NCBI GenBank assembly: GCA_017460955.1
Contig: JAFTZY010000057.1
Span: 1-51,790 of the forward strand
DNA length: 51,790 nucleotides
Direction of reading: 5' to 3'
Origin: Oscillospiraceae bacterium
GTDB taxonomy: Bacteria; Bacillota; Clostridia; Oscillospirales; Ruminococcaceae
Below, one piece after another: positions 1 through 51,790 of the stretch; positions within the stretch are counted from its first letter, which is position 1; each line of letters begins with the position of its first letter. The notes beneath the pieces were generated by a model. It worked only from the letters and a program-made list of their open reading frames with translations, was not told the DNA's origin and ran no database searches. Both the position numbers and the translations under genes were made by a program.

Positions 1-433
1 TCACGGCAAGGGGTGTTTTCATCTCGTGGGAGACATTCGAGACAAAGTCCGTGCGCAGCGTTTCCACGCCGGAGAGCTCCCCTGCCATGGTATTGATGCA
101 GCGGATGATCTCGTTGTACTCGGCCATCCCGGAGATGGTGGAGACGGGCTGGATACGCACGTCAAAATCCCCTGCGGCGATGCGCCGGAGCTCCTTGGTG
201 ATGCGGCGGATGGGGCGCTCGGTGAAGAAGCGGTGGCGTGCGGTGTCCATCAGCCAGAACAGGAGCGTGAGCAGCAGCACATTCCCGAAGGTCACGGGGG
301 CGGCTGCCATGATGTCCTGCGCGGTATAGTCCAGAAAATGCAGAAAGAGGATGAACGAGCAGGTCACGACGAAGGCAATGAGCAGAAAGAAGATCACAAA
401 TTTATAGATCCCCATCAATCGGCGATTCTTCAT
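1..433 (-). CDS. Sensor histidine kinase, N-terminal part (cut by window edge)
   Basis: The reading frame starts at an ATG whose last three bases overlap the TGA of the upstream regulator gene (ATGA overlap) and runs off the left edge. The visible ~144 residues show a first membrane segment (about residues 8-30), a very short outer loop, a second membrane segment (about 46-64), a HAMP-like linker (ERPIRRITKELRRIAAGDF), and the start of the dimerisation/phosphoacceptor helix (FVSNVSHEMKTPLAV, with the phosphorylatable His). The ATP-binding domain lies outside the window. The tiny extracytoplasmic loop suggests that it senses within or at the membrane. It is the partner of the adjacent OmpR-type regulator; the stimulus is unknown. 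Confidence 0.93.
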   Translation of the reverse strand, partial: MKNRRLMGIYKFVIFFLLIAFVVTCSFILFLHFLDYTAQDIMAAAPVTFGNVLLLTLLFWLMDTARHRFFTERPIRRITKELRRIAAGDFDVRIQPVSTISGMAEYNEIIRCINTMAGELSGVETLRTDFVSNVSHEMKTPLAV

Positions 434-1101
434 TTAAGCACCGCCTTGTAGCCGAGCCCGTGAACGGTCACGATCTCAAAGTCCTCACAGTCCTGGAGCT
501 TCTCCCGGAGCTTTCGCATGTACACATCCACGGTGCGCAGTCCCGAATTGGAATCGACGTCCCAGAATTCCTCCATCAAAGCACTGCGCGTGAAGGTCTT
601 TTTCGGATAGGACAGGAGCTTGTAGAGCAGATTGAACTCCCGCACGGTCAGCGGGATCTCCTCGCCGTTCAGGACGGCGGTGCGCTCGTCGGCGTTCATG
701 GAGAAATGCCCCACGGTGATCTGCTTGGCGCTGTTGATCCTCGCCCGCCGTAGGAGTGCGCCGATCTTCAGAAGCAGCTCCTCGAGCTCGACAGGCTTGA
801 CAAGGTAATCGTCGATCCCGAGCCGGTAGCCGCGCTGCTTGGAGGCAAAATCATCCTTGGCCGTCATGAAGAGGATCGGGATCTCCTGGTCAAGGCTGCG
901 CACGGTCTCCGCAAAGGCAAAGCCGTCAATGCCCGGCATCATGATGTCCGAGATGATGAGGTCGAACAGATCCCCGTACATCGTGTCATAGGCTTCATTG
1001 GCACTAAGGCACCCCACTGCCTCAAAGCCGTTTTTGTTCAGGTAGGTACACACGGTCCGGTTCAGGTCCCGGTCATCCTCCACCACTAAGATCTTGAACA
1101 T
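430..1101 (-). CDS. OmpR/PhoB-family response regulator
   Basis: This 223-residue protein has an N-terminal receiver domain with the acidic pair at E8/D9-D10, the phosphoacceptor Asp at about D52 (SDIMMPGIDG), the switch Thr at about 80 and Lys at about 102 (VKPVE). A winged-helix DNA-binding domain follows, from about residue 125 to the C-terminus, with the typical ending GLGYKAVLK. The start is supported by an AAGGAGGG ribosome-binding site a few bases upstream. It is cotranscribed with, and 4 bp overlapped by, the histidine kinase. Target genes are not evident from the neighbourhood; the next gene upstream on the same strand is a secreted esterase with its own terminator. Confidence 0.95.
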   Translation of the reverse strand: MFKILVVEDDRDLNRTVCTYLNKNGFEAVGCLSANEAYDTMYGDLFDLIISDIMMPGIDGFAFAETVRSLDQEIPILFMTAKDDFASKQRGYRLGIDDYLVKPVELEELLLKIGALLRRARINSAKQITVGHFSMNADERTAVLNGEEIPLTVREFNLLYKLLSYPKKTFTRSALMEEFWDVDSNSGLRTVDVYMRKLREKLQDCEDFEIVTVHGLGYKAVLK

Positions 1102-1184
1102 GGCACTCCCTCCTTATCGGTAGCATACCATAGAAATGTTTGCGTTTTGTTAAAATCCAGGAGTTCACAGAAAATTTACAAATA

Positions 1185-1213
1185 GAGCCGCCCCTCACAC
1201 GTGGGGGCGGCTC
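1185..1213 (-). terminator. Intrinsic terminator of the dockerin esterase gene
   Basis: A perfect 10-bp inverted repeat (1185-1194 with 1204-1213, GAGCCGCCCC arms) encloses a 9-base loop. Read on the minus strand it lies just after the esterase stop codon and is followed by a T-rich but interrupted stretch. It separates the esterase from the regulator/kinase pair. Confidence 0.8.
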
Positions 1214-1218
1214 CGGGT

Positions 1219-4200
1219 TTACTTTACATAGGTGTAGAGTCCTGCGATCTTCTGGTTCTTGACAGCACCGGCGACCAGACCTGCTACCACATTGGCACCC
1301 GTTTCGCAGAAATGCGTGCCGTCCGTGGAGCCCTCCACAACGCCCATCAGATGATAGGACAGTGCGGTGTTATAGCCGACGGAGTTGTAGTGGTTGACCA
1401 TCAGGGTATTCAGGTCGATGCACGGGATGCTGTACTTCGAGGCAAGCGACTTGCAGGCGTTGCAGTAGTCCGTGTAGCTGTTGACGAACTTGCCGGTGGA
1501 GCTGTTGTAGGCACCCATGCCGATGACGGTCGTCACGAGGATGGGCGTGCCGCCCTTCGCCTGGGTATCCTTGATGAACTGGGTCATGTACCACTCGTAG
1601 GAACCCTCGGCCGGATTGTTCACATCGCCGCAGACCGGTGCATAGCGGTCTGCATTGGACTTGCCGGCATCGTTGATGGCAAACTGGATCATGACAAAGT
1701 CACCGGCCTTCATGCTGTCGGCAATGGTCTGCCATCTACCCTCATCGTAGAACTTCTTGGAGGAGCGTCCGGCGATGGAGTGGTTCGCAACATTCACACC
1801 GTCCGTGAAATAGTCGGGCAGATAATAGCCCCAACCCTGCTGCGGTGCATAACTTGCACGGTAGGTCTGTACGGTGGAGTCACCGGCGATAAAGATGGTG
1901 GGCTTATTTGCATCGAGCATCTGCTGATAGCTGTCAGGATCATAGGGCTCGCCATAGGGCTCATCGGTCAGCGTCAGGGTGATGTAGTCGAGGTTCGGAC
2001 CGCCCTTGTCGGCAACGGCGGATACGAGCTTGATGGTATTCACGCCCTTGTTGAGCGGCAGCACGATGCCGAATTCCGTCCATGTCGTCCATGCGCCCGT
2101 CCCGGTGAAGGACTGCAGCCAGAAGCGGCTGGTATCGCCGTTGACATAGACCTTCATCTGCCGGTCATCCGCAGAGCCGTTGGCAAAGCGGATATGGGTC
2201 ATGTAATTGCCTGCCTGCTCGGTATAAACGGTGAAGGTGATGTTGGAGGTGTCATTGTTGTCAAGATTGACGTAGCCCTCGGCCTTGGTGTAGCCGGCAT
2301 TGGTGGTCTCAGCCACGCCCTGCTCCCATTCCTGATCGACGGCGAAATAGTAGCCGTTTTCGGACAGGCCGGAGGCATCGAAGGGAGCGAGCATCAGATA
2401 ATCGAGGTTCGGGCCGCCGCCCTCGGAGGAGGATACGAGGCTGATGGTGTTGGTGCCCTTTTTCAGTGTGAGGACAACGCTTGCGGTACCCCATGTCGTC
2501 CATGCGCCGGTACCGGGGAAGCCCATGGCATAGCCGCCCTCACCGTTCACAGTGATATTGACGGGGCGGTCATCGGCTGCACCGTTTGCATAGCGGAAGG
2601 TGATCTTGTAGTCGCCGTCGGCCGGAATGCCGTCGATGGTCCATGTCAGGCTACTGCCGGTGGCATTGTTGAAATTCCAGTAGGCACGGCCCTCAAAGCC
2701 GGCATTGGTGGTTTCCTCCCAGCCGTCAACACCCACGGCATCCACAGCATAATAGTGCGTATCATAGGAGATGGCCGGACGCTCGAATACCTTTTCAAGG
2801 CGAACAAGGAAGCGCTGGAGAAGTCCTGCATCCGCAGATTCGAGAGCGCCGCTGCCGTTGACATCGCCAAAGCGCAGATAGCCGGAGGTGTCCTGCGTGC
2901 GCACGGAGCGCTTGAGGAGTGTGAGGTCGATGACATTGACCACGCCGTCACCGTTGAGGTCGCCCTGTACGGACTGTACGGGGGGCTCCGTCGGTGCCTG
3001 TGTCGGAGGCTCGGTCGGGGCATCCGTTGCAGGCTCGGTGGCCTCCGGGATGGCAGTGGTCACTGCCTGCCAGTTCTGGCAAGCATTGTAGGTATAGCTC
3101 CACTGCTGCACATTGGCACCGCTGCCCTTGCTGGCACTGGCCACCTCCACGAAGCATGCATCGCGGGAGGAGCGGGTGGAGATGTAGTACGAGCCGTCGC
3201 CGACCTTGGTGAACTTGAAGAGCATCATGCTGTCGCTGCCCGAATAGGGCACGAGCTCGATGTTGCCGCCGTCGGAGCCGGTCATGGCCTTGAGGACATA
3301 GCCGGGATCGATCACGGAGCGGATGTAGTAGTAATCCGTGCCGCCGGCAAATGCGGAGAGCTGGAACTGCTGCGCGGTGACACCGCTCGAGCCCCACTGC
3401 TGGATGTTGGTGCCCTCGGCCATCGTGCCGCCGGCTACATCCATCACCAGACCGCTGTTGGTGTTCTTGAAGGTGTAGTACACGGAGGTATCCATCGCCG
3501 TATCGCCGATCTTCATCAGGCTCTGGATGATCTCGGCGTTCTTCTTGGCGCCCAGTGCGCTCTGATGGAGATCATCGGTGGAGCCGTCCGCCTTGGTGGC
3601 ATAGTACGATGCCATGGCACTCGCACCGATGCTCAGGCCGAAATCCTGCCATGCCGTGAAATCGTCGATGACGGTGACATTCTGCTCGGAGGCGATCTTA
3701 TCGAGCTGTCCGCCGAACCAGCGTCCGCCGAGGAGGGGGCTGCGGCTTAAGTCGCCCAGACGGCCCTGCTGCTTGACGAGGATGACGTTCATACCCTTGT
3801 TCTTGGCCGTCTTGACCATGTCGGTCACAACGCTGTAGTATTCCTCACCGGAGGAATAGTTGGTATCGTTGATACCGATGGAGATCACATAGTAGTCCCC
3901 GGGCTTGCCGTAGTACTTGATGGCGTCGAACTGTCCGCCGTCCACAAAGCCCTTGGCATACTGGCCGGAAGAAGCCTGGTTGCGCACCTCAAAGACATTT
4001 GTGTTGATGTAGTCCTTGAGGTACTGGCCCCATCCGTGCTGGGACGAATCGGCCACATTGTAATAATTGGCAACGGTCGAGTCGCCGCAGATCCAGACGG
4101 TCGGCTTCATGGTGCCGGTGGTGTTGATCTGCGTGATCTCGATCGCGGAGATCGTGTAGGCGGCATTGTTCATGCCCGCTACGGCGGAGATGCTCAGCTG

Positions 4201-4629
4201 TCCGTCCGTGACCGGTACCTGGATGCTCTCCACGGCGTTGTTACCGGTGAGGTTGATCATCTGGAGCATGTTCTCGATCATGATCGAGGTGCGGGGGCTG
4301 TTGCCCGTGGTGACGGTGACCTGGTACAGGCCCACCGGCAGGTCCACATTGAAGGTACCGCCCGAGAACTGCACGGCATCCGAGAGTGCCCCGCTGCCGC
4401 CGGCAGCCACATTGGACACGCTGCCCGAGAAGCCGTACCCCTTCGAGCTGCTGTAGCCGTCCGATGCGGAAACGCCCGTGTAGCCGCTGGCCGCGCCGCT
4501 GCCGCCTAGGTCGAACTTCCAGTTGGCTGTGGCAGCCTTGGAGGGCAGTACTGCACCGCCGGGAACGGTGAGCATGGACAGTGCCAGTGCTGCCGAAGTC
4601 AGACCGCTGAGCCATTTCTTGAACTTCAT
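1219..4629 (-). CDS. Secreted dockerin protein with two SGNH (CE12-like) esterase domains and three carbohydrate-binding-type modules
   Basis: An 1136-residue exported protein. The order read from the sequence is: signal peptide (about 1-33); an N-terminal beta-sandwich module (about 36-170); a first SGNH/GDSL esterase of the rhamnogalacturonan acetylesterase type (GDSTV with Ser184, a GIND block, and a C-terminal TDDLH Asp/His pair); a ricin-type CBM13-like module (QQW repeats, about 380-525); a Thr/Pro linker (TEPPTQAPTEPP); an INTERNAL type I dockerin (about 553-620; loops DLNGDGVVNVID and DVNGSGALESAD); two tandem CBM35-like modules sharing an 'ETTNAG' start; and a second SGNH esterase (Ser918, FAIND, TDGTH). 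Both catalytic sets look intact. The likely role is deacetylation of pectin or other acetylated polysaccharide from a cellulosome-like complex. The start has a good AGGAGG site. Substrate is inferred from family, not shown. Confidence 0.9.
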   Translation of the reverse strand: MKFKKWLSGLTSAALALSMLTVPGGAVLPSKAATANWKFDLGGSGAASGYTGVSASDGYSSSKGYGFSGSVSNVAAGGSGALSDAVQFSGGTFNVDLPVGLYQVTVTTGNSPRTSIMIENMLQMINLTGNNAVESIQVPVTDGQLSISAVAGMNNAAYTISAIEITQINTTGTMKPTVWICGDSTVANYYNVADSSQHGWGQYLKDYINTNVFEVRNQASSGQYAKGFVDGGQFDAIKYYGKPGDYYVISIGINDTNYSSGEEYYSVVTDMVKTAKNKGMNVILVKQQGRLGDLSRSPLLGGRWFGGQLDKIASEQNVTVIDDFTAWQDFGLSIGASAMASYYATKADGSTDDLHQSALGAKKNAEIIQSLMKIGDTAMDTSVYYTFKNTNSGLVMDVAGGTMAEGTNIQQWGSSGVTAQQFQLSAFAGGTDYYYIRSVIDPGYVLKAMTGSDGGNIELVPYSGSDSMMLFKFTKVGDGSYYISTRSSRDACFVEVASASKGSGANVQQWSYTYNACQNWQAVTTAIPEATEPATDAPTEPPTQAPTEPPVQSVQGDLNGDGVVNVIDLTLLKRSVRTQDTSGYLRFGDVNGSGALESADAGLLQRFLVRLEKVFERPAISYDTHYYAVDAVGVDGWEETTNAGFEGRAYWNFNNATGSSLTWTIDGIPADGDYKITFRYANGAADDRPVNITVNGEGGYAMGFPGTGAWTTWGTASVVLTLKKGTNTISLVSSSEGGGPNLDYLMLAPFDASGLSENGYYFAVDQEWEQGVAETTNAGYTKAEGYVNLDNNDTSNITFTVYTEQAGNYMTHIRFANGSADDRQMKVYVNGDTSRFWLQSFTGTGAWTTWTEFGIVLPLNKGVNTIKLVSAVADKGGPNLDYITLTLTDEPYGEPYDPDSYQQMLDANKPTIFIAGDSTVQTYRASYAPQQGWGYYLPDYFTDGVNVANHSIAGRSSKKFYDEGRWQTIADSMKAGDFVMIQFAINDAGKSNADRYAPVCGDVNNPAEGSYEWYMTQFIKDTQAKGGTPILVTTVIGMGAYNSSTGKFVNSYTDYCNACKSLASKYSIPCIDLNTLMVNHYNSVGYNTALSYHLMGVVEGSTDGTHFCETGANVVAGLVAGAVKNQKIAGLYTYVK

Positions 4630-4683
4630 ATCAATTCCTCCTATCTGTGTGTCATGGTTCCCTTATCCATTCTAATTGTATTC

Positions 4684-4712
4684 ATTATATCATAGGAATT
4701 CAGAAAATGCAA
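4684..4712 (-). promoter_or_regulatory. Promoter of the dockerin esterase gene
   Basis: On the minus strand, TTGCAT (4712-4707) and TATAAT (4689-4684) are separated by 17 bases, with an extended -10 TGA just before TATAAT. It lies 55 bases ahead of the esterase start codon. Confidence 0.75.
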
Positions 4713-4818
4713 TGGCAAAGCACAGTCAATTTGTTGCAAATTTTGCACTATTTTTGTATTTCGGATAAATTCATAAAAAATACAAAAATGAAAGAGGACG
4801 ACTCCGGGGATACAAACC

Positions 4819-4850
4819 GCGCCCGCTCCATAAAGATACGGAGCGGGCGC
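4819..4850 (-). terminator. Terminator of the lipoprotein gene
   Basis: A perfect 11-bp GC-rich inverted repeat (4819-4829 with 4840-4850) has a 10-base loop. It lies 15 bases after the lipoprotein stop on the minus strand and is followed by GGTTTGTA, a weak T stretch. Confidence 0.75.
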
Positions 4851-4864
4851 AGTTTTCGGGATCG

Positions 4865-6865
4865 TTACGGCACCAGCAGATCCACGGAGCGAAGGCTGTT
4901 CCAATAGGCATCGAGATCGGACGGATCCAGGGGCTCATTGAGCATGTACTCGATCTGCACATACTGCTCACTGCCGGGGATCTCGTAATAGCCGTACAGG
5001 TAGCAGCTCCCGTACTCCACATTCTCCGGTGCATCGGCCGGACGCAGGCAGAAGAGGTACCCCTTCCCGCCGCACGGCATGGTGAGCTCCTCCTCCCGCT
5101 CCAGGCGGTAATCGAGGTTTTTATTGTTCAGAAGGCGCTCCTTCTCGTGCGCCGCATCCTTCTGTGCGGTGCGGCCCGTGTCGATCAGATAGAAGAATGC
5201 GCCGCAGTAGACCGTGTTCCCGGCCTTGCGGCAGGCCTCATGGTCCGTCTCCAGGAGCCATGCGCGGTAGTAATCCCGGCCGGAGTAATCCGACTCCCGG
5301 CCCCAGTCCCAGTCGGCGGGCACGGCGGAGAAGTCCTCCGGAAAGCTGATGACGAGGTCCTTCGAGGTGACGGCTCTATCGGGATCATTGGTGTTGACTG
5401 TCCAGAGCGCGTTCCAGTAGGCTTCGGCCTGTTCGGTTCCCGTCCGGACGGCGGCAGTGACCCTGATGTACTGGTGGCTCCCTTCGATGTCGTAGTAGCC
5501 GTACAGCCAGTCGGTCCCCTCCTTCTCGTCGCGGATGCGCAGCAGGTAGCCGTCCTGTCCGCCGCTTGTCAGGATATGCTTGGTGGAGACCGCACTGCGG
5601 TCATCGTCGGAAATGTTGGCCCGGAGCGCTTCCTGCGCCGCATTCTTTGCATTGTAGGGGCTCTCCTCGAGCTTGATGGAAAGCGAGAGGACCTCCTCCG
5701 GCAGATCCCCCGCTACCTCACGCACCGGCGCATCGGCCTGGATGATCTCACCGTTTTTGTAGATGCACTCCCAGTCCCCGACCACGGGGCGCGTTTGCAG
5801 ACCGTCGGGCAGCGTGATGGAGATGTTCATGCCGTTGGTATCCTTGTAGTTGCTGAAATCAAATCCCTCCGGTGCTGCCGGGAGCGTGGGCGTGCCGGTA
5901 AAGACAAAGCTTTCGAGGGAGGCGCGGACATCCTCGAAGCGTTCGGGATCCGTAAAGCCGTACCAGACATTGATGTACTGCGTGTCCGTGAGCGGGAAGA
6001 TGCAGTTGACGCTGTTGGCGTTATCGCCGAAATCGGCATAGAAATAGTAGCCGACCGTGTCCGGCTGCTCCCGGATCACGCCGGTGTCCGACAGGTAGCC
6101 GTTCTGGTCAAGTGCGCCGGCAAGCTCATTCATGTAATCCGTGGGGGAATCGTAGTAGGGGCGGTCGATGTATTCGATCCCGATCTGGATGCTGTCATTT
6201 TGCTCGCATTCCAGGAGCGTCTTGCAGTAGCCCTCCTCATCCTCGCGGAGGTAATCGGAGACGTACCGCAGCCGGATCTCCTGCGGGATGCGGATGGAAA
6301 AGCCGAATTCCCGATCCTCATACACGGTATCGTGTGCATAGTCCTGCGCGTCATCGACGCCCCAGGCACTGTACCAGACATAGGCGTCGGTCAGCAGGTA
6401 CACGCCCGGCTCGGAAACAGCCGCACTGACAGTGTGCGCGTCCGTATCGAGCGAGGTATCCACGCTGTCGTAGAAGTCCTCCTCCTCATTGTAGTGGAGC
6501 ATCAGCAGATTCCCGGGCGGTACGCTGTGCATCGCATCCGGATCATAGAAAAATGTCAGCTGTGCCCCGTGCAGATCGCCGGAGTCGATCTCCACAGGTG
6601 CGCCGAAGCGCCCAACGACCTCGGAATGCAGGACATTGGTCCCGTAGACATCCAGGATGCGGGTGCCTGCGGGGAGTTCCCCCTCGAGTGTGACGCGGGT
6701 GACCCCGTCCGCCCCGGATCCGGACAGATCGCAGGTCACCGGCGAGACCGGTGCGGGCTGCGTATCGATCGTCCCCTCCCCCTGCCTGTCCGTCCGGCAG
6801 GGGGTGCAGGATGACAGGAGCAGCCCTGCCGCAAGGACCGGCAAAACAGCGGCTGTGCGTTTCAT
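4865..6865 (-). CDS. Large lipoprotein with repeated domains, function unknown
   Basis: A 666-residue protein starting MKRTAAVLPVLAAGLLLSSC, a lipobox signal peptide (LLSSC), so it should be membrane-anchored outside the cell. After an N-terminal region (about 40-170) with a beta-sandwich look, there are three units of roughly 140-160 residues. The last two clearly resemble each other: each has a Gly-Gly…GYL segment, then L-Y-G-Y-Y-x-I-x-G-S-x-Q-Y, then A-Y-W-N-x-L. The first is a more distant relative ending DVRASLESFVF. It stands alone with its own promoter and terminator. I do not recognise a named family; a surface-exposed binding or sensing role would be a guess. Confidence 0.85.
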   Translation of the reverse strand: MKRTAAVLPVLAAGLLLSSCTPCRTDRQGEGTIDTQPAPVSPVTCDLSGSGADGVTRVTLEGELPAGTRILDVYGTNVLHSEVVGRFGAPVEIDSGDLHGAQLTFFYDPDAMHSVPPGNLLMLHYNEEEDFYDSVDTSLDTDAHTVSAAVSEPGVYLLTDAYVWYSAWGVDDAQDYAHDTVYEDREFGFSIRIPQEIRLRYVSDYLREDEEGYCKTLLECEQNDSIQIGIEYIDRPYYDSPTDYMNELAGALDQNGYLSDTGVIREQPDTVGYYFYADFGDNANSVNCIFPLTDTQYINVWYGFTDPERFEDVRASLESFVFTGTPTLPAAPEGFDFSNYKDTNGMNISITLPDGLQTRPVVGDWECIYKNGEIIQADAPVREVAGDLPEEVLSLSIKLEESPYNAKNAAQEALRANISDDDRSAVSTKHILTSGGQDGYLLRIRDEKEGTDWLYGYYDIEGSHQYIRVTAAVRTGTEQAEAYWNALWTVNTNDPDRAVTSKDLVISFPEDFSAVPADWDWGRESDYSGRDYYRAWLLETDHEACRKAGNTVYCGAFFYLIDTGRTAQKDAAHEKERLLNNKNLDYRLEREEELTMPCGGKGYLFCLRPADAPENVEYGSCYLYGYYEIPGSEQYVQIEYMLNEPLDPSDLDAYWNSLRSVDLLVP

Positions 6866-6899
6866 AGCTTATCCCCTCCCTGTGTGTTTGTTTTCTTTG

Positions 6900-6928
6900 A
6901 TTATACACGATACAGCAGAAATTGTCAA
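6900..6928 (-). promoter_or_regulatory. Promoter of the lipoprotein gene
   Basis: On the minus strand, consensus TTGACA (6928-6923) and TATAAT (6905-6900) are spaced by exactly 17 bases, about 35 bases ahead of the start codon. Confidence 0.85.
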
Positions 6929-6934
6929 CAGGGC

Positions 6935-6963
6935 TTGCAGAAAAGGACAATATATGCTATAAT
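6935..6963 (+). promoter_or_regulatory. Promoter of the nuclease / macrodomain gene group
   Basis: TTGCAG and TATAAT are spaced by 17 bases with an extended -10 TGC. It is back-to-back with the lipoprotein promoter; the -35 boxes are only 6 bases apart, so polymerase binding at the two could interfere. The leader up to the start codon (about 90 bases) contains TATCCTATCC twice. Confidence 0.8.
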
Positions 6964-7058
6964 AGCAACAGGCGCGCTTGCAGGCTATCCTATCCCATGC
7001 GTAGCACTCGGCGAGCGCTTTTCAATTTGTATCCTATCCATCACAGGAGGTGCTTTGG

Positions 7059-8135
7059 ATGCTGTATCAGAAGCTGTGGGATTTTGAAAACGGCGAGGAG
7101 ATCACGGATGCACACATCGACGAGCGGGAGCTTGAGGATCTCATCGTCCGCAATCCCTCCATTCTCGACCGGGACTGGCTGCTCATCGGCGAGCAGGTCA
7201 GCACACAGGGCGGACCGCTCGACCTGCTCTTCATGGAGCCGGACGGGAATCCCGTCGTGGTCGAGCTCAAACGGAATAAAACGCCCCGGGAGGTCACGGC
7301 GCAGGCGCTCGATTATGCCTCGGATGTGAGCAGCTACACCATTGACGACCTGATCGAGATCTACGAGAGCTTTGCAAGCCGGCATGAGGGGTATCCGGCA
7401 ACGCTCCAGGAGGCGTTTGAGAAAAAATTCCTCCGCCCGCTTGAAACGGATCCGGAGGATACCGCGGACCGGAAGGTGAAGATCGTCATCGTCGCATCCC
7501 GGATGGATGACAGCACGGAGCGCATCCTGCGCTTTCTCCGGGACACCTATCAGGTCAACATCAACATCCTCTTCTTCCATGTCTACGAGTTCTCAGGCAG
7601 GCGTCTGCTGGGCAGGACCTGGTTCGGCGAGGATATCGAGGAGCGCCGGGATGTCACGCAGTACACCCAGAACGGCTATGCATACGTCAATTTCGGCTGC
7701 AATGCCTTCCGCCGGTGGGAGGATGCGGTGCGGTACGGCTTCATCAGCGCCGGGGGCAGCAGATGGTATGCCAAGACCCTGCGCAGACTTGCGGCAGGAG
7801 ACCGGATCTTCGCCTACATCCCGCAGTCGGGGTATGTCGGCTACGGCATCGTCACCGATCCCGTGCTCCCGGCGCAGGAGACGGCGTTTACGCAGGACGG
7901 GCGGACGTTCGGCTTTTCGGAGATCGAGCACGGAGACGGGTACCTTCACGATGCAAACGATTCGGATCTTGCAGAATATGTCGTCAAGGTCAGATGGGTG
8001 CATACGGTGGACCAGGCCCATGCCGTCCGTCTTTCGGGCGGATTTTCCATCCAGCACAGCGCCTGCAAGCCGCTCTCCCCGACCTGGACCTACACGGTCC
8101 AGAAGCTCCGGGAGCTTTGGCATCTGACGGATTAA
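7059..8135 (+). CDS. PD-(D/E)XK nuclease (DUF91/NucS-like) with C-terminal EVE/PUA-like domain
   Basis: A 358-residue protein. The ATG at 7059 is preferred over the in-frame GTG at 7050 because that GTG overlaps the AGGAGG ribosome-binding site (7045-7050). The N-terminal half has the core of a PD-(D/E)XK nuclease: E-L-E-D-L-I, then GGPLDLLF (metal-binding Asp) and VVVELKRN (the E-x-K pair). This resembles the NucS C-terminal / DUF91 fold. The C-terminal half (about 205-355; WEDAVRYGF, LAAGDRIFAYIPQSGYVGYGIV) resembles EVE/PUA-type domains, which in known cases bind modified bases. That makes restriction of modified DNA a reasonable guess, but no substrate can be read from sequence. It is followed at 22 bases by the macrodomain gene. 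Confidence 0.8.
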   Translation: MLYQKLWDFENGEEITDAHIDERELEDLIVRNPSILDRDWLLIGEQVSTQGGPLDLLFMEPDGNPVVVELKRNKTPREVTAQALDYASDVSSYTIDDLIEIYESFASRHEGYPATLQEAFEKKFLRPLETDPEDTADRKVKIVIVASRMDDSTERILRFLRDTYQVNINILFFHVYEFSGRRLLGRTWFGEDIEERRDVTQYTQNGYAYVNFGCNAFRRWEDAVRYGFISAGGSRWYAKTLRRLAAGDRIFAYIPQSGYVGYGIVTDPVLPAQETAFTQDGRTFGFSEIEHGDGYLHDANDSDLAEYVVKVRWVHTVDQAHAVRLSGGFSIQHSACKPLSPTWTYTVQKLRELWHLTD

Positions 8136-8157
8136 CAGCTTGAAACGAGGGATCATA

Positions 8158-8925
8158 ATGGCAGAAAACGGACTTTCCACTTTGATCGGCTACCTCCTCT
8201 CCGAGCGTCCGGAGCTCGGGGGCATCCGGATCCCCGAGGGGGCGGACGAGCAGTTCCGGCTTTACCGGAGTCTTGTCAACATCCGGCCGCCGGAGCCGGC
8301 GGATGAGGATTTCCTCCGGGCGGAGGATGCCTGCCTCACCCGGCTCACGCAGGAAAAGGGCATCACGGATCTTGAGGACCTGTCCCCAGTCGAGCCGGGG
8401 CTCTATCTGTGGCAGGGGGACATCACCACCCTGCGCTGCGATGCGATCGTCAATGCCGCCAACTCCGGCATGACCGGCTGCTACCAGCCCTGTCACAGCT
8501 GCATTGACAACTGCATCCACACCTTTGCGGGGGTGCGTCTGCGCCTGCACTGCGGACAGCTCATGGAGGCGCAGGGACACGAGGAGCCCACGGGCCGCGC
8601 CAAGCTCATGCCGGCCTACAATCTTCCCTGCCGCTATGTCCTCCACACGGTCGGACCGATCGTGCAGGGGGCGCTGACCGAGGAGCACTGTGCCCTGCTA
8701 CGCAGCTCCTATCAGAGCTGTCTTGCGCTTGCCGCAGAAAACGGCATCGGCAGTGTGGCCTTCTGCTGCATCTCCACCGGTGTGTTCGGCTTCCCGAAGG
8801 CGAAGGCGGCTTCCATCGCTGTGGAGACCGTGCGAAGCTTTCGCAGGGAGCACCCCATGCGCGTCATTTTCAATGTATTCAGCGATGAGGACGCGGCGAT
8901 CTACCGCTCCTTACTCGGTGTATAG
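8158..8925 (+). CDS. Zn-type macrodomain protein-ADP-ribosyl hydrolase
   Basis: A 255-residue protein. The ATG at 8158 is chosen for its GAGGG site six bases upstream; a TTG at 8140 would give six more residues. An N-terminal helical region (about 1-80) precedes the macro fold: ITTLRCDAIVNAANSGMTGC (ADP-ribose binding Asn pair), a Cys/His-rich insert CHSCIDNCIHTFAGVRLRLHC typical of the zinc-dependent macrodomains first described beside bacterial SirTM, then VGPIVQG and ISTGVFGFPK. Family members remove ADP-ribose from proteins. Unlike the SirTM operons, no sirtuin, GcvH-like or lipoate ligase gene is adjacent. Here it sits between a nuclease and acylphosphatase. Confidence 0.88.
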   Translation: MAENGLSTLIGYLLSERPELGGIRIPEGADEQFRLYRSLVNIRPPEPADEDFLRAEDACLTRLTQEKGITDLEDLSPVEPGLYLWQGDITTLRCDAIVNAANSGMTGCYQPCHSCIDNCIHTFAGVRLRLHCGQLMEAQGHEEPTGRAKLMPAYNLPCRYVLHTVGPIVQGALTEEHCALLRSSYQSCLALAAENGIGSVAFCCISTGVFGFPKAKAASIAVETVRSFRREHPMRVIFNVFSDEDAAIYRSLLGV

Positions 8926-8938
8926 GAGGGAATAAAGC

Positions 8939-9208
8939 ATGCAGAAGATACGAAAGCACATGATCTTCCACGGCGAGGTACAGGAGGTGGGCTTCCGCTT
9001 TGCCTCGCGTGAAATTGCCCGGAAATACGGCATTTCCGGCTGGGTGCGCAACCTCTGGGACGGCACCGTGGAGATGGAGGCGGAGGGAACGCAGGCGGAC
9101 CTTGACTGCCTTGTCCGGGAGCTTGAGCAGGCACGCTGGACATGGATCGAGCACATCGACATGAAGGAGGTCCCCGCACAGGGCGGCTACACCTTCGAGA
9201 TCCGCTGA
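8939..9208 (+). CDS. acyP: Acylphosphatase
   Basis: An 89-residue protein of the usual length for the family, which hydrolyses carboxyl-phosphate bonds. The signature is present: FHGEVQEVGFR with the phosphate-binding Arg, and GWVRNLWDGTVEMEAEG with the catalytic Asn. A GGAGG site precedes the ATG, 13 bases after the macrodomain gene, so the two are very likely cotranscribed. Confidence 0.95.
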   Translation: MQKIRKHMIFHGEVQEVGFRFASREIARKYGISGWVRNLWDGTVEMEAEGTQADLDCLVRELEQARWTWIEHIDMKEVPAQGGYTFEIR

Positions 9209-9221
9209 AAGGGGGCTTTTT

Positions 9222-9956
9222 ATGAAACCGAAGATCTCCGTCATCATCCCGGCCCACAATGAGGAGCGCTATGTCAAGCGCTGCCTCGCAAGCGTCAGAC
9301 GTGCTGCCAGGCAGTACGGCGGCCCCGTCGAAACGATCGTTGTCTGCAACCGCTGCACCGACCGGACGGAGCAGGTCGCCCTTGCATGCGGTGCGGTCAC
9401 GGTCCGGGATGACACCCGATGCATCGCCAGTGTGCGCAACGCCGGGATCCGTGCAGCAACGGGGCGCATTGTCGTCACCATCGACTGTGACAACCGCATG
9501 ACCCCGGGGACGCTCCGGGAGATCTGGTCGCTCCTGAAAACCGGGCGCTACATCGGCGGCGGCGCACCAATGCGCTTTGAGCGCCTGTCGGTCCCGCTGT
9601 GGCTCAATGAGGCACTGTGCGCTGCGGGCTTCTCCGTCACGGGGCTGTACTGCGGCATCTTCTGGGCAAGAAGATCGACCTTCGACGCCATCGGCGGCTT
9701 TGCGGATCTGCGGGCCATGGAGGATGTGGAAACGGCAAAGCGCCTTCGCGCCTACGGCCGGCAGCGCGGACTTGCCTACACGCACCTGCGGGAAAACTAC
9801 CTCATCAACTCCACCCGGAAATTCGACCGGGAGGGCGACTGGCTGTATTTCCGGATGCTGCTTGCAAACGGCGGGACATTTGTCAGGGCAATGCTCGGCA
9901 ATACCGGCGGGCTCGATGCCCTCATCGACAGGCTGTTCTACGACTACGAGCACTGA
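9222..9956 (+). CDS. Family 2 glycosyltransferase
   Basis: A 244-residue cytoplasmic GT-A protein. It begins with the nucleotide-sugar binding strand KISVIIPAHNEERYVKRCL, then VVCNRCTDRTEQVA, the DXD-like metal site DCDNR at about residue 89, and the acceptor-side ED motif (AMEDVETAKRL). It has no membrane segment. It follows acyP by 13 bases and closes the nuclease-macrodomain-acyP run. Acceptor and donor cannot be inferred. Confidence 0.88.
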   Translation: MKPKISVIIPAHNEERYVKRCLASVRRAARQYGGPVETIVVCNRCTDRTEQVALACGAVTVRDDTRCIASVRNAGIRAATGRIVVTIDCDNRMTPGTLREIWSLLKTGRYIGGGAPMRFERLSVPLWLNEALCAAGFSVTGLYCGIFWARRSTFDAIGGFADLRAMEDVETAKRLRAYGRQRGLAYTHLRENYLINSTRKFDREGDWLYFRMLLANGGTFVRAMLGNTGGLDALIDRLFYDYEH

Positions 9957-10021
9957 CGGCACACCTTTTCTACTCAAATCTGTAAATTCACCGCGCCACC
10001 CTTCAAATCGTACGGTTTTAC

Positions 10022-10050
10022 TTGACTTTTTAGAGGCGCTATGCTATACT
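10022..10050 (+). promoter_or_regulatory. Promoter of the S41 protease gene
   Basis: TTGACT (10022-10027) and TATACT (10045-10050) are spaced by 17 bases, with extended -10 TGC. The predicted transcript start near 10057 leaves only a 20-30 base leader and rules out the in-frame TTG at 10061 as a well-placed start. Confidence 0.8.
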
Positions 10051-10078
10051 TTCTTATATATTGGGAATAAGGATGGTA

Positions 10079-11818
10079 ATGGCCATGAAAACTGTATTCG
10101 GTTCGCTGCGGCATTTGTTTGCGACTGCCAATCCCGAGCATCTGCTCTGGTGCGTCGGTGTCCTTCTTGTGATGCTGGTGCTTGCCATGCTCCATCACAG
10201 GTGGCGGCAAGACGTGCAGAAGCTGAAGCTCTGGCGCCTGCTCTGCCTTGTGCCGTTTCTGATCTGTGTCGCGCATTTTCTGATCTATTCGCTGTCGTTC
10301 CCGATGGTGATCGGTCTCTTCTTGCCGCTCTACCTGATCGGCATACTCTCGCTGCTCCCGATGATCACCGCAAAGCGCAGGATCGGCCACCCGGTCATGG
10401 CAGCGATCGTCGGTCTGCTCAGCGGCGTGCTCGGGCTCTATTTCTGTGCCTCCTCCCCGCATGTTTACAATTTTGCCAGGGAGAGCTACACCGAATCCTT
10501 CCACGACGCCGTCAGGACCATGGACCGTACCTATGTCCTCAAGGAGTGGAAGGAGGTCGATTTTGACGCGCTCGAGGCGAAGTACATGCCGATGGTGCAG
10601 GAGGCCGAGGATGCCCAGGACCCGGCAATGTTCTATGATGCGGTGAAGTCCTTCTTCTCCGAGCTGCATGACGGCCATGTGTGGGGCTCCTATTTTTATG
10701 ACGATGAGGTCTACACCTCCGCCTTCCAGCAGCATGAATACGGCCTTGCAATGGTGAAGCTCGATAACGGTGATGTCATTGCCGTGTGTACGGACGCTGC
10801 CGTGCATGCACTGGGCATCGAGGACGGTACGGTCATTACCGAATGGGGCGGCAAGCCCGTCCTGCAGGCGGCCATGGAGGATGTCGCCTTCCACGGCTCT
10901 CCCGTGAAGGAAAATGACGAGCGCATCTCGCTGTTCAATCTCTCCGGTGTCGGCGGCGATACGGTCGAGGTCACATTTCTTGACAAGTCCGGCAAGGCGC
11001 AGACCGTGACGCTCTCCGATCTCGGTGAGATGCACACGCTTAATGAGGCCTTCAGCGCATTCAGCCAGTCGCCTACGATGGACGGCGAGGCTGACTATCA
11101 GGCAGAGATGGAGCGCAATTTCAGCACGAAGATGCTCGATGACAAGTGCGGGTATCTGGTGTTGAATGCCGAGGAAACCGACAGCGAATTCCATGATCTC
11201 CTCGGCTATCTGAATGGCGACCACAAATGGGCAAGGGAGATGTTCCGTGAAAAGCTTAAGGGTCTTAAAGCGCAGGGCATGGAGTACCTTGTCATCGACC
11301 TGCGTAACAACGGCGGCGGCTTCGACGAGATCGGCTGTGCGCTGTGCGATCTGCTGACAACGGAGGACTGGTTCGGCCAAGGTCTGGGCATCCGCAAGAA
11401 CGGCACCTACACCTGTGTCTCTGCCCATGGCATCCACGGGGACGGCGAGTTTGCCGATCTCCAGGTCGTTGCCCTGACCAATTACAACTGCGCCAGCGCC
11501 GGTGACGGCACGTCCCTCTACCTATCCCGTCTGCCGAACGTCACGCTTGCCGGCATCACTGACCCTGACGGCTGCAACCAGGAGACCGGCGGCAACTGCA
11601 TCCTCTCCGGCGGTACCATTGTCATCAGCTATCCGACGGGACTCATCCTTGACGAGAATGAGGTCCCGAATGTGGACACCCGTGCCGACCGCATCAGCCG
11701 CGATCCGGTCGAGGAGCGCATTCCCCTCGATCACGACGCCGCCATGCGCATTTTCCGCGACAAGGAGGATTATGAGCTTGACTGGGCGGTGCAGTACCTC
11801 GAAGCAAACGCAGGGTAA
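10079..11818 (+). CDS. Membrane-anchored S41-family (tail-specific-type) serine protease
   Basis: About 579 residues. Several in-frame ATGs lie close together (10073, 10079, 10085); 10079 is chosen because AAGGA (10069-10073) is five bases upstream. About 120 N-terminal residues hold several hydrophobic spans, then an extracytoplasmic region. S41 features follow: a PDZ-like stretch (ALGIEDGTVITEWGGKP), LVIDLRNNGGG, and TNYNCASAGDGT, where the Ser after Ala would be the nucleophile. It ends with the usual ILDENEVPNVDTRAD block. Related proteins are CtpA/tricorn-core-like hydrolases; the substrate is unknown. The broken gene that follows starts 35 bases downstream, so this was probably a two-gene unit. 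Confidence 0.82.
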   Translation: MAMKTVFGSLRHLFATANPEHLLWCVGVLLVMLVLAMLHHRWRQDVQKLKLWRLLCLVPFLICVAHFLIYSLSFPMVIGLFLPLYLIGILSLLPMITAKRRIGHPVMAAIVGLLSGVLGLYFCASSPHVYNFARESYTESFHDAVRTMDRTYVLKEWKEVDFDALEAKYMPMVQEAEDAQDPAMFYDAVKSFFSELHDGHVWGSYFYDDEVYTSAFQQHEYGLAMVKLDNGDVIAVCTDAAVHALGIEDGTVITEWGGKPVLQAAMEDVAFHGSPVKENDERISLFNLSGVGGDTVEVTFLDKSGKAQTVTLSDLGEMHTLNEAFSAFSQSPTMDGEADYQAEMERNFSTKMLDDKCGYLVLNAEETDSEFHDLLGYLNGDHKWAREMFREKLKGLKAQGMEYLVIDLRNNGGGFDEIGCALCDLLTTEDWFGQGLGIRKNGTYTCVSAHGIHGDGEFADLQVVALTNYNCASAGDGTSLYLSRLPNVTLAGITDPDGCNQETGGNCILSGGTIVISYPTGLILDENEVPNVDTRADRISRDPVEERIPLDHDAAMRIFRDKEDYELDWAVQYLEANAG

Positions 11819-11853
11819 GGCTCCCTGCCTGACAAACACAGGAGATGCGTTAC

Positions 11854-12060
11854 ATGAAACGAGTACTTCGGGTGACGGGCAGGATCGTGCTCCGGATCGG
11901 GATCGCTCTGGTGTCACTGCTCCTGGCGCTGCTGGCCGTTCGCCTCATCGGCAGGGCGGTGAACAGCCGCACGCCCGACGGCGGTATCAATGAGACAAGG
12001 AGCTGTCCGAGGATGTTCACAAGATCGCGCAAATGCAGGAGAACGGATCGTGATACCTGA
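11854..12060 (+). pseudogene. Remnant of a membrane-anchored alpha/beta hydrolase
   Basis: Sixty-eight codons with a GGAGA site before the ATG. The first ~50 residues (MKRVLRVTGRIVLR…, one membrane span, then SRTPDGGINETR) are the N-terminal anchor I associate with prolyl-iminopeptidase-like hydrolases of Firmicutes. The catalytic domain is absent. Immediately afterwards another frame (11994-12053) reads DKELSEDVHKIAQMQENGS and stops, which looks like a hydrolase C-terminus. The simplest reading is an internal deletion that joined the two ends out of frame. The truncated product could still be made as a small membrane peptide. Confidence 0.55.
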
Positions 12061-12068
12061 AACAGCCA

Positions 12069-12111
12069 AGCCCCCGGAAATGCTGAAATACGCATTCCCG
12101 GGGGCTTTTTT
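12069..12111 (+). terminator. Intrinsic terminator after the S41 protease / hydrolase remnant
   Basis: The arms 12069-12083 and 12092-12106 pair over 15 bp with one mismatch and are followed by six T residues. This is a strong rho-independent terminator eight bases after the remnant's stop. Confidence 0.9.
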
Positions 12112-12174
12112 GACCGTGCGGAAAACGGATTCTCCACTACTACCGCAGATTCCAGAGGAACTGCCGGTTCCCCC

Positions 12175-12203
12175 TTGACAATTCCATGGGAATGTTGTAT
12201 CAT
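12175..12203 (+). promoter_or_regulatory. Promoter of the Svx-like dockerin protease gene
   Basis: TTGACA (12175-12180) and TATCAT (12198-12203) are spaced by 17 bases, about 80 bases ahead of the start codon. Confidence 0.8.
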
Positions 12204-12210
12204 AAATTTA

Positions 12211-12233
12211 TACAAAACGTTATGTTTTTTGTA
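12211..12233 (+). promoter_or_regulatory. Inverted repeat over the predicted transcription start (possible operator)
   Basis: TACAAAA (12211-12217) and TTTTGTA (12227-12233) form a perfect 7-bp inverted repeat with a 9-base centre, beginning eight bases after the -10 box of the protease promoter. The placement fits a repressor site, but the sequence is AT-rich and could arise by chance. Confidence 0.35.
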
Positions 12234-12284
12234 AAATTGACAGATCTGCGAAAACATAACAGAGATCGTAAGGGGGAATTTAGA

Positions 12285-14945
12285 ATGAACAAGCTCAGAA
12301 AGCTCACCTCGGTGCTGGCCGCACTGACGATGGGAGCCGCCATGCTGCAAATGCTGCCCACAGCAGCACAGGAGGAATACCTCATCCGTGACAAGTGGGG
12401 GTACTGCACCTCTGCCAATTATGTGGAATCCGAGCATTTCGTCATCTTCTACGGCAACAACGACACGACCGGACAGGTCAACGATGCGTTTTTGCAGCGC
12501 AATCTCGCCGATTATGAGAAGCTCTGGCAATGCTACGGCGAATACCTTGGCATGGAGAACATGAACGTCGATATCTACGGCAGGAGCGCACAGAAATACA
12601 AGACCAACATCTACCTGACCTACACGGGCCTTGACCAGTACCCGGACGGCTGGGCATTCATGAGCGCAGAGGACGGCTACGGCATCGAGATCATCAGTCC
12701 GAACGCCATGCTCGACGATCTGACGATCTCTCACGAGTTCGGACATGTAGTCACCATGCAGCAGAAGGCCTGGGTCGATCAGGACATTACGGGTGCATGG
12801 TGGGAGCCGCTGGCCAACTGGTTCCGGGAGATGTATCTTAGCAGTCCCTATTACACGGGGAACACCAGGACCTGCTGGTTCGAGCCCTACACGCGCAATC
12901 TGAGCCTGACGCTCCCGCACGGACGCAATTACTACGAGGTATGGCCGTTCCTGGTGTACATCTCCTACAATCCGGACAATCTGCCGGGTCTGGGGATGGA
13001 TGCCGTCAAGCGCATCATCTCCGAGGCACAGCCGAACGAATACCCCTTCGACACGATCACCCGTCTGTTCGGTACGGATGCACAGGTCGTGTTCGGGCAT
13101 TACGCCAAGCGCATGGCGACCTTTGATTTCGGGGCGCAGGAGGCCTATCAGGATGAATGGAACCGGAAGCTTGCCGCCTCCCCCTTCTACTGGAATCTGT
13201 TCTACACGGTCCTTGAGGATGACGGTGCCGGCTGGCTTGAAGTTCCCCAGGAGGAAGCGCCCATGCAGTCGGGCCTGAATGTTGTACCGCTCACGCTCAC
13301 GGGCGATACGGTCACCGCCTCCCTCAAGGGGCTCTCCGATGACAGCAACGCCGCATGGCAGGCATGCATCGTCACGGTCGATGCAAACGGCAACGAGAGC
13401 TATTCCGACCTCTTCGGCGCTGGTGAGGAAGCAAGCATTTCCGCACAGGGCGCAGTCTCCGCCTATCTGACCGTGTCGGCCATGCCCAAGAACCTCGTGG
13501 CGGTCAACGCCTTCCACAAGGATGACGTGTCCACCTATAAGAACGGGGCCGAGCGCCGGCGCTACCCGTATGCGGTCAAGCTCACCGGTGCACAGGTCCA
13601 GCCCTCCGGCGGCTACACAAAGGGCGCCGGTCACATCCACGCAAACGGCGGCGGCTGGGTAGCGGACGGCGCGAGCGTTGCCGATTCCGTCTATGTCGGC
13701 CCCGATGCCATGGTGCTGGGCAATGCCACCCTCACCGGCAATGTCCGGGTGGAGGATCATGCGGTCGTTGCCAATTCCGTGACGGCATCGGACAATGTGG
13801 TCATCAGCGGACATGCAGTCGTGGACGGCGGCGGTATGATCTACGACAACGGCTGGAAATTCGGGAGCGTCAACCTCAGCGGCAATGCCGTGATCGCCGA
13901 CAGCGCCGTTGTGACAAGCTCCTGCACGGTCTCCGGGAATGCAAAGGTCATCCAGAAGGCCTATCTTGCCGAGGCCGTGACGGTGCGCGACGATGCCGTT
14001 GTCAAGGGCATGTCCTACATCTACGGCAAGGCCGATTACTCCGGCACTGCCATCCTCGACGGCGACTACTGCAACGAGGAGACCAAGAATGCCGGCGTCA
14101 GCTTCGGCTGGCTCGACGCAAACGGCCAGCACACGACGGATGCGCACTATCTTGCTGCCTATGACTTCGACGACGAGACCGTATACTGGGCTAAGGATTC
14201 GTATACAGCCACCAATGCACGGCAGGCAGATGCCGCATGGTCGGCCGAGCGTACCTCCGCTCACGGTGTCCTGAATTTCGACGGCGGGGATGACTGCCTC
14301 GTCCTTGACAGCTCCCTCCTTCGCACAAGGGATCTCCAGCTGAGTCTGGCCGCACTCTGGAAGGGCGGCTCGCAGCAGGAGCTCTTCCGCTTCGGCGATG
14401 AGAAGGCATACATGGCCTTCACGCCCAGCAATGCCCAGGGCGTGGCAGAGCTTACGCTCACCGACGGCAATGTGACCGAGACCTTCACGGCGGCTGCACC
14501 GCTCACCAAGGGCGTATGGAGCAAGATCACCGTGCGGATCCTGGACGGACAGTGTACACTGCTCATTGACGGGCAGGAGGCCGCCTCCGGGCAGGCTGCC
14601 CTCTCCCCGCTTGCGGTGATGAGTGCTGCGGACACGGACACCGCACAGATCGGCAAGGGCTTCAAGGGGGCGGTCGATTATGTATGGCTCTATGATACGG
14701 CCTTCCATGAGCCGGGACTGACCTATTCCGGCAGCGAGACGCCGGAGGAGGACCCCGTGCGCCTGCGCGGTGACGTCAATCTGGACGGGCGGTTCGATAC
14801 GCTCGACCTGGTGCTCGTGCAGAAATGGATCGTCCGCGCACCCGGTACCGTGCTTGCCGACTGGCAGGCGGGGGATCTGTATGAGGACAATGCCCTGAAT
14901 GTACTGGATGTATGCCGGATGAAGTCCGAGCTGCTTGCAAAATAA
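12285..14945 (+). CDS. Secreted Svx/AvrXca-type (DUF6055-like) metalloprotease with beta-helix, LamG-like and dockerin modules
   Basis: An 886-residue exported protein; the ATG at 12285 follows AGGGGGAATTTAGA, and upstream in-frame codons lie before or at the promoter leader. A signal peptide (about 1-28) is followed by a catalytic region with the zinc-protease motif HEFGH at 150-154 and a downstream WWEPLANWF that may give the third ligand. This arrangement is known from Svx-like secreted proteins. Residues about 455-590 form short repeats of the kind ADSVYVGPDAMVLGNATL, a hexapeptide-like beta-helix. Next is a concanavalin/LamG-like region (about 625-810), then a C-terminal type I dockerin (about 828-886; DVNLDGRFDTLD and DLYEDNALNVLD). 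It is probably a cellulosome-borne protease acting on plant or host glycoprotein; the target is inference. Confidence 0.85.
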   Translation: MNKLRKLTSVLAALTMGAAMLQMLPTAAQEEYLIRDKWGYCTSANYVESEHFVIFYGNNDTTGQVNDAFLQRNLADYEKLWQCYGEYLGMENMNVDIYGRSAQKYKTNIYLTYTGLDQYPDGWAFMSAEDGYGIEIISPNAMLDDLTISHEFGHVVTMQQKAWVDQDITGAWWEPLANWFREMYLSSPYYTGNTRTCWFEPYTRNLSLTLPHGRNYYEVWPFLVYISYNPDNLPGLGMDAVKRIISEAQPNEYPFDTITRLFGTDAQVVFGHYAKRMATFDFGAQEAYQDEWNRKLAASPFYWNLFYTVLEDDGAGWLEVPQEEAPMQSGLNVVPLTLTGDTVTASLKGLSDDSNAAWQACIVTVDANGNESYSDLFGAGEEASISAQGAVSAYLTVSAMPKNLVAVNAFHKDDVSTYKNGAERRRYPYAVKLTGAQVQPSGGYTKGAGHIHANGGGWVADGASVADSVYVGPDAMVLGNATLTGNVRVEDHAVVANSVTASDNVVISGHAVVDGGGMIYDNGWKFGSVNLSGNAVIADSAVVTSSCTVSGNAKVIQKAYLAEAVTVRDDAVVKGMSYIYGKADYSGTAILDGDYCNEETKNAGVSFGWLDANGQHTTDAHYLAAYDFDDETVYWAKDSYTATNARQADAAWSAERTSAHGVLNFDGGDDCLVLDSSLLRTRDLQLSLAALWKGGSQQELFRFGDEKAYMAFTPSNAQGVAELTLTDGNVTETFTAAAPLTKGVWSKITVRILDGQCTLLIDGQEAASGQAALSPLAVMSAADTDTAQIGKGFKGAVDYVWLYDTAFHEPGLTYSGSETPEEDPVRLRGDVNLDGRFDTLDLVLVQKWIVRAPGTVLADWQAGDLYEDNALNVLDVCRMKSELLAK

Positions 14946-14978
14946 GTCCGGATCCCGCGGCACGGATACAGAAGCTTA

Positions 14979-15025
14979 CGCCATAGTATTTCCGGTATGC
15001 CTGCCGGAGGTACTATGGCGTTTTT
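14979..15025 (+). terminator. Intrinsic terminator of the Svx-like protease gene
   Basis: A 10-bp perfect outer stem (14979-14988 with 15011-15020) plus an inner TCCGG/CCGGA pairing is followed by five T residues, directly ahead of the next promoter. Confidence 0.88.
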
Positions 15026-15028
15026 CTA

Positions 15029-15057
15029 TTGACAGTGCGGTGATGTTGTGCTATAAT
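15029..15057 (+). promoter_or_regulatory. Full-consensus promoter for the PNPOx-like / ATP-grasp gene pair
   Basis: TTGACA and TATAAT match the consensus exactly, spaced by 17 bases with an extended -10 TGC. It begins only four bases after the preceding terminator's T run. Confidence 0.92.
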
Positions 15058-15110
15058 TATTTTGCTAACATAAACCGAAATATGTTTCATTAAGGAAGGA
15101 GCCAATATCC

Positions 15111-15503
15111 ATGAATGAAGTGTATGATTTTTTAAGAAGCTGCGGTACGTTTTACCTTGCAACTGACGAAGACGGGCAGCCCCGTGTCAGACCTTTCGGT
15201 GCGATCAGCGATTTTGAGGGAAAGCTCTATATTGAGACCAACAATCAGAAAAAAGTGTATCAGCAGATGATGAAGAACGGTAAGGTCGAGCTCTGCGGTA
15301 TGCATGAGGGCAAATGGATCAGAGTCGAGGGGACGGTCAAGGAGGATCTGCGCCGTGAAGCACGGGTCGCCATGCTGGAGGATAATCCCTCGCTCAAAAG
15401 CCTTGCTTCTCCCGATAACGGCACAATGACCGTATTCTATTTTGAGAGTGGAACAGCAACGATCTATTCCTTTACGGATGCGCCGAAGGTGATCGAATTA
15501 TAA
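15111..15503 (+). CDS. Pyridoxamine 5'-phosphate oxidase-like flavin-binding protein
   Basis: A 130-residue split-barrel protein of the small PNPOx-like group. The N-terminal YLATDEDGQPRVRPFGAI segment is typical, followed by LYIETNNQKKVYQQM (flavin phosphate contact region) and WIRVEGTV. A GGAAGGAG site precedes the ATG. Family members bind FMN, F420 or haem; which one is used here is not visible. Codon use is noticeably more AT-rich than in neighbouring genes. It precedes the ATP-grasp-like gene by 17 bases. Confidence 0.88.
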   Translation: MNEVYDFLRSCGTFYLATDEDGQPRVRPFGAISDFEGKLYIETNNQKKVYQQMMKNGKVELCGMHEGKWIRVEGTVKEDLRREARVAMLEDNPSLKSLASPDNGTMTVFYFESGTATIYSFTDAPKVIEL

Positions 15504-15520
15504 GATTCCATAGGGCTACC

Positions 15521-16333
15521 ATGAAGAAAATATTATACCTGACAGATCTGTATTACAAAGCAAAGGGAAGGAACTATTGCGAAGAGGATCTGTTTATTAC
15601 CGAGAAGCTGAAAGACCGTTTTGACATTGTGCTGTGTCATCCGAGGAATTCTGAAAGCTTTGAAAAAGATGTGGATCTGATCGTGTTTCGGAATACCGGC
15701 TCCGTCATCGGATTTCAGGATGTGTATGAGCAGTTTGTCGCCAGAGTCAGGACGCAGCATCTAAGAACCTTCAATGAATTCTGCGGAAAGGCGGATATGT
15801 GCGGTAAACAGTATCTGCTGGATCTGACAGCAGGCGGCTACCCTGTGATCCCTACCGCAGACAGCTTGGACAGTATTGCCATGCTGCCCGAAACGGACCG
15901 CTATGTGGTAAAGCCGAAAAACGGTGCGGATTCCATAGGGCTTGCATTTCTGACCCATCCGCAATTATTAGATAGGGACTTTTCCAAAGGAGATCTTCTG
16001 ATACAGCCGGCAGTCAATTTCCGGTATGAGGTGTCATTCTATTTTATCAACGATCAGTTTCAATACGCGCTCTATGCGCCTGATAAAGAACACAGGTGGA
16101 AGCTGGAAGCGTATCAGCCATCAAATGAGGATATCGAATTTGCACAAGGGTTTATTCGGTGGAATGCGATCAGACACGGGATACAAAGAGTGGATGCCTG
16201 CCGGACGCAGGACGGACGTTTGCTGTTGGTAGAGCTTGAGGACCTGAATCCGTATTTATCGATTTTGAATCTGGATGAGAAAACGCAGGATCGAATGATC
16301 GGCCATATGATACAGGCCTTGGACGATATTTAG
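15521..16333 (+). CDS. ATP-grasp-like protein, function unknown
   Basis: A 270-residue cytoplasmic protein. The arrangement suggests an ATP-grasp fold: an N-terminal Rossmann-like part (KKILYLTDLYYKAKG, IVFRNTG), a central RYVVKPKNGADSIGL with the ATP-binding Lys, a DLLIQPAV strand, and a C-terminal LLLVELEDLNPYLSI supplying acidic metal ligands. The nearest relatives are likely amino-acid or peptide ligase-like proteins, but I cannot name the substrate. The ribosome-binding site (TAGGG) is weak, consistent with coupling to the PNPOx-like gene. AT-rich codon use sets the pair apart from its surroundings. Confidence 0.7.
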   Translation: MKKILYLTDLYYKAKGRNYCEEDLFITEKLKDRFDIVLCHPRNSESFEKDVDLIVFRNTGSVIGFQDVYEQFVARVRTQHLRTFNEFCGKADMCGKQYLLDLTAGGYPVIPTADSLDSIAMLPETDRYVVKPKNGADSIGLAFLTHPQLLDRDFSKGDLLIQPAVNFRYEVSFYFINDQFQYALYAPDKEHRWKLEAYQPSNEDIEFAQGFIRWNAIRHGIQRVDACRTQDGRLLLVELEDLNPYLSILNLDEKTQDRMIGHMIQALDDI

Positions 16334-16335
16334 AC

Positions 16336-16354
16336 CCTGTCTGCACAAGGGACA
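16336..16354 (+). repeat. Copy A of a 19-base repeat (second copy at 51423-51441)
   Basis: The sequence CCTGTCTGCACAAGGGACA occurs here three bases after a stop codon and again at 51423, also just after a stop codon. In the second copy it forms a hairpin; here the second arm is incomplete. Confidence 0.7.
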
Positions 16355-16374
16355 CAAGCAGTCAAACAAATACA

Positions 16375-16408
16375 ATGCCCCGAAGCACGTTAAAATGCTT
16401 CGGGGCAT
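16375..16408. terminator. Bidirectional terminator between the ATP-grasp gene and the ABC permease
   Basis: The 13-bp perfect arms ATGCCCCGAAGCA / TGCTTCGGGGCAT (16375-16387 with 16396-16408) enclose an 8-base loop between two convergent genes. The same stem sequence recurs in the hairpin at 21295-21323. Confidence 0.82.
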
Positions 16409-16450
16409 AGCTTTTACATGGGTACCTGTTCCGGGCAGCCCATTATTTTG

Positions 16451-18763
16451 TCACTCCACGCTGCGGATCTGTTCGGTCAGGCTCTCCTTCTGCATCTGCC
16501 ACAGCGGAAGGAAGGAGGCAGCAAGTGCAGCCAGGAAGGCAGCTGCGGAGCTGATCAGGATCTTCGGGACGGGGGCTGCATACTGCACAAAGCTCATCTG
16601 CTCGGACAGCTCCATGTATCGCAGCATCATCGAGGTCAGCATCAGGATCGCCTCACTCAGGAGCAGGGACACGATGCAGGCGGTGAGTGCGTATTGCAGG
16701 CACTCGATCACCGTCATGCCGCACAGCTGTCCCCTTGTCATGCCAAGGCACTGCATGGCAGCAAGCTCGCTCTTGCGGTTGAGGATGCCGGTGGACAGGA
16801 TGTTCACGAGGTTCACGATGGCAATGAGCGCAATGAGCACGCTTAGGAAGGTGCAGCCGATGCGCACGGCGGCGATCACGGTACGCACCTGGAGCTGCAT
16901 ATCGTACAGGTCCATATCCACGCTCACGATGTCACTGTGGGCATCGATGAAGGAGAGCGCCTTGTGGTGGGCATCGAAGTCCCGCAGATTCACACTGATG
17001 TAATGATCCCCCGACAGATACGTGGAAACATCGGATGGGAAATTCGCATATTCCGTATCGTTATAGGCATCGAGCGTACTGACAAGGTAGACCAGATCAC
17101 TGGAGGTGCCCTCCTCCGTATACCAATCTGCATTCCCCCACTCCTCCGCATAGCGGCGCTCCTCAGCTTCTGCGACGATGGAAAGCTCGATATCCTTGGA
17201 TTCCTTCACATAGCGGACCGTGGACACTTCACCCGTTTCGTCATCGGTCCCGGTCTTTTCAAGAACATTCTCACGCTGTGCATCGGTCATGGCATCGTAT
17301 TCCTCATCGGAAACGACCCTGCCATATCTGTAGGTGAGTGCAACGCTCCCCGAGCCACCGAGCGAATCGGCATAGGTGCCGTTGTCATAGGCAGGCTGCA
17401 TGAGGATGTAGCCGCCGCTCTGCGTCAGCTCATCATAGCTCATGGGGGCTCCCCCTTCAAAGGCTCTGTCGTAGCATTCCGGTGCTTCATACAGAATGAG
17501 GCAATGGCCCGTGATCGATTCGTCTGCGGAGCTCAGAAATACCGAATCGACAGCTTCATGGATCTCAAAATATCCGCTGTCGCGCAAAAGCGTAAGACCG
17601 TTTTGCAGTGCATGCGGATCCTCCGGGCTGCCATGCACGATCAGCTCCATATCGTAGTCCAGGCCGTTGGAGCGTATTGCATCGTCATAGGTCGTCTGCA
17701 CCTCATCGAGGACGACGGAGAAGGAGGAGAAGAGCGTCACGGACAGCGTAAGCGATACGACCGTGATGATGAAGCGCTTGGGCTGGCGGCGGTTATTGCG
17801 GGAGGCAAGCTTCCCCTTCCAGCCAAAGAGCAGTCCGAACAGCGTATGACGGCGCACGCGGCGCACCCTGGCATTCTTGCCCGTGATGGCCTCGATGGGA
17901 CTCATGCGCACGACACGCATGCCGGTGCCGTAGGCGGACAGCAGCACCCAGACAAGTCCCGTAACGGCGGCAAGGATGAGCAGCAAGGGACTAATGTGCA
18001 GATGCAGGAGCTTTGCGGCCTTATCCGGGCTGAAAAATACCTCTGCGATGCCGCTGGACAGGATGGCCTTGAAAGCGGCAAAGCTCAGGAGCAGTCCCAG
18101 AAGCAGCCCTGCCGGGATGCCAACGGCGGAGAGGGTGAGTCCCTCCAGGGAGATGATGCGCACGATCTGCCTTGGCGTAGCGCCGACGGACTGGAGCACA
18201 CCGAACTGCCGCTCCCGCTCCTTGGAGCTGACCTCGAAGGCGGTGTCAATGATCATACGCAGTGCGAGCACGAGGAAGATCACATACACATAGAACAGTG
18301 CGATCGTCTGCACGGCCCTTGCGCGGCCGTTCAGGTCCACAAGGTCGAGCCGTACAAGGTCGGCATTGTAATCGATGATCTCGTCATTGTAGGACAGACC
18401 GTCATAGATCTCCTTGCCGGGCAGGAGGGAATTGAGGAATTCCCCCTGGTTCTCGTGATATTTGCCGAACATGAGCTCAGCTGCGATCGAGCCGTCCGGC
18501 TCCGTGAAGCGGTGGAGCTCCGAAAAATCCCCGCACGAGGAGAGTGCCTCCCACTCCTCCGGCGTCAGGTCATAGATCTTGGCGTGGTAGGGCGCTGCAT
18601 CATAGGCGATGCCGCGCTCGATCCCCCGGTAGGTCGAAAGCGCCGTGAACAGGATCGTCATCAGTGCCATGGCAATGGCAATGCTGCAGATCGTCAGGAT
18701 GCTGTGGCGCTTCTGTGTGCGGATGTACCGGCTTGCCAGCAGACGCTCAAACATTCGCCTCAC
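16451..18763 (-). CDS. ABC transporter permease, double FtsX (MacB-like) type
   Basis: A 770-residue membrane protein built of two FtsX modules. The first has TM1 near residues 22-45, an outer domain of about 110 residues, and three spans with the cytoplasmic coupling motif RQFGVLQSVGATPRQI. The second has a TM near residue 330 (RRQPKRFIITVVSLTLSVTL), a large outer domain of about 280 residues, then three spans with SELAAMQCLGMTRGQL. The translation start overlaps the end of the ATPase gene by 17 bases. Eight spans in two modules fit exporters of peptides or antibiotics or lipoprotein movers rather than the ten-span BceB. The divergent two-component system suggests drug- or peptide-inducible expression. 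Confidence 0.9.
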   Translation of the reverse strand: MRRMFERLLASRYIRTQKRHSILTICSIAIAMALMTILFTALSTYRGIERGIAYDAAPYHAKIYDLTPEEWEALSSCGDFSELHRFTEPDGSIAAELMFGKYHENQGEFLNSLLPGKEIYDGLSYNDEIIDYNADLVRLDLVDLNGRARAVQTIALFYVYVIFLVLALRMIIDTAFEVSSKERERQFGVLQSVGATPRQIVRIISLEGLTLSAVGIPAGLLLGLLLSFAAFKAILSSGIAEVFFSPDKAAKLLHLHISPLLLILAAVTGLVWVLLSAYGTGMRVVRMSPIEAITGKNARVRRVRRHTLFGLLFGWKGKLASRNNRRQPKRFIITVVSLTLSVTLFSSFSVVLDEVQTTYDDAIRSNGLDYDMELIVHGSPEDPHALQNGLTLLRDSGYFEIHEAVDSVFLSSADESITGHCLILYEAPECYDRAFEGGAPMSYDELTQSGGYILMQPAYDNGTYADSLGGSGSVALTYRYGRVVSDEEYDAMTDAQRENVLEKTGTDDETGEVSTVRYVKESKDIELSIVAEAEERRYAEEWGNADWYTEEGTSSDLVYLVSTLDAYNDTEYANFPSDVSTYLSGDHYISVNLRDFDAHHKALSFIDAHSDIVSVDMDLYDMQLQVRTVIAAVRIGCTFLSVLIALIAIVNLVNILSTGILNRKSELAAMQCLGMTRGQLCGMTVIECLQYALTACIVSLLLSEAILMLTSMMLRYMELSEQMSFVQYAAPVPKILISSAAAFLAALAASFLPLWQMQKESLTEQIRSVE

Positions 18764-19448
18764 CTCCGTGGCCGGTCAGCTCGTCCCCGATGATCCGCCC
18801 GTCCGACAGTGTCAGGATGCGGTCACATTGCAGGGCGATGTTCTCGTCATGGGTGATGATGATCATGGTCTGGGCAAGCTCGCGGTTCGACTTGCGCAGA
18901 AGCTGGATGATCTCGGCGGAGTTCCTGCTGTCAAGATTGCCGGTCGGCTCATCCGCTAAGATCACGCCGGGAGAGGTGAACAGCGCTCTCCCGATGGACA
19001 CGCGCTGCTGCTGGCCGCCGGAGAGCTGCGAGGGCAGATGATGCCGGCGTGCCGTGAGATCGAGCAGGCCGAGCATCTCCTCGACCTTGGCAGGATCGGG
19101 CTTGCGGCCGTCCATGACATAGGGCAGCGTGATGTTCTCCTCGGCGTCGAGCACGGGGATGAGGTTATAGAACTGGTAGATCAGTCCCACCTGACGACGG
19201 CGGAAGATCGCTAAATTCTTGTTGTCCTGTGCAAAGACGTCCTGGTCATCCAGGAACACCTTGCCGGAGGTGGGGCGGTCCACGCCGCCGAGGATGTGCA
19301 GCATGGTGGATTTGCCGGAGCCGGAGGCACCGATGACGGCGGTCATCTGGCCCTTCGGAACGGTGAAGCTCACGTCGTCGAGTGCCTTGACTTCATTTTC
19401 CCCCTTGCCGTAGGTCTTACAGAGATGTTCGATTCTCAGAAAGCTCAT
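18747..19448 (-). CDS. ABC transporter ATP-binding protein (MacB/LolD type)
   Basis: A 233-residue ATPase with Walker A GASGSGKST (40-48), Q-loop YQFYNLIP, signature LSGGQQQR, Walker B VILADEPTGNLD and the switch His in ITHDE. It is the energising partner of the adjacent FtsX-type permease, with which it overlaps by 17 bases. Its start has a GGGGGAA site. It is transcribed divergently from the response regulator gene. Confidence 0.95.
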   Translation of the reverse strand: MSFLRIEHLCKTYGKGENEVKALDDVSFTVPKGQMTAVIGASGSGKSTMLHILGGVDRPTSGKVFLDDQDVFAQDNKNLAIFRRRQVGLIYQFYNLIPVLDAEENITLPYVMDGRKPDPAKVEEMLGLLDLTARRHHLPSQLSGGQQQRVSIGRALFTSPGVILADEPTGNLDSRNSAEIIQLLRKSNRELAQTMIIITHDENIALQCDRILTLSDGRIIGDELTGHGGEANV

Positions 19449-19478
19449 AACAGATTCCCCCTTCGTGGATTTGCCTTA

Positions 19479-19487
19479 AGTATACCA
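19479..19487 (-). promoter_or_regulatory. Extended -10 promoter of the ABC exporter operon
   Basis: On the minus strand, TGG directly precedes TATACT (extended -10). No good -35 is seen at 17 bases, as expected for an activator-dependent promoter, and the palindrome at 19518-19531 lies about 35 bases upstream of the -10. Confidence 0.55.
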
Positions 19488-19517
19488 TATCTTCATGACG
19501 ATTTCATTTCTCCTGTC

Positions 19518-19531
19518 TTACAATCTTGTAA
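19518..19531. promoter_or_regulatory. Palindromic operator (TNACA-N4-TGTAA type) in the divergent intergenic region
   Basis: TTACAATCTTGTAA is a perfect dyad (TTACAA-TC-TTGTAA). It fits the TNACA-N4-TGTAA pattern I recall for BceR-like response regulators, and it sits upstream of the weak exporter promoter, suited to activation by the neighbouring regulator. Confidence 0.6.
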
Positions 19532-19547
19532 TAATCGGTGTTTTTTC

Positions 19548-19576
19548 TTGCACGATCGGGCAAACCGTGGTATAAT
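19548..19576 (+). promoter_or_regulatory. Promoter of the response regulator / kinase operon
   Basis: TTGCAC (19548-19553) and TATAAT (19571-19576) are spaced by 17 bases, with extended -10 TGG. An AAGGAGGTG ribosome-binding site follows. Confidence 0.85.
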
Positions 19577-19608
19577 AGGAACAGGAACAACAAATAAGGA
19601 GGTGCCGT

Positions 19609-20283
19609 ATGCCTGCGATCCTGCTCATTGAGGACGACCCCGCCCTTGCCCGCTCCCTTGTGAGCTATCTGAATGCCTCGGGATACACTGTGCTCCATGC
19701 CGAGGGGCAGACGGACGGTCTCCGTACCTTCTCGCAGCAGCGCTTTGACTGCGTGCTGCTCGATGTCTCCCTCCGGGACGGCAACGGCTTTGCGGTGTGT
19801 ACGGCGATCCGTGCGCAGTCCCAGGTGCCCGTTATTTTTCTGACGGCATCCGCGGATGAGGCCGCCACAGTCGCGGGCTTCGAGGTGGGGGCGGATGATT
19901 ACATCGGCAAGCCCTTCCGCCCGCTCGAGCTCCTGGCCCGCATCAAGAATGCCCTGCGCAAGCACAGTGCAGCACCTCGGCTCCTCACCTGCCAGAACCT
20001 GCGTCTCGATCCTGCCCGCGGCATCGTGACCAAGAACGGGCAGGAGGTCTTTCTCTCGGCGCTCGAATACCGCTTGCTGCTGCTCTTTCTCTCCAATCCC
20101 GAGCAGCTCCTCACACGCGAGCGCCTGGCGGACGAGCTGTGGACCTTCTCCGGGGAATTTGTCGGGGACAACACGCTCAATGTCTACATCAAGCGCCTGC
20201 GTGACAAGATCGAGGATGACCCGCAGCACCCGCAGATCCTCAAGACCGTCCGGGGACTGGGCTACAAGGCGGTGCAGGGATGA
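19609..20283 (+). CDS. OmpR-family response regulator of an ABC-exporter-linked two-component system
   Basis: A 224-residue protein: receiver domain with E8-D9-D10, phosphoacceptor D52 (LLDVSLRDGNG), switch Thr near 79 and Lys in GKPFRPLELL near 101; then a winged-helix output domain ending VRGLGYKAVQG. The ATG follows AAGGAGGTGCCGT. It overlaps the kinase gene by four bases (ATGA). Its position opposite the exporter and the palindrome between them suggest that it activates the exporter. Confidence 0.95.
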   Translation: MPAILLIEDDPALARSLVSYLNASGYTVLHAEGQTDGLRTFSQQRFDCVLLDVSLRDGNGFAVCTAIRAQSQVPVIFLTASADEAATVAGFEVGADDYIGKPFRPLELLARIKNALRKHSAAPRLLTCQNLRLDPARGIVTKNGQEVFLSALEYRLLLLFLSNPEQLLTRERLADELWTFSGEFVGDNTLNVYIKRLRDKIEDDPQHPQILKTVRGLGYKAVQG

Positions 20284-21266
20284 GGACGGATACGGCAAAG
20301 CGCATCGTGCAGCTCTCCGTGCTCATCGCGGGCTGCATTGGTTGTGCGCTCCTGAGCCTTCCCGCAGCGGGGATCCTTATAGCAGCGGGCGGTGCGGTCC
20401 TCCTCATTGACGTGATCTCGGATCGGCGGCGGCGTGCAAGGATCCTTGGAATGTGCGATGAGATCGACCGGATCCTTGCGGGGAGCGAGGTCATCCGGCT
20501 CGATGATTTTTCCGAGGGGGAGCTTGGCACGCTGTGCGCACAGATCCGCAAGATGACGATCCGCCTGCGTGAGCAGAATGCAGCGCTCATCCGGGACAGG
20601 CAGTTTATGAAGGAGGCGCTCGAGGACATGTCCCACCAGCTGCGCACGCCGCTGACGACCTCCATGCTGCTGCTCGGGCTCCTGCGAAAGCCGGAGCTGT
20701 CCCGTGAGGAGCGGCAGGCGCACATCACCGAGCTGTTCTCCATGCTCACCCGGATGCAGTGGATGCTCGAGACCCTGCTCGGGCTCTCCCGCCTCGAGGC
20801 GGGGGCGATGCATTTTAGTCCCGAGGTGCTCCCGGCGGCCGACCTCATCCGGGAGGCGCTCGCACCGCTCGAGATCTCCATGGAGCTCAAAGCCCTCACG
20901 CTGCACACGAGGATCGAGGGGGATCCGGTACTGACGGCGGACAGGAGCCTGTGCATTGAGGCGCTGACGAACCTTCTGAAAAACTGTATGGAGCACACAC
21001 CCGAGGGCGGGAGCATCACGATCGAGGCGGCCGACCGTACACTGTACACGGGGATCCTCATCACGGACACGGGCAGCGGCATCGCCCCGGAGGACCTGCC
21101 CCATCTCTTTGAGCGCTTCTACCGCGGCGGGAGCTCAGGCGGCTACGGCATCGGGCTTGCCTTTGCGCAGAAGATCATCACTGCGCAAAGCGGCAGCCTG
21201 CAGGCAAGAAATGTGCAGCCCCACGGGGCACAGTTCGATATCCGGTTTTACAAAGGGACGGTATGA
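20280..21266 (+). CDS. Intramembrane-sensing histidine kinase (BceS-like)
   Basis: A 328-residue kinase with two membrane spans near residues 8-27 and 29-45 separated by only a couple of residues, so there is no extracellular sensor domain, the hallmark of kinases that read the state of an ABC exporter. The H-box is EDMSHQLRTPL (His119); the N-box is LTNLLKNCMEH; the G boxes are DTGSGIAPEDL and GYGIGLAFA. All catalytic elements are present. Together with the divergent exporter genes it forms a peptide- or antibiotic-responsive detoxification module; the drug is unknown. Confidence 0.93.
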   Translation: MRTDTAKRIVQLSVLIAGCIGCALLSLPAAGILIAAGGAVLLIDVISDRRRRARILGMCDEIDRILAGSEVIRLDDFSEGELGTLCAQIRKMTIRLREQNAALIRDRQFMKEALEDMSHQLRTPLTTSMLLLGLLRKPELSREERQAHITELFSMLTRMQWMLETLLGLSRLEAGAMHFSPEVLPAADLIREALAPLEISMELKALTLHTRIEGDPVLTADRSLCIEALTNLLKNCMEHTPEGGSITIEAADRTLYTGILITDTGSGIAPEDLPHLFERFYRGGSSGGYGIGLAFAQKIITAQSGSLQARNVQPHGAQFDIRFYKGTV

Positions 21267-21294
21267 GACTAAAAACGGCGATATGATGTACAAA

Positions 21295-21323
21295 ATGCCC
21301 CGAAGCGAACCACTTCGGGGCAT
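21295..21323. terminator. Bidirectional terminator between the kinase and the GH43 gene
   Basis: The 11-bp perfect arms ATGCCCCGAAG / CTTCGGGGCAT (21295-21305 with 21313-21323) have a 7-base loop between convergent genes. The stem is identical in sequence to the core of the 16375-16408 terminator. Confidence 0.82.
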
Positions 21324-21336
21324 CCTTATGAAAGCT

Positions 21337-24045
21337 TCAAGCAAGCAGTGCCTGCTTCATAAGTGCAAGGTCCAGGACATCGAGTCTGCCGTCCTCGTTC
21401 ATATCGCCCATATCGTAATCATTAAGGCGGCCAAGGCGCACGAGGTATTTTTGCATCATCACGACATCCGTCAGGGTGAAGGCGCCGTCCGCGTTCACAT
21501 CGCCCCGCAGGACGGTGGTTACGGGCTGTGCGGGCTCGAGGATGAACTTCTGGCCGTCCCCGCCCCAGTATTCCCACTGGCAGAGATTGGCGCCGGGCTG
21601 TGTGCTGATCTCGTACACATCCATGCCCCGCTCCCCGCCGGATACCTCACTGAGCAGTGCATAGCTGCCGTCCCTGTTGCACAGGAAGGTAAAGAGCTGG
21701 GACTTGTCGTCCCGTGCCGCATCCAGCCTGAGATCGGCACCGTTTTCGGCGGAGGCACCCTCCACGGTCAGGTACTGCCCGCGGGCATTCTGCAGCGTGT
21801 AGGCATCGCCCGTCTGTGTGACCGTCCAGACGTCGGCCGTTGCGCTCTGCTCGGCATTGCCAAGCTCGTCATGGACGTACAGTCCGGAACCTAAGTTGCG
21901 GATCGTATAGGTCCCGCTGTTGACAGCCGGGTGTACGGGATCGAGATACCAGAGCTGGCACTCACCGCCCCAGAAATTCCACTGGTTGACATTGCCGCCA
22001 TTTGCCTTGGACCACTCATAGACATCGAGCCCTGCGGTATCCCCGGAGCATTTGGAGACGATGCCGTAAGAGATACCGTTCTTCACAAGGCGCCAGAGCT
22101 GGTTGTCCGCACCCGTGTAGGTCTGGAGCTCAATGTTCACGCCGTCATCCGCCGAGCTTTGTGCGACACTCAGGACAGTCCCCTCATCTGCAAGGGAGGC
22201 GATCTTACAGTAGGTATCATCCACGGCCGTGATGCGCCATTCCTGGTGCGCACCGCCCGTTTTGCCCCACTGCTGGATGTTGGTGCCGTCCTGCGTTGCA
22301 CCGCCCTCCAGGTCAAGTACGAGATCGCTGTTGACATTGCGGATGCTGTAGCTGACGCCGCTCAGAAGCGAGGTGTCCCCGAGATAGACCTGTGCGCCGC
22401 TGCCCTGTGCGCTCCCGGGTGCATAGACAAGGCGGCTGCCGGTGTCGGTATAGTCAAAATTTGCAGCTCTCCCGGTGCCGGTGAAGGCTGTGTTCTTTGC
22501 GCCCCAGACGGTTTGGTTGTTGCTGCCGACCGCCGTGAAGCTCATGACCTTCGTGCCCTTCTCGTTCTGCGCTGCCAGGAAATAGCCCTTGTACACCGTA
22601 CCGCCGATGTTCAGCACAGCAGCGGCGCTGTCCTGCGCCTGGGACCAGGTGCCGGTCACGGCGCCGGAGATCGTCCCGTCGGCATTCAGGGTGATATCGG
22701 AATACCCGATGATCTCGCCGTCGGTCGCATTGCCGTGGTTGATGAATTCATAGCTGCCGACGATGTCCGACTCTTCATAGCCGCCCGGCTCCATCGTATC
22801 CCCCGCATATGCAAAGGGCGATACCACGGGCCAGCCGTCCTCATTGAACCACATCGGATGCACGCGCACCTCATGGTACTCCGAGCCGTCGTCAAAGCGG
22901 GCATGATAGAACAGATACCACTGCCCGTCGTCGTCCTGCAGGACGGAATTGTGGCCACATGCCATATAGGCACGGTCGAGCGTGGAGAATTTGTAATTGC
23001 CCATGACCTTCAGGCCCGTGCTGTCAAGGTTCGAGCTGGCGGTCATGATGCCGGAGCGCCCTGCTGGATCCGTGAAGGGACCCGTGGGGCTCAGGGAGCG
23101 GAACACGCGCATATTGTAGCCGCCCGTCGAGAACAGGCCGCCGTAGGTCTCCCAGAGGTAGTAGTACCCGGTATCGGCGTTGTACTCGATGAACGGGCCC
23201 TCACCGGATTTGTGATAGCCGCCGGCAAGCTTGGTGCCGAAATAGCTGTCCACCATGCGCCCGTCATCGGTCGTACCGGTCTTGGGACGGATGCAGCGGC
23301 CGGTCGCGGGGTCCATCTCGAGCGTGAAGATGCCGCCCGACCAGGAGCCGTAGACCATGTACATGGTGCCGTCGGGCGAGTAGTAGATCGTCGGGTCGAT
23401 GGCGTTCGGGCAGACCCGGTAATTATAGCCCGTTCCGTCAAACCAGCTGTTGTTGTAGGTGACCTCTCCGGCGGCGATGAGCTCATCGATGTTCGTGGTG
23501 GTGTACTTGCGGTTGACATTCTTGGTGCTGCTCGTTGCATAGGAATCATTGGAGGTAAAGCCCGAATAGATGAGGGTATCGACGAAGGTGTACGGTCCCT
23601 CGACCGTCTGCGCGGCGGCATAGGCGATCACGGAGGTGTTCCATGTCGAGGAGGTGCAGAAATACATCAGGTACGCACCCTTCGAGCCGTCCGCATTGAC
23701 ATAGTCCGCATCCCAGATCACATCCGGCGCCCAGACCGCAAAGCCTCCTTCGCAGTCCCCGAGATCCTCCCCCGCCCAGGCAAAGGCCTTGGCAAGGTTC
23801 TGCGAGAGATCCCCGAATTCCACGTTGCCGGGCGTGGTATAGCCGTTGGTGAAGGTCCGCCATTTGATAAGGTCGGTCGATCTGGCGGCATCGATGTGCG
23901 AGCCGAACACATAGTAGGTCCCGCCGTCCTTGATGATCGACGGGTCATGGACGGAGACCCCCGTCCCGGCCGCGTGTGCGGGCAGACCTGCGGGCAGTGC
24001 CAGGACGGCGGCCAGCAGGACGGCCAGTATTTGTCCGTGCTTCAT
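21337..24045 (-). CDS. Secreted GH43 arabinanase-type glycoside hydrolase with ricin-like modules and dockerin
   Basis: A 902-residue exported enzyme. A signal peptide (1-26) is followed by a five-bladed beta-propeller with the GH43 catalytic acids in expected context: D34 (VHDPSII), D216 (NAIDPTIYY) and E281 (SGEGPFIEY). The spacing and the WAPDV block resemble endo-1,5-alpha-L-arabinanases. Next comes a lipocalin-like C-terminal arabinanase domain (about 430-535), two ricin/CBM13-like units with QQW/QW repeats (about 550-830), and a C-terminal type I dockerin (about 845-902; DVNADGAFTLTD and DMNEDGRLDVLD). The likely role is arabinan side-chain removal from pectin within a cellulosome-like complex, matching the acetylesterase at 1.2-4.6 kb. 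Confidence 0.92.
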   Translation of the reverse strand: MKHGQILAVLLAAVLALPAGLPAHAAGTGVSVHDPSIIKDGGTYYVFGSHIDAARSTDLIKWRTFTNGYTTPGNVEFGDLSQNLAKAFAWAGEDLGDCEGGFAVWAPDVIWDADYVNADGSKGAYLMYFCTSSTWNTSVIAYAAAQTVEGPYTFVDTLIYSGFTSNDSYATSSTKNVNRKYTTTNIDELIAAGEVTYNNSWFDGTGYNYRVCPNAIDPTIYYSPDGTMYMVYGSWSGGIFTLEMDPATGRCIRPKTGTTDDGRMVDSYFGTKLAGGYHKSGEGPFIEYNADTGYYYLWETYGGLFSTGGYNMRVFRSLSPTGPFTDPAGRSGIMTASSNLDSTGLKVMGNYKFSTLDRAYMACGHNSVLQDDDGQWYLFYHARFDDGSEYHEVRVHPMWFNEDGWPVVSPFAYAGDTMEPGGYEESDIVGSYEFINHGNATDGEIIGYSDITLNADGTISGAVTGTWSQAQDSAAAVLNIGGTVYKGYFLAAQNEKGTKVMSFTAVGSNNQTVWGAKNTAFTGTGRAANFDYTDTGSRLVYAPGSAQGSGAQVYLGDTSLLSGVSYSIRNVNSDLVLDLEGGATQDGTNIQQWGKTGGAHQEWRITAVDDTYCKIASLADEGTVLSVAQSSADDGVNIELQTYTGADNQLWRLVKNGISYGIVSKCSGDTAGLDVYEWSKANGGNVNQWNFWGGECQLWYLDPVHPAVNSGTYTIRNLGSGLYVHDELGNAEQSATADVWTVTQTGDAYTLQNARGQYLTVEGASAENGADLRLDAARDDKSQLFTFLCNRDGSYALLSEVSGGERGMDVYEISTQPGANLCQWEYWGGDGQKFILEPAQPVTTVLRGDVNADGAFTLTDVVMMQKYLVRLGRLNDYDMGDMNEDGRLDVLDLALMKQALLA

Positions 24046-24086
24046 AAAACATTCCCCCTTGTTGTCTGTTCCGGATGGTTATTCTT

Positions 24087-24115
24087 ATTATACAGAAATG
24101 CAGAGGATTTGTCAA
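24087..24115 (-). promoter_or_regulatory. Promoter of the GH43 gene
   Basis: On the minus strand, TTGACA (24115-24110) and TATAAT (24092-24087) are spaced by 17 bases. The upstream stretch is very AT-rich (24116-24170), like an UP element. Confidence 0.88.
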
Positions 24116-24181
24116 GGTTTATTTTAATAAATTAAAAAAATTTATGATTCCGAACGAGAAAGATTTTTTTGAAAAAAATGC

Positions 24182-24210
24182 TTGACAAGTACACTGGATT
24201 GTGGTATAAT
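24182..24210 (+). promoter_or_regulatory. Full-consensus promoter of tRNA-His
   Basis: TTGACA (24182-24187) and TATAAT (24205-24210) match consensus exactly with a 17-base spacer and extended -10 TGG, preceded by an A/T-rich tract, as expected for a stable RNA gene. Confidence 0.92.
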
Positions 24211-24252
24211 AAATATGTTGTCACGGTGCTTTGCTGTGGCAGCGCACAGATG

Positions 24253-24329
24253 GTGGGTATAGCGTAGCTGGTTAACGCGTCAGTTTGTGGCACTGAAGAC
24301 CATCGGTTCGAATCCGATTATCCACCCCA
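24253..24329 (+). tRNA. tRNA-His (anticodon GTG)
   Basis: Acceptor arm GTGGGTA pairs with TATCCAC (one G-U). The anticodon stem TCAGT/ACTGA holds loop TTGTGGC with anticodon GTG. The T arm GGTTCGAATCC is standard. The discriminator base is C and CCA is encoded (24327-24329). A G at 24252 gives the extra G-1 specific to histidine tRNA. It stands alone with its own promoter and terminator. Confidence 0.96.
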
Positions 24330-24336
24330 TACAAAG

Positions 24337-24363
24337 AAACCGATGCAGCTGCATCGGTTTTTT
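24337..24363 (+). terminator. Terminator of tRNA-His
   Basis: A 24-base perfect palindrome (24337-24360) is followed by T residues to 24363, eight bases after the tRNA CCA. Confidence 0.92.
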
Positions 24364-24393
24364 GTTTTGTTAAGAAGTGTATGATCAGTTGTT

Positions 24394-24675
24394 AGAGCCT
24401 GTTTAAAACCTGGAGGTAGTCGGATTTTCGAGCAGATTTGTGTCCGAACCAGAGACAGGATGCTGCTCGAAGGTGAGGATGTGTCGGCAAAGGATGAAAA
24501 GCCGACCGTCCTGACGACGCACGTTCTTCGCAGGAATACAGACTGCCAGAGGAAATGCAGTCTGCACGCTCCCCCTTGCGATGGGGAGTGTACTTGCTGT
24601 ATTGCAAGAAGAACGTGCTAAGTCAGGGCGGAAAGATGCCGAAAAGACGGCTGCCGGAAGATTTAAACAGGCTCT
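24394..24675. mobile_element. 282-bp non-coding structured element with 14-bp terminal inverted repeats (MITE-like or structured RNA)
   Basis: The ends AGAGCCTGTTTAAA (24394-24407) and TTTAAACAGGCTCT (24662-24675) are a perfect inverted repeat. Inside there is no convincing gene but many stems: 24428-24435/24463-24470 (8 bp); 24483-24488/24501-24506; 24506-24515/24622-24631 (10 bp with one G-U); 24519-24529/24608-24618 (11 bp); 24539-24545/24558-24564; 24566-24574/24583-24591 (one G-U); 24593-24597/24604-24608. The stems nest into a branched structure closed by the terminal repeats. The ends look like insertion-sequence termini, but no transposase is present. Flanks carry TCAGTTGTT and TCAGTGATT, similar but not an exact target duplication. 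This explains most of the gene-free stretch between tRNA-His and the next gene. Confidence 0.6.
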
Positions 24676-24908
24676 CAGTGATTCCATATGATCGCTGTGG
24701 CAGTCAGTATTTTTCTGACATCCTCAGCATCACAATGCTCTATTCCGGCGATCTCCTCATAGGTATAGTACTCCCGCAATTCCCTGTTCTTATAAAGCTG
24801 CATCCTATAATTGATGATGCTTTTGATAAATTCCTCAGAATACTGCGTTAATCCAAAATCTTCTCCAAGCGACGTCATGATGCATTCCGCTCCCTCATTG
24901 CAGTCCAT
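24675..24908 (-). CDS. Small hypothetical protein, C-terminus set by the adjacent element
   Basis: Seventy-seven codons from the ATG at 24908 (an internal Met at residue 11 is an alternative). The product is charged and predicted helical (SLGEDFGLTQYSEEFIKSI, RELREYYTYEEIAGIEHCD); I recognise no family. It begins one base after the maoC-like stop codon. Its TGA uses the outermost base of the 282-bp element, so the original gene may have been longer. The DNA is more AT-rich than the neighbours. Whether it is expressed is uncertain. Confidence 0.45.
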   Translation of the reverse strand: MDCNEGAECIMTSLGEDFGLTQYSEEFIKSIINYRMQLYKNRELREYYTYEEIAGIEHCDAEDVRKILTATAIIWNH

Positions 24909-24909
24909 G

Positions 24910-25341
24910 CTACGCTTCCCGGCGCTTGACAATGCTCTCGGTGATACCCGTGAGCACCAGCACATGGTCCTGGTTATACACGTCGATCGTGAGCTGTGCG
25001 ATGCCGTTGCGGGCATTGCGGGGCGTGAGGGCGGTGATGCGTGCCCTGCCCGTGAGGATGTCCCCGGCTGCCACGGGCCGGAACCACTCGAGATGCTGGG
25101 ATTTCCCGGCAAGGAGCGCCTCCCCGAAGAAGTCGGATTTGAGATACTCCGCCCACACCAGCAGAAAGCTCTGGAAGCCTGCGGCGATCACATGTCCGAA
25201 GGGAGTGCCTGCGGCATATTCGGGATCCGTATGCAGCGGCACATTGTCATAGCGTCTGGAAAACCGGAGCATCTCCTCTTCCTCCACCTCCACGGGGGCA
25301 AGCTCCTGCGCAAGCCCCACGGTCAGTTCATCAAAATACAT
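24910..25341 (-). CDS. MaoC-like (hot-dog fold) dehydratase
   Basis: A 143-residue protein; the ATG at 25341 is chosen for its AGGAGG site, although the frame is open much further upstream (antisense to the debranching enzyme). It shows the R-specific enoyl-CoA hydratase/MaoC pattern: FSRRYDNVPLHTDPEYA (the D-x-x-x-x-H hydratase site), then GHVIAAGF, and the LEWFRPVAAGDILTGRARI strand. It probably hydrates a short-chain acyl-CoA. No other fatty-acid or polyester gene is adjacent, so the pathway is unclear. Confidence 0.88.
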   Translation of the reverse strand: MYFDELTVGLAQELAPVEVEEEEMLRFSRRYDNVPLHTDPEYAAGTPFGHVIAAGFQSFLLVWAEYLKSDFFGEALLAGKSQHLEWFRPVAAGDILTGRARITALTPRNARNGIAQLTIDVYNQDHVLVLTGITESIVKRREA

Positions 25342-25385
25342 GCTGTGTTCCTCCTGTTCTGCCCGCCGGCAGTGATGATAAGTAT

Positions 25386-25414
25386 AGTATAGCATAGTTT
25401 TCCCGTATTTGCAA
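25386..25414 (-). promoter_or_regulatory. Promoter of the MaoC-like gene
   Basis: On the minus strand, TTGCAA (25414-25409) and TATACT (25391-25386) are spaced by 17 bases with extended -10 TGC. Confidence 0.75.
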
Positions 25415-25417
25415 GCC

Positions 25418-25446
25418 TTGATTTTTGGTCGGCACTGTGGTATAAT
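25418..25446 (+). promoter_or_regulatory. Promoter of the debranching enzyme gene
   Basis: TTGATT (25418-25423) and TATAAT (25441-25446) are spaced by 17 bases with extended -10 TGG. It is back-to-back with the maoC promoter, the -35 boxes three bases apart. Confidence 0.82.
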
Positions 25447-25473
25447 ACCAGTATCAGGAAAGGAGGCCGTACC

Positions 25474-27444
25474 ATGCCGCTTCGCAAGCATTACACACCG
25501 CTCGAGGTCATCGCCGGGTACCCCGTGCGTCCGGGCATCTGCACCATCAACGGTGCCACACCCCTTGGAGATGCCGTCAATTTCACGGTGCATTCCGCCC
25601 ATGCCACCGCCTGCTCGGTCGTGCTGTTCCCGCGCATGTCCCAGACGCCCCTTGCCGTCATCCCCATCCCCCGCAGCTACCGGATCGGCGACACCTGGTC
25701 GATCATGATCTTCGGCATCGACATCTACGAGGTCGAATACTGCTACCGGCTGTGCGGTCCCTACGATCCGTCCCGGGGACTGCTGTTCGATCCAAAGCGC
25801 AATGTACTCGACCCGTATGTGAAGGCCGTCACCGGGCAGAGTGTCTGGGGGACGCGCACGGGTAAGGAGTACCACGGACGCATCGTGGCCGACCATTTCG
25901 ACTGGGGGCGTTTTGAGCAGCCCCAGATCCCCTTTTCAGATCTTGTGATCTACGAGATGCACGTCCGGGGCTTTACGATGGATCCCTCCTCCGGGGTGTA
26001 CCATCCGGGGACCTTTGCGGCGGTCATCGAGAAGATCCCGTATCTCAAGGAGCTGGGCATCAACGCCGTGGAGCTCATGCCGGTCTTTGAATTTGACGAG
26101 CTGGCTGACGAGCGCATCGTGGACGGCCGGCAGCTGCTCAACTACTGGGGCTACAACACTACCTGCTTCTTTGCGCCGAACACCAGCTATGCCTCGCAGG
26201 CGGAGTACAACCGCGAGGGGGACGAGCTCAAAATGCTCATCCGGACGCTCAACGAGAACGGCATCCAGGTCTTTCTCGATGTGGTGTTCAACCACACCTC
26301 CGAGGGCAACGAGGACGGGCCCGCGTTTTCCTTCAAGGGGCTGGACAATTCCGTTTACTATATGCTCACGCCGGACGGGCATTACTTCAATTTCAGCGGC
26401 TGCGGCAATACCATGAACTGCAATCACCCCGTGGTGCAGCAGTTCATCCTTGACTGCCTGCGCTACTGGGTGGTGGAATACCGGGTGGACGGCTTCCGGT
26501 TCGATCTGGCCTCGATCCTTGACCGCAGCGAGGACGGGCAGCCCATGAAGGACCCGCCGCTGCTGAAAATGCTCGCCTATGACCCCATCCTCAGCGGTGT
26601 CAAGCTCATCGCTGAGGCATGGGATGCGGGCGGACTGTACCAGGTCGGGCGCTTCCCCTCCTGGAAGCGCTGGGCGGAGTGGAACGGCAGGTACCGGGAT
26701 GACATGCGCTGCTTTCTCAAGGGGGATGCGGGCGCTGCGTGGAACGCCGTGCAGCGGATGCTCGGCTCCCTGGACATCTATCCGCCGGACATCCGCGGTA
26801 AGAACGCCTCCGTGAATTTCCTCACCTGCCATGACGGCTTCACGCTCCATGACCTGTACGCCTACAACGAAAAGCACAACGAATCCAACGGCTGGGACAA
26901 CACGGACGGTGCAAACGACAACCACAGCTGGAACTGCGGCGCCGAGGGAGAAACACAGGACCGGGAGGTGCGCTCCCTGCGCATGCGCATGATGAAGAAT
27001 GCGTTCACAGCGCTCCTGTGCAGCCGGGGGGCGACGATGTTCCTGGCCGGGGATGAATTTGCGAACACGCAGGGCGGCAACAACAATGCCTACTGCCAGG
27101 ACAACCCGATCTCCTGGCTCGACTGGACACGGCTTTCTGCCTACGGGGAGCTGCACGATCTGGTCCGTGATCTCATTGCCTTCCGCAAGGCACACCCCAT
27201 CCTGCGGCATGACACGCCTCCATGCAGCTTCGGCTTTCCCTGCACGAGCATCCACAACTGCCTGCCCTGGCATGATGCCTTCGATGCGGACACGCGCTGC
27301 ATCGGCATCCTCTATGCCGGGCAGGATGACAGCGGGCAGGACGATGCGGTCTTTGTCGGGATCAACGCATACTGGGAAAGCGTTCCAATGGAGCTCCCCG
27401 GACTGCCGGCGGGCTGGCGCTGGGAGGCCGAACGCCTTCTATGA
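25474..27444 (+). CDS. glgX: Isoamylase/GlgX-type glycogen debranching enzyme (GH13, C-terminal frameshift)
   Basis: A 656-residue cytoplasmic enzyme hydrolysing alpha-1,6 branches of glycogen or starch. It has an N-terminal CBM48-like domain (about 15-130), then the GH13 barrel: VFLDVVFNHT, DGFRFDLASI (nucleophile Asp), LIAEAWDAGG (acid Glu), FLTCHDGFTL (stabilising Asp). The ATG follows GGAAAGGAGG. The frame stops at 27444 (…WEAERLL), but the +1 frame continues naturally from about 27431 to the TAA at 27544 (NAFYESGRGC … GRSAAVIRAVRES), the usual C-terminal beta-domain ending. A one-base loss (or two-base gain) near 27425-27435 would explain this. Either a recent mutation or a sequence error has removed about 35 residues; the catalytic domain is complete. 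Confidence 0.9.
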   Translation: MPLRKHYTPLEVIAGYPVRPGICTINGATPLGDAVNFTVHSAHATACSVVLFPRMSQTPLAVIPIPRSYRIGDTWSIMIFGIDIYEVEYCYRLCGPYDPSRGLLFDPKRNVLDPYVKAVTGQSVWGTRTGKEYHGRIVADHFDWGRFEQPQIPFSDLVIYEMHVRGFTMDPSSGVYHPGTFAAVIEKIPYLKELGINAVELMPVFEFDELADERIVDGRQLLNYWGYNTTCFFAPNTSYASQAEYNREGDELKMLIRTLNENGIQVFLDVVFNHTSEGNEDGPAFSFKGLDNSVYYMLTPDGHYFNFSGCGNTMNCNHPVVQQFILDCLRYWVVEYRVDGFRFDLASILDRSEDGQPMKDPPLLKMLAYDPILSGVKLIAEAWDAGGLYQVGRFPSWKRWAEWNGRYRDDMRCFLKGDAGAAWNAVQRMLGSLDIYPPDIRGKNASVNFLTCHDGFTLHDLYAYNEKHNESNGWDNTDGANDNHSWNCGAEGETQDREVRSLRMRMMKNAFTALLCSRGATMFLAGDEFANTQGGNNNAYCQDNPISWLDWTRLSAYGELHDLVRDLIAFRKAHPILRHDTPPCSFGFPCTSIHNCLPWHDAFDADTRCIGILYAGQDDSGQDDAVFVGINAYWESVPMELPGLPAGWRWEAERLL

Positions 27445-27550
27445 GAGCGGCAGGGGCTGCGCGGACGCCATCGGACACAACGGCAATACCTTCCGGCTCG
27501 AGGGACGGAGTGCGGCGGTCATCCGGGCGGTCAGAGAATCATAAACAAAA

Positions 27551-27583
27551 CGCATCGGCAGTTTTTATGCCGATGCGATTTTT
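27551..27583. terminator. Terminator between the debranching enzyme and fucO-like gene
   Basis: The 10-bp perfect arms CGCATCGGCA / TGCCGATGCG (27551-27560 with 27568-27577) have a 7-base loop, with T residues downstream on plus and the complement AAAAC run upstream, so it may serve both convergent genes. Confidence 0.88.
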
Positions 27584-27589
27584 CTTGAC

Positions 27590-28738
27590 TTACAGAAGGG
27601 ATCTGTATAGTGCGGCGATCTCCTCCACGGAGGTATCCTTCGGGTTGCCCGGACGGCAGGCGTCATCATAGGCGGACTGTGCCAGGAACGGGATGTCCTC
27701 CTCCTTGACGATCTCCTTGAGGTCCTTCGGGATGCCCACATCGACCGAGAGCTGCTGCACGGCGTCAATGGCCGCCTTGCGGTACTCCTCCTGTGTCATC
27801 TCCTCGGTCCCCTTCACGCCCATGGCAGCGGCGATGTACTTGTACTTATCGCCCGTTGCCTCTGCGTTGTAGGCCATAACGGTCGGAAGGATGATGGCAT
27901 TTGCCACACCGTGGGGTGTATCATAGAGCGCACCGAGCGGGTGTGCCATGGAATGCACGATGCCAAGTCCGACATTCGAGAAGCCCATGCCGGCAATGTA
28001 CTGGCCGAGCGCCATGCCCTCACGGCCGGCCGGCTCATTGGCAACGGCACTGCGCAGGGACGATGCGATGATCTCGATGGCCTTGAGATGGAACATGTCC
28101 GTCATCTCCCAGGCGGCCTTGGTCGTGAAGCCCTCGATGGCATGGGTCAGTGCATCCATACCGGTCGCGGCGGTCAGGCCCTTGGGCATGGTGGACATCA
28201 TATCCGGATCGATGAATGCCACAACGGGGATGTCATGCGTGTCCACGCAGACCATCTTGCGGTTCTTCTCCTCATCGGTGATGACATAATTGATGGTGAC
28301 CTCGGCTGCGGTGCCGGCTGTGGTGGGAACGGCCAGGATCGGCACGCTCGGATTTTTTGTCGGTGCCACGCCCTCAAGGCTGCGGACATCGGCAAATTCA
28401 GGGTTGGCAATGATGATGCCGATCGCCTTGGCAGTATCCATCGAGGAGCCGCCGCCGACGGCAATGATATAATCGGCGCCGGATACCTTGAAGGCAGCCA
28501 CGCCCGTCTGTACGTTGTCTATGGTCGGATTGGGCTTGATCTCGGAATAGAGCTCATAGGGGAGGTCATGCTCCTCCAGCAGTGCGCTGACCTTCGAGGT
28601 CACGCCGAATTTGACCAGATCCGGATCCGAGCAGAGAAAGGCCTTCTTGAAGCCCCGCCCCCGGATCTCTGTGACAAGCTCCGCGATTGCGCCGGAGCCG
28701 TGATAGGATATGCCGTTGAGTACGATTCGCTGTGCCAT
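27590..28738 (-). CDS. fucO: Iron-containing alcohol dehydrogenase, lactaldehyde reductase (FucO) type
   Basis: A 382-residue group III alcohol dehydrogenase, one residue shorter than E. coli FucO. The NAD-binding GGGSSMDTAKA starts at residue 95; the iron ligands fall at D195, H199, H262 and H276, nearly the same numbers as in FucO. FucO reduces L-lactaldehyde to 1,2-propanediol with NADH when fucose or rhamnose is fermented, which would suit a pectin degrader. No fucose or rhamnose catabolic genes are adjacent, so a broader alcohol dehydrogenase role is possible. Its own promoter and terminators flank it. Confidence 0.88.
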   Translation of the reverse strand: MAQRIVLNGISYHGSGAIAELVTEIRGRGFKKAFLCSDPDLVKFGVTSKVSALLEEHDLPYELYSEIKPNPTIDNVQTGVAAFKVSGADYIIAVGGGSSMDTAKAIGIIIANPEFADVRSLEGVAPTKNPSVPILAVPTTAGTAAEVTINYVITDEEKNRKMVCVDTHDIPVVAFIDPDMMSTMPKGLTAATGMDALTHAIEGFTTKAAWEMTDMFHLKAIEIIASSLRSAVANEPAGREGMALGQYIAGMGFSNVGLGIVHSMAHPLGALYDTPHGVANAIILPTVMAYNAEATGDKYKYIAAAMGVKGTEEMTQEEYRKAAIDAVQQLSVDVGIPKDLKEIVKEEDIPFLAQSAYDDACRPGNPKDTSVEEIAALYRSLL

Positions 28739-28818
28739 GATAGTATCCTCCTGTTCATTGTTGGAATGACCGCCCTGCTGTGCAAAGCCATGCCGGTGTT
28801 CTGCAAGGGCTTAATGAT

Positions 28819-28847
28819 ATTATACTATATTTCGGACTCCGTGTCAA
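28819..28847 (-). promoter_or_regulatory. Promoter of the fucO-like gene
   Basis: On the minus strand, TTGACA (28847-28842) and TATAAT (28824-28819), both consensus, are spaced by 17 bases. Confidence 0.9.
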
Positions 28848-28878
28848 CTCCATTTGGGAATTGTTCACAAAAAAATCA

Positions 28879-28906
28879 TACCGTCCCCGGGAGACCGGGG
28901 ACGGTA
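28879..28906 (-). terminator. Terminator of the sigma / anti-sigma operon
   Basis: The 12-bp perfect arms (28879-28890 with 28895-28906) enclose a GNRA-type-sized 4-base loop. On the minus strand it is followed by ATGATTTTTTTG. Confidence 0.93.
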
Positions 28907-28925
28907 CAGGAGGAGCTGCCCTGTG

Positions 28926-30419
28926 TTATGATTCCGGCATCAGGCCGCACAGGTCGAGCACGGGGCATCCCGCATCAAGATAGGTGTCCGTATCGTTTTC
29001 AAAACAGAGCTTCATATAGCAGTTACCGACCCAGTCCTCATCGATGACGAAGGCAAGGCGGACGGCGGCGGATTCCCCGGGTGCGAGGGTGACGGAGTTT
29101 TTATCATGCGCATGTGACGTATCAAAGCTGAAAAATCCCCCCTCGGACATAAGATCCGGCTCATGGGATACCAAGATACCCGCCTGCGTGTCGGCATACT
29201 GCTCGATGATGCCGCCCGTGTCCGACAGGCTGAACAGGGCATTTGTGAACGTGATCTCCTGCGGCGCCTCGCCCGTATTCGCCGCCAGCACATCGGTCAC
29301 GAGCACATACTGCCGCACCGTTTGCTCATCGGTGACCTCCAAGGTATCATCCCGGCACATCCTCCGGAGGCTGTGCAGAGTGCCGTCTCCGGACAGAAGG
29401 CTCCCCAGATCCTCCGGCAGGCCGATCTCATCGGTGGTGATCCCCTCGAAACCGCTTTGCAGCCATGCTTCCGTGAAGGACACGGTAAGACCGCCCCTCG
29501 GAACGAGCGTATTGTTATCATAGGCATTGACAACATCGCCCGGATAGATCAGGAACACCTCCTCCCGGTTGAAACGGGCTGCGGCGGCCTCCACGATCAT
29601 ATCCTGCTCCCGGGCGGCCTGCGCCTGGGCACGCTCCGCCTCGAACTGCTCCGGGTACCAGTACCAGACATCCTCGGTCTCCCCCTCGGCAAGCGGGACA
29701 AGAGTCTGCCCGTCAGCGAAGGTGCGGACCTCCTCATCGGTCATGCCCCGGACATAATAGGCGGTCAGGTAGGGGGTCCCGGAGAAGGCCACGGTCAGAT
29801 AGTCGAAGCCCATGCCCCGCCTTGTGAGCCATGCGGTGCCGTCGTCGGTCGCAAACGCCTCCGTTTCGACAGCATCGGGGACGATATAATGGTATGCATA
29901 GCTTTCCGGGTCGCCGATGCGGATGAGCCCCACCGGGGAAATGCCCCGCAGCTCGCTTTGCTCACTGTGGTACTTGCCCCCCCACGGACCTTCCTCCTGG
30001 TAGACAAGGTCCTCGGGCGCACCGCCGGAGACGAGCTTGCAGGCGGTATCCGATGCCATGCCATAGATGATGAGCTCACCGGGGTCAGCGGGAGTCTCAG
30101 GGACCTGCGCGGGGAGTGCATCCGGTGTCACGGGTGCCTCGACCTCTTCTGCTACAGGCAGATCCGTCTTGGGGCGGTGCCTTGCATCATGCAGGCGATC
30201 GGCAGTGTAGGCAGCGGTCGGCACGAGCAGTGCGGCACAGGCGGCCACGGCTGCCGTGCGGGCGATCATGCGTGTATGGCGCATACGAACCATCCTTTCC
30301 ATGTGTTGCCGGCGTTTTTTGTAGCCTTCGGAAAAGGGCGGCTCAGGCGCTTCCTCTGAAAATGCGTATTCGATCAGCTTATCCCAGTTTTCGGGATCCT
30401 GACGGGACTGATGGATCAT
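28926..30419 (-). CDS. Single-pass membrane protein, probable anti-sigma factor
   Basis: About 497 residues. The ATG at 30419 (MIHQSRQDPENWDK) follows an AAGGAGGAAGAGGAGC stretch and overlaps the sigma gene by 41 bases. A cytoplasmic N-terminus of about 60 residues (KLIEYAFSEEAPEPPFSEGY is typical of DUF4179-like anti-sigma factors) is followed by one span (about 53-76) and a ~410-residue outer region rich in beta structure with no catalytic motif that I recognise. Gene order and overlap make it the likely regulator of the ECF sigma factor; the outer domain would be the sensor. Confidence 0.78.
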   Translation of the reverse strand: MIHQSRQDPENWDKLIEYAFSEEAPEPPFSEGYKKRRQHMERMVRMRHTRMIARTAAVAACAALLVPTAAYTADRLHDARHRPKTDLPVAEEVEAPVTPDALPAQVPETPADPGELIIYGMASDTACKLVSGGAPEDLVYQEEGPWGGKYHSEQSELRGISPVGLIRIGDPESYAYHYIVPDAVETEAFATDDGTAWLTRRGMGFDYLTVAFSGTPYLTAYYVRGMTDEEVRTFADGQTLVPLAEGETEDVWYWYPEQFEAERAQAQAAREQDMIVEAAAARFNREEVFLIYPGDVVNAYDNNTLVPRGGLTVSFTEAWLQSGFEGITTDEIGLPEDLGSLLSGDGTLHSLRRMCRDDTLEVTDEQTVRQYVLVTDVLAANTGEAPQEITFTNALFSLSDTGGIIEQYADTQAGILVSHEPDLMSEGGFFSFDTSHAHDKNSVTLAPGESAAVRLAFVIDEDWVGNCYMKLCFENDTDTYLDAGCPVLDLCGLMPES

Positions 30420-30933
30420 GCTCCTCTTCCTCCTTTTCACGGATCATACGTCGTCTGGCGCGTTCAAAGCGCTTTCGCACGGCGCTCTCCTTCATGGAAA
30501 GCCGCCTTGCGATGCGGGCAAACGGCTCGCCCTCCTCACAATGCAGCCAGACGATCCGCCGGTCGGTGTCATTCAGGGGCGCGAACATGGCTTGCAGGGT
30601 CTCCCGCGCCTCCTGCCGCTTCTGATGCAGCCGGAAGCTGTCGTCGGGCAGCTGTAAGAGCGACTCGTTCCAGTCCATGCTGCGCTCCCGTACCCGGGCA
30701 TTGCGGCGGTACTGGTTGATGGCCGTATTGCGGATCGCCGTGATCATATACTGCTTTGTGGCAGGACTGTCCGGCTCCCCGAGACGGTCAAGATGGCCCA
30801 TCACGCTCAGGAAGGCATCGGATACGGCATCCTCTGCCTGATGGTGATCGTGCAGGATCGCCATGGCAATGTAGTACAGCGGCTTTTCATACAGCCGGTA
30901 GAGCGCCTCGAATTTCCGGTACGCCCGTCCCAT
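30379..30933 (-). CDS. ECF-type RNA polymerase sigma factor
   Basis: A 184-residue sigma-70 family protein without regions 1 and 3. Region 2 is LYRLYEKPLYYIAMAILHDH with QAEDAVSDAFLSV; region 4 is LNDTDRRIVWLHCEEGEPFARIARRLSMKESAVRKRFERARR. The start is ATG 30933 with a GGAGGG site seven bases away; the longer frame from upstream lacks one. It overlaps its membrane partner, so the pair is translationally coupled. Confidence 0.93.
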   Translation of the reverse strand: MGRAYRKFEALYRLYEKPLYYIAMAILHDHHQAEDAVSDAFLSVMGHLDRLGEPDSPATKQYMITAIRNTAINQYRRNARVRERSMDWNESLLQLPDDSFRLHQKRQEARETLQAMFAPLNDTDRRIVWLHCEEGEPFARIARRLSMKESAVRKRFERARRRMIREKEEEEHDPSVPSGSRKLG

Positions 30934-31026
30934 CCGCGCTCCCTCCTCTCCAATCAATGTACAGATCATCCGGATGTCTGCCTATATAACACTTCAGGAG
31001 CCCGATTTGTGACAGATCATGCAAAA

Positions 31027-31056
31027 AGATCCCCTGAGCAGCAGCTCAGGGGATCT
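31027..31056 (-). terminator. Terminator of the clpE-ended operon
   Basis: The 13-bp perfect arms (31027-31039 with 31044-31056) have a 4-base loop followed on the minus strand by TTTTTGC, eight bases after the clpE stop codon. It closes the long minus-strand run that starts at ruvC. Confidence 0.93.
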
Positions 31057-31063
31057 TGTGGGG

Positions 31064-33418
<2,355 letters not shown>

Positions 33419-33474
33419 GTGCTTCCCTTCCTTTCTCGTTTAAGCCTCATCACAGCCCGCTTTTGCCGTGACTG

Positions 33475-34299
33475 TCAGAACAGATCATAGATCCAGTGAA
33501 AGAGCCGTGTGGCTCCGATCGTTTCTTCATTGAACAGGAGCATCTCATTATCCGTGAGCATGATGAGCATCCGCAGTGCCACGCTGACGGTGGCCAGAAT
33601 GAATGCCGTCTCGACAAGACCTGCGAAGGCACCGAGCGGCCGGTCCATCCGGCGGATATGCATCTGCTCCTCGAGATTGCCCGCCATCGCGGCGATGATG
33701 CCCACGATGATGAGCAGCACGCACTCGAGCAACAGGAAGAGCCCGAGACGCACAAGCCTCGTATAGGAGGTGCGGTAGTAGAGCTCCTCGATGAGCGCTG
33801 CGCCAGTCGGGTCATCACCGGAGAGCCACGCCTCCACAAGGCTCCGGTAGGTCTCCGGATGCTCCCCGAGCAGCTCCGGGAGCGGTCTCTCGTGCGGTGC
33901 CTGCAATGCGGTAAGCCGGACCTGCAGGGCACTGCCGACACATGCACAGACCACCTCGTCGAACGTTCCGTCCGCGGCCTGTGCAAGGCGCTCCCCTGCT
34001 TCCTCCTCGTCCTTCATCTCCCCGCCCTCAATGACCTGGGAATGCTCATACACTGCTGCCGCAGGATCCGTCTCCGCGAGCACCTGCTGTGCGCTGGCGA
34101 CGATCTTATCCCGGAACAGGGTATCGTACCCCCAGCCCTGCAGCAGGGCACTGCCGTACACACCGATCAGCAGGGCGGCTGCCGCGCCGATCAGGCGGAA
34201 GATCATTCGGTTGAACCCCTTTGAAACGGCGGCATACAATGCGCACGCTGCAATGCTCAGCGTGAGCACATCATAAAACCACCAGAATTGCGCCCCCAT
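33475..34299 (-). CDS. CvpA-family membrane protein
   Basis: A 274-residue protein with the CvpA/colicin V production layout: spans near residues 8-25 and 32-52, a long central soluble stretch (about 60-185) that is much larger than in E. coli CvpA, then spans near 185-210 and 225-250, ending LFHWIYDLF. A GGAGGA site precedes the ATG. It follows the DUF5711-like gene by 12 bases. Function in Firmicutes is not settled; links to envelope integrity are known for the family. Confidence 0.75.
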   Translation of the reverse strand: MGAQFWWFYDVLTLSIAACALYAAVSKGFNRMIFRLIGAAAALLIGVYGSALLQGWGYDTLFRDKIVASAQQVLAETDPAAAVYEHSQVIEGGEMKDEEEAGERLAQAADGTFDEVVCACVGSALQVRLTALQAPHERPLPELLGEHPETYRSLVEAWLSGDDPTGAALIEELYYRTSYTRLVRLGLFLLLECVLLIIVGIIAAMAGNLEEQMHIRRMDRPLGAFAGLVETAFILATVSVALRMLIMLTDNEMLLFNEETIGATRLFHWIYDLF

Positions 34300-34311
34300 A
34301 CTGTTCCTCCA

Positions 34312-35469
34312 TCAATTCATGCCTGTGCGGTTGATCCTGTCATAGCCGAGCAGGTAGAAGTATTTCCCGTTTTTCAGGATGCTGTCATAGGAGTCATCCA
34401 CCTCCAGCGTAAAGACCTTTTCGCCGGTGAAGGAATAGCCCTCGATCCTGCCGTTGCCGAGCAGATAGGCGGTCTGGTCATCCATGATGACATACTTGCA
34501 GATGCTGTCAAATTCAAGTGCGACAGGCGGTGTGGAACGGTCGGAATACAGAAGCAGTGTGGACTGTCTGCGCTCCTCGTTCTTCAGAAGCACGGCGGCT
34601 CTGTCATCCTTGAAGGCAAAGTCCACGAGGGTCCCCTTGAAATCATAGGCATTGACCAGGGCGCCCGTGCTGCTATAATATGCGGTCTTGGTATCACCGA
34701 TGACAAACACGCCGTCATCGGAGAGCGTGTGGAGACTGAGCACGAGGGTGTCCAGCTCCGAGGTGGTCCACAGCACGTCCGCCCCGTCAAAGGGGATGTA
34801 CTGCTGCACCGTCACAAGGTCGCCGTTGACCGCACCGATGGTCGAGCAGACACACCCGTTGCCGCAGAAGCTGACATCCGCCAGGCGCTCGACGCAGTCA
34901 CGGGTATAGATCAGCTTGCCGGTCGTGTCATAGATGCACAGCCGGCATGCATAGGTATCCGATTCGGTCACGACCGCCGCATAGCCCTTCTCGTTCATCT
35001 CACAGAACCAGATCGGCTGCTCCGTTTCGATCTCGTAGAGCATCTTGGAGGGCGTGTCCACCCGGAAGTTCTGCCCGTTCGAGGAATAGAGCAGCGCACG
35101 GCTGCCGCTGACCTTCATGACGGCATTGCTGTAGGCATGCTGCCGGCTGTCCCGGAGCTTGCCGTCCGTGCCGTAGATATACAGGTACTTGTCGCACAGA
35201 AGGAAGAGCTGATTGCTCACAAAATCCGCATGGTAGTCCACGCCGCCGTAGATGTTCAGCGAAAAATCGCCCTCCATCTCCACGTTGTCGTTCTGCGTGA
35301 CATTCTGGTAGCGCGAGCCGATCCCCTCGAGCTGCGGGAACCAGCTGTCCCGCATCATATAGATGAGGACGCACAGTGCAACCAACACAAGGAACACGAT
35401 GAACCGGATCAGAAAACGTCTGCGTTTGCGCCGCTGACGCAGCACAACGATATCCACATTGTTTGCCAT
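34312..35469 (-). CDS. DUF5711-like membrane-anchored beta-propeller protein
   Basis: About 385 residues. ATG 35469 is chosen for its GAGGAGGGAGAAC site; the frame extends 12 codons further up without one. A basic N-terminus (RQRRKRRRFLIRF) and one span (about 20-42) are followed by an outer domain of repeated strands (SRALLYSSNGQNFRVD, GYAAVVTESDTYACRLCIYD, DGVFVIGDTKTAYYSS), a seven- or eight-bladed propeller pattern without catalytic residues. The assignment to DUF5711 is from memory of clostridial proteins with this order. It lies between truA and the cvpA-like gene. Confidence 0.72.
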   Translation of the reverse strand: MANNVDIVVLRQRRKRRRFLIRFIVFLVLVALCVLIYMMRDSWFPQLEGIGSRYQNVTQNDNVEMEGDFSLNIYGGVDYHADFVSNQLFLLCDKYLYIYGTDGKLRDSRQHAYSNAVMKVSGSRALLYSSNGQNFRVDTPSKMLYEIETEQPIWFCEMNEKGYAAVVTESDTYACRLCIYDTTGKLIYTRDCVERLADVSFCGNGCVCSTIGAVNGDLVTVQQYIPFDGADVLWTTSELDTLVLSLHTLSDDGVFVIGDTKTAYYSSTGALVNAYDFKGTLVDFAFKDDRAAVLLKNEERRQSTLLLYSDRSTPPVALEFDSICKYVIMDDQTAYLLGNGRIEGYSFTGEKVFTLEVDDSYDSILKNGKYFYLLGYDRINRTGMN

Positions 35470-35501
35470 GTTCTCCCTCCTCTTCATTTCTCTCTGAAAG
35501 A

Positions 35502-36257
35502 TCACTGTAAAAGCGCCGGCAGATCATAAAAGACACGGTTCAGATAGAGCCCGTGTGCAGGCGCCGTGCGGCCGGCTGCGGACCGGTCGCGGGCAGCAAG
35601 GATGGTGCCGAGTGCATCGGCCGGGATCCTCCCCTCATTGATATCGAGGAGTGTCCCGACAAGGATCCTAACCATATTATACAGAAATCCGTCGCCTTTT
35701 ACAAGTATTTCGGCCCGCTGCCCGTCAATTTCTACATCAATACTATGAATTGTACGCACTGTGTTGGTATTTTCTGCACAACTTGAACAAAATGACCGGA
35801 AATCATGGGTCCCGACCAGCTGCTGCGCAGCCTCCTGCACAAGTGCCGCCCGGAACGGCCGGCGGTAATGGAGCGCAAGGTCCGTGGTGAACGGATCCTT
35901 CGACTCGCTGCAGTGCATCCGGTAGCAGTACTCCTTGCCGACGCAGGAAAAACGCGCATGGAAATCCTCCGGCGCATCCTCACATGAGAGGATGGAGATG
36001 TCCTGGGGCAGCTCCCCGTTCACGCCCCGGACAAAGCCGAGCGTGGAGATGCGGCTTTCGGTCTGCACGGAAAAGCAGAACTGCCTTGCATGGACACCCG
36101 CATCCGTGCGGGAGCAGCCGTGGATCACGCTCGGTGCGCCGAGCACCTTCGAGACACAGCGCTGTGTGACCTCCTGCACGGTGATACCGTTGTTCTGGAT
36201 CTGAAACCCATGGTAGGCCGTACCGCGGTAGGCCATCATGACCTTGAGCGTTCTCAC
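35502..36257 (-). CDS. truA: tRNA pseudouridine synthase A
   Basis: A 251-residue enzyme that makes pseudouridine at positions 38-40 of the tRNA anticodon arm. The catalytic Asp lies in GCSRTDAGVHA; also seen are YHGFQIQNNG and the C-terminal FLYNMVRILVGTLLDIN. It starts with GTG, whose last bases overlap the TGA of the yfhO gene (GTGA), so translation is probably coupled. Confidence 0.96.
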   Translation of the reverse strand: MRTLKVMMAYRGTAYHGFQIQNNGITVQEVTQRCVSKVLGAPSVIHGCSRTDAGVHARQFCFSVQTESRISTLGFVRGVNGELPQDISILSCEDAPEDFHARFSCVGKEYCYRMHCSESKDPFTTDLALHYRRPFRAALVQEAAQQLVGTHDFRSFCSSCAENTNTVRTIHSIDVEIDGQRAEILVKGDGFLYNMVRILVGTLLDINEGRIPADALGTILAARDRSAAGRTAPAHGLYLNRVFYDLPALLQ

Positions 36258-39028
36258 GATCTCTTCCCCTTCTTGCGCTTGCGTTTCGCCGGCTGTCCGG
36301 CAGGCGCTTTCTTCTGCTCAGTCTGCTCAGAGGAAGGCTCGCTGTGCTTGTCCTCTGCTTCCGGTGTGCGCTCCTCCCCTTCTGCGGCGGGTGCTGCACT
36401 GTGTCTGCGTTCGACAACATACAGTGCAACAAGGATCCCGAGGCATACCACGGCCATGCAAAGGCCGGGCAGGAAGCCGGGAGAGCGGTAGCGCAGGCGG
36501 ATCTCATGCGTTCCGAGCGGCACGCGGATGCCGGACATCGCACCGAACATCTCGAACATCTCAGTCCTGGTGCCGTCCACATAGGCGCTCCAGCCGGGGC
36601 TGTAGGGAATGGACAGGTAGAGGATGCCGTCATCCTCGGCGTTGACAGTCCCCTCGATGTCGGTATCCGAGAAGGCGGACAGCTCGAGCTTCTGTGCCAG
36701 AAGCCGGCGGTAGCCCTCCTCAAAGACATCCTGGTCGATCTGGTAGAAGAACAGGTCGGCCGTACCGGCATTGGACTCGCCCTTCATTTCGATGCGCAGC
36801 GATACGCGCTCGTCCTTGTTGACCAGGCCCACGGGCGTGATATACGGCTGGCGGTCGATCGGGTAGCTGTGGAGCTTGGCGTCATGATAGTACGGGTCCA
36901 TGCTCTTGGCATCGCTGACCTTCGCATAGGCGTAGGCCATGCCGGTGCGAACGGCGGTATAATTCCACTTGAGATAGAACTCCGTCGCGTCGCTCTGCTT
37001 GGTGAAGGAATACGAACCGTAGGACTTCCGGGTGACGTCGTAGCCGTGGTGGCCGACGTCGGTCATGTCGATCTGGGTGTACAGGTCCTCGTCCATGCCG
37101 GTGATCGCCTTCCAGAGCATATTCTGCTGGTCGAAGGGATTGGTCATGTCGGCAAGCTCGAGCTCACCTGCGGCATCCTTGGCCATAAAGCCGATCCCGG
37201 CGGTGTACTGGTTCTCGTACAGCCGGCAGTTTGCCTCCGTGGCGACAGCGGTCTCCATGACGCTCTCGGCATTGTAGCTGTCCTTGGAAATGATGTAGCG
37301 CACATCGAGCAGGAGGTTCGTCAGCGGTGCGGAATTGGCGTAATAGTAGCGGTTGCCGGCCTCCGAGGCTGGCAGACCGATGCGGCGGCAGAAGGTGGTG
37401 ATGCGTTCATTGGCCATGGACGAGAACTGGGAGACACCGTCGAAGAGGTACAGGCTCGGGTCGTTGAGCGTATACCATGTGGTCAGGTCCGTGCGGTAGA
37501 AGAGCTCGTCGTCCTCCCGCTGCTGCAAAAGCACCTGGATGGCATCGTCGTTGGACGGATAGGTCGGATAGTCCGAGGTCCCCACGGCTTCGGTGCCGCG
37601 GATCGCCTGTCCGCCCATCTCAAAGAGCAGAACGGCGGCCAGGGCGCCCTGTGCGACCTGCTTGGGGGTAAAATAGCGCAGGATGACGGCCAGGACATAG
37701 ACCAGGCCGAGGACACCGCTGTAGATCACGAACTTGTGGTCCGCCTCCTGGATCGAGGACTGGAAGCCGATGTAGCAGAAGATGAGCAGCACGACGATCA
37801 TCGAGATCCAGTGTACGGGATGGGGCTTATCCTCGAGCAGGATCGTCAGGGCACGGTAGCCCGCCAGGATCAGCGTGAAGGAGAACAGGAAGGCAAAGCG
37901 GTAGGGCAGCATATTGGTGAAATGGAACCCGTGCCAGATGAAGTTGAGGTAGTTGAGGTTGCAGCTGATGACGATGAATGCCATGATGGCAACGCCCGTG
38001 ATCTTCTCGCGCAGCCGGATCTTCCGGGCTGTCAGGAACACGCCGAGCAGGATGAGGGGCAGCAGGCCGCTGTACAGGTTCGGCAGGCCCTCCTTGACGG
38101 TCGGCTCGGTGTAGGCGAGCATATTCGACAGGATGTCCGTCCAGGATTCAAAGAACTTGTGCGTGCTCGGGAATTCGTTGGAGGCGCTGTGGGTCTTTTG
38201 CAGTGCCAGTGCGGCCGGCAGCAGGATCCATGCGCCCAGACCGCCCGCCATCACGGAGGTGCCGGTCACCTGGGCAAAGCGCTTGCCGAAGGTCTTCCAG
38301 CTGACGTTCTCATACAGACACAGGCAGAAGAAGGCCAGCACGGTATAGATGCAGATGAAGTAGCCGATGTAGTAATTCGAGATCAGTGCAATGGCAAGGG
38401 AAATCACGTACAGACGGTATTTCCCCTCGCGCACAAGTGCCGTCAGTCCCAGCATGATCAGCGGCAGGAGTGCGATGGTATCGAGCCAGATGATGTTCCA
38501 GTAATAGCCCATCATGTAGCTGCAAAGCGCGTACATCAGCGCGAACATGGTGATCGTCACGTCGTTCTTTTTGAACACATAGCGCAGGAGCTTTGCCATG
38601 AACAGGCCTGCGCAGGAGAATTTGAGCAGCAGGATCACGATCAGGACCTCGCGCAGATTGGCTCTTGTAGCGACAAGCGCGATCACATTGAGCGGGCTTG
38701 CGCAGTAATAGGCCATGATGGACAGAAAGTCCGTGCCAAGGCCCGAGCGCCAGGTGAAGAACAGCGATCCGCCCGTGCGCAGCTTCTCCCAGAGGAGCTG
38801 CAAAAAGGGATAGTACTGATGCCACAGATCCGTTACAAGGATCTGCCGGTTTGCTTCGCCGAAGGGATGCACATCCTGCCGGATGAACCCGTATCCGACC
38901 AGCAGAAACGGCAGTACGGCGGCAAGCACCTCCCACAGGACGGTCTTGCCGCTCCACTCGCGGATACGCCGGCTGTCGATGCTGCTTTTTTTCTGATTGA
39001 CTGATTTTTGACTCTTCTTATCCGACAT
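36254..39028 (-). CDS. YfhO-family polytopic membrane protein
   Basis: A 924-residue protein with a basic cytoplasmic start, about a dozen spans between residues 30 and 480 and again near 850-875, and the GT-C-like first outer loop (TDLWHQYYPFLQLLWEKL, WRSGLGTDFLSIMAYYCASPLN) typical of YfhO. A ~370-residue outer domain precedes the last span and a Lys-rich tail. In Bacillus and Listeria, YfhO proteins help glycosylate lipoteichoic acid by moving sugars from lipid carriers. That role is inferred here. Confidence 0.9.
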   Translation of the reverse strand: MSDKKSQKSVNQKKSSIDSRRIREWSGKTVLWEVLAAVLPFLLVGYGFIRQDVHPFGEANRQILVTDLWHQYYPFLQLLWEKLRTGGSLFFTWRSGLGTDFLSIMAYYCASPLNVIALVATRANLREVLIVILLLKFSCAGLFMAKLLRYVFKKNDVTITMFALMYALCSYMMGYYWNIIWLDTIALLPLIMLGLTALVREGKYRLYVISLAIALISNYYIGYFICIYTVLAFFCLCLYENVSWKTFGKRFAQVTGTSVMAGGLGAWILLPAALALQKTHSASNEFPSTHKFFESWTDILSNMLAYTEPTVKEGLPNLYSGLLPLILLGVFLTARKIRLREKITGVAIMAFIVISCNLNYLNFIWHGFHFTNMLPYRFAFLFSFTLILAGYRALTILLEDKPHPVHWISMIVVLLIFCYIGFQSSIQEADHKFVIYSGVLGLVYVLAVILRYFTPKQVAQGALAAVLLFEMGGQAIRGTEAVGTSDYPTYPSNDDAIQVLLQQREDDELFYRTDLTTWYTLNDPSLYLFDGVSQFSSMANERITTFCRRIGLPASEAGNRYYYANSAPLTNLLLDVRYIISKDSYNAESVMETAVATEANCRLYENQYTAGIGFMAKDAAGELELADMTNPFDQQNMLWKAITGMDEDLYTQIDMTDVGHHGYDVTRKSYGSYSFTKQSDATEFYLKWNYTAVRTGMAYAYAKVSDAKSMDPYYHDAKLHSYPIDRQPYITPVGLVNKDERVSLRIEMKGESNAGTADLFFYQIDQDVFEEGYRRLLAQKLELSAFSDTDIEGTVNAEDDGILYLSIPYSPGWSAYVDGTRTEMFEMFGAMSGIRVPLGTHEIRLRYRSPGFLPGLCMAVVCLGILVALYVVERRHSAAPAAEGEERTPEAEDKHSEPSSEQTEQKKAPAGQPAKRKRKKGKRS

Positions 39029-39038
39029 AGTAACCCCT

Positions 39039-39842
39039 CTAACGTAAAATATTCACAGTGATGGATACGGCTGCAAAGGCAAGACATACGGCCAGTCCCG
39101 CATAATCCCGCGGCTGCGCCTTCAGGGAGCGCAGTCTCGTCCTGCCCTCGCCGCCCCGGTAGCAGCGGCATTCCATGGCCGTTGCCAGCTCCTCCGCACG
39201 GCGGAAGGCCGAGATGAACAGCGGGATGAGGATCGGGATGAGTGCGCGGACGCGCTGCATGAGTCCCCCGCTGTCAAGGCTTGCCCCCCTTGCCTTCTGG
39301 GCGGACATGATCTTGTCCGTCTCCTCGAGCAGTGTGGGGATAAAGCGCAGGGCGATGGACATCATCATGGCCATTTCATGCACGGGAAAGCGGATCCTCT
39401 TGAGCGGCGACAGGAGCGATTCGATCGCATCCGTCAGCAGGATCGGTGAGGTCGTATAGGTCAGGAGCGACGAGCCGACGATCAGCAGGAGGATCCGGCA
39501 GATCATGAAGATGCTCGTGGTGATGCCGCCCTGGGTGATCTTGAGAAAGCGCCATTCCCACAGGGTGTCGCCGCTGTCGATGAACAAAAGATTGAGCACG
39601 GCGGTGAACACCAGCACGGGCAGGATGGGCTTGACGCTCTTCCAGCTCATTTTGAGCGGGATATGGGACAAAAGCTGTGCCATCAGCACGAATACGGCAC
39701 CGATGACCAGTGTCAGGTAGCTGTTCCCGGCAAAGAGCATGACAATGAAGAGCATCGTAAAGACGATCTTGAAGCGCGGATCCATCCGGTGCAGCAGGCT
39801 CTCCACCGGGAAATACTGTCCGAGTGTGATATCCTTCAGCAC
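39039..39842 (-). CDS. ecfT: ECF transporter transmembrane component EcfT
   Basis: About 267 residues. The GTG at 39842 (LKDITLGQYFPVESLLHRMDP, the usual EcfT beginning) is preferred to the ATG at 39866; it has a GGGGGAG site and a 7-base overlap with ecfA2. Five or six spans, then the two Ala-Arg-Gly coupling regions (SAQKARGASLDSGG and ATAMECRCYRGG) that contact the two ATPases. It joins EcfA1/EcfA2 to interchangeable substrate-binding S subunits, none of which is encoded here. Confidence 0.93.
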   Translation of the reverse strand: MLKDITLGQYFPVESLLHRMDPRFKIVFTMLFIVMLFAGNSYLTLVIGAVFVLMAQLLSHIPLKMSWKSVKPILPVLVFTAVLNLLFIDSGDTLWEWRFLKITQGGITTSIFMICRILLLIVGSSLLTYTTSPILLTDAIESLLSPLKRIRFPVHEMAMMMSIALRFIPTLLEETDKIMSAQKARGASLDSGGLMQRVRALIPILIPLFISAFRRAEELATAMECRCYRGGEGRTRLRSLKAQPRDYAGLAVCLAFAAVSITVNILR

Positions 39843-40702
39843 GCTTCGCTCCCCCCCTTCAGGCACGAGAGCACGGCCGCCTTGGCCTGTGCGACCGTAT
39901 ACACATCCTCCGGGATCGGATAGCCGCGCCGCCGCAGCTCCCCCATCACGGAGGCGATCTGCGGGACACGCAGTCCCATTTCCGACAGTGCCTGTGCTCT
40001 GCGGAACACAAGGGCGGTGTCCTCATAGCAATAGAGCTTCGAGCGGCTCATCACCAGGAGCTTTTCGGTGAATTCCGCCACATCCTCCATGCTGTGCGAC
40101 ACGAGCAGCACCGTACTGCCGGTGCGGCGCTGGTAGTCCCGGATCTGCCGGAGCATCAGCTCCCGTCCCTTCGGGTCGAGGCCCGCGCACGGCTCATCGA
40201 GGATGAGCACCTTCGGGTGCATCGCCATCACGCCTGCGATGGCGGCCCGGCGCTTCTGTCCGCCGGACAGTGCAAAGGGGGAGCGCTTCAGGAGCGCCCG
40301 GTCAAGTCCCAGGGCATCGGCGCATTCGAGCACCCTTGCCTTGATCTCGGTATCGCCAAGGCCCATATTCTTCGGGCCGAAGGCAATGTCCTTGTAGACC
40401 GTCTCCTCAAAGAGCTGGTACTCCGGATACTGGAATACCAGGCCCACACGGAAGCGCACCTCCCGCATGCTTTTCTTGTCCGCCCAGATGTCCTTCCCCT
40501 CGAGCAGGATCCTGCCGGAGGTGGGGCGCAGCAGTCCGTTGAAATGCTGCATGAGCGTCGATTTTCCCGAGCCCGTATGCCCGATCACGCCCACCATGGT
40601 ATGATCCTCGATCTCGAGGTCCACATGGTCAACGGCGGTTTTCTCAAATGGGGTGCCTGCGCTGTAGGTATAGGTCAGGCCCTCTGTTTTCAGAATGGAC
40701 AA
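39836..40702 (-). CDS. ecfA2: ECF transporter ATPase EcfA2
   Basis: A 288-residue ATPase starting with TTG (AAGGAG site upstream). Walker A is GHTGSGKST, the signature ALSGGQKRR, Walker B VLILDEPCAGLDP, the switch VSHSMEDV. The second-ATPase character shows in position next to ecfT and the C-terminal extension. It powers vitamin or micronutrient uptake with EcfA1 and EcfT. Confidence 0.94.
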   Translation of the reverse strand: MSILKTEGLTYTYSAGTPFEKTAVDHVDLEIEDHTMVGVIGHTGSGKSTLMQHFNGLLRPTSGRILLEGKDIWADKKSMREVRFRVGLVFQYPEYQLFEETVYKDIAFGPKNMGLGDTEIKARVLECADALGLDRALLKRSPFALSGGQKRRAAIAGVMAMHPKVLILDEPCAGLDPKGRELMLRQIRDYQRRTGSTVLLVSHSMEDVAEFTEKLLVMSRSKLYCYEDTALVFRRAQALSEMGLRVPQIASVMGELRRRGYPIPEDVYTVAQAKAAVLSCLKGGSEAC

Positions 40703-40715
40703 TGCTCACTGCTCC

Positions 40716-41609
40716 TTATCTGTGATCCGGATCCGGTCCGGACGCTGTATTTCGCAACAATGCTTCGAGTACACCGACGCACCCGTCCTCCGTGATGATC
40801 TCGGAGGGCACCTCGAATCCCGCCTGCCGCAGCTCCCAGATGAGCTCGGTCACCTGCGGGACATCCAGCCCGAGGGCCTTCATCTCCTCCACGCGGGAAA
40901 AGACCTTCTCCGGCGTATCGTCGAGCACGATCCTTCCGTCGTCGATGACCACCACGCGGTCGGCCTGCGCCGCCTCCTCCATATCATGGGTGATGAGCAC
41001 GATGGTGATCCCCTGCTCGCGGTTGAGCCGGTGGATGGTCTCGAGGACCTCCTGCCGTCCCTGCGGATCGAGCATGGCAGTCGGCTCATCGAGGACGATG
41101 CAGTCGGGCTGCATGGCGATCACGCCGGCGATGGCCACGCGCTGCTTCTGCCCGCCCGAGAGCTGGGAGGGCGCATGGCTGCGGTACTCGTACATATGTA
41201 CGGCACGCAGGGCATCATCGACCCGGCGGCGGATCTCCTCGGGCGGCACACCGAGATTTTCCGGTGCGAACGCCACATCCTCCTCCACGATCGTGGCAAC
41301 GATCTGGTTATCTGGATTCTGGAACACCATCCCTGCCTTCTGCCGCACGGCAAAGAGATTGGCCTCATCGGCCGTATCGAGCCCGTCCACGAGGACCCGC
41401 CCCTCCTCCGGCAGAAGAATGGCATTGATATGCTTGGCAAGGGTGGATTTCCCGCTGCCGTTGTGCCCAAGGACCGCCGTGAAGCTGCCCCTTTGCACCC
41501 GGAGCGTCACATCCTTCAGGATCGGCTCGCTTTTTACGGGGTTCCCCTCGTCATCCTCACTGTCAGGATACCGGAACACGATATGCTGCACATCGATCAT
41601 ATCACTCAT
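40716..41609 (-). CDS. ecfA1: ECF transporter ATPase EcfA1
   Basis: About 297 residues from the ATG at 41609 ([16 protein letters not shown]), inside the last codons of the methyltransferase-like gene (8-base overlap). Walker A is [10 protein letters not shown]-loop [19 protein letters not shown], signature LSGGQKQR, Walker [14 protein letters not shown]. The Q-loop sequence with adjacent Asn/Gln is typical of EcfA1. It is followed by ecfA2 and ecfT in the standard order. Confidence 0.94.
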
Positions 41610-42492
41610 AGAAGCGTTCACCTGCCTCCTCCCGGCACCAGACGGCCGTCGAGCCGCACGGCAGACACATGCCGCTTTGCTCAACGGGCAGGCCGATCTC
41701 ATCGAAATAGACATGTCCCCCGAAGCGCTTTGTCAGCAGACTGTCAAGGATATAGCCCATGACGGACGGGGACAGTCCCGTGGTATAGCTGTTGATGAGG
41801 AAGAACAGGGGCTCGTCGCTGAGCACCTGTGCGCAGCTCTTCACAAGGTCGTACACACAGTTCTCCAGCTTCCAGACCTCACCGCCCGGTCCCCTGCCGT
41901 AGCTGGGGGGATCCATGATGATCGCATCGTACCGGCGCTCCCGGCGGATCTCCCGAAGGGTGAATTTCTCGCAGTCATCGACGATCCAGCGGATGGGCTT
42001 GTCGGAAAGCCCGGACAGTGCGGCATTTTCCCGCGCCCACTGCACCATGCCCTTTGAGGCATCTACATGGCACACCGAGGCGCCCGCATTGGCACACGCA
42101 AGGGTCGCTCCGCCCGTGTAGGCAAAGAGATTGAGCACGCTCACCGGCTTTCCCGCACGGCGGATGAGCCCATCCATGAAATCCCAGTTGACCGCCTGCT
42201 CCGGGAACAGTCCGGTATGCTTGAAGCCCGTCGGCCGGATCTGAAAGGTCAGATCCCCGTAGGGCAGCTGCCAGGACGCGGGGAGCTTGGCATGGAACTC
42301 CCAGCTGCCGCCGCCGCTCTGGCTGCGGTGATAATGCGCATCCGGCTTTGTCCAGAGCGCATAGGTCTTCTTGGTTTTCCAGAGGACCTGGGGATCGGGA
42401 CGGATGAGGCTCACGCCGTTCCAGATCTCCAGCTTCTCCCCGTCGGAGGCATCCACCACCCGGTAGGCTTCCCAATTCTTTGCTGCTCGCAC
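41602..42492 (-). CDS. SAM-dependent methyltransferase, RlmI/RlmK-like (rRNA type)
   Basis: About 296 residues. GTG 42492 ([21 protein letters not shown]) is chosen because AAGGAGG lies nine bases upstream; the longer frame from a TTG would start upstream of that site. The Rossmann core shows [20 protein letters not shown] (motif I), [15 protein letters not shown], and the catalytic DPPSYGRG motif typical of N-methyltransferases. The N-terminal PUA domain of E. coli RlmI is absent. Substrate is probably 23S rRNA, by family only. Confidence 0.85.
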
Positions 42493-42522
42493 TGACTGCG
42501 ACCTCCTTATCGGCAAGGGAGC

Positions 42523-43875
42523 TTATTCACCGACACGCTCCCTGATCTTATCGGATATTTCCATGGCAATGGCGTTGATCTGGTTGAAATCCCGGCCCTC
42601 GATCATCACACGGATGAGCGGCTCGGTGTAGCTCTCGCGCACAAGGATCCGTCCGTTGTCGCCAAGCTCCTCCTCACGGGCGTCGATCAGGCCCGTGATG
42701 ACGTCGTCATTCTTCCAGTATTCGCGCTGCTCCTCGGGGATCTTCACATTGATCATCACCTGCGGGAAGCGCTGCATGACCCTGGCAAGCTCACTCATGG
42801 TGCCGCCGCTCTCGCGCAGCGCCTCGAGCACCTTGAGTCCCGAGAGCTGCCCGTCCCCGGTGGTGGCAAGGTCCAGAAACAGGATATGCCCGTTCTGCTC
42901 CCCGCCCAGCACAAAGCCGCCGTCGAGCATCTTCTCGAGCACATACCGATCCCCCACATTCGCCGTCACCCGGCGGATCTGATGGGCTCTGGCAAAATAG
43001 GTAAAGCCCAGGTTCGACATCACCGTTACGACAACGGCACTGTGCCGGAGCTTGTGCTTTTGCTGATAGGCTCTGGCACAGATGGCGATGAGCTTATCGC
43101 CGTCCACGAGCTCCCCGGTCTCGTCCACCATCAGGCAGCGGTCTGCATCGCCGTCAAAGGCAAGTCCGGCATCGCAGCCGTGGGAGACGACATAATCCAT
43201 CAGATGCTCGATGTGCATCGAGCCGCAGTCCACATTGATATTAAAGCCGTCGGGTGCAGCATGGATGAGCTCCACGCTCGCTCCGAGGCGCGTCAGAAGC
43301 TGCTTTGCGGTATGGACGGCACAGCCGTTGGCGCAGTCCACCGCAAGGCGCATCCCGTCGAGCCGGACGCTGATGCATTCCTCAAGATGGGCAAGATACC
43401 GCCCGACCGCATCGGGCAGACGGCGCATGGTGCCGAGCTCCGAGCCGGACACGGAACGGATGCGGTCGGGCCAGTCGAGGATGAGGGCCTCGAGCTCGGC
43501 CTCCATATCGTCATGGAGCCGGTAGCCGTCGCTCCCGAAGATCTTGATGCCGTTGTATTCCACGCTGTTGTGGGCGGTGGAGATCATCACGCCGCCGTCG
43601 GCATCGGGAAGGCTCGCAAACCAGGCAACAGCCGATACGGGCAGTGCTCCGATCAGGCGGACATCCCCGCCGGCGGAGCAGATGCCCGCACACAATGCAG
43701 CCTCCAGCACGTCCGAGGAGATCCGCGTATCCTTCCCGACGATCACCGTGGGGCGGGACCCGGAATGGGCACGCATGACAACAGCGACCGCACGTCCGAT
43801 CTGGAGCGTCAGCTCCGCCGTCAGCTCCGTGACGGCCATGCCGCGCACACCGTCCATGCCGAATAATCTACCCAT
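42523..43875 (-). CDS. glmM: Phosphoglucosamine mutase-like protein lacking the catalytic serine
   Basis: A 450-residue four-domain hexose-phosphate mutase of GlmM length and order; GlmM converts glucosamine-6-P to glucosamine-1-P for UDP-GlcNAc. ATG 43875 follows GAGGAG at eight bases. The metal loop DGDADR (241-246) and sugar loop GGEQNGH (324-330) are present. However, the active-site loop, normally ISASHNP, reads ISTAHNS (98-104), so the phosphorylated Ser is Ala101. The N-terminal FGTDGVRG is FGMDGVRG, and the phosphate loop RxSGTEP is RESYTEP (Tyr416 for Gly). It may be an inactive or altered paralogue, or a mutase using another residue. The true GlmM, if separate, is outside the window. 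Confidence 0.85.
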   Translation of the reverse strand: MGRLFGMDGVRGMAVTELTAELTLQIGRAVAVVMRAHSGSRPTVIVGKDTRISSDVLEAALCAGICSAGGDVRLIGALPVSAVAWFASLPDADGGVMISTAHNSVEYNGIKIFGSDGYRLHDDMEAELEALILDWPDRIRSVSGSELGTMRRLPDAVGRYLAHLEECISVRLDGMRLAVDCANGCAVHTAKQLLTRLGASVELIHAAPDGFNINVDCGSMHIEHLMDYVVSHGCDAGLAFDGDADRCLMVDETGELVDGDKLIAICARAYQQKHKLRHSAVVVTVMSNLGFTYFARAHQIRRVTANVGDRYVLEKMLDGGFVLGGEQNGHILFLDLATTGDGQLSGLKVLEALRESGGTMSELARVMQRFPQVMINVKIPEEQREYWKNDDVITGLIDAREEELGDNGRILVRESYTEPLIRVMIEGRDFNQINAIAMEISDKIRERVGE

Positions 43876-43911
43876 TCGCCTCACTCCTCTTTTTCAACAG
43901 GCAACGCACTG

Positions 43912-44976
43912 TCATTCCTGCGTCAGCAAAAGCTGTCCGCTCTCCGGCGGCACATCCTGCCGCACGGGGTATCCCAGATGCTCATATGCAAGCCTTGTCG
44001 CACAGCGTCCCCGCGGGGTCCGCGACAGAAAGCCGAGCTGCATCAGGAACGGCTCACACACATCCTCGAGCGTCACTGCCTCCTCACCGAGGGCAGCGGC
44101 AAGCGTCTCGAGTCCCACGGGGCCGCCGTCATAGCCCCGGATGATCATATCCAGCATCCGCCGGTCATTGCTGTCCAGACCGAGATTGTCGATCTCCAGC
44201 CGGTCAAGGGACGTCCGGGCGATCTCCTCGGTGATCTGTCCGTCACCGATGACATCCGCAAAGTCCCGCACCCGTTTGAGCAGGCGGTTGGCGATACGGG
44301 GCGTTCCGCGGGAGCGTCCGGCAAGCTCGAGGGCGCCGTCCCTCGTGCAGGGGATGCCCAGGATCTGGCTCGAGCGCCGGATGATGTCCGAGAGCTGCTC
44401 GGGGGTGTACAGCTCAAGCCGCTGCACGATACCGAAGCGGTCACGCAGCGGTGCGGAGAGCTGGCCGGCACGGGTCGTCGCCCCCACCAGCGTAAATTCC
44501 GGCAGGTCCACACGCAGGGACCTTGCCGAGGGACCCTTGCCGACGATGATGTCGATCGCATGGTCCTCGAGTGCCGGATACAGGATCTCCTCCACGGCAC
44601 GGCTCAGGCGGTGGATCTCGTCGATGAAGAGCACATCCCCAGGGGAGAGATTGGTAAGGATCGCTGCCAGATCCCCCGGCCGCTCGATCGCAGGACCCGT
44701 GGTGATGCGCAGGTTGACGCCCATTTCCCGGGCAATGATGCCGGAGAGCGTCGTCTTGCCGAGCCCGGGCGGGCCATAGAGCAGCACATGGTCAAGAGCC
44801 CCCTCCCGGCGCTTGGCGGCCTCGATATAGATGGCAAGGTTCTCCTTGACCTTGTCCTGTCCGATGTATTCGCTGAGGGACAGCGGCCGCAGTCCCCGCT
44901 CGAGCGCCAGATCCTCCTCGGACTCCTGTGTGGAAACAAGGCGGTTGTCCAGTGTGAATTCGCCGGTCTCAATCAT
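43912..44976 (-). CDS. ruvB: Holliday junction branch-migration helicase RuvB
   Basis: A 354-residue AAA+ motor: [14 protein letters not shown], Walker A GPPGLGKT, Walker [12 protein letters not shown], sensor [19 protein letters not shown]-terminal winged helix ending in [10 protein letters not shown]. With RuvA it drives branch migration; RuvC cuts. Both partners lie upstream in the same run, with sseB between ruvA and ruvB. An AGGAGC site precedes the ATG. Confidence 0.97.
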
Positions 44977-44991
44977 ATTGACAGCTCCTGT

Positions 44992-45717
44992 TTACTTCTC
45001 AAAGAATCTCTTCTTGCGGACATAGAAGGGCGTGATGCCGTCCGCTGCCTTCTTGGCGATGTTCTGTTCATAGCTCAGGAAGCACAGATGGTCGTTGCTC
45101 TTGGTGACCTTCGAGAGTGCTCTTGCCAGCGGCACGAACAGCTTTCTGGTGTTGCCGAGCATGTCCACGATGATGAGCACCTGGGGCTTCTCGCTCCCCC
45201 TTGTCATCTCGAGGATGAAGGCTCTGTCCACATTCGGCTGGTCCTGGAAGAACTTCGAGGCAGCGCGGGTGATGTAGGACAGTGAGCGCTGGGGCTCCCG
45301 GTAGCTGATGGTCTCGGCCTCATTATAGGAAATGGCCTTGATATGCAGGTTCCGGGCGATCATGAGGATGCCCTTGATCTCCTGGGAGCTGAATTCCTTG
45401 CCGTAGGAGTTGGGATTGAGTACGGCGGCCACATTCTGGATGAGGTCGAAAAAGCGCAGGCAGTTGAGCTTGTAGCACTCCACATAGCGCTTGGCGAACT
45501 GCTGGAGCGCCCGGTGGCTCGTAAAGAACGGGATGAACAGATCCCCCTCCGGATTCTGGATGGTGATGAGGTCCATCTGCACGCCCTCGCCCCTCTCGCC
45601 CTGCTTGACAGGGTTCTTGCAGATGACATAGATGTCGCTGCGGATGAGCGTCTGTAGGAATACACTGCGCTTGGATGGGTCGTTGATGGCGGCCTTCAGT
45701 AATTCGTCAAGATTCAT
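44992..45717 (-). CDS. SseB-family protein
   Basis: A 241-residue soluble protein. The N-terminal part (LLKAAINDPSKRSVFLQTLI, ITIQNPEGDLFIPFFTSHRALQQF) matches the SseB N-terminal domain; the C-terminal part (residues about 140-235, LEMTRGSEKPQVLIIVDMLG) matches the SseB C-terminal domain. First named for serine sensitivity in E. coli; the biochemical role is unknown. It is inserted between ruvA and ruvB with normal spacing (15 and 40 bases) and its own AGGAGGAAA site. Confidence 0.8.
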   Translation of the reverse strand: MNLDELLKAAINDPSKRSVFLQTLIRSDIYVICKNPVKQGERGEGVQMDLITIQNPEGDLFIPFFTSHRALQQFAKRYVECYKLNCLRFFDLIQNVAAVLNPNSYGKEFSSQEIKGILMIARNLHIKAISYNEAETISYREPQRSLSYITRAASKFFQDQPNVDRAFILEMTRGSEKPQVLIIVDMLGNTRKLFVPLARALSKVTKSNDHLCFLSYEQNIAKKAADGITPFYVRKKRFFEK

Positions 45718-45757
45718 AGCGGTTTCCTCCTGTTTATATGTATGGATTTCCCATTCG

Positions 45758-46360
45758 TTACTGTTTCATACGGCCCATTTCCCGCAGGGTCAGGCGGATG
45801 AGCTCCTCAGCGGAGGCGGCTTCATCGAGCTTTGCCAGGACCGGTGCGACCTCCTCCTGCCGGTAGCCGAGCACACACAGGGCGGCAAGCGCCTCCCCGA
45901 AGTGGTCCTCCGCCGGCACGGACGGCACTGCGCCGCCGCTCTCGAGCACGGGGTTGGTCTTGGCAAGCTTGTCCTTGAGATCCACCACGATACGCTCGGC
46001 CGATTTCTTTCCCACGCCTTTGACACGGGTCAGGGCGGTGATGTCCCCGGACGCAACGAGCAGGGCAAAGCGCCCCGGCGTCAGATCCGAGAGAATGGCA
46101 AGCGCGGCCTTGGGGCCCACGCCGGATACGGTGATGAGCAGCTCAAAGCAGTACAGCTCCTCCCGGTCGGAAAACCCGAAGAGCATGACCGCATCCTCCC
46201 GCACGGCCATATGCGTATACAGCCGCACCTCACTGCCGATGCTGCCGATGGCTGTGAGCGTGGTCTGTGTCGTGTGGCAGGCATAGCCCACGCCGGCACA
46301 TTCCACAACGGCAAGTCCCGGCTCGGTATGGATGAGCGTTCCTGCGACACTGTAGATCAT
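45758..46360 (-). CDS. ruvA: Holliday junction-binding protein RuvA
   Basis: A 200-residue protein with the OB-fold start MIYSVAGTL, the tandem helix-hairpin-helix motifs (LLITVSGVGPKAALAIL and LTRVKGVGKKSAERIVVDL), and a C-terminal domain that contacts RuvB (EALAALCVLGYRQEEV). A GGAGGAAAC site precedes the ATG. It follows ruvC by 15 bases. Confidence 0.97.
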   Translation of the reverse strand: MIYSVAGTLIHTEPGLAVVECAGVGYACHTTQTTLTAIGSIGSEVRLYTHMAVREDAVMLFGFSDREELYCFELLITVSGVGPKAALAILSDLTPGRFALLVASGDITALTRVKGVGKKSAERIVVDLKDKLAKTNPVLESGGAVPSVPAEDHFGEALAALCVLGYRQEEVAPVLAKLDEAASAEELIRLTLREMGRMKQ

Positions 46361-46375
46361 GTTGTTTCCTCCGTA

Positions 46376-46855
46376 TCATCGGCGTCCGCGGCAGCTGTGG
46401 CCGTGGCAGATGGCAATGGCAAGCGCATCGGCGGCATCGTCGGGCTTCGGGATCTGCTCGAGGCGCAGAATGCGCTGGGTCATCTCCATCACCTGCCGCT
46501 TCTCTGCCTTGCCGTAGCCCACCACCGCCTGCTTGACCTGCAAGGGGGTGTACTCATAGACCGGAAGGCCCTTCTGCGCTGCTGCCAGGACAAGGACGCC
46601 CCTTGCCTGGGCGACATCGATCGCCGTTTTCTGGTTCGTTGTGAAGTACAGCCGCTCGATGGCCATGCAGTCCGGCTCGTAGCGACGCAGCACCTCCCGG
46701 ATGTCCGTATCGATGCAGCACAGCCGCTTGTCAAACGGCTCGTGCGCCATAGTCGTGATCGCACCGTATTCGATGGGCGCAAAATTGGCACCCGCATAGT
46801 CCACCACGCCAAAGCCGACAATGGCATAGCCGGGGTCCACACCTAAGATCCGCAA
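46376..46855 (-). CDS. ruvC: Holliday junction resolvase RuvC
   Basis: A 159-residue RNase H-fold nuclease with the catalytic acids D7 (LGVDPGYAIVGFG), E in AIERLYF, and the terminal DDAADALAIAICH pair. Usual length. It heads the long minus-strand run and has its own promoter. Confidence 0.97.
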   Translation of the reverse strand: MRILGVDPGYAIVGFGVVDYAGANFAPIEYGAITTMAHEPFDKRLCCIDTDIREVLRRYEPDCMAIERLYFTTNQKTAIDVAQARGVLVLAAAQKGLPVYEYTPLQVKQAVVGYGKAEKRQVMEMTQRILRLEQIPKPDDAADALAIAICHGHSCRGRR

Positions 46856-46915
46856 GGGGCTCCCTCCACTTCATGGTTCGTATCCGGCACGGCGCCGCAT
46901 ACTCATACAATCTAT

Positions 46916-46945
46916 ATTATAACACAACCCCCACCCCTTTTTCAA
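46916..46945 (-). promoter_or_regulatory. Promoter of the ruvC-headed operon
   Basis: On the minus strand, TTGAAA (46945-46940) and TATAAT (46921-46916) are spaced by 18 bases, about 60 bases ahead of ruvC. It may serve many of the fourteen genes down to clpE. Confidence 0.72.
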
Positions 46946-47027
46946 TACCTTCGGGAGAATTTTTTTACAAAAATCCGGTTTTTGAGGAAAGCCGCCGCAG
47001 CTTCTCAAATTTTTTGTCGGAAAGCTA

Positions 47028-47056
47028 TTGATTTTTTGTCCGATTTTTAGTATAAT
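47028..47056 (+). promoter_or_regulatory. Promoter of pheA
   Basis: TTGATT (47028-47033) and TATAAT (47051-47056) are spaced by 17 bases in a T-rich stretch. The leader of about 50 bases shows no T-box or attenuator that I can recognise. Confidence 0.8.
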
Positions 47057-47114
47057 ACTCCTTGTAGGCATTTTTTGCATGCACATATCCATCATCAGAA
47101 CCGGAGGAATCACT

Positions 47115-48230
47115 ATGGACCTTGACCAGCTTCGCACCCGGATCACCGCCCTTGACGGCACGATCCAGGCTGCTTTTGCCGAGCGTATGGAGCTTTGCAG
47201 ACAGGTCGCCCTGTACAAGCAGGCGCACGGGATGTAGATCTTCCAGACGGACAGAGAAAAACAGGTGCTCGAAGGCGTGCGCAGCCGCGCCCCCGAGGGG
47301 CTCGGGGACTGCTCCGCCGCGCTGTTCCAGAACATCATGGACATCAGCAAATACCTGCAATACCGGGAGCTCCACAAGGACGCGCCGTCGTATACCTATG
47401 AAACACTGCACCTCTCCCCCGATGCGAGCATCGCCTGCCAGGGCATGGCCGGCGCCAATGCCGAAACCGCGGCCCGTCAGATCTTCGGGGAGGACTGCAA
47501 GCCGCGCTTCGTGCCGAGCTTTGAGGATGTGTTCGATGCCGTACAAAGCGGCAGCGTCCGCTTCGGCATCATCCCCGTGCAGAATTCCACGGCGGGCAGC
47601 GTCGTGCAGGCGTATGACCTGATGGGGCAGTACAATTTCTACATCAACCAAACGACCGTGGTGGAGATCACGAACTGCCTGGCGGTGCGCCCCGGGACGC
47701 GCCTTGCGGATGTCCGCACGGTACACTCCCATCCGCAGGCACTCATGCAGTGCTCAAAATTCATCAGCCGCCACGGCCTTGATCCCCAGCCCTACAGCAA
47801 CACGGCCACAGCGGCAAAGATGGTGGCGGACTCCGGTGAGCCGCTCGCTGCCATCTGCTCCGAGGGCTGCGCAAAGCTCCACGGGCTTGAGATCCTGCAA
47901 ACGCACATCTCCGACTATGTGCCCAATTACACGCGCTTTATCTGCATCTCGAAGGAGCTGCTGCTCCCGGAGAATGCCGATACCGTCTCCGTGATGCTTA
48001 CGCTCCCCCACGAGGAGGGCTCGCTGTACCGGCTGCTGAGCAAATTCTACATCGGCGGCATGAACCTGCTCAAGCTTGAGAGCCGTCCCATCCGCAACGG
48101 CAGCTTCGAGGTCATGTTCTACCTCGATTTCAGCGGCAGCATCCATGATGCCAATGTCTGCGCCCTGCTTTCGGAGCTGGCGGAAAATCTCGAATATTTT
48201 AAATTTTTGGGGAATTATAGCGAAATATAG
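47115..48230 (+). pseudogene. pheA: Bifunctional chorismate mutase / prephenate dehydratase PheA with an in-frame amber codon
   Basis: The frame from ATG 47115 (CCGGAGGAATCACT site) to TAG 48230 spans 371 codons and makes phenylpyruvate from chorismate. Codons 1-40 are the start of the AroQ chorismate mutase (MDLDQLRTRITALDGTIQAA). Codon 41 (47235-47237) is TAG, followed in the same frame by IFQTDREKQVLEGVRSRAPEGL, the normal continuation, where most relatives have Glu (GMEIFQ). A single G-to-T change of GAG explains it. The dehydratase (NAETAARQIFGEDC … NYTRFICIS) and ACT domain (ESRP) are intact. TAG is the genuine stop of other genes here, so general recoding is unlikely. A GTG at 47265 could restart translation of the dehydratase part. 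Confidence 0.88.
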
Positions 48231-48283
48231 CCGTTTTCGCCGCATTTGTCACAGAACTGTAAGGATTTGAAGAGAATTTGTCA

Positions 48284-48312
48284 TTGCTTTTTTTCCTCTC
48301 CCGCTGTATAAT
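48284..48312 (+). promoter_or_regulatory. Promoter of the PP2C phosphatase gene
   Basis: TTGCTT (48284-48289) and TATAAT (48307-48312) are spaced by 17 bases, 42 bases ahead of the start codon. Confidence 0.78.
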
Positions 48313-48354
48313 AGAGATAAGCTTTCAACCCACTATCACCCCGGAGAGATCATC

Positions 48355-49119
48355 ATGTACTATTGCTGTGCCATCACCGATCAGGGTGTCCGCGATCACA
48401 ACGAGGATGCCTGTCTCATACACAAGACCCTCTTGTCCGACGGCATGACCGAATGCTATGTGGACGAGCCGTTCCTGGCCGCCGTTGCCGACGGCGTTTC
48501 CGGAGAACACTCGGGCGAGGTCGCTTCCACGACCTGTCTCGGGCTCCTGCGCTCGGTGCCGTTCTCGAGCCGCACCGACATGGAGCAGCGTCTCACGGAG
48601 ATCCACCGGACGCTCTGTACGCAGGGCAGTATGCAGTCCGAGACCCGGAACATGCAGACGACCCTGTGCGCCATCGGCGTGGATGAAAACGATGTCCTGC
48701 ATACGATCAATGTGGGGGATTCCCGCCTGTACCGCTACAGAGGGGGGCTTCTCACACAGCTCTCGCGTGACCAGTCCCTTGTGCAGATCCTCTTTGAGGA
48801 GGGCACCATCACCAAGGAGCAGCGCGAAACGCACAAGCACCGCAATATCATCTTCCCCGTGCTGGGCAACCTCACGTCCATGCCGGTCTTTGACATCCGT
48901 GTGCAGGAGGACCGCATCGCCTTCGGGGATGTGATGCTGCTGTGCTCGGACGGGCTCTCGGATTATGCAAGCAGCTCGGAGATCGAGGAGATCCTCGCAC
49001 TGCCAAAGCCCCTTGTCCGACGCCTGCGGCTTCTCACGGAGCTTGCACTGGAGAACGGGAGCTCCGATAATATCACGATCGTTGCTATGACGAGGATCCC
49101 GGATACTGCAAAAAGATGA
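48355..49119 (+). CDS. PP2C-family serine/threonine protein phosphatase
   Basis: A 254-residue metal-dependent phosphatase with the PPM motifs: R-D-H-N-E-D at the N-terminus, VADGVSGEHSGEVAS, INVGDSRLYRYRGG, LLCSDGLSDYASS and SSDNITIVAM, giving the Asp ligands for two metal ions. It has no membrane span. Unlike the common prpC-prkC arrangement, no kinase gene is adjacent; the gene is monocistronic with its own promoter. A GGAGAG site precedes the ATG. Confidence 0.94.
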   Translation: MYYCCAITDQGVRDHNEDACLIHKTLLSDGMTECYVDEPFLAAVADGVSGEHSGEVASTTCLGLLRSVPFSSRTDMEQRLTEIHRTLCTQGSMQSETRNMQTTLCAIGVDENDVLHTINVGDSRLYRYRGGLLTQLSRDQSLVQILFEEGTITKEQRETHKHRNIIFPVLGNLTSMPVFDIRVQEDRIAFGDVMLLCSDGLSDYASSSEIEEILALPKPLVRRLRLLTELALENGSSDNITIVAMTRIPDTAKR

Positions 49120-49158
49120 GAACGGGCCCCTTCCTTCGGGAAGGGGTCTGCCTGCGCT

Positions 49159-49187
49159 TTGACATCCGCGGCAAAATATGCTATAAT
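49159..49187 (+). promoter_or_regulatory. Full-consensus promoter of azlCD
   Basis: TTGACA (49159-49164) and TATAAT (49182-49187) match consensus with a 17-base spacer and extended -10 TGC. It fixes the azlC start downstream of about 49194. Confidence 0.92.
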
Positions 49188-49223
49188 AGACTTAGTCTAT
49201 ACAGAAGGGATGTTTCCATTGAT

Positions 49224-49922
49224 TTGAGATCGGCATTTTTCAAGGGGACCGCGCACGGCATCCCCATCGCACTCGGCTATTTTTCGGTATCCTTCGGCTT
49301 CGGCATCCTCGCTGTCAGGGCGGGGCTCTCGGTCGGGGAGGCGGCTGCCATCTCCGTGACGAATCTCACCTCCGCCGGACAGGCGGCGGGCGTGGACGTC
49401 ATTGCCTCGGGCGGGACCCTGCTCGAAATGGCACTCGTCCAGCTCACGATCAACCTGCGTTACGCCCTCATGGGGCTCTCCCTGACGCAGAAGCTCGATG
49501 ACAGCTTCACACTCCCCCACCGCTTCCTTGCCTCCTACGGCATCACCGACGAGATCTTTGCCGTCTGCTCGGCACAGAAGGACAAGCTCACACCGCCTTA
49601 CATGTACGGCATGATCCTCATCGCCACCCTCGGCTGGGTCCTCGGGACCGTCCTTGGTGCGGCGGCCGGGCGCCTTCTGCCCGAGAGCATCTCGGATGCG
49701 ATGGGCATTGTCCTGTACGGGATGTTCCTTGCCATCATCATCCCGCCCTCACGCAAGTCCCGCAGCGTCCTGTTCGCTGTGGCGGCCGCAGCCCTCCTGA
49801 GCATTCTGATGCGCTATGTGTTCACGGCGGTATCCGGCGGCTTTGCGATCATCCTCTGTGCCGTCATCGCAGCAGCCGCTGCTGCATGGCTCTTTCCCGT
49901 CAAAGAGGAGGGAGCCGCATGA
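49224..49922 (+). CDS. azlC: AzlC-type branched-chain amino acid exporter, large subunit
   Basis: About 232 residues with the AzlC opening (FFKGTAHGIPIALGYFSVSFGFGILA), about six spans and LTSAGQAAG in the second loop. The start is unusual: between the promoter and the homology there is no in-frame ATG or GTG, leaving TTG 49224 (taken here) or ATT 49218, the latter better spaced from AGAAGGGA. The ATG at 49210 belongs to another frame and gives only five codons (MFPLI). With AzlD it exports branched-chain amino acids or analogues. Confidence 0.88.
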   Translation: MRSAFFKGTAHGIPIALGYFSVSFGFGILAVRAGLSVGEAAAISVTNLTSAGQAAGVDVIASGGTLLEMALVQLTINLRYALMGLSLTQKLDDSFTLPHRFLASYGITDEIFAVCSAQKDKLTPPYMYGMILIATLGWVLGTVLGAAAGRLLPESISDAMGIVLYGMFLAIIIPPSRKSRSVLFAVAAAALLSILMRYVFTAVSGGFAIILCAVIAAAAAAWLFPVKEEGAA

Positions 49923-50218
49923 GCGTCGCTGTCTACATTGCCGTGATGGCGCTCGTGACCTACCTCATCCGCGTTGTGCCGATGACCTGCCTGCGCCGGC
50001 CCATCCGCTCCCGCTTCCTCAGGAGCTTCCTGTACTACATCCCCTATGCCGTGCTCAGCGCCATGACCATCCCCGCCATCTTCTACAGCACAGGGAGTCT
50101 CCTCACCGCCTGCGCCGGGACGGCAGTCGCCCTGGTGCTCGCCTTCTTCGATCTGCCGCTCATCGTTGTGGCACTCGCTGCCTCCCTTGCGGCATATCTG
50201 ATGCATTTCCTTGTATGA
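49919..50218 (+). CDS. azlD: AzlD-type branched-chain amino acid exporter, small subunit
   Basis: A 99-residue protein with four spans and the early VTYLIRVVPM motif typical of AzlD. Its ATG overlaps the azlC stop (ATGA), so the two are coupled. Confidence 0.93.
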   Translation: MSVAVYIAVMALVTYLIRVVPMTCLRRPIRSRFLRSFLYYIPYAVLSAMTIPAIFYSTGSLLTACAGTAVALVLAFFDLPLIVVALAASLAAYLMHFLV

Positions 50219-50258
50219 GCGGCTGTATGAAAATCCGGTGAAATTTCACAGAAATGCC

Positions 50259-50287
50259 TTGCCAATCCACTGCTTTTATGGTATAAT
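50259..50287 (+). promoter_or_regulatory. Promoter of the small alarmone synthetase gene
   Basis: TTGCCA (50259-50264) and TATAAT (50282-50287) are spaced by 17 bases with extended -10 TGG. Confidence 0.82.
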
Positions 50288-50342
50288 CATTATACACTTC
50301 CGCTGGTATCGCGGGAGAGAGAAAGAAAAAGAAGGGATCCTT

Positions 50343-51017
50343 ATGCATGAAGAGCAGTTCTTCCTTGACCGCATTGAACAGGCCGTTCCGACGGACAAGG
50401 AGACTATCATGGCGGCATTCTATGAGTTTCTCGAGCTCGAGCATCTGTACGAATCTGCCGCCGAGATCGTGAAAACACAGCTGAACATCTACGATAACGA
50501 GTTCAGCTTCAAATTCCAGCGCAACCCCATCCACGGCATCGAAAGCCGCATCAAGTCCCCGCAGAGCATCGTGGAAAAGCTCCAGCGCAAGGGCTTTCCG
50601 CTGTCCGCCAAATCCGCAAGACAGAACCTGATGGACATCGCCGGCATCCGCGTGGTGTGCTACTATGTACAGGACATCTATGCCTTGGCGGAGCTCCTCC
50701 ACCTCCAGGAGACCTTCCAGGTGGTCAAGGTCAAGGACTACATCAAGCACCCCAAGCCCAGCGGCTACCGCAGCCTGCATATGATCCTCACGGTCCCCGT
50801 GCGCCTTGCAGGCGGACGCCAGCTCGTTCCCGTGGAGATCCAGATCCGCACCATTGCCATGGATTTCTGGGCAAGTCTTGAGCACCAGCTCCACTACAAG
50901 ACCGACTGCGTCGTGTCCGATGCCCTCAAGGAGGAGCTGCGGGACTGCGCGGAGACCATCGCACAGACGGATCTCCAGATGCAGGACATCTACCAGCGCA
51001 TCCACGACCTCGATTGA
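50343..51017 (+). CDS. RelQ/YjbM-like small alarmone synthetase (GTP pyrophosphokinase)
   Basis: A 224-residue single-domain synthetase making (p)ppGpp from ATP and GTP or GDP. ATG 50343 follows AAGAAGGG. It has RIKSPQSIVEKLQRKG, the catalytic DIAGIRVVCYY, KPSGYRSLHMIL (substrate-binding Tyr), and EIQIRTIAMDFWASLEH with the catalytic Glu. The hydrolase HD domain and the TGS/ACT domains of long Rel proteins are absent. It is monocistronic. Confidence 0.93.
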   Translation: MHEEQFFLDRIEQAVPTDKETIMAAFYEFLELEHLYESAAEIVKTQLNIYDNEFSFKFQRNPIHGIESRIKSPQSIVEKLQRKGFPLSAKSARQNLMDIAGIRVVCYYVQDIYALAELLHLQETFQVVKVKDYIKHPKPSGYRSLHMILTVPVRLAGGRQLVPVEIQIRTIAMDFWASLEHQLHYKTDCVVSDALKEELRDCAETIAQTDLQMQDIYQRIHDLD

Positions 51018-51080
51018 CCTGTGCATGATGCACAGTTTATGCTGTACTCCTCTGTGCAATGTCACAAAAATCATAAAGAT

Positions 51081-51108
51081 GCAGCCGGTGTCTTGACAAA
51101 CCGGCTGC
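51081..51108. repeat. Inverted repeat bracketing the -35 box of the metal operon
   Basis: GCAGCCGGT (51081-51089) and ACCGGCTGC (51100-51108) are perfect 9-bp arms. The loop between them contains TTGACA of the promoter at 51093. It is not followed by T residues on the plus strand, so it is not an ordinary plus-strand terminator; an additional regulator site is possible. Confidence 0.55.
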
Positions 51109-51121
51109 AATATGGTACAAT
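51093..51121 (+). promoter_or_regulatory. Promoter of the HMA / P-type ATPase operon
   Basis: TTGACA (51093-51098) and TACAAT (51116-51121) are spaced by 17 bases with extended -10 TGG. Confidence 0.88.
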
Positions 51122-51123
51122 AC

Positions 51124-51151
51124 ATTTGAACAGTCGTTCAAATGTTCAAAT
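51124..51151 (+). promoter_or_regulatory. ArsR/SmtB-type metal-sensor operator
   Basis: ATTTGAAC-AGTC-GTTCAAAT (51124-51143) is a perfect 8-bp inverted repeat, followed directly by a third half-site GTTCAAAT (51144-51151). It resembles the TGAACA-type sites of SmtB/CzrA/CadC repressors and lies over the predicted transcription start, so binding would block initiation until Zn, Cd or a similar ion releases the repressor. The repressor gene is not in the window. Confidence 0.75.
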
Positions 51152-51197
51152 TAACCTCGGCGGGAACGCCCTACTTCATACAGAAAGGTGCATACAT

Positions 51198-51419
51198 ATG
51201 AAAAAGAAATTCAAGATGGAAGACCTCGACTGCGCCAACTGCGCTGCCAAAATGGAAGCCCTCATCCAGAAGATCCCGGGTGTCACCAATGCCTCCATCA
51301 GCTTCATGGCACAGAAGCTGACGATCGAGGCCGAGGAGGAGCGCCTCGAGGAGATCCTGCGCGAGGCACAGAAGGCTGTTTCCAAGATCGACAGCAACTG
51401 CCGGATCCTGACCGACTGA
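51198..51419 (+). CDS. Stand-alone heavy-metal-associated (HMA) domain protein
   Basis: A 73-residue ferredoxin-like metal carrier. ATG 51198 follows AGAAAGG. The metal site is DLDCANC (Cys-x-x-Cys) in loop 1, then the KMEALIQKIPGV helix. In relatives this domain is often the N-terminus of the ATPase itself; here it is a separate gene 94 bases ahead of an ATPase that lacks it, so it probably hands metal to that pump. Confidence 0.92.
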   Translation: MKKKFKMEDLDCANCAAKMEALIQKIPGVTNASISFMAQKLTIEAEEERLEEILREAQKAVSKIDSNCRILTD

Positions 51420-51422
51420 GAA

Positions 51423-51441
51423 CCTGTCTGCACAAGGGACA
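51423..51441 (+). repeat. Copy B of the 19-base repeat, forming a hairpin
   Basis: It is identical to 16336-16354. Here ACCTGTC (51422-51428) and GACAGGT (51438-51444) pair around a 9-base loop. It lies between the HMA gene and the ATPase gene, where it might lower transcription of the pump or stabilise the upstream message. Confidence 0.65.
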
Positions 51442-51513
51442 GGTCCTAACCTCTGCGTCCTCCGTCTGTGTCCGGCAGCGGAGGACGATCTATTCTATAA
51501 GGGAAGTGGCAAC

Positions 51514-51790
51514 ATGACAAAGAAACAGAAAACCATGCTCCTTCGCATCCTTGTCACGGGGGCGCTCTATGCGCTGCTGCTTGTGCTGACGCATACCGGC
51601 GTGCTCGATCCCCTGCCCGTGCCGGTGATCGCGCTCTATCTTGTCCCGTACCTCCTCATCGGGTACGACATTCTCCTCAAGGCGGCAAGGAACATTGCCC
51701 ACGGGCAGATCTTCGACGAGAACTTCCTCATGCTCATCGCGACCGTGGCTGCCTTCTGCATCGGGGAATACCCGGAGGCAGTGGCGGTCA
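51514..51790 (+). CDS. Heavy-metal translocating P1B-type ATPase, N-terminal part (cut by window edge)
   Basis: About 92 residues are visible from ATG 51514 (AAGGGAAG site upstream). The protein starts directly with membrane spans (about 8-26 and 33-52) without a metal-binding domain, then the conserved ARNIAHGQIFDENFLMLIATV and GEYPEAVAV blocks typical of CadA/ZntA pumps. The phosphorylation and CPC-type motifs lie beyond the edge, so metal specificity is inferred only from the operator type and the HMA partner. Confidence 0.92.
   Translation, partial: MTKKQKTMLLRILVTGALYALLLVLTHTGVLDPLPVPVIALYLVPYLLIGYDILLKAARNIAHGQIFDENFLMLIATVAAFCIGEYPEAVAV

Follow-up and report, generated by a model that had tools for sequence, protein, structure and literature searches.

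Peptidoglycan synthesis in Bacillus subtilis depends on GlmM as an essential enzyme, and authors who did not succeed in substituting another mutase for it lean towards a second function of GlmM that is essential too, as far as the accessible part of their study goes (PMC6797236). The effect of replacing the catalytic serine has been described for related mutases: in the accessible part of PMC6096347, the equivalent Ser-to-Ala exchange left A. fumigatus AGM1 with no detectable activity, human AGM1 lost its activity with either Ala or Thr at the serine, and Ser108Ala of PaPMM/PGM showed some residual activity. In the literature that we searched, we found no report of bacterial GlmM pseudoenzymes.

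The window analysed here is the whole 51,790-nt stretch of contig JAFTZY010000057.1 from an Oscillospiraceae bacterium (assembly GCA_017460955.1), in which the original prediction had singled out a GlmM-like gene with alanine in place of the catalytic phosphoserine. The gene occupies positions 42523..43875 (minus strand) and starts from an ATG, at 43875, that AGGAG precedes; the in-frame open reading frame (ORF) extends to a GTG at 43884 (42523-43884, minus strand, 453 codons). Its product scored 502.5 bits against TIGR01455, the GlmM equivalog model (curated cut-off 447.55), and contained all four PGM_PMM Pfam domains above cut-off, which confirms its assignment as GlmM-like. The frame is open and full length, consistent with the earlier statement that the protein has not simply decayed. 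Upstream lies ruvB (43912..44976, minus strand, identified by Pfam and synteny) and downstream a SAM-dependent methyltransferase gene (41602..42516, minus strand, Pfam PF10672 and synteny); ruvA (45758..46360, minus strand, Pfam) completes the locus. This arrangement, ruvAB-A-methyltransferase, is the family's usual locus for the GlmM that we call type A, of which the window gene is a paralogue with a substituted active site. The window also contains a single tRNA-His (GTG anticodon; 24253-24329, plus strand), its sole tRNA and its sole Rfam match at the gathering score.

Loops and motifs of the window protein are called here by the names that we take to be customary. Their roles agree with those given in the accessible parts of PMC7761743 and PMC6096347. 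The window protein departs from three GlmM motifs, namely the serine of S-x-S-H-N, the sugar loop GExSG and RxSGTEP. At the catalytic phosphoserine position it has an Ala codon, GCC (43573..43575, minus strand; Ala101 from the ATG, residue 104 of P0001), and reads ISTAHNS where relatives have ISASHNS, so that the predicted replacement is real. Comparison with genus-mates likewise verified the FGMDGVRG and RESYTEP variants noted before, which correspond to T10M in loop 0 (43855..43857, minus strand) and G419Y in the phosphate loop (42628..42630, minus strand), and the metal loop is intact as described (DGDADRC, with DxDxD present). The sugar loop, also described as intact, is not: comparison with type A copies revealed GGEQNGH instead of GGEQSGH (S331N; 42892..42894, minus strand). 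This change is common to the window copy and its genus-mates G001A, G033A, G023A and G007A; residue 331 is Ser in 36/38 type A copies from genomes without the second GlmM described below (type B) and Asn in several genus-mates that hold it.

Four changes, T10M, A103T, S104A and G419Y, are private to the window copy in comparison with G001A, G033A and G023A. From G001A to the window copy the codons changed ACG-ATG, GCC-ACC, TCC-GCC and GGC-TAC, and G001A itself is identical to G033A and to G023A across 52 loop positions (0/52 differences). The base changes number five, spread over these four loop codons, and one sequencing error is insufficient to explain the whole set. The window copy retains His105, the three Asp residues, Lys114, Arg14, Arg249 and Arg416. 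Ser occupies residue 104 of P0001 in all 38 type A copies without B and in 34/34 type B copies with a letter there; it is also present in 18/18 other copies of the window genus, which makes the Ser-to-Ala change private to the window species. TAHNS had been proposed as a possible clade trait, but it occurred in the window copy alone among the extracted proteins, the nearest motif being ITAAHNS in G362A, from another genus. The idea that neighbouring Ser99 or Thr100 carries the phosphate instead gains no support from relatives and is still conceivable for the window protein itself. Because the catalytic Ser is lost, mutase activity is unlikely in the window species; of the options first offered, an inactive, non-catalytic protein is the best reading. 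That an essential catalytic residue has been lost is judged partly from the AGM1 Ser-to-Ala mutants in the accessible part of PMC6096347.

The window gene is not the only glmM of its genome, a case that had been raised for its consequences for cell wall synthesis. The genome, a 2.48 Mb draft assembly of 84 contigs that is 90.78% complete, contains four matches to PF02878: C33, which is the window gene, C49, a protein named PGM2-like by eye, and the contig-end pieces C51 and C13. C51 spans 74 codons and has FGTDGFRG; C13 spans 374 codons with ISASHNP, GGEESGH and RESGTEP, so that the recommended whole-genome search for a second glmM with ISASHNP was successful. The two pieces align to residues 4-72 and 94-433 of the window protein, and we infer that they are parts of a single canonical GlmM, with approximately 20 residues lost at the break. 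In a tree of 96 proteins, this type B grouped with GlmM of Coriobacteria and Peptoniphilaceae on a long branch (SH-aLRT 100), and type A copies fell among the family's other GlmM, with many weak forks. One genome (G024; draft, 5% contamination) carries two type B copies, L166 and L167, with 97% identity, which may reflect mixed strains or a true duplication.

A search of 396 family genomes, for which a completeness of at least 85% was requested, located type B at 96 places in 90 genomes with scores above 600 bits, the next best match reaching 402 bits. Type A was sought in the 82 B-holding genomes outside the window genus, 78 of them newly searched and four previously available. Erosion of A was scored by counting changes at 44 active-site positions, which were picked from known motifs and do not vary among 35 type B copies; columns 13 and 313, which differ between the types, and column 51, which varies in A, were excluded, and the partial A copies G005 and G013 were left out of the counts. 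Without B, 35/38 type A copies had no change, and G129A had 1, G011A 2 and G016A 5; the last two come from window-genus members with genomes 85% and 65% complete, in which B was not found. With B (n = 55), 45 copies had 3-30 changes, five had 1-2 and five had none. At least five changes were present in 39/44 copies outside the window genus and at least three in 6/11 inside it, where the window copy has 5. The catalytic Ser was kept in 38/55 copies with B versus 38/38 without, the replacements being Ala (7), Pro (6), Gly (2), Thr (1) and Leu (1). For His the figures were 35/55 versus 37/38, and for the third metal-loop Asp 16/55 (lost in 39/55) versus 38/38; a metal ligand is the commonest change in eroded A, with Ser or His changed less frequently. 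Three eroded relatives scanned against TIGR01455 all scored under 447.55 (G024A, 447.1; G156A, 429.6; G026A, 383.9).

In a tree built without the loop columns, the eroded copies formed five groups (genus g1; g44; g114, g120 and g130; g89 and g95; g68), and the eroded label required 8-9 changes depending on the threshold. A phylogenetic independent-pairs test of A erosion against B was not significant, with a median p of 0.125-0.25 by threshold: at threshold 3, a mean of 3.8 of 7 pairs went the same way and 0 the opposite way (median p 0.125), and at thresholds 2 and 4 the median p was 0.25, with the direction as expected. In five genomes, G221, G310 and G372 (all g105), G349 (g125) and G280 (g128), A is unchanged at the 44 positions despite the presence of B, which makes them useful controls for the effect of redundancy alone.

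Eroded copies were found largely in the usual locus. Both ruvB and the methyltransferase gene adjoined eroded A in 39/43 loci, one of them in two and neither in two; the corresponding numbers for intact A were 30/36, two and four, 'neither' denoting absence within the stretch fetched. Among 30 ruvB loci of the window genus, A was present in 15, absent in 14, where ruvB adjoins the methyltransferase gene, and cut off in one. A tree of RuvB and SseB, in which several forks are weakly supported, placed intact-A species without B at the base of the window genus, with B arising under a later branch where A is missing repeatedly. Outside the window genus, A was found in 44/82 B-holders and not found in 38/82; the genomes are mostly draft assemblies in which 'not found', for A or for B, could reflect incompleteness, and broken A remnants scoring under the search cut-off would escape detection. 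Every sampled B-holder of four genera had an eroded A (g44, 10/10; g68, 8/8; g120, 8/8; g114, 6/6; 32/32 altogether), and A was found in no sampled B-holder of g78 (0/6), g118 (0/7) or g54 (0/4). In two g44 genomes an ORF of 173-174 aa lies between ruvB and eroded A (L260, 1845-2366, plus strand; L246, 1650-2174, plus strand). It has a GCEVI-VYNAL motif and, by eye only, a papain/C39-like look; a Pfam-A search at E 0.001 returned no match for it.

All 43 eroded A copies studied are open reading frames of 430-505 aa. Codon-model omega was 0.066 in g120, 0.084 in g68, 0.184 in g114, 0.055 and 0.102 in two g44 groups and 0.034 in g95, indicating that six eroded groups (0.034-0.184) retain the protein under purifying selection; intact A groups gave 0.054, 0.044 and 0.060 and B gave 0.064, so that g114 (0.184) and g44b (0.102) lie above the intact groups. 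Nine window-genus A copies accompanied by B gave a pooled omega of 0.081, the pool including the window copy and leaving out the two most eroded copies. For the window copy the estimate consists of pairwise NG86 values alone (0.11-0.24), which are saturated at large dS. Simulated random substitution produced a stop at a median of 0.018-0.025 changes per site, and 0.08-0.10 changes per site were enough to do so in 95% of trials. Among eroded sister pairs for which the dS estimate is usable, it is 0.38 or higher, in tables of hand-picked pairs of which some have a saturated dS or no estimate. Among the columns conserved at 95% or more in 36 intact A copies, retention in eroded copies was 0.65 for the 48 active-site columns and 0.79 for the 80 others (p = 4.6e-4 in a Mann-Whitney test that takes the columns to be independent). 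Residues specific to A, not shared with B, were kept less often in eroded copies than shared ones (0.68 versus 0.79), so no A-specific conserved surface stands out clearly, and we set this candidate aside.

Differences per site in loops versus the rest of the protein amounted to 0.175 versus 0.262 in 16 eroded sister pairs, compared with 0.012 versus 0.271 in 13 intact pairs and 0.015 versus 0.177 in 10 B pairs. Loop/rest omega values suggest at least two outcomes of erosion, one in which the loops are released from their constraint and one in which they are altered but maintained. The loops are no longer special in g114 (0.200/0.180) and g44 (0.058/0.049 and 0.101/0.100), partly relaxed in g120 (0.019/0.074) and g68 (0.030/0.093), and changed yet frozen in g95 (0.002/0.046); the controls were 0.001/0.045 and 0.002/0.064 for intact A and 0.006/0.071 for B. 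The nine pooled window-genus copies gave 0.004/0.088, a strong loop constraint which suggests that the A of many genus-mates may still act or bind sugar. In g95 (L193, L244, L248 and L249), the active site has changed to D248G/S, R249K, D312S and P422S and is frozen within the genus, and two of the four loci have neither ruvB nor the methyltransferase gene nearby; a new ligand or reaction, not decay, is possible there. As a general account, heavily eroded A as a new enzyme is disfavoured in three groups, where the loops vary between sister species as freely as the rest, but may hold in g95 and in part in g120 and g68.

Taken together, we think it probable, with considerable room for doubt, that a foreign-type GlmM (B) took over the mutase step and that the old A persisted as a pseudoenzyme with a role outside catalysis; the window copy would represent an early stage. 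An ancestor of the part of the genus to which the window species belongs would have acquired type B, which retained its active-site motifs and is most likely now the producer of GlcN-1-P. Freed from catalysis, A would then have lost active-site residues, or the entire gene, in the window lineage and several others, with dead copies held as full-length proteins by purifying selection in several genera. The window protein would thus most likely be a GlmM pseudoenzyme, or nearly so; against this reading stands the fact that it has just 5 changes and keeps His105, the three Asp, Lys114 and the three Arg residues named above. The retained role would be exerted at the protein level and could have been present in GlmM-A beforehand or acquired later, with GlmM-B itself or another cell-wall protein possibly serving as the partner. 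A broader proposal, to which we give slightly less than an even chance, is that selection in this family acts on a GlmM function that depends on the folded protein and not on its chemistry, and that several B lineages kept a dead A for this function. Where A is missing, in 38/82 B-holders outside the window genus, either such a role would be dispensable or the assembly is incomplete.

Alternatively, A of the window genus may be an enzyme with an altered substrate, whose sugar loop changed first (S331N) after B arrived and which now acts on another sugar phosphate, with Ser102, Thr103 or a bisphosphate cofactor as the phosphate carrier in the window species. Such an enzyme would account for the near-frozen loops of the window-genus copies that coexist with B (0/52 for both G001A/G033A and G001A/G023A; omega 0.004) and for the likewise frozen g95 active site (0.002), and PaPMM/PGM Ser108Ala offers a precedent for residual activity (accessible part of PMC6096347). 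However, the window copy has in addition T10M and a phosphate-loop change, G419Y, three groups from other genera show loops that vary as much as the remainder of the protein, 39/55 A copies accompanied by B lack the third metal Asp, and the AGM1 Ser-to-Ala and human AGM1 Ser-to-Thr enzymes are dead according to the same partial source; we consider this alternative unlikely. Slow decay, with A redundant beside B and heading to loss and the window copy merely unbroken so far, would explain why A is repeatedly absent within the window genus, why the end branch of the window copy is long (0.43) and why G024A/G026A show some relaxation (omega 0.154 versus 0.05 for the B pieces that accompany them). 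It appears quite unlikely given 43 open eroded copies with omega 0.03-0.18 over long times and the 32/32 retention in four genera, a count in which broken remnants under the search cut-off would be missed.

We also considered an obvious candidate role, regulation of CdaA, with A retained because it partners or inhibits this c-di-AMP cyclase. A DAC-domain gene is present in 34/38 window-genus genomes, and B. subtilis GlmM binds and inhibits CdaA (accessible part of PMC8573169). Yet the B. subtilis residues D151, E154 and D195, contacts of CdaA Arg126, are Arg, Asp and Arg in the window protein and show no conservation among A copies, neither the 36 intact nor the 43 eroded ones; B copies keep the first in 35/35 and not the other two. 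This test is weak, since Ala mutants at these residues hardly changed binding in the accessible part of PMC8573169; the partnership is unsupported by the contact residues, and we regard it as very unlikely. An artefact at the serine codon, conceivable in an 84-contig draft assembly, has a negligible probability in the face of five base changes over four loop codons in an ORF that is otherwise open and conserved, and of erosion in many other assemblies. For the pseudoenzyme reading that we favour, the unconserved CdaA contacts and the lower retention of A-specific columns limit our commitment to a non-catalytic role at the protein level.

If the pseudoenzyme reading is correct, these proteins form a natural series of separation-of-function GlmM variants, in which the window copy represents a stage shortly after the loss of Ser. 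With dozens of GlmM proteins that seem dead and are accompanied by an intact GlmM, the binding partners that remain can be compared, and the question of a second GlmM function thereby becomes directly testable. For annotation there is a warning, in that a protein lacking the catalytic serine, the window copy, still clears the GlmM cut-off. Inhibition of CdaA/DacA in Firmicutes provides a precedent for a GlmM role exerted by protein contact (accessible part of PMC8573169); type A differs from such GlmM in lacking conservation at the residues known to contact CdaA. The window protein resembles GlmM, the bacterial phosphoglucosamine mutase (TIGR01455; solved structures 3pdk, 7ojr and 6gyz), over its whole length, sharing the four domains, an above-cut-off score and the family's usual locus; in contrast to GlmM, it has the Ser-to-Ala change and substitutions in loops 0, 3 and 4, and its genome holds pieces of a canonical GlmM. 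PGM5 (aciculin), a vertebrate phosphoglucomutase paralogue of the same superfamily, is likewise an inactive paralogue beside an active enzyme; according to the accessible part of PMC7761743, this animal protein, in the herring case, retains both substrate binding and the serine. In type A, by comparison, it is the old copy that erodes, beside a foreign type.
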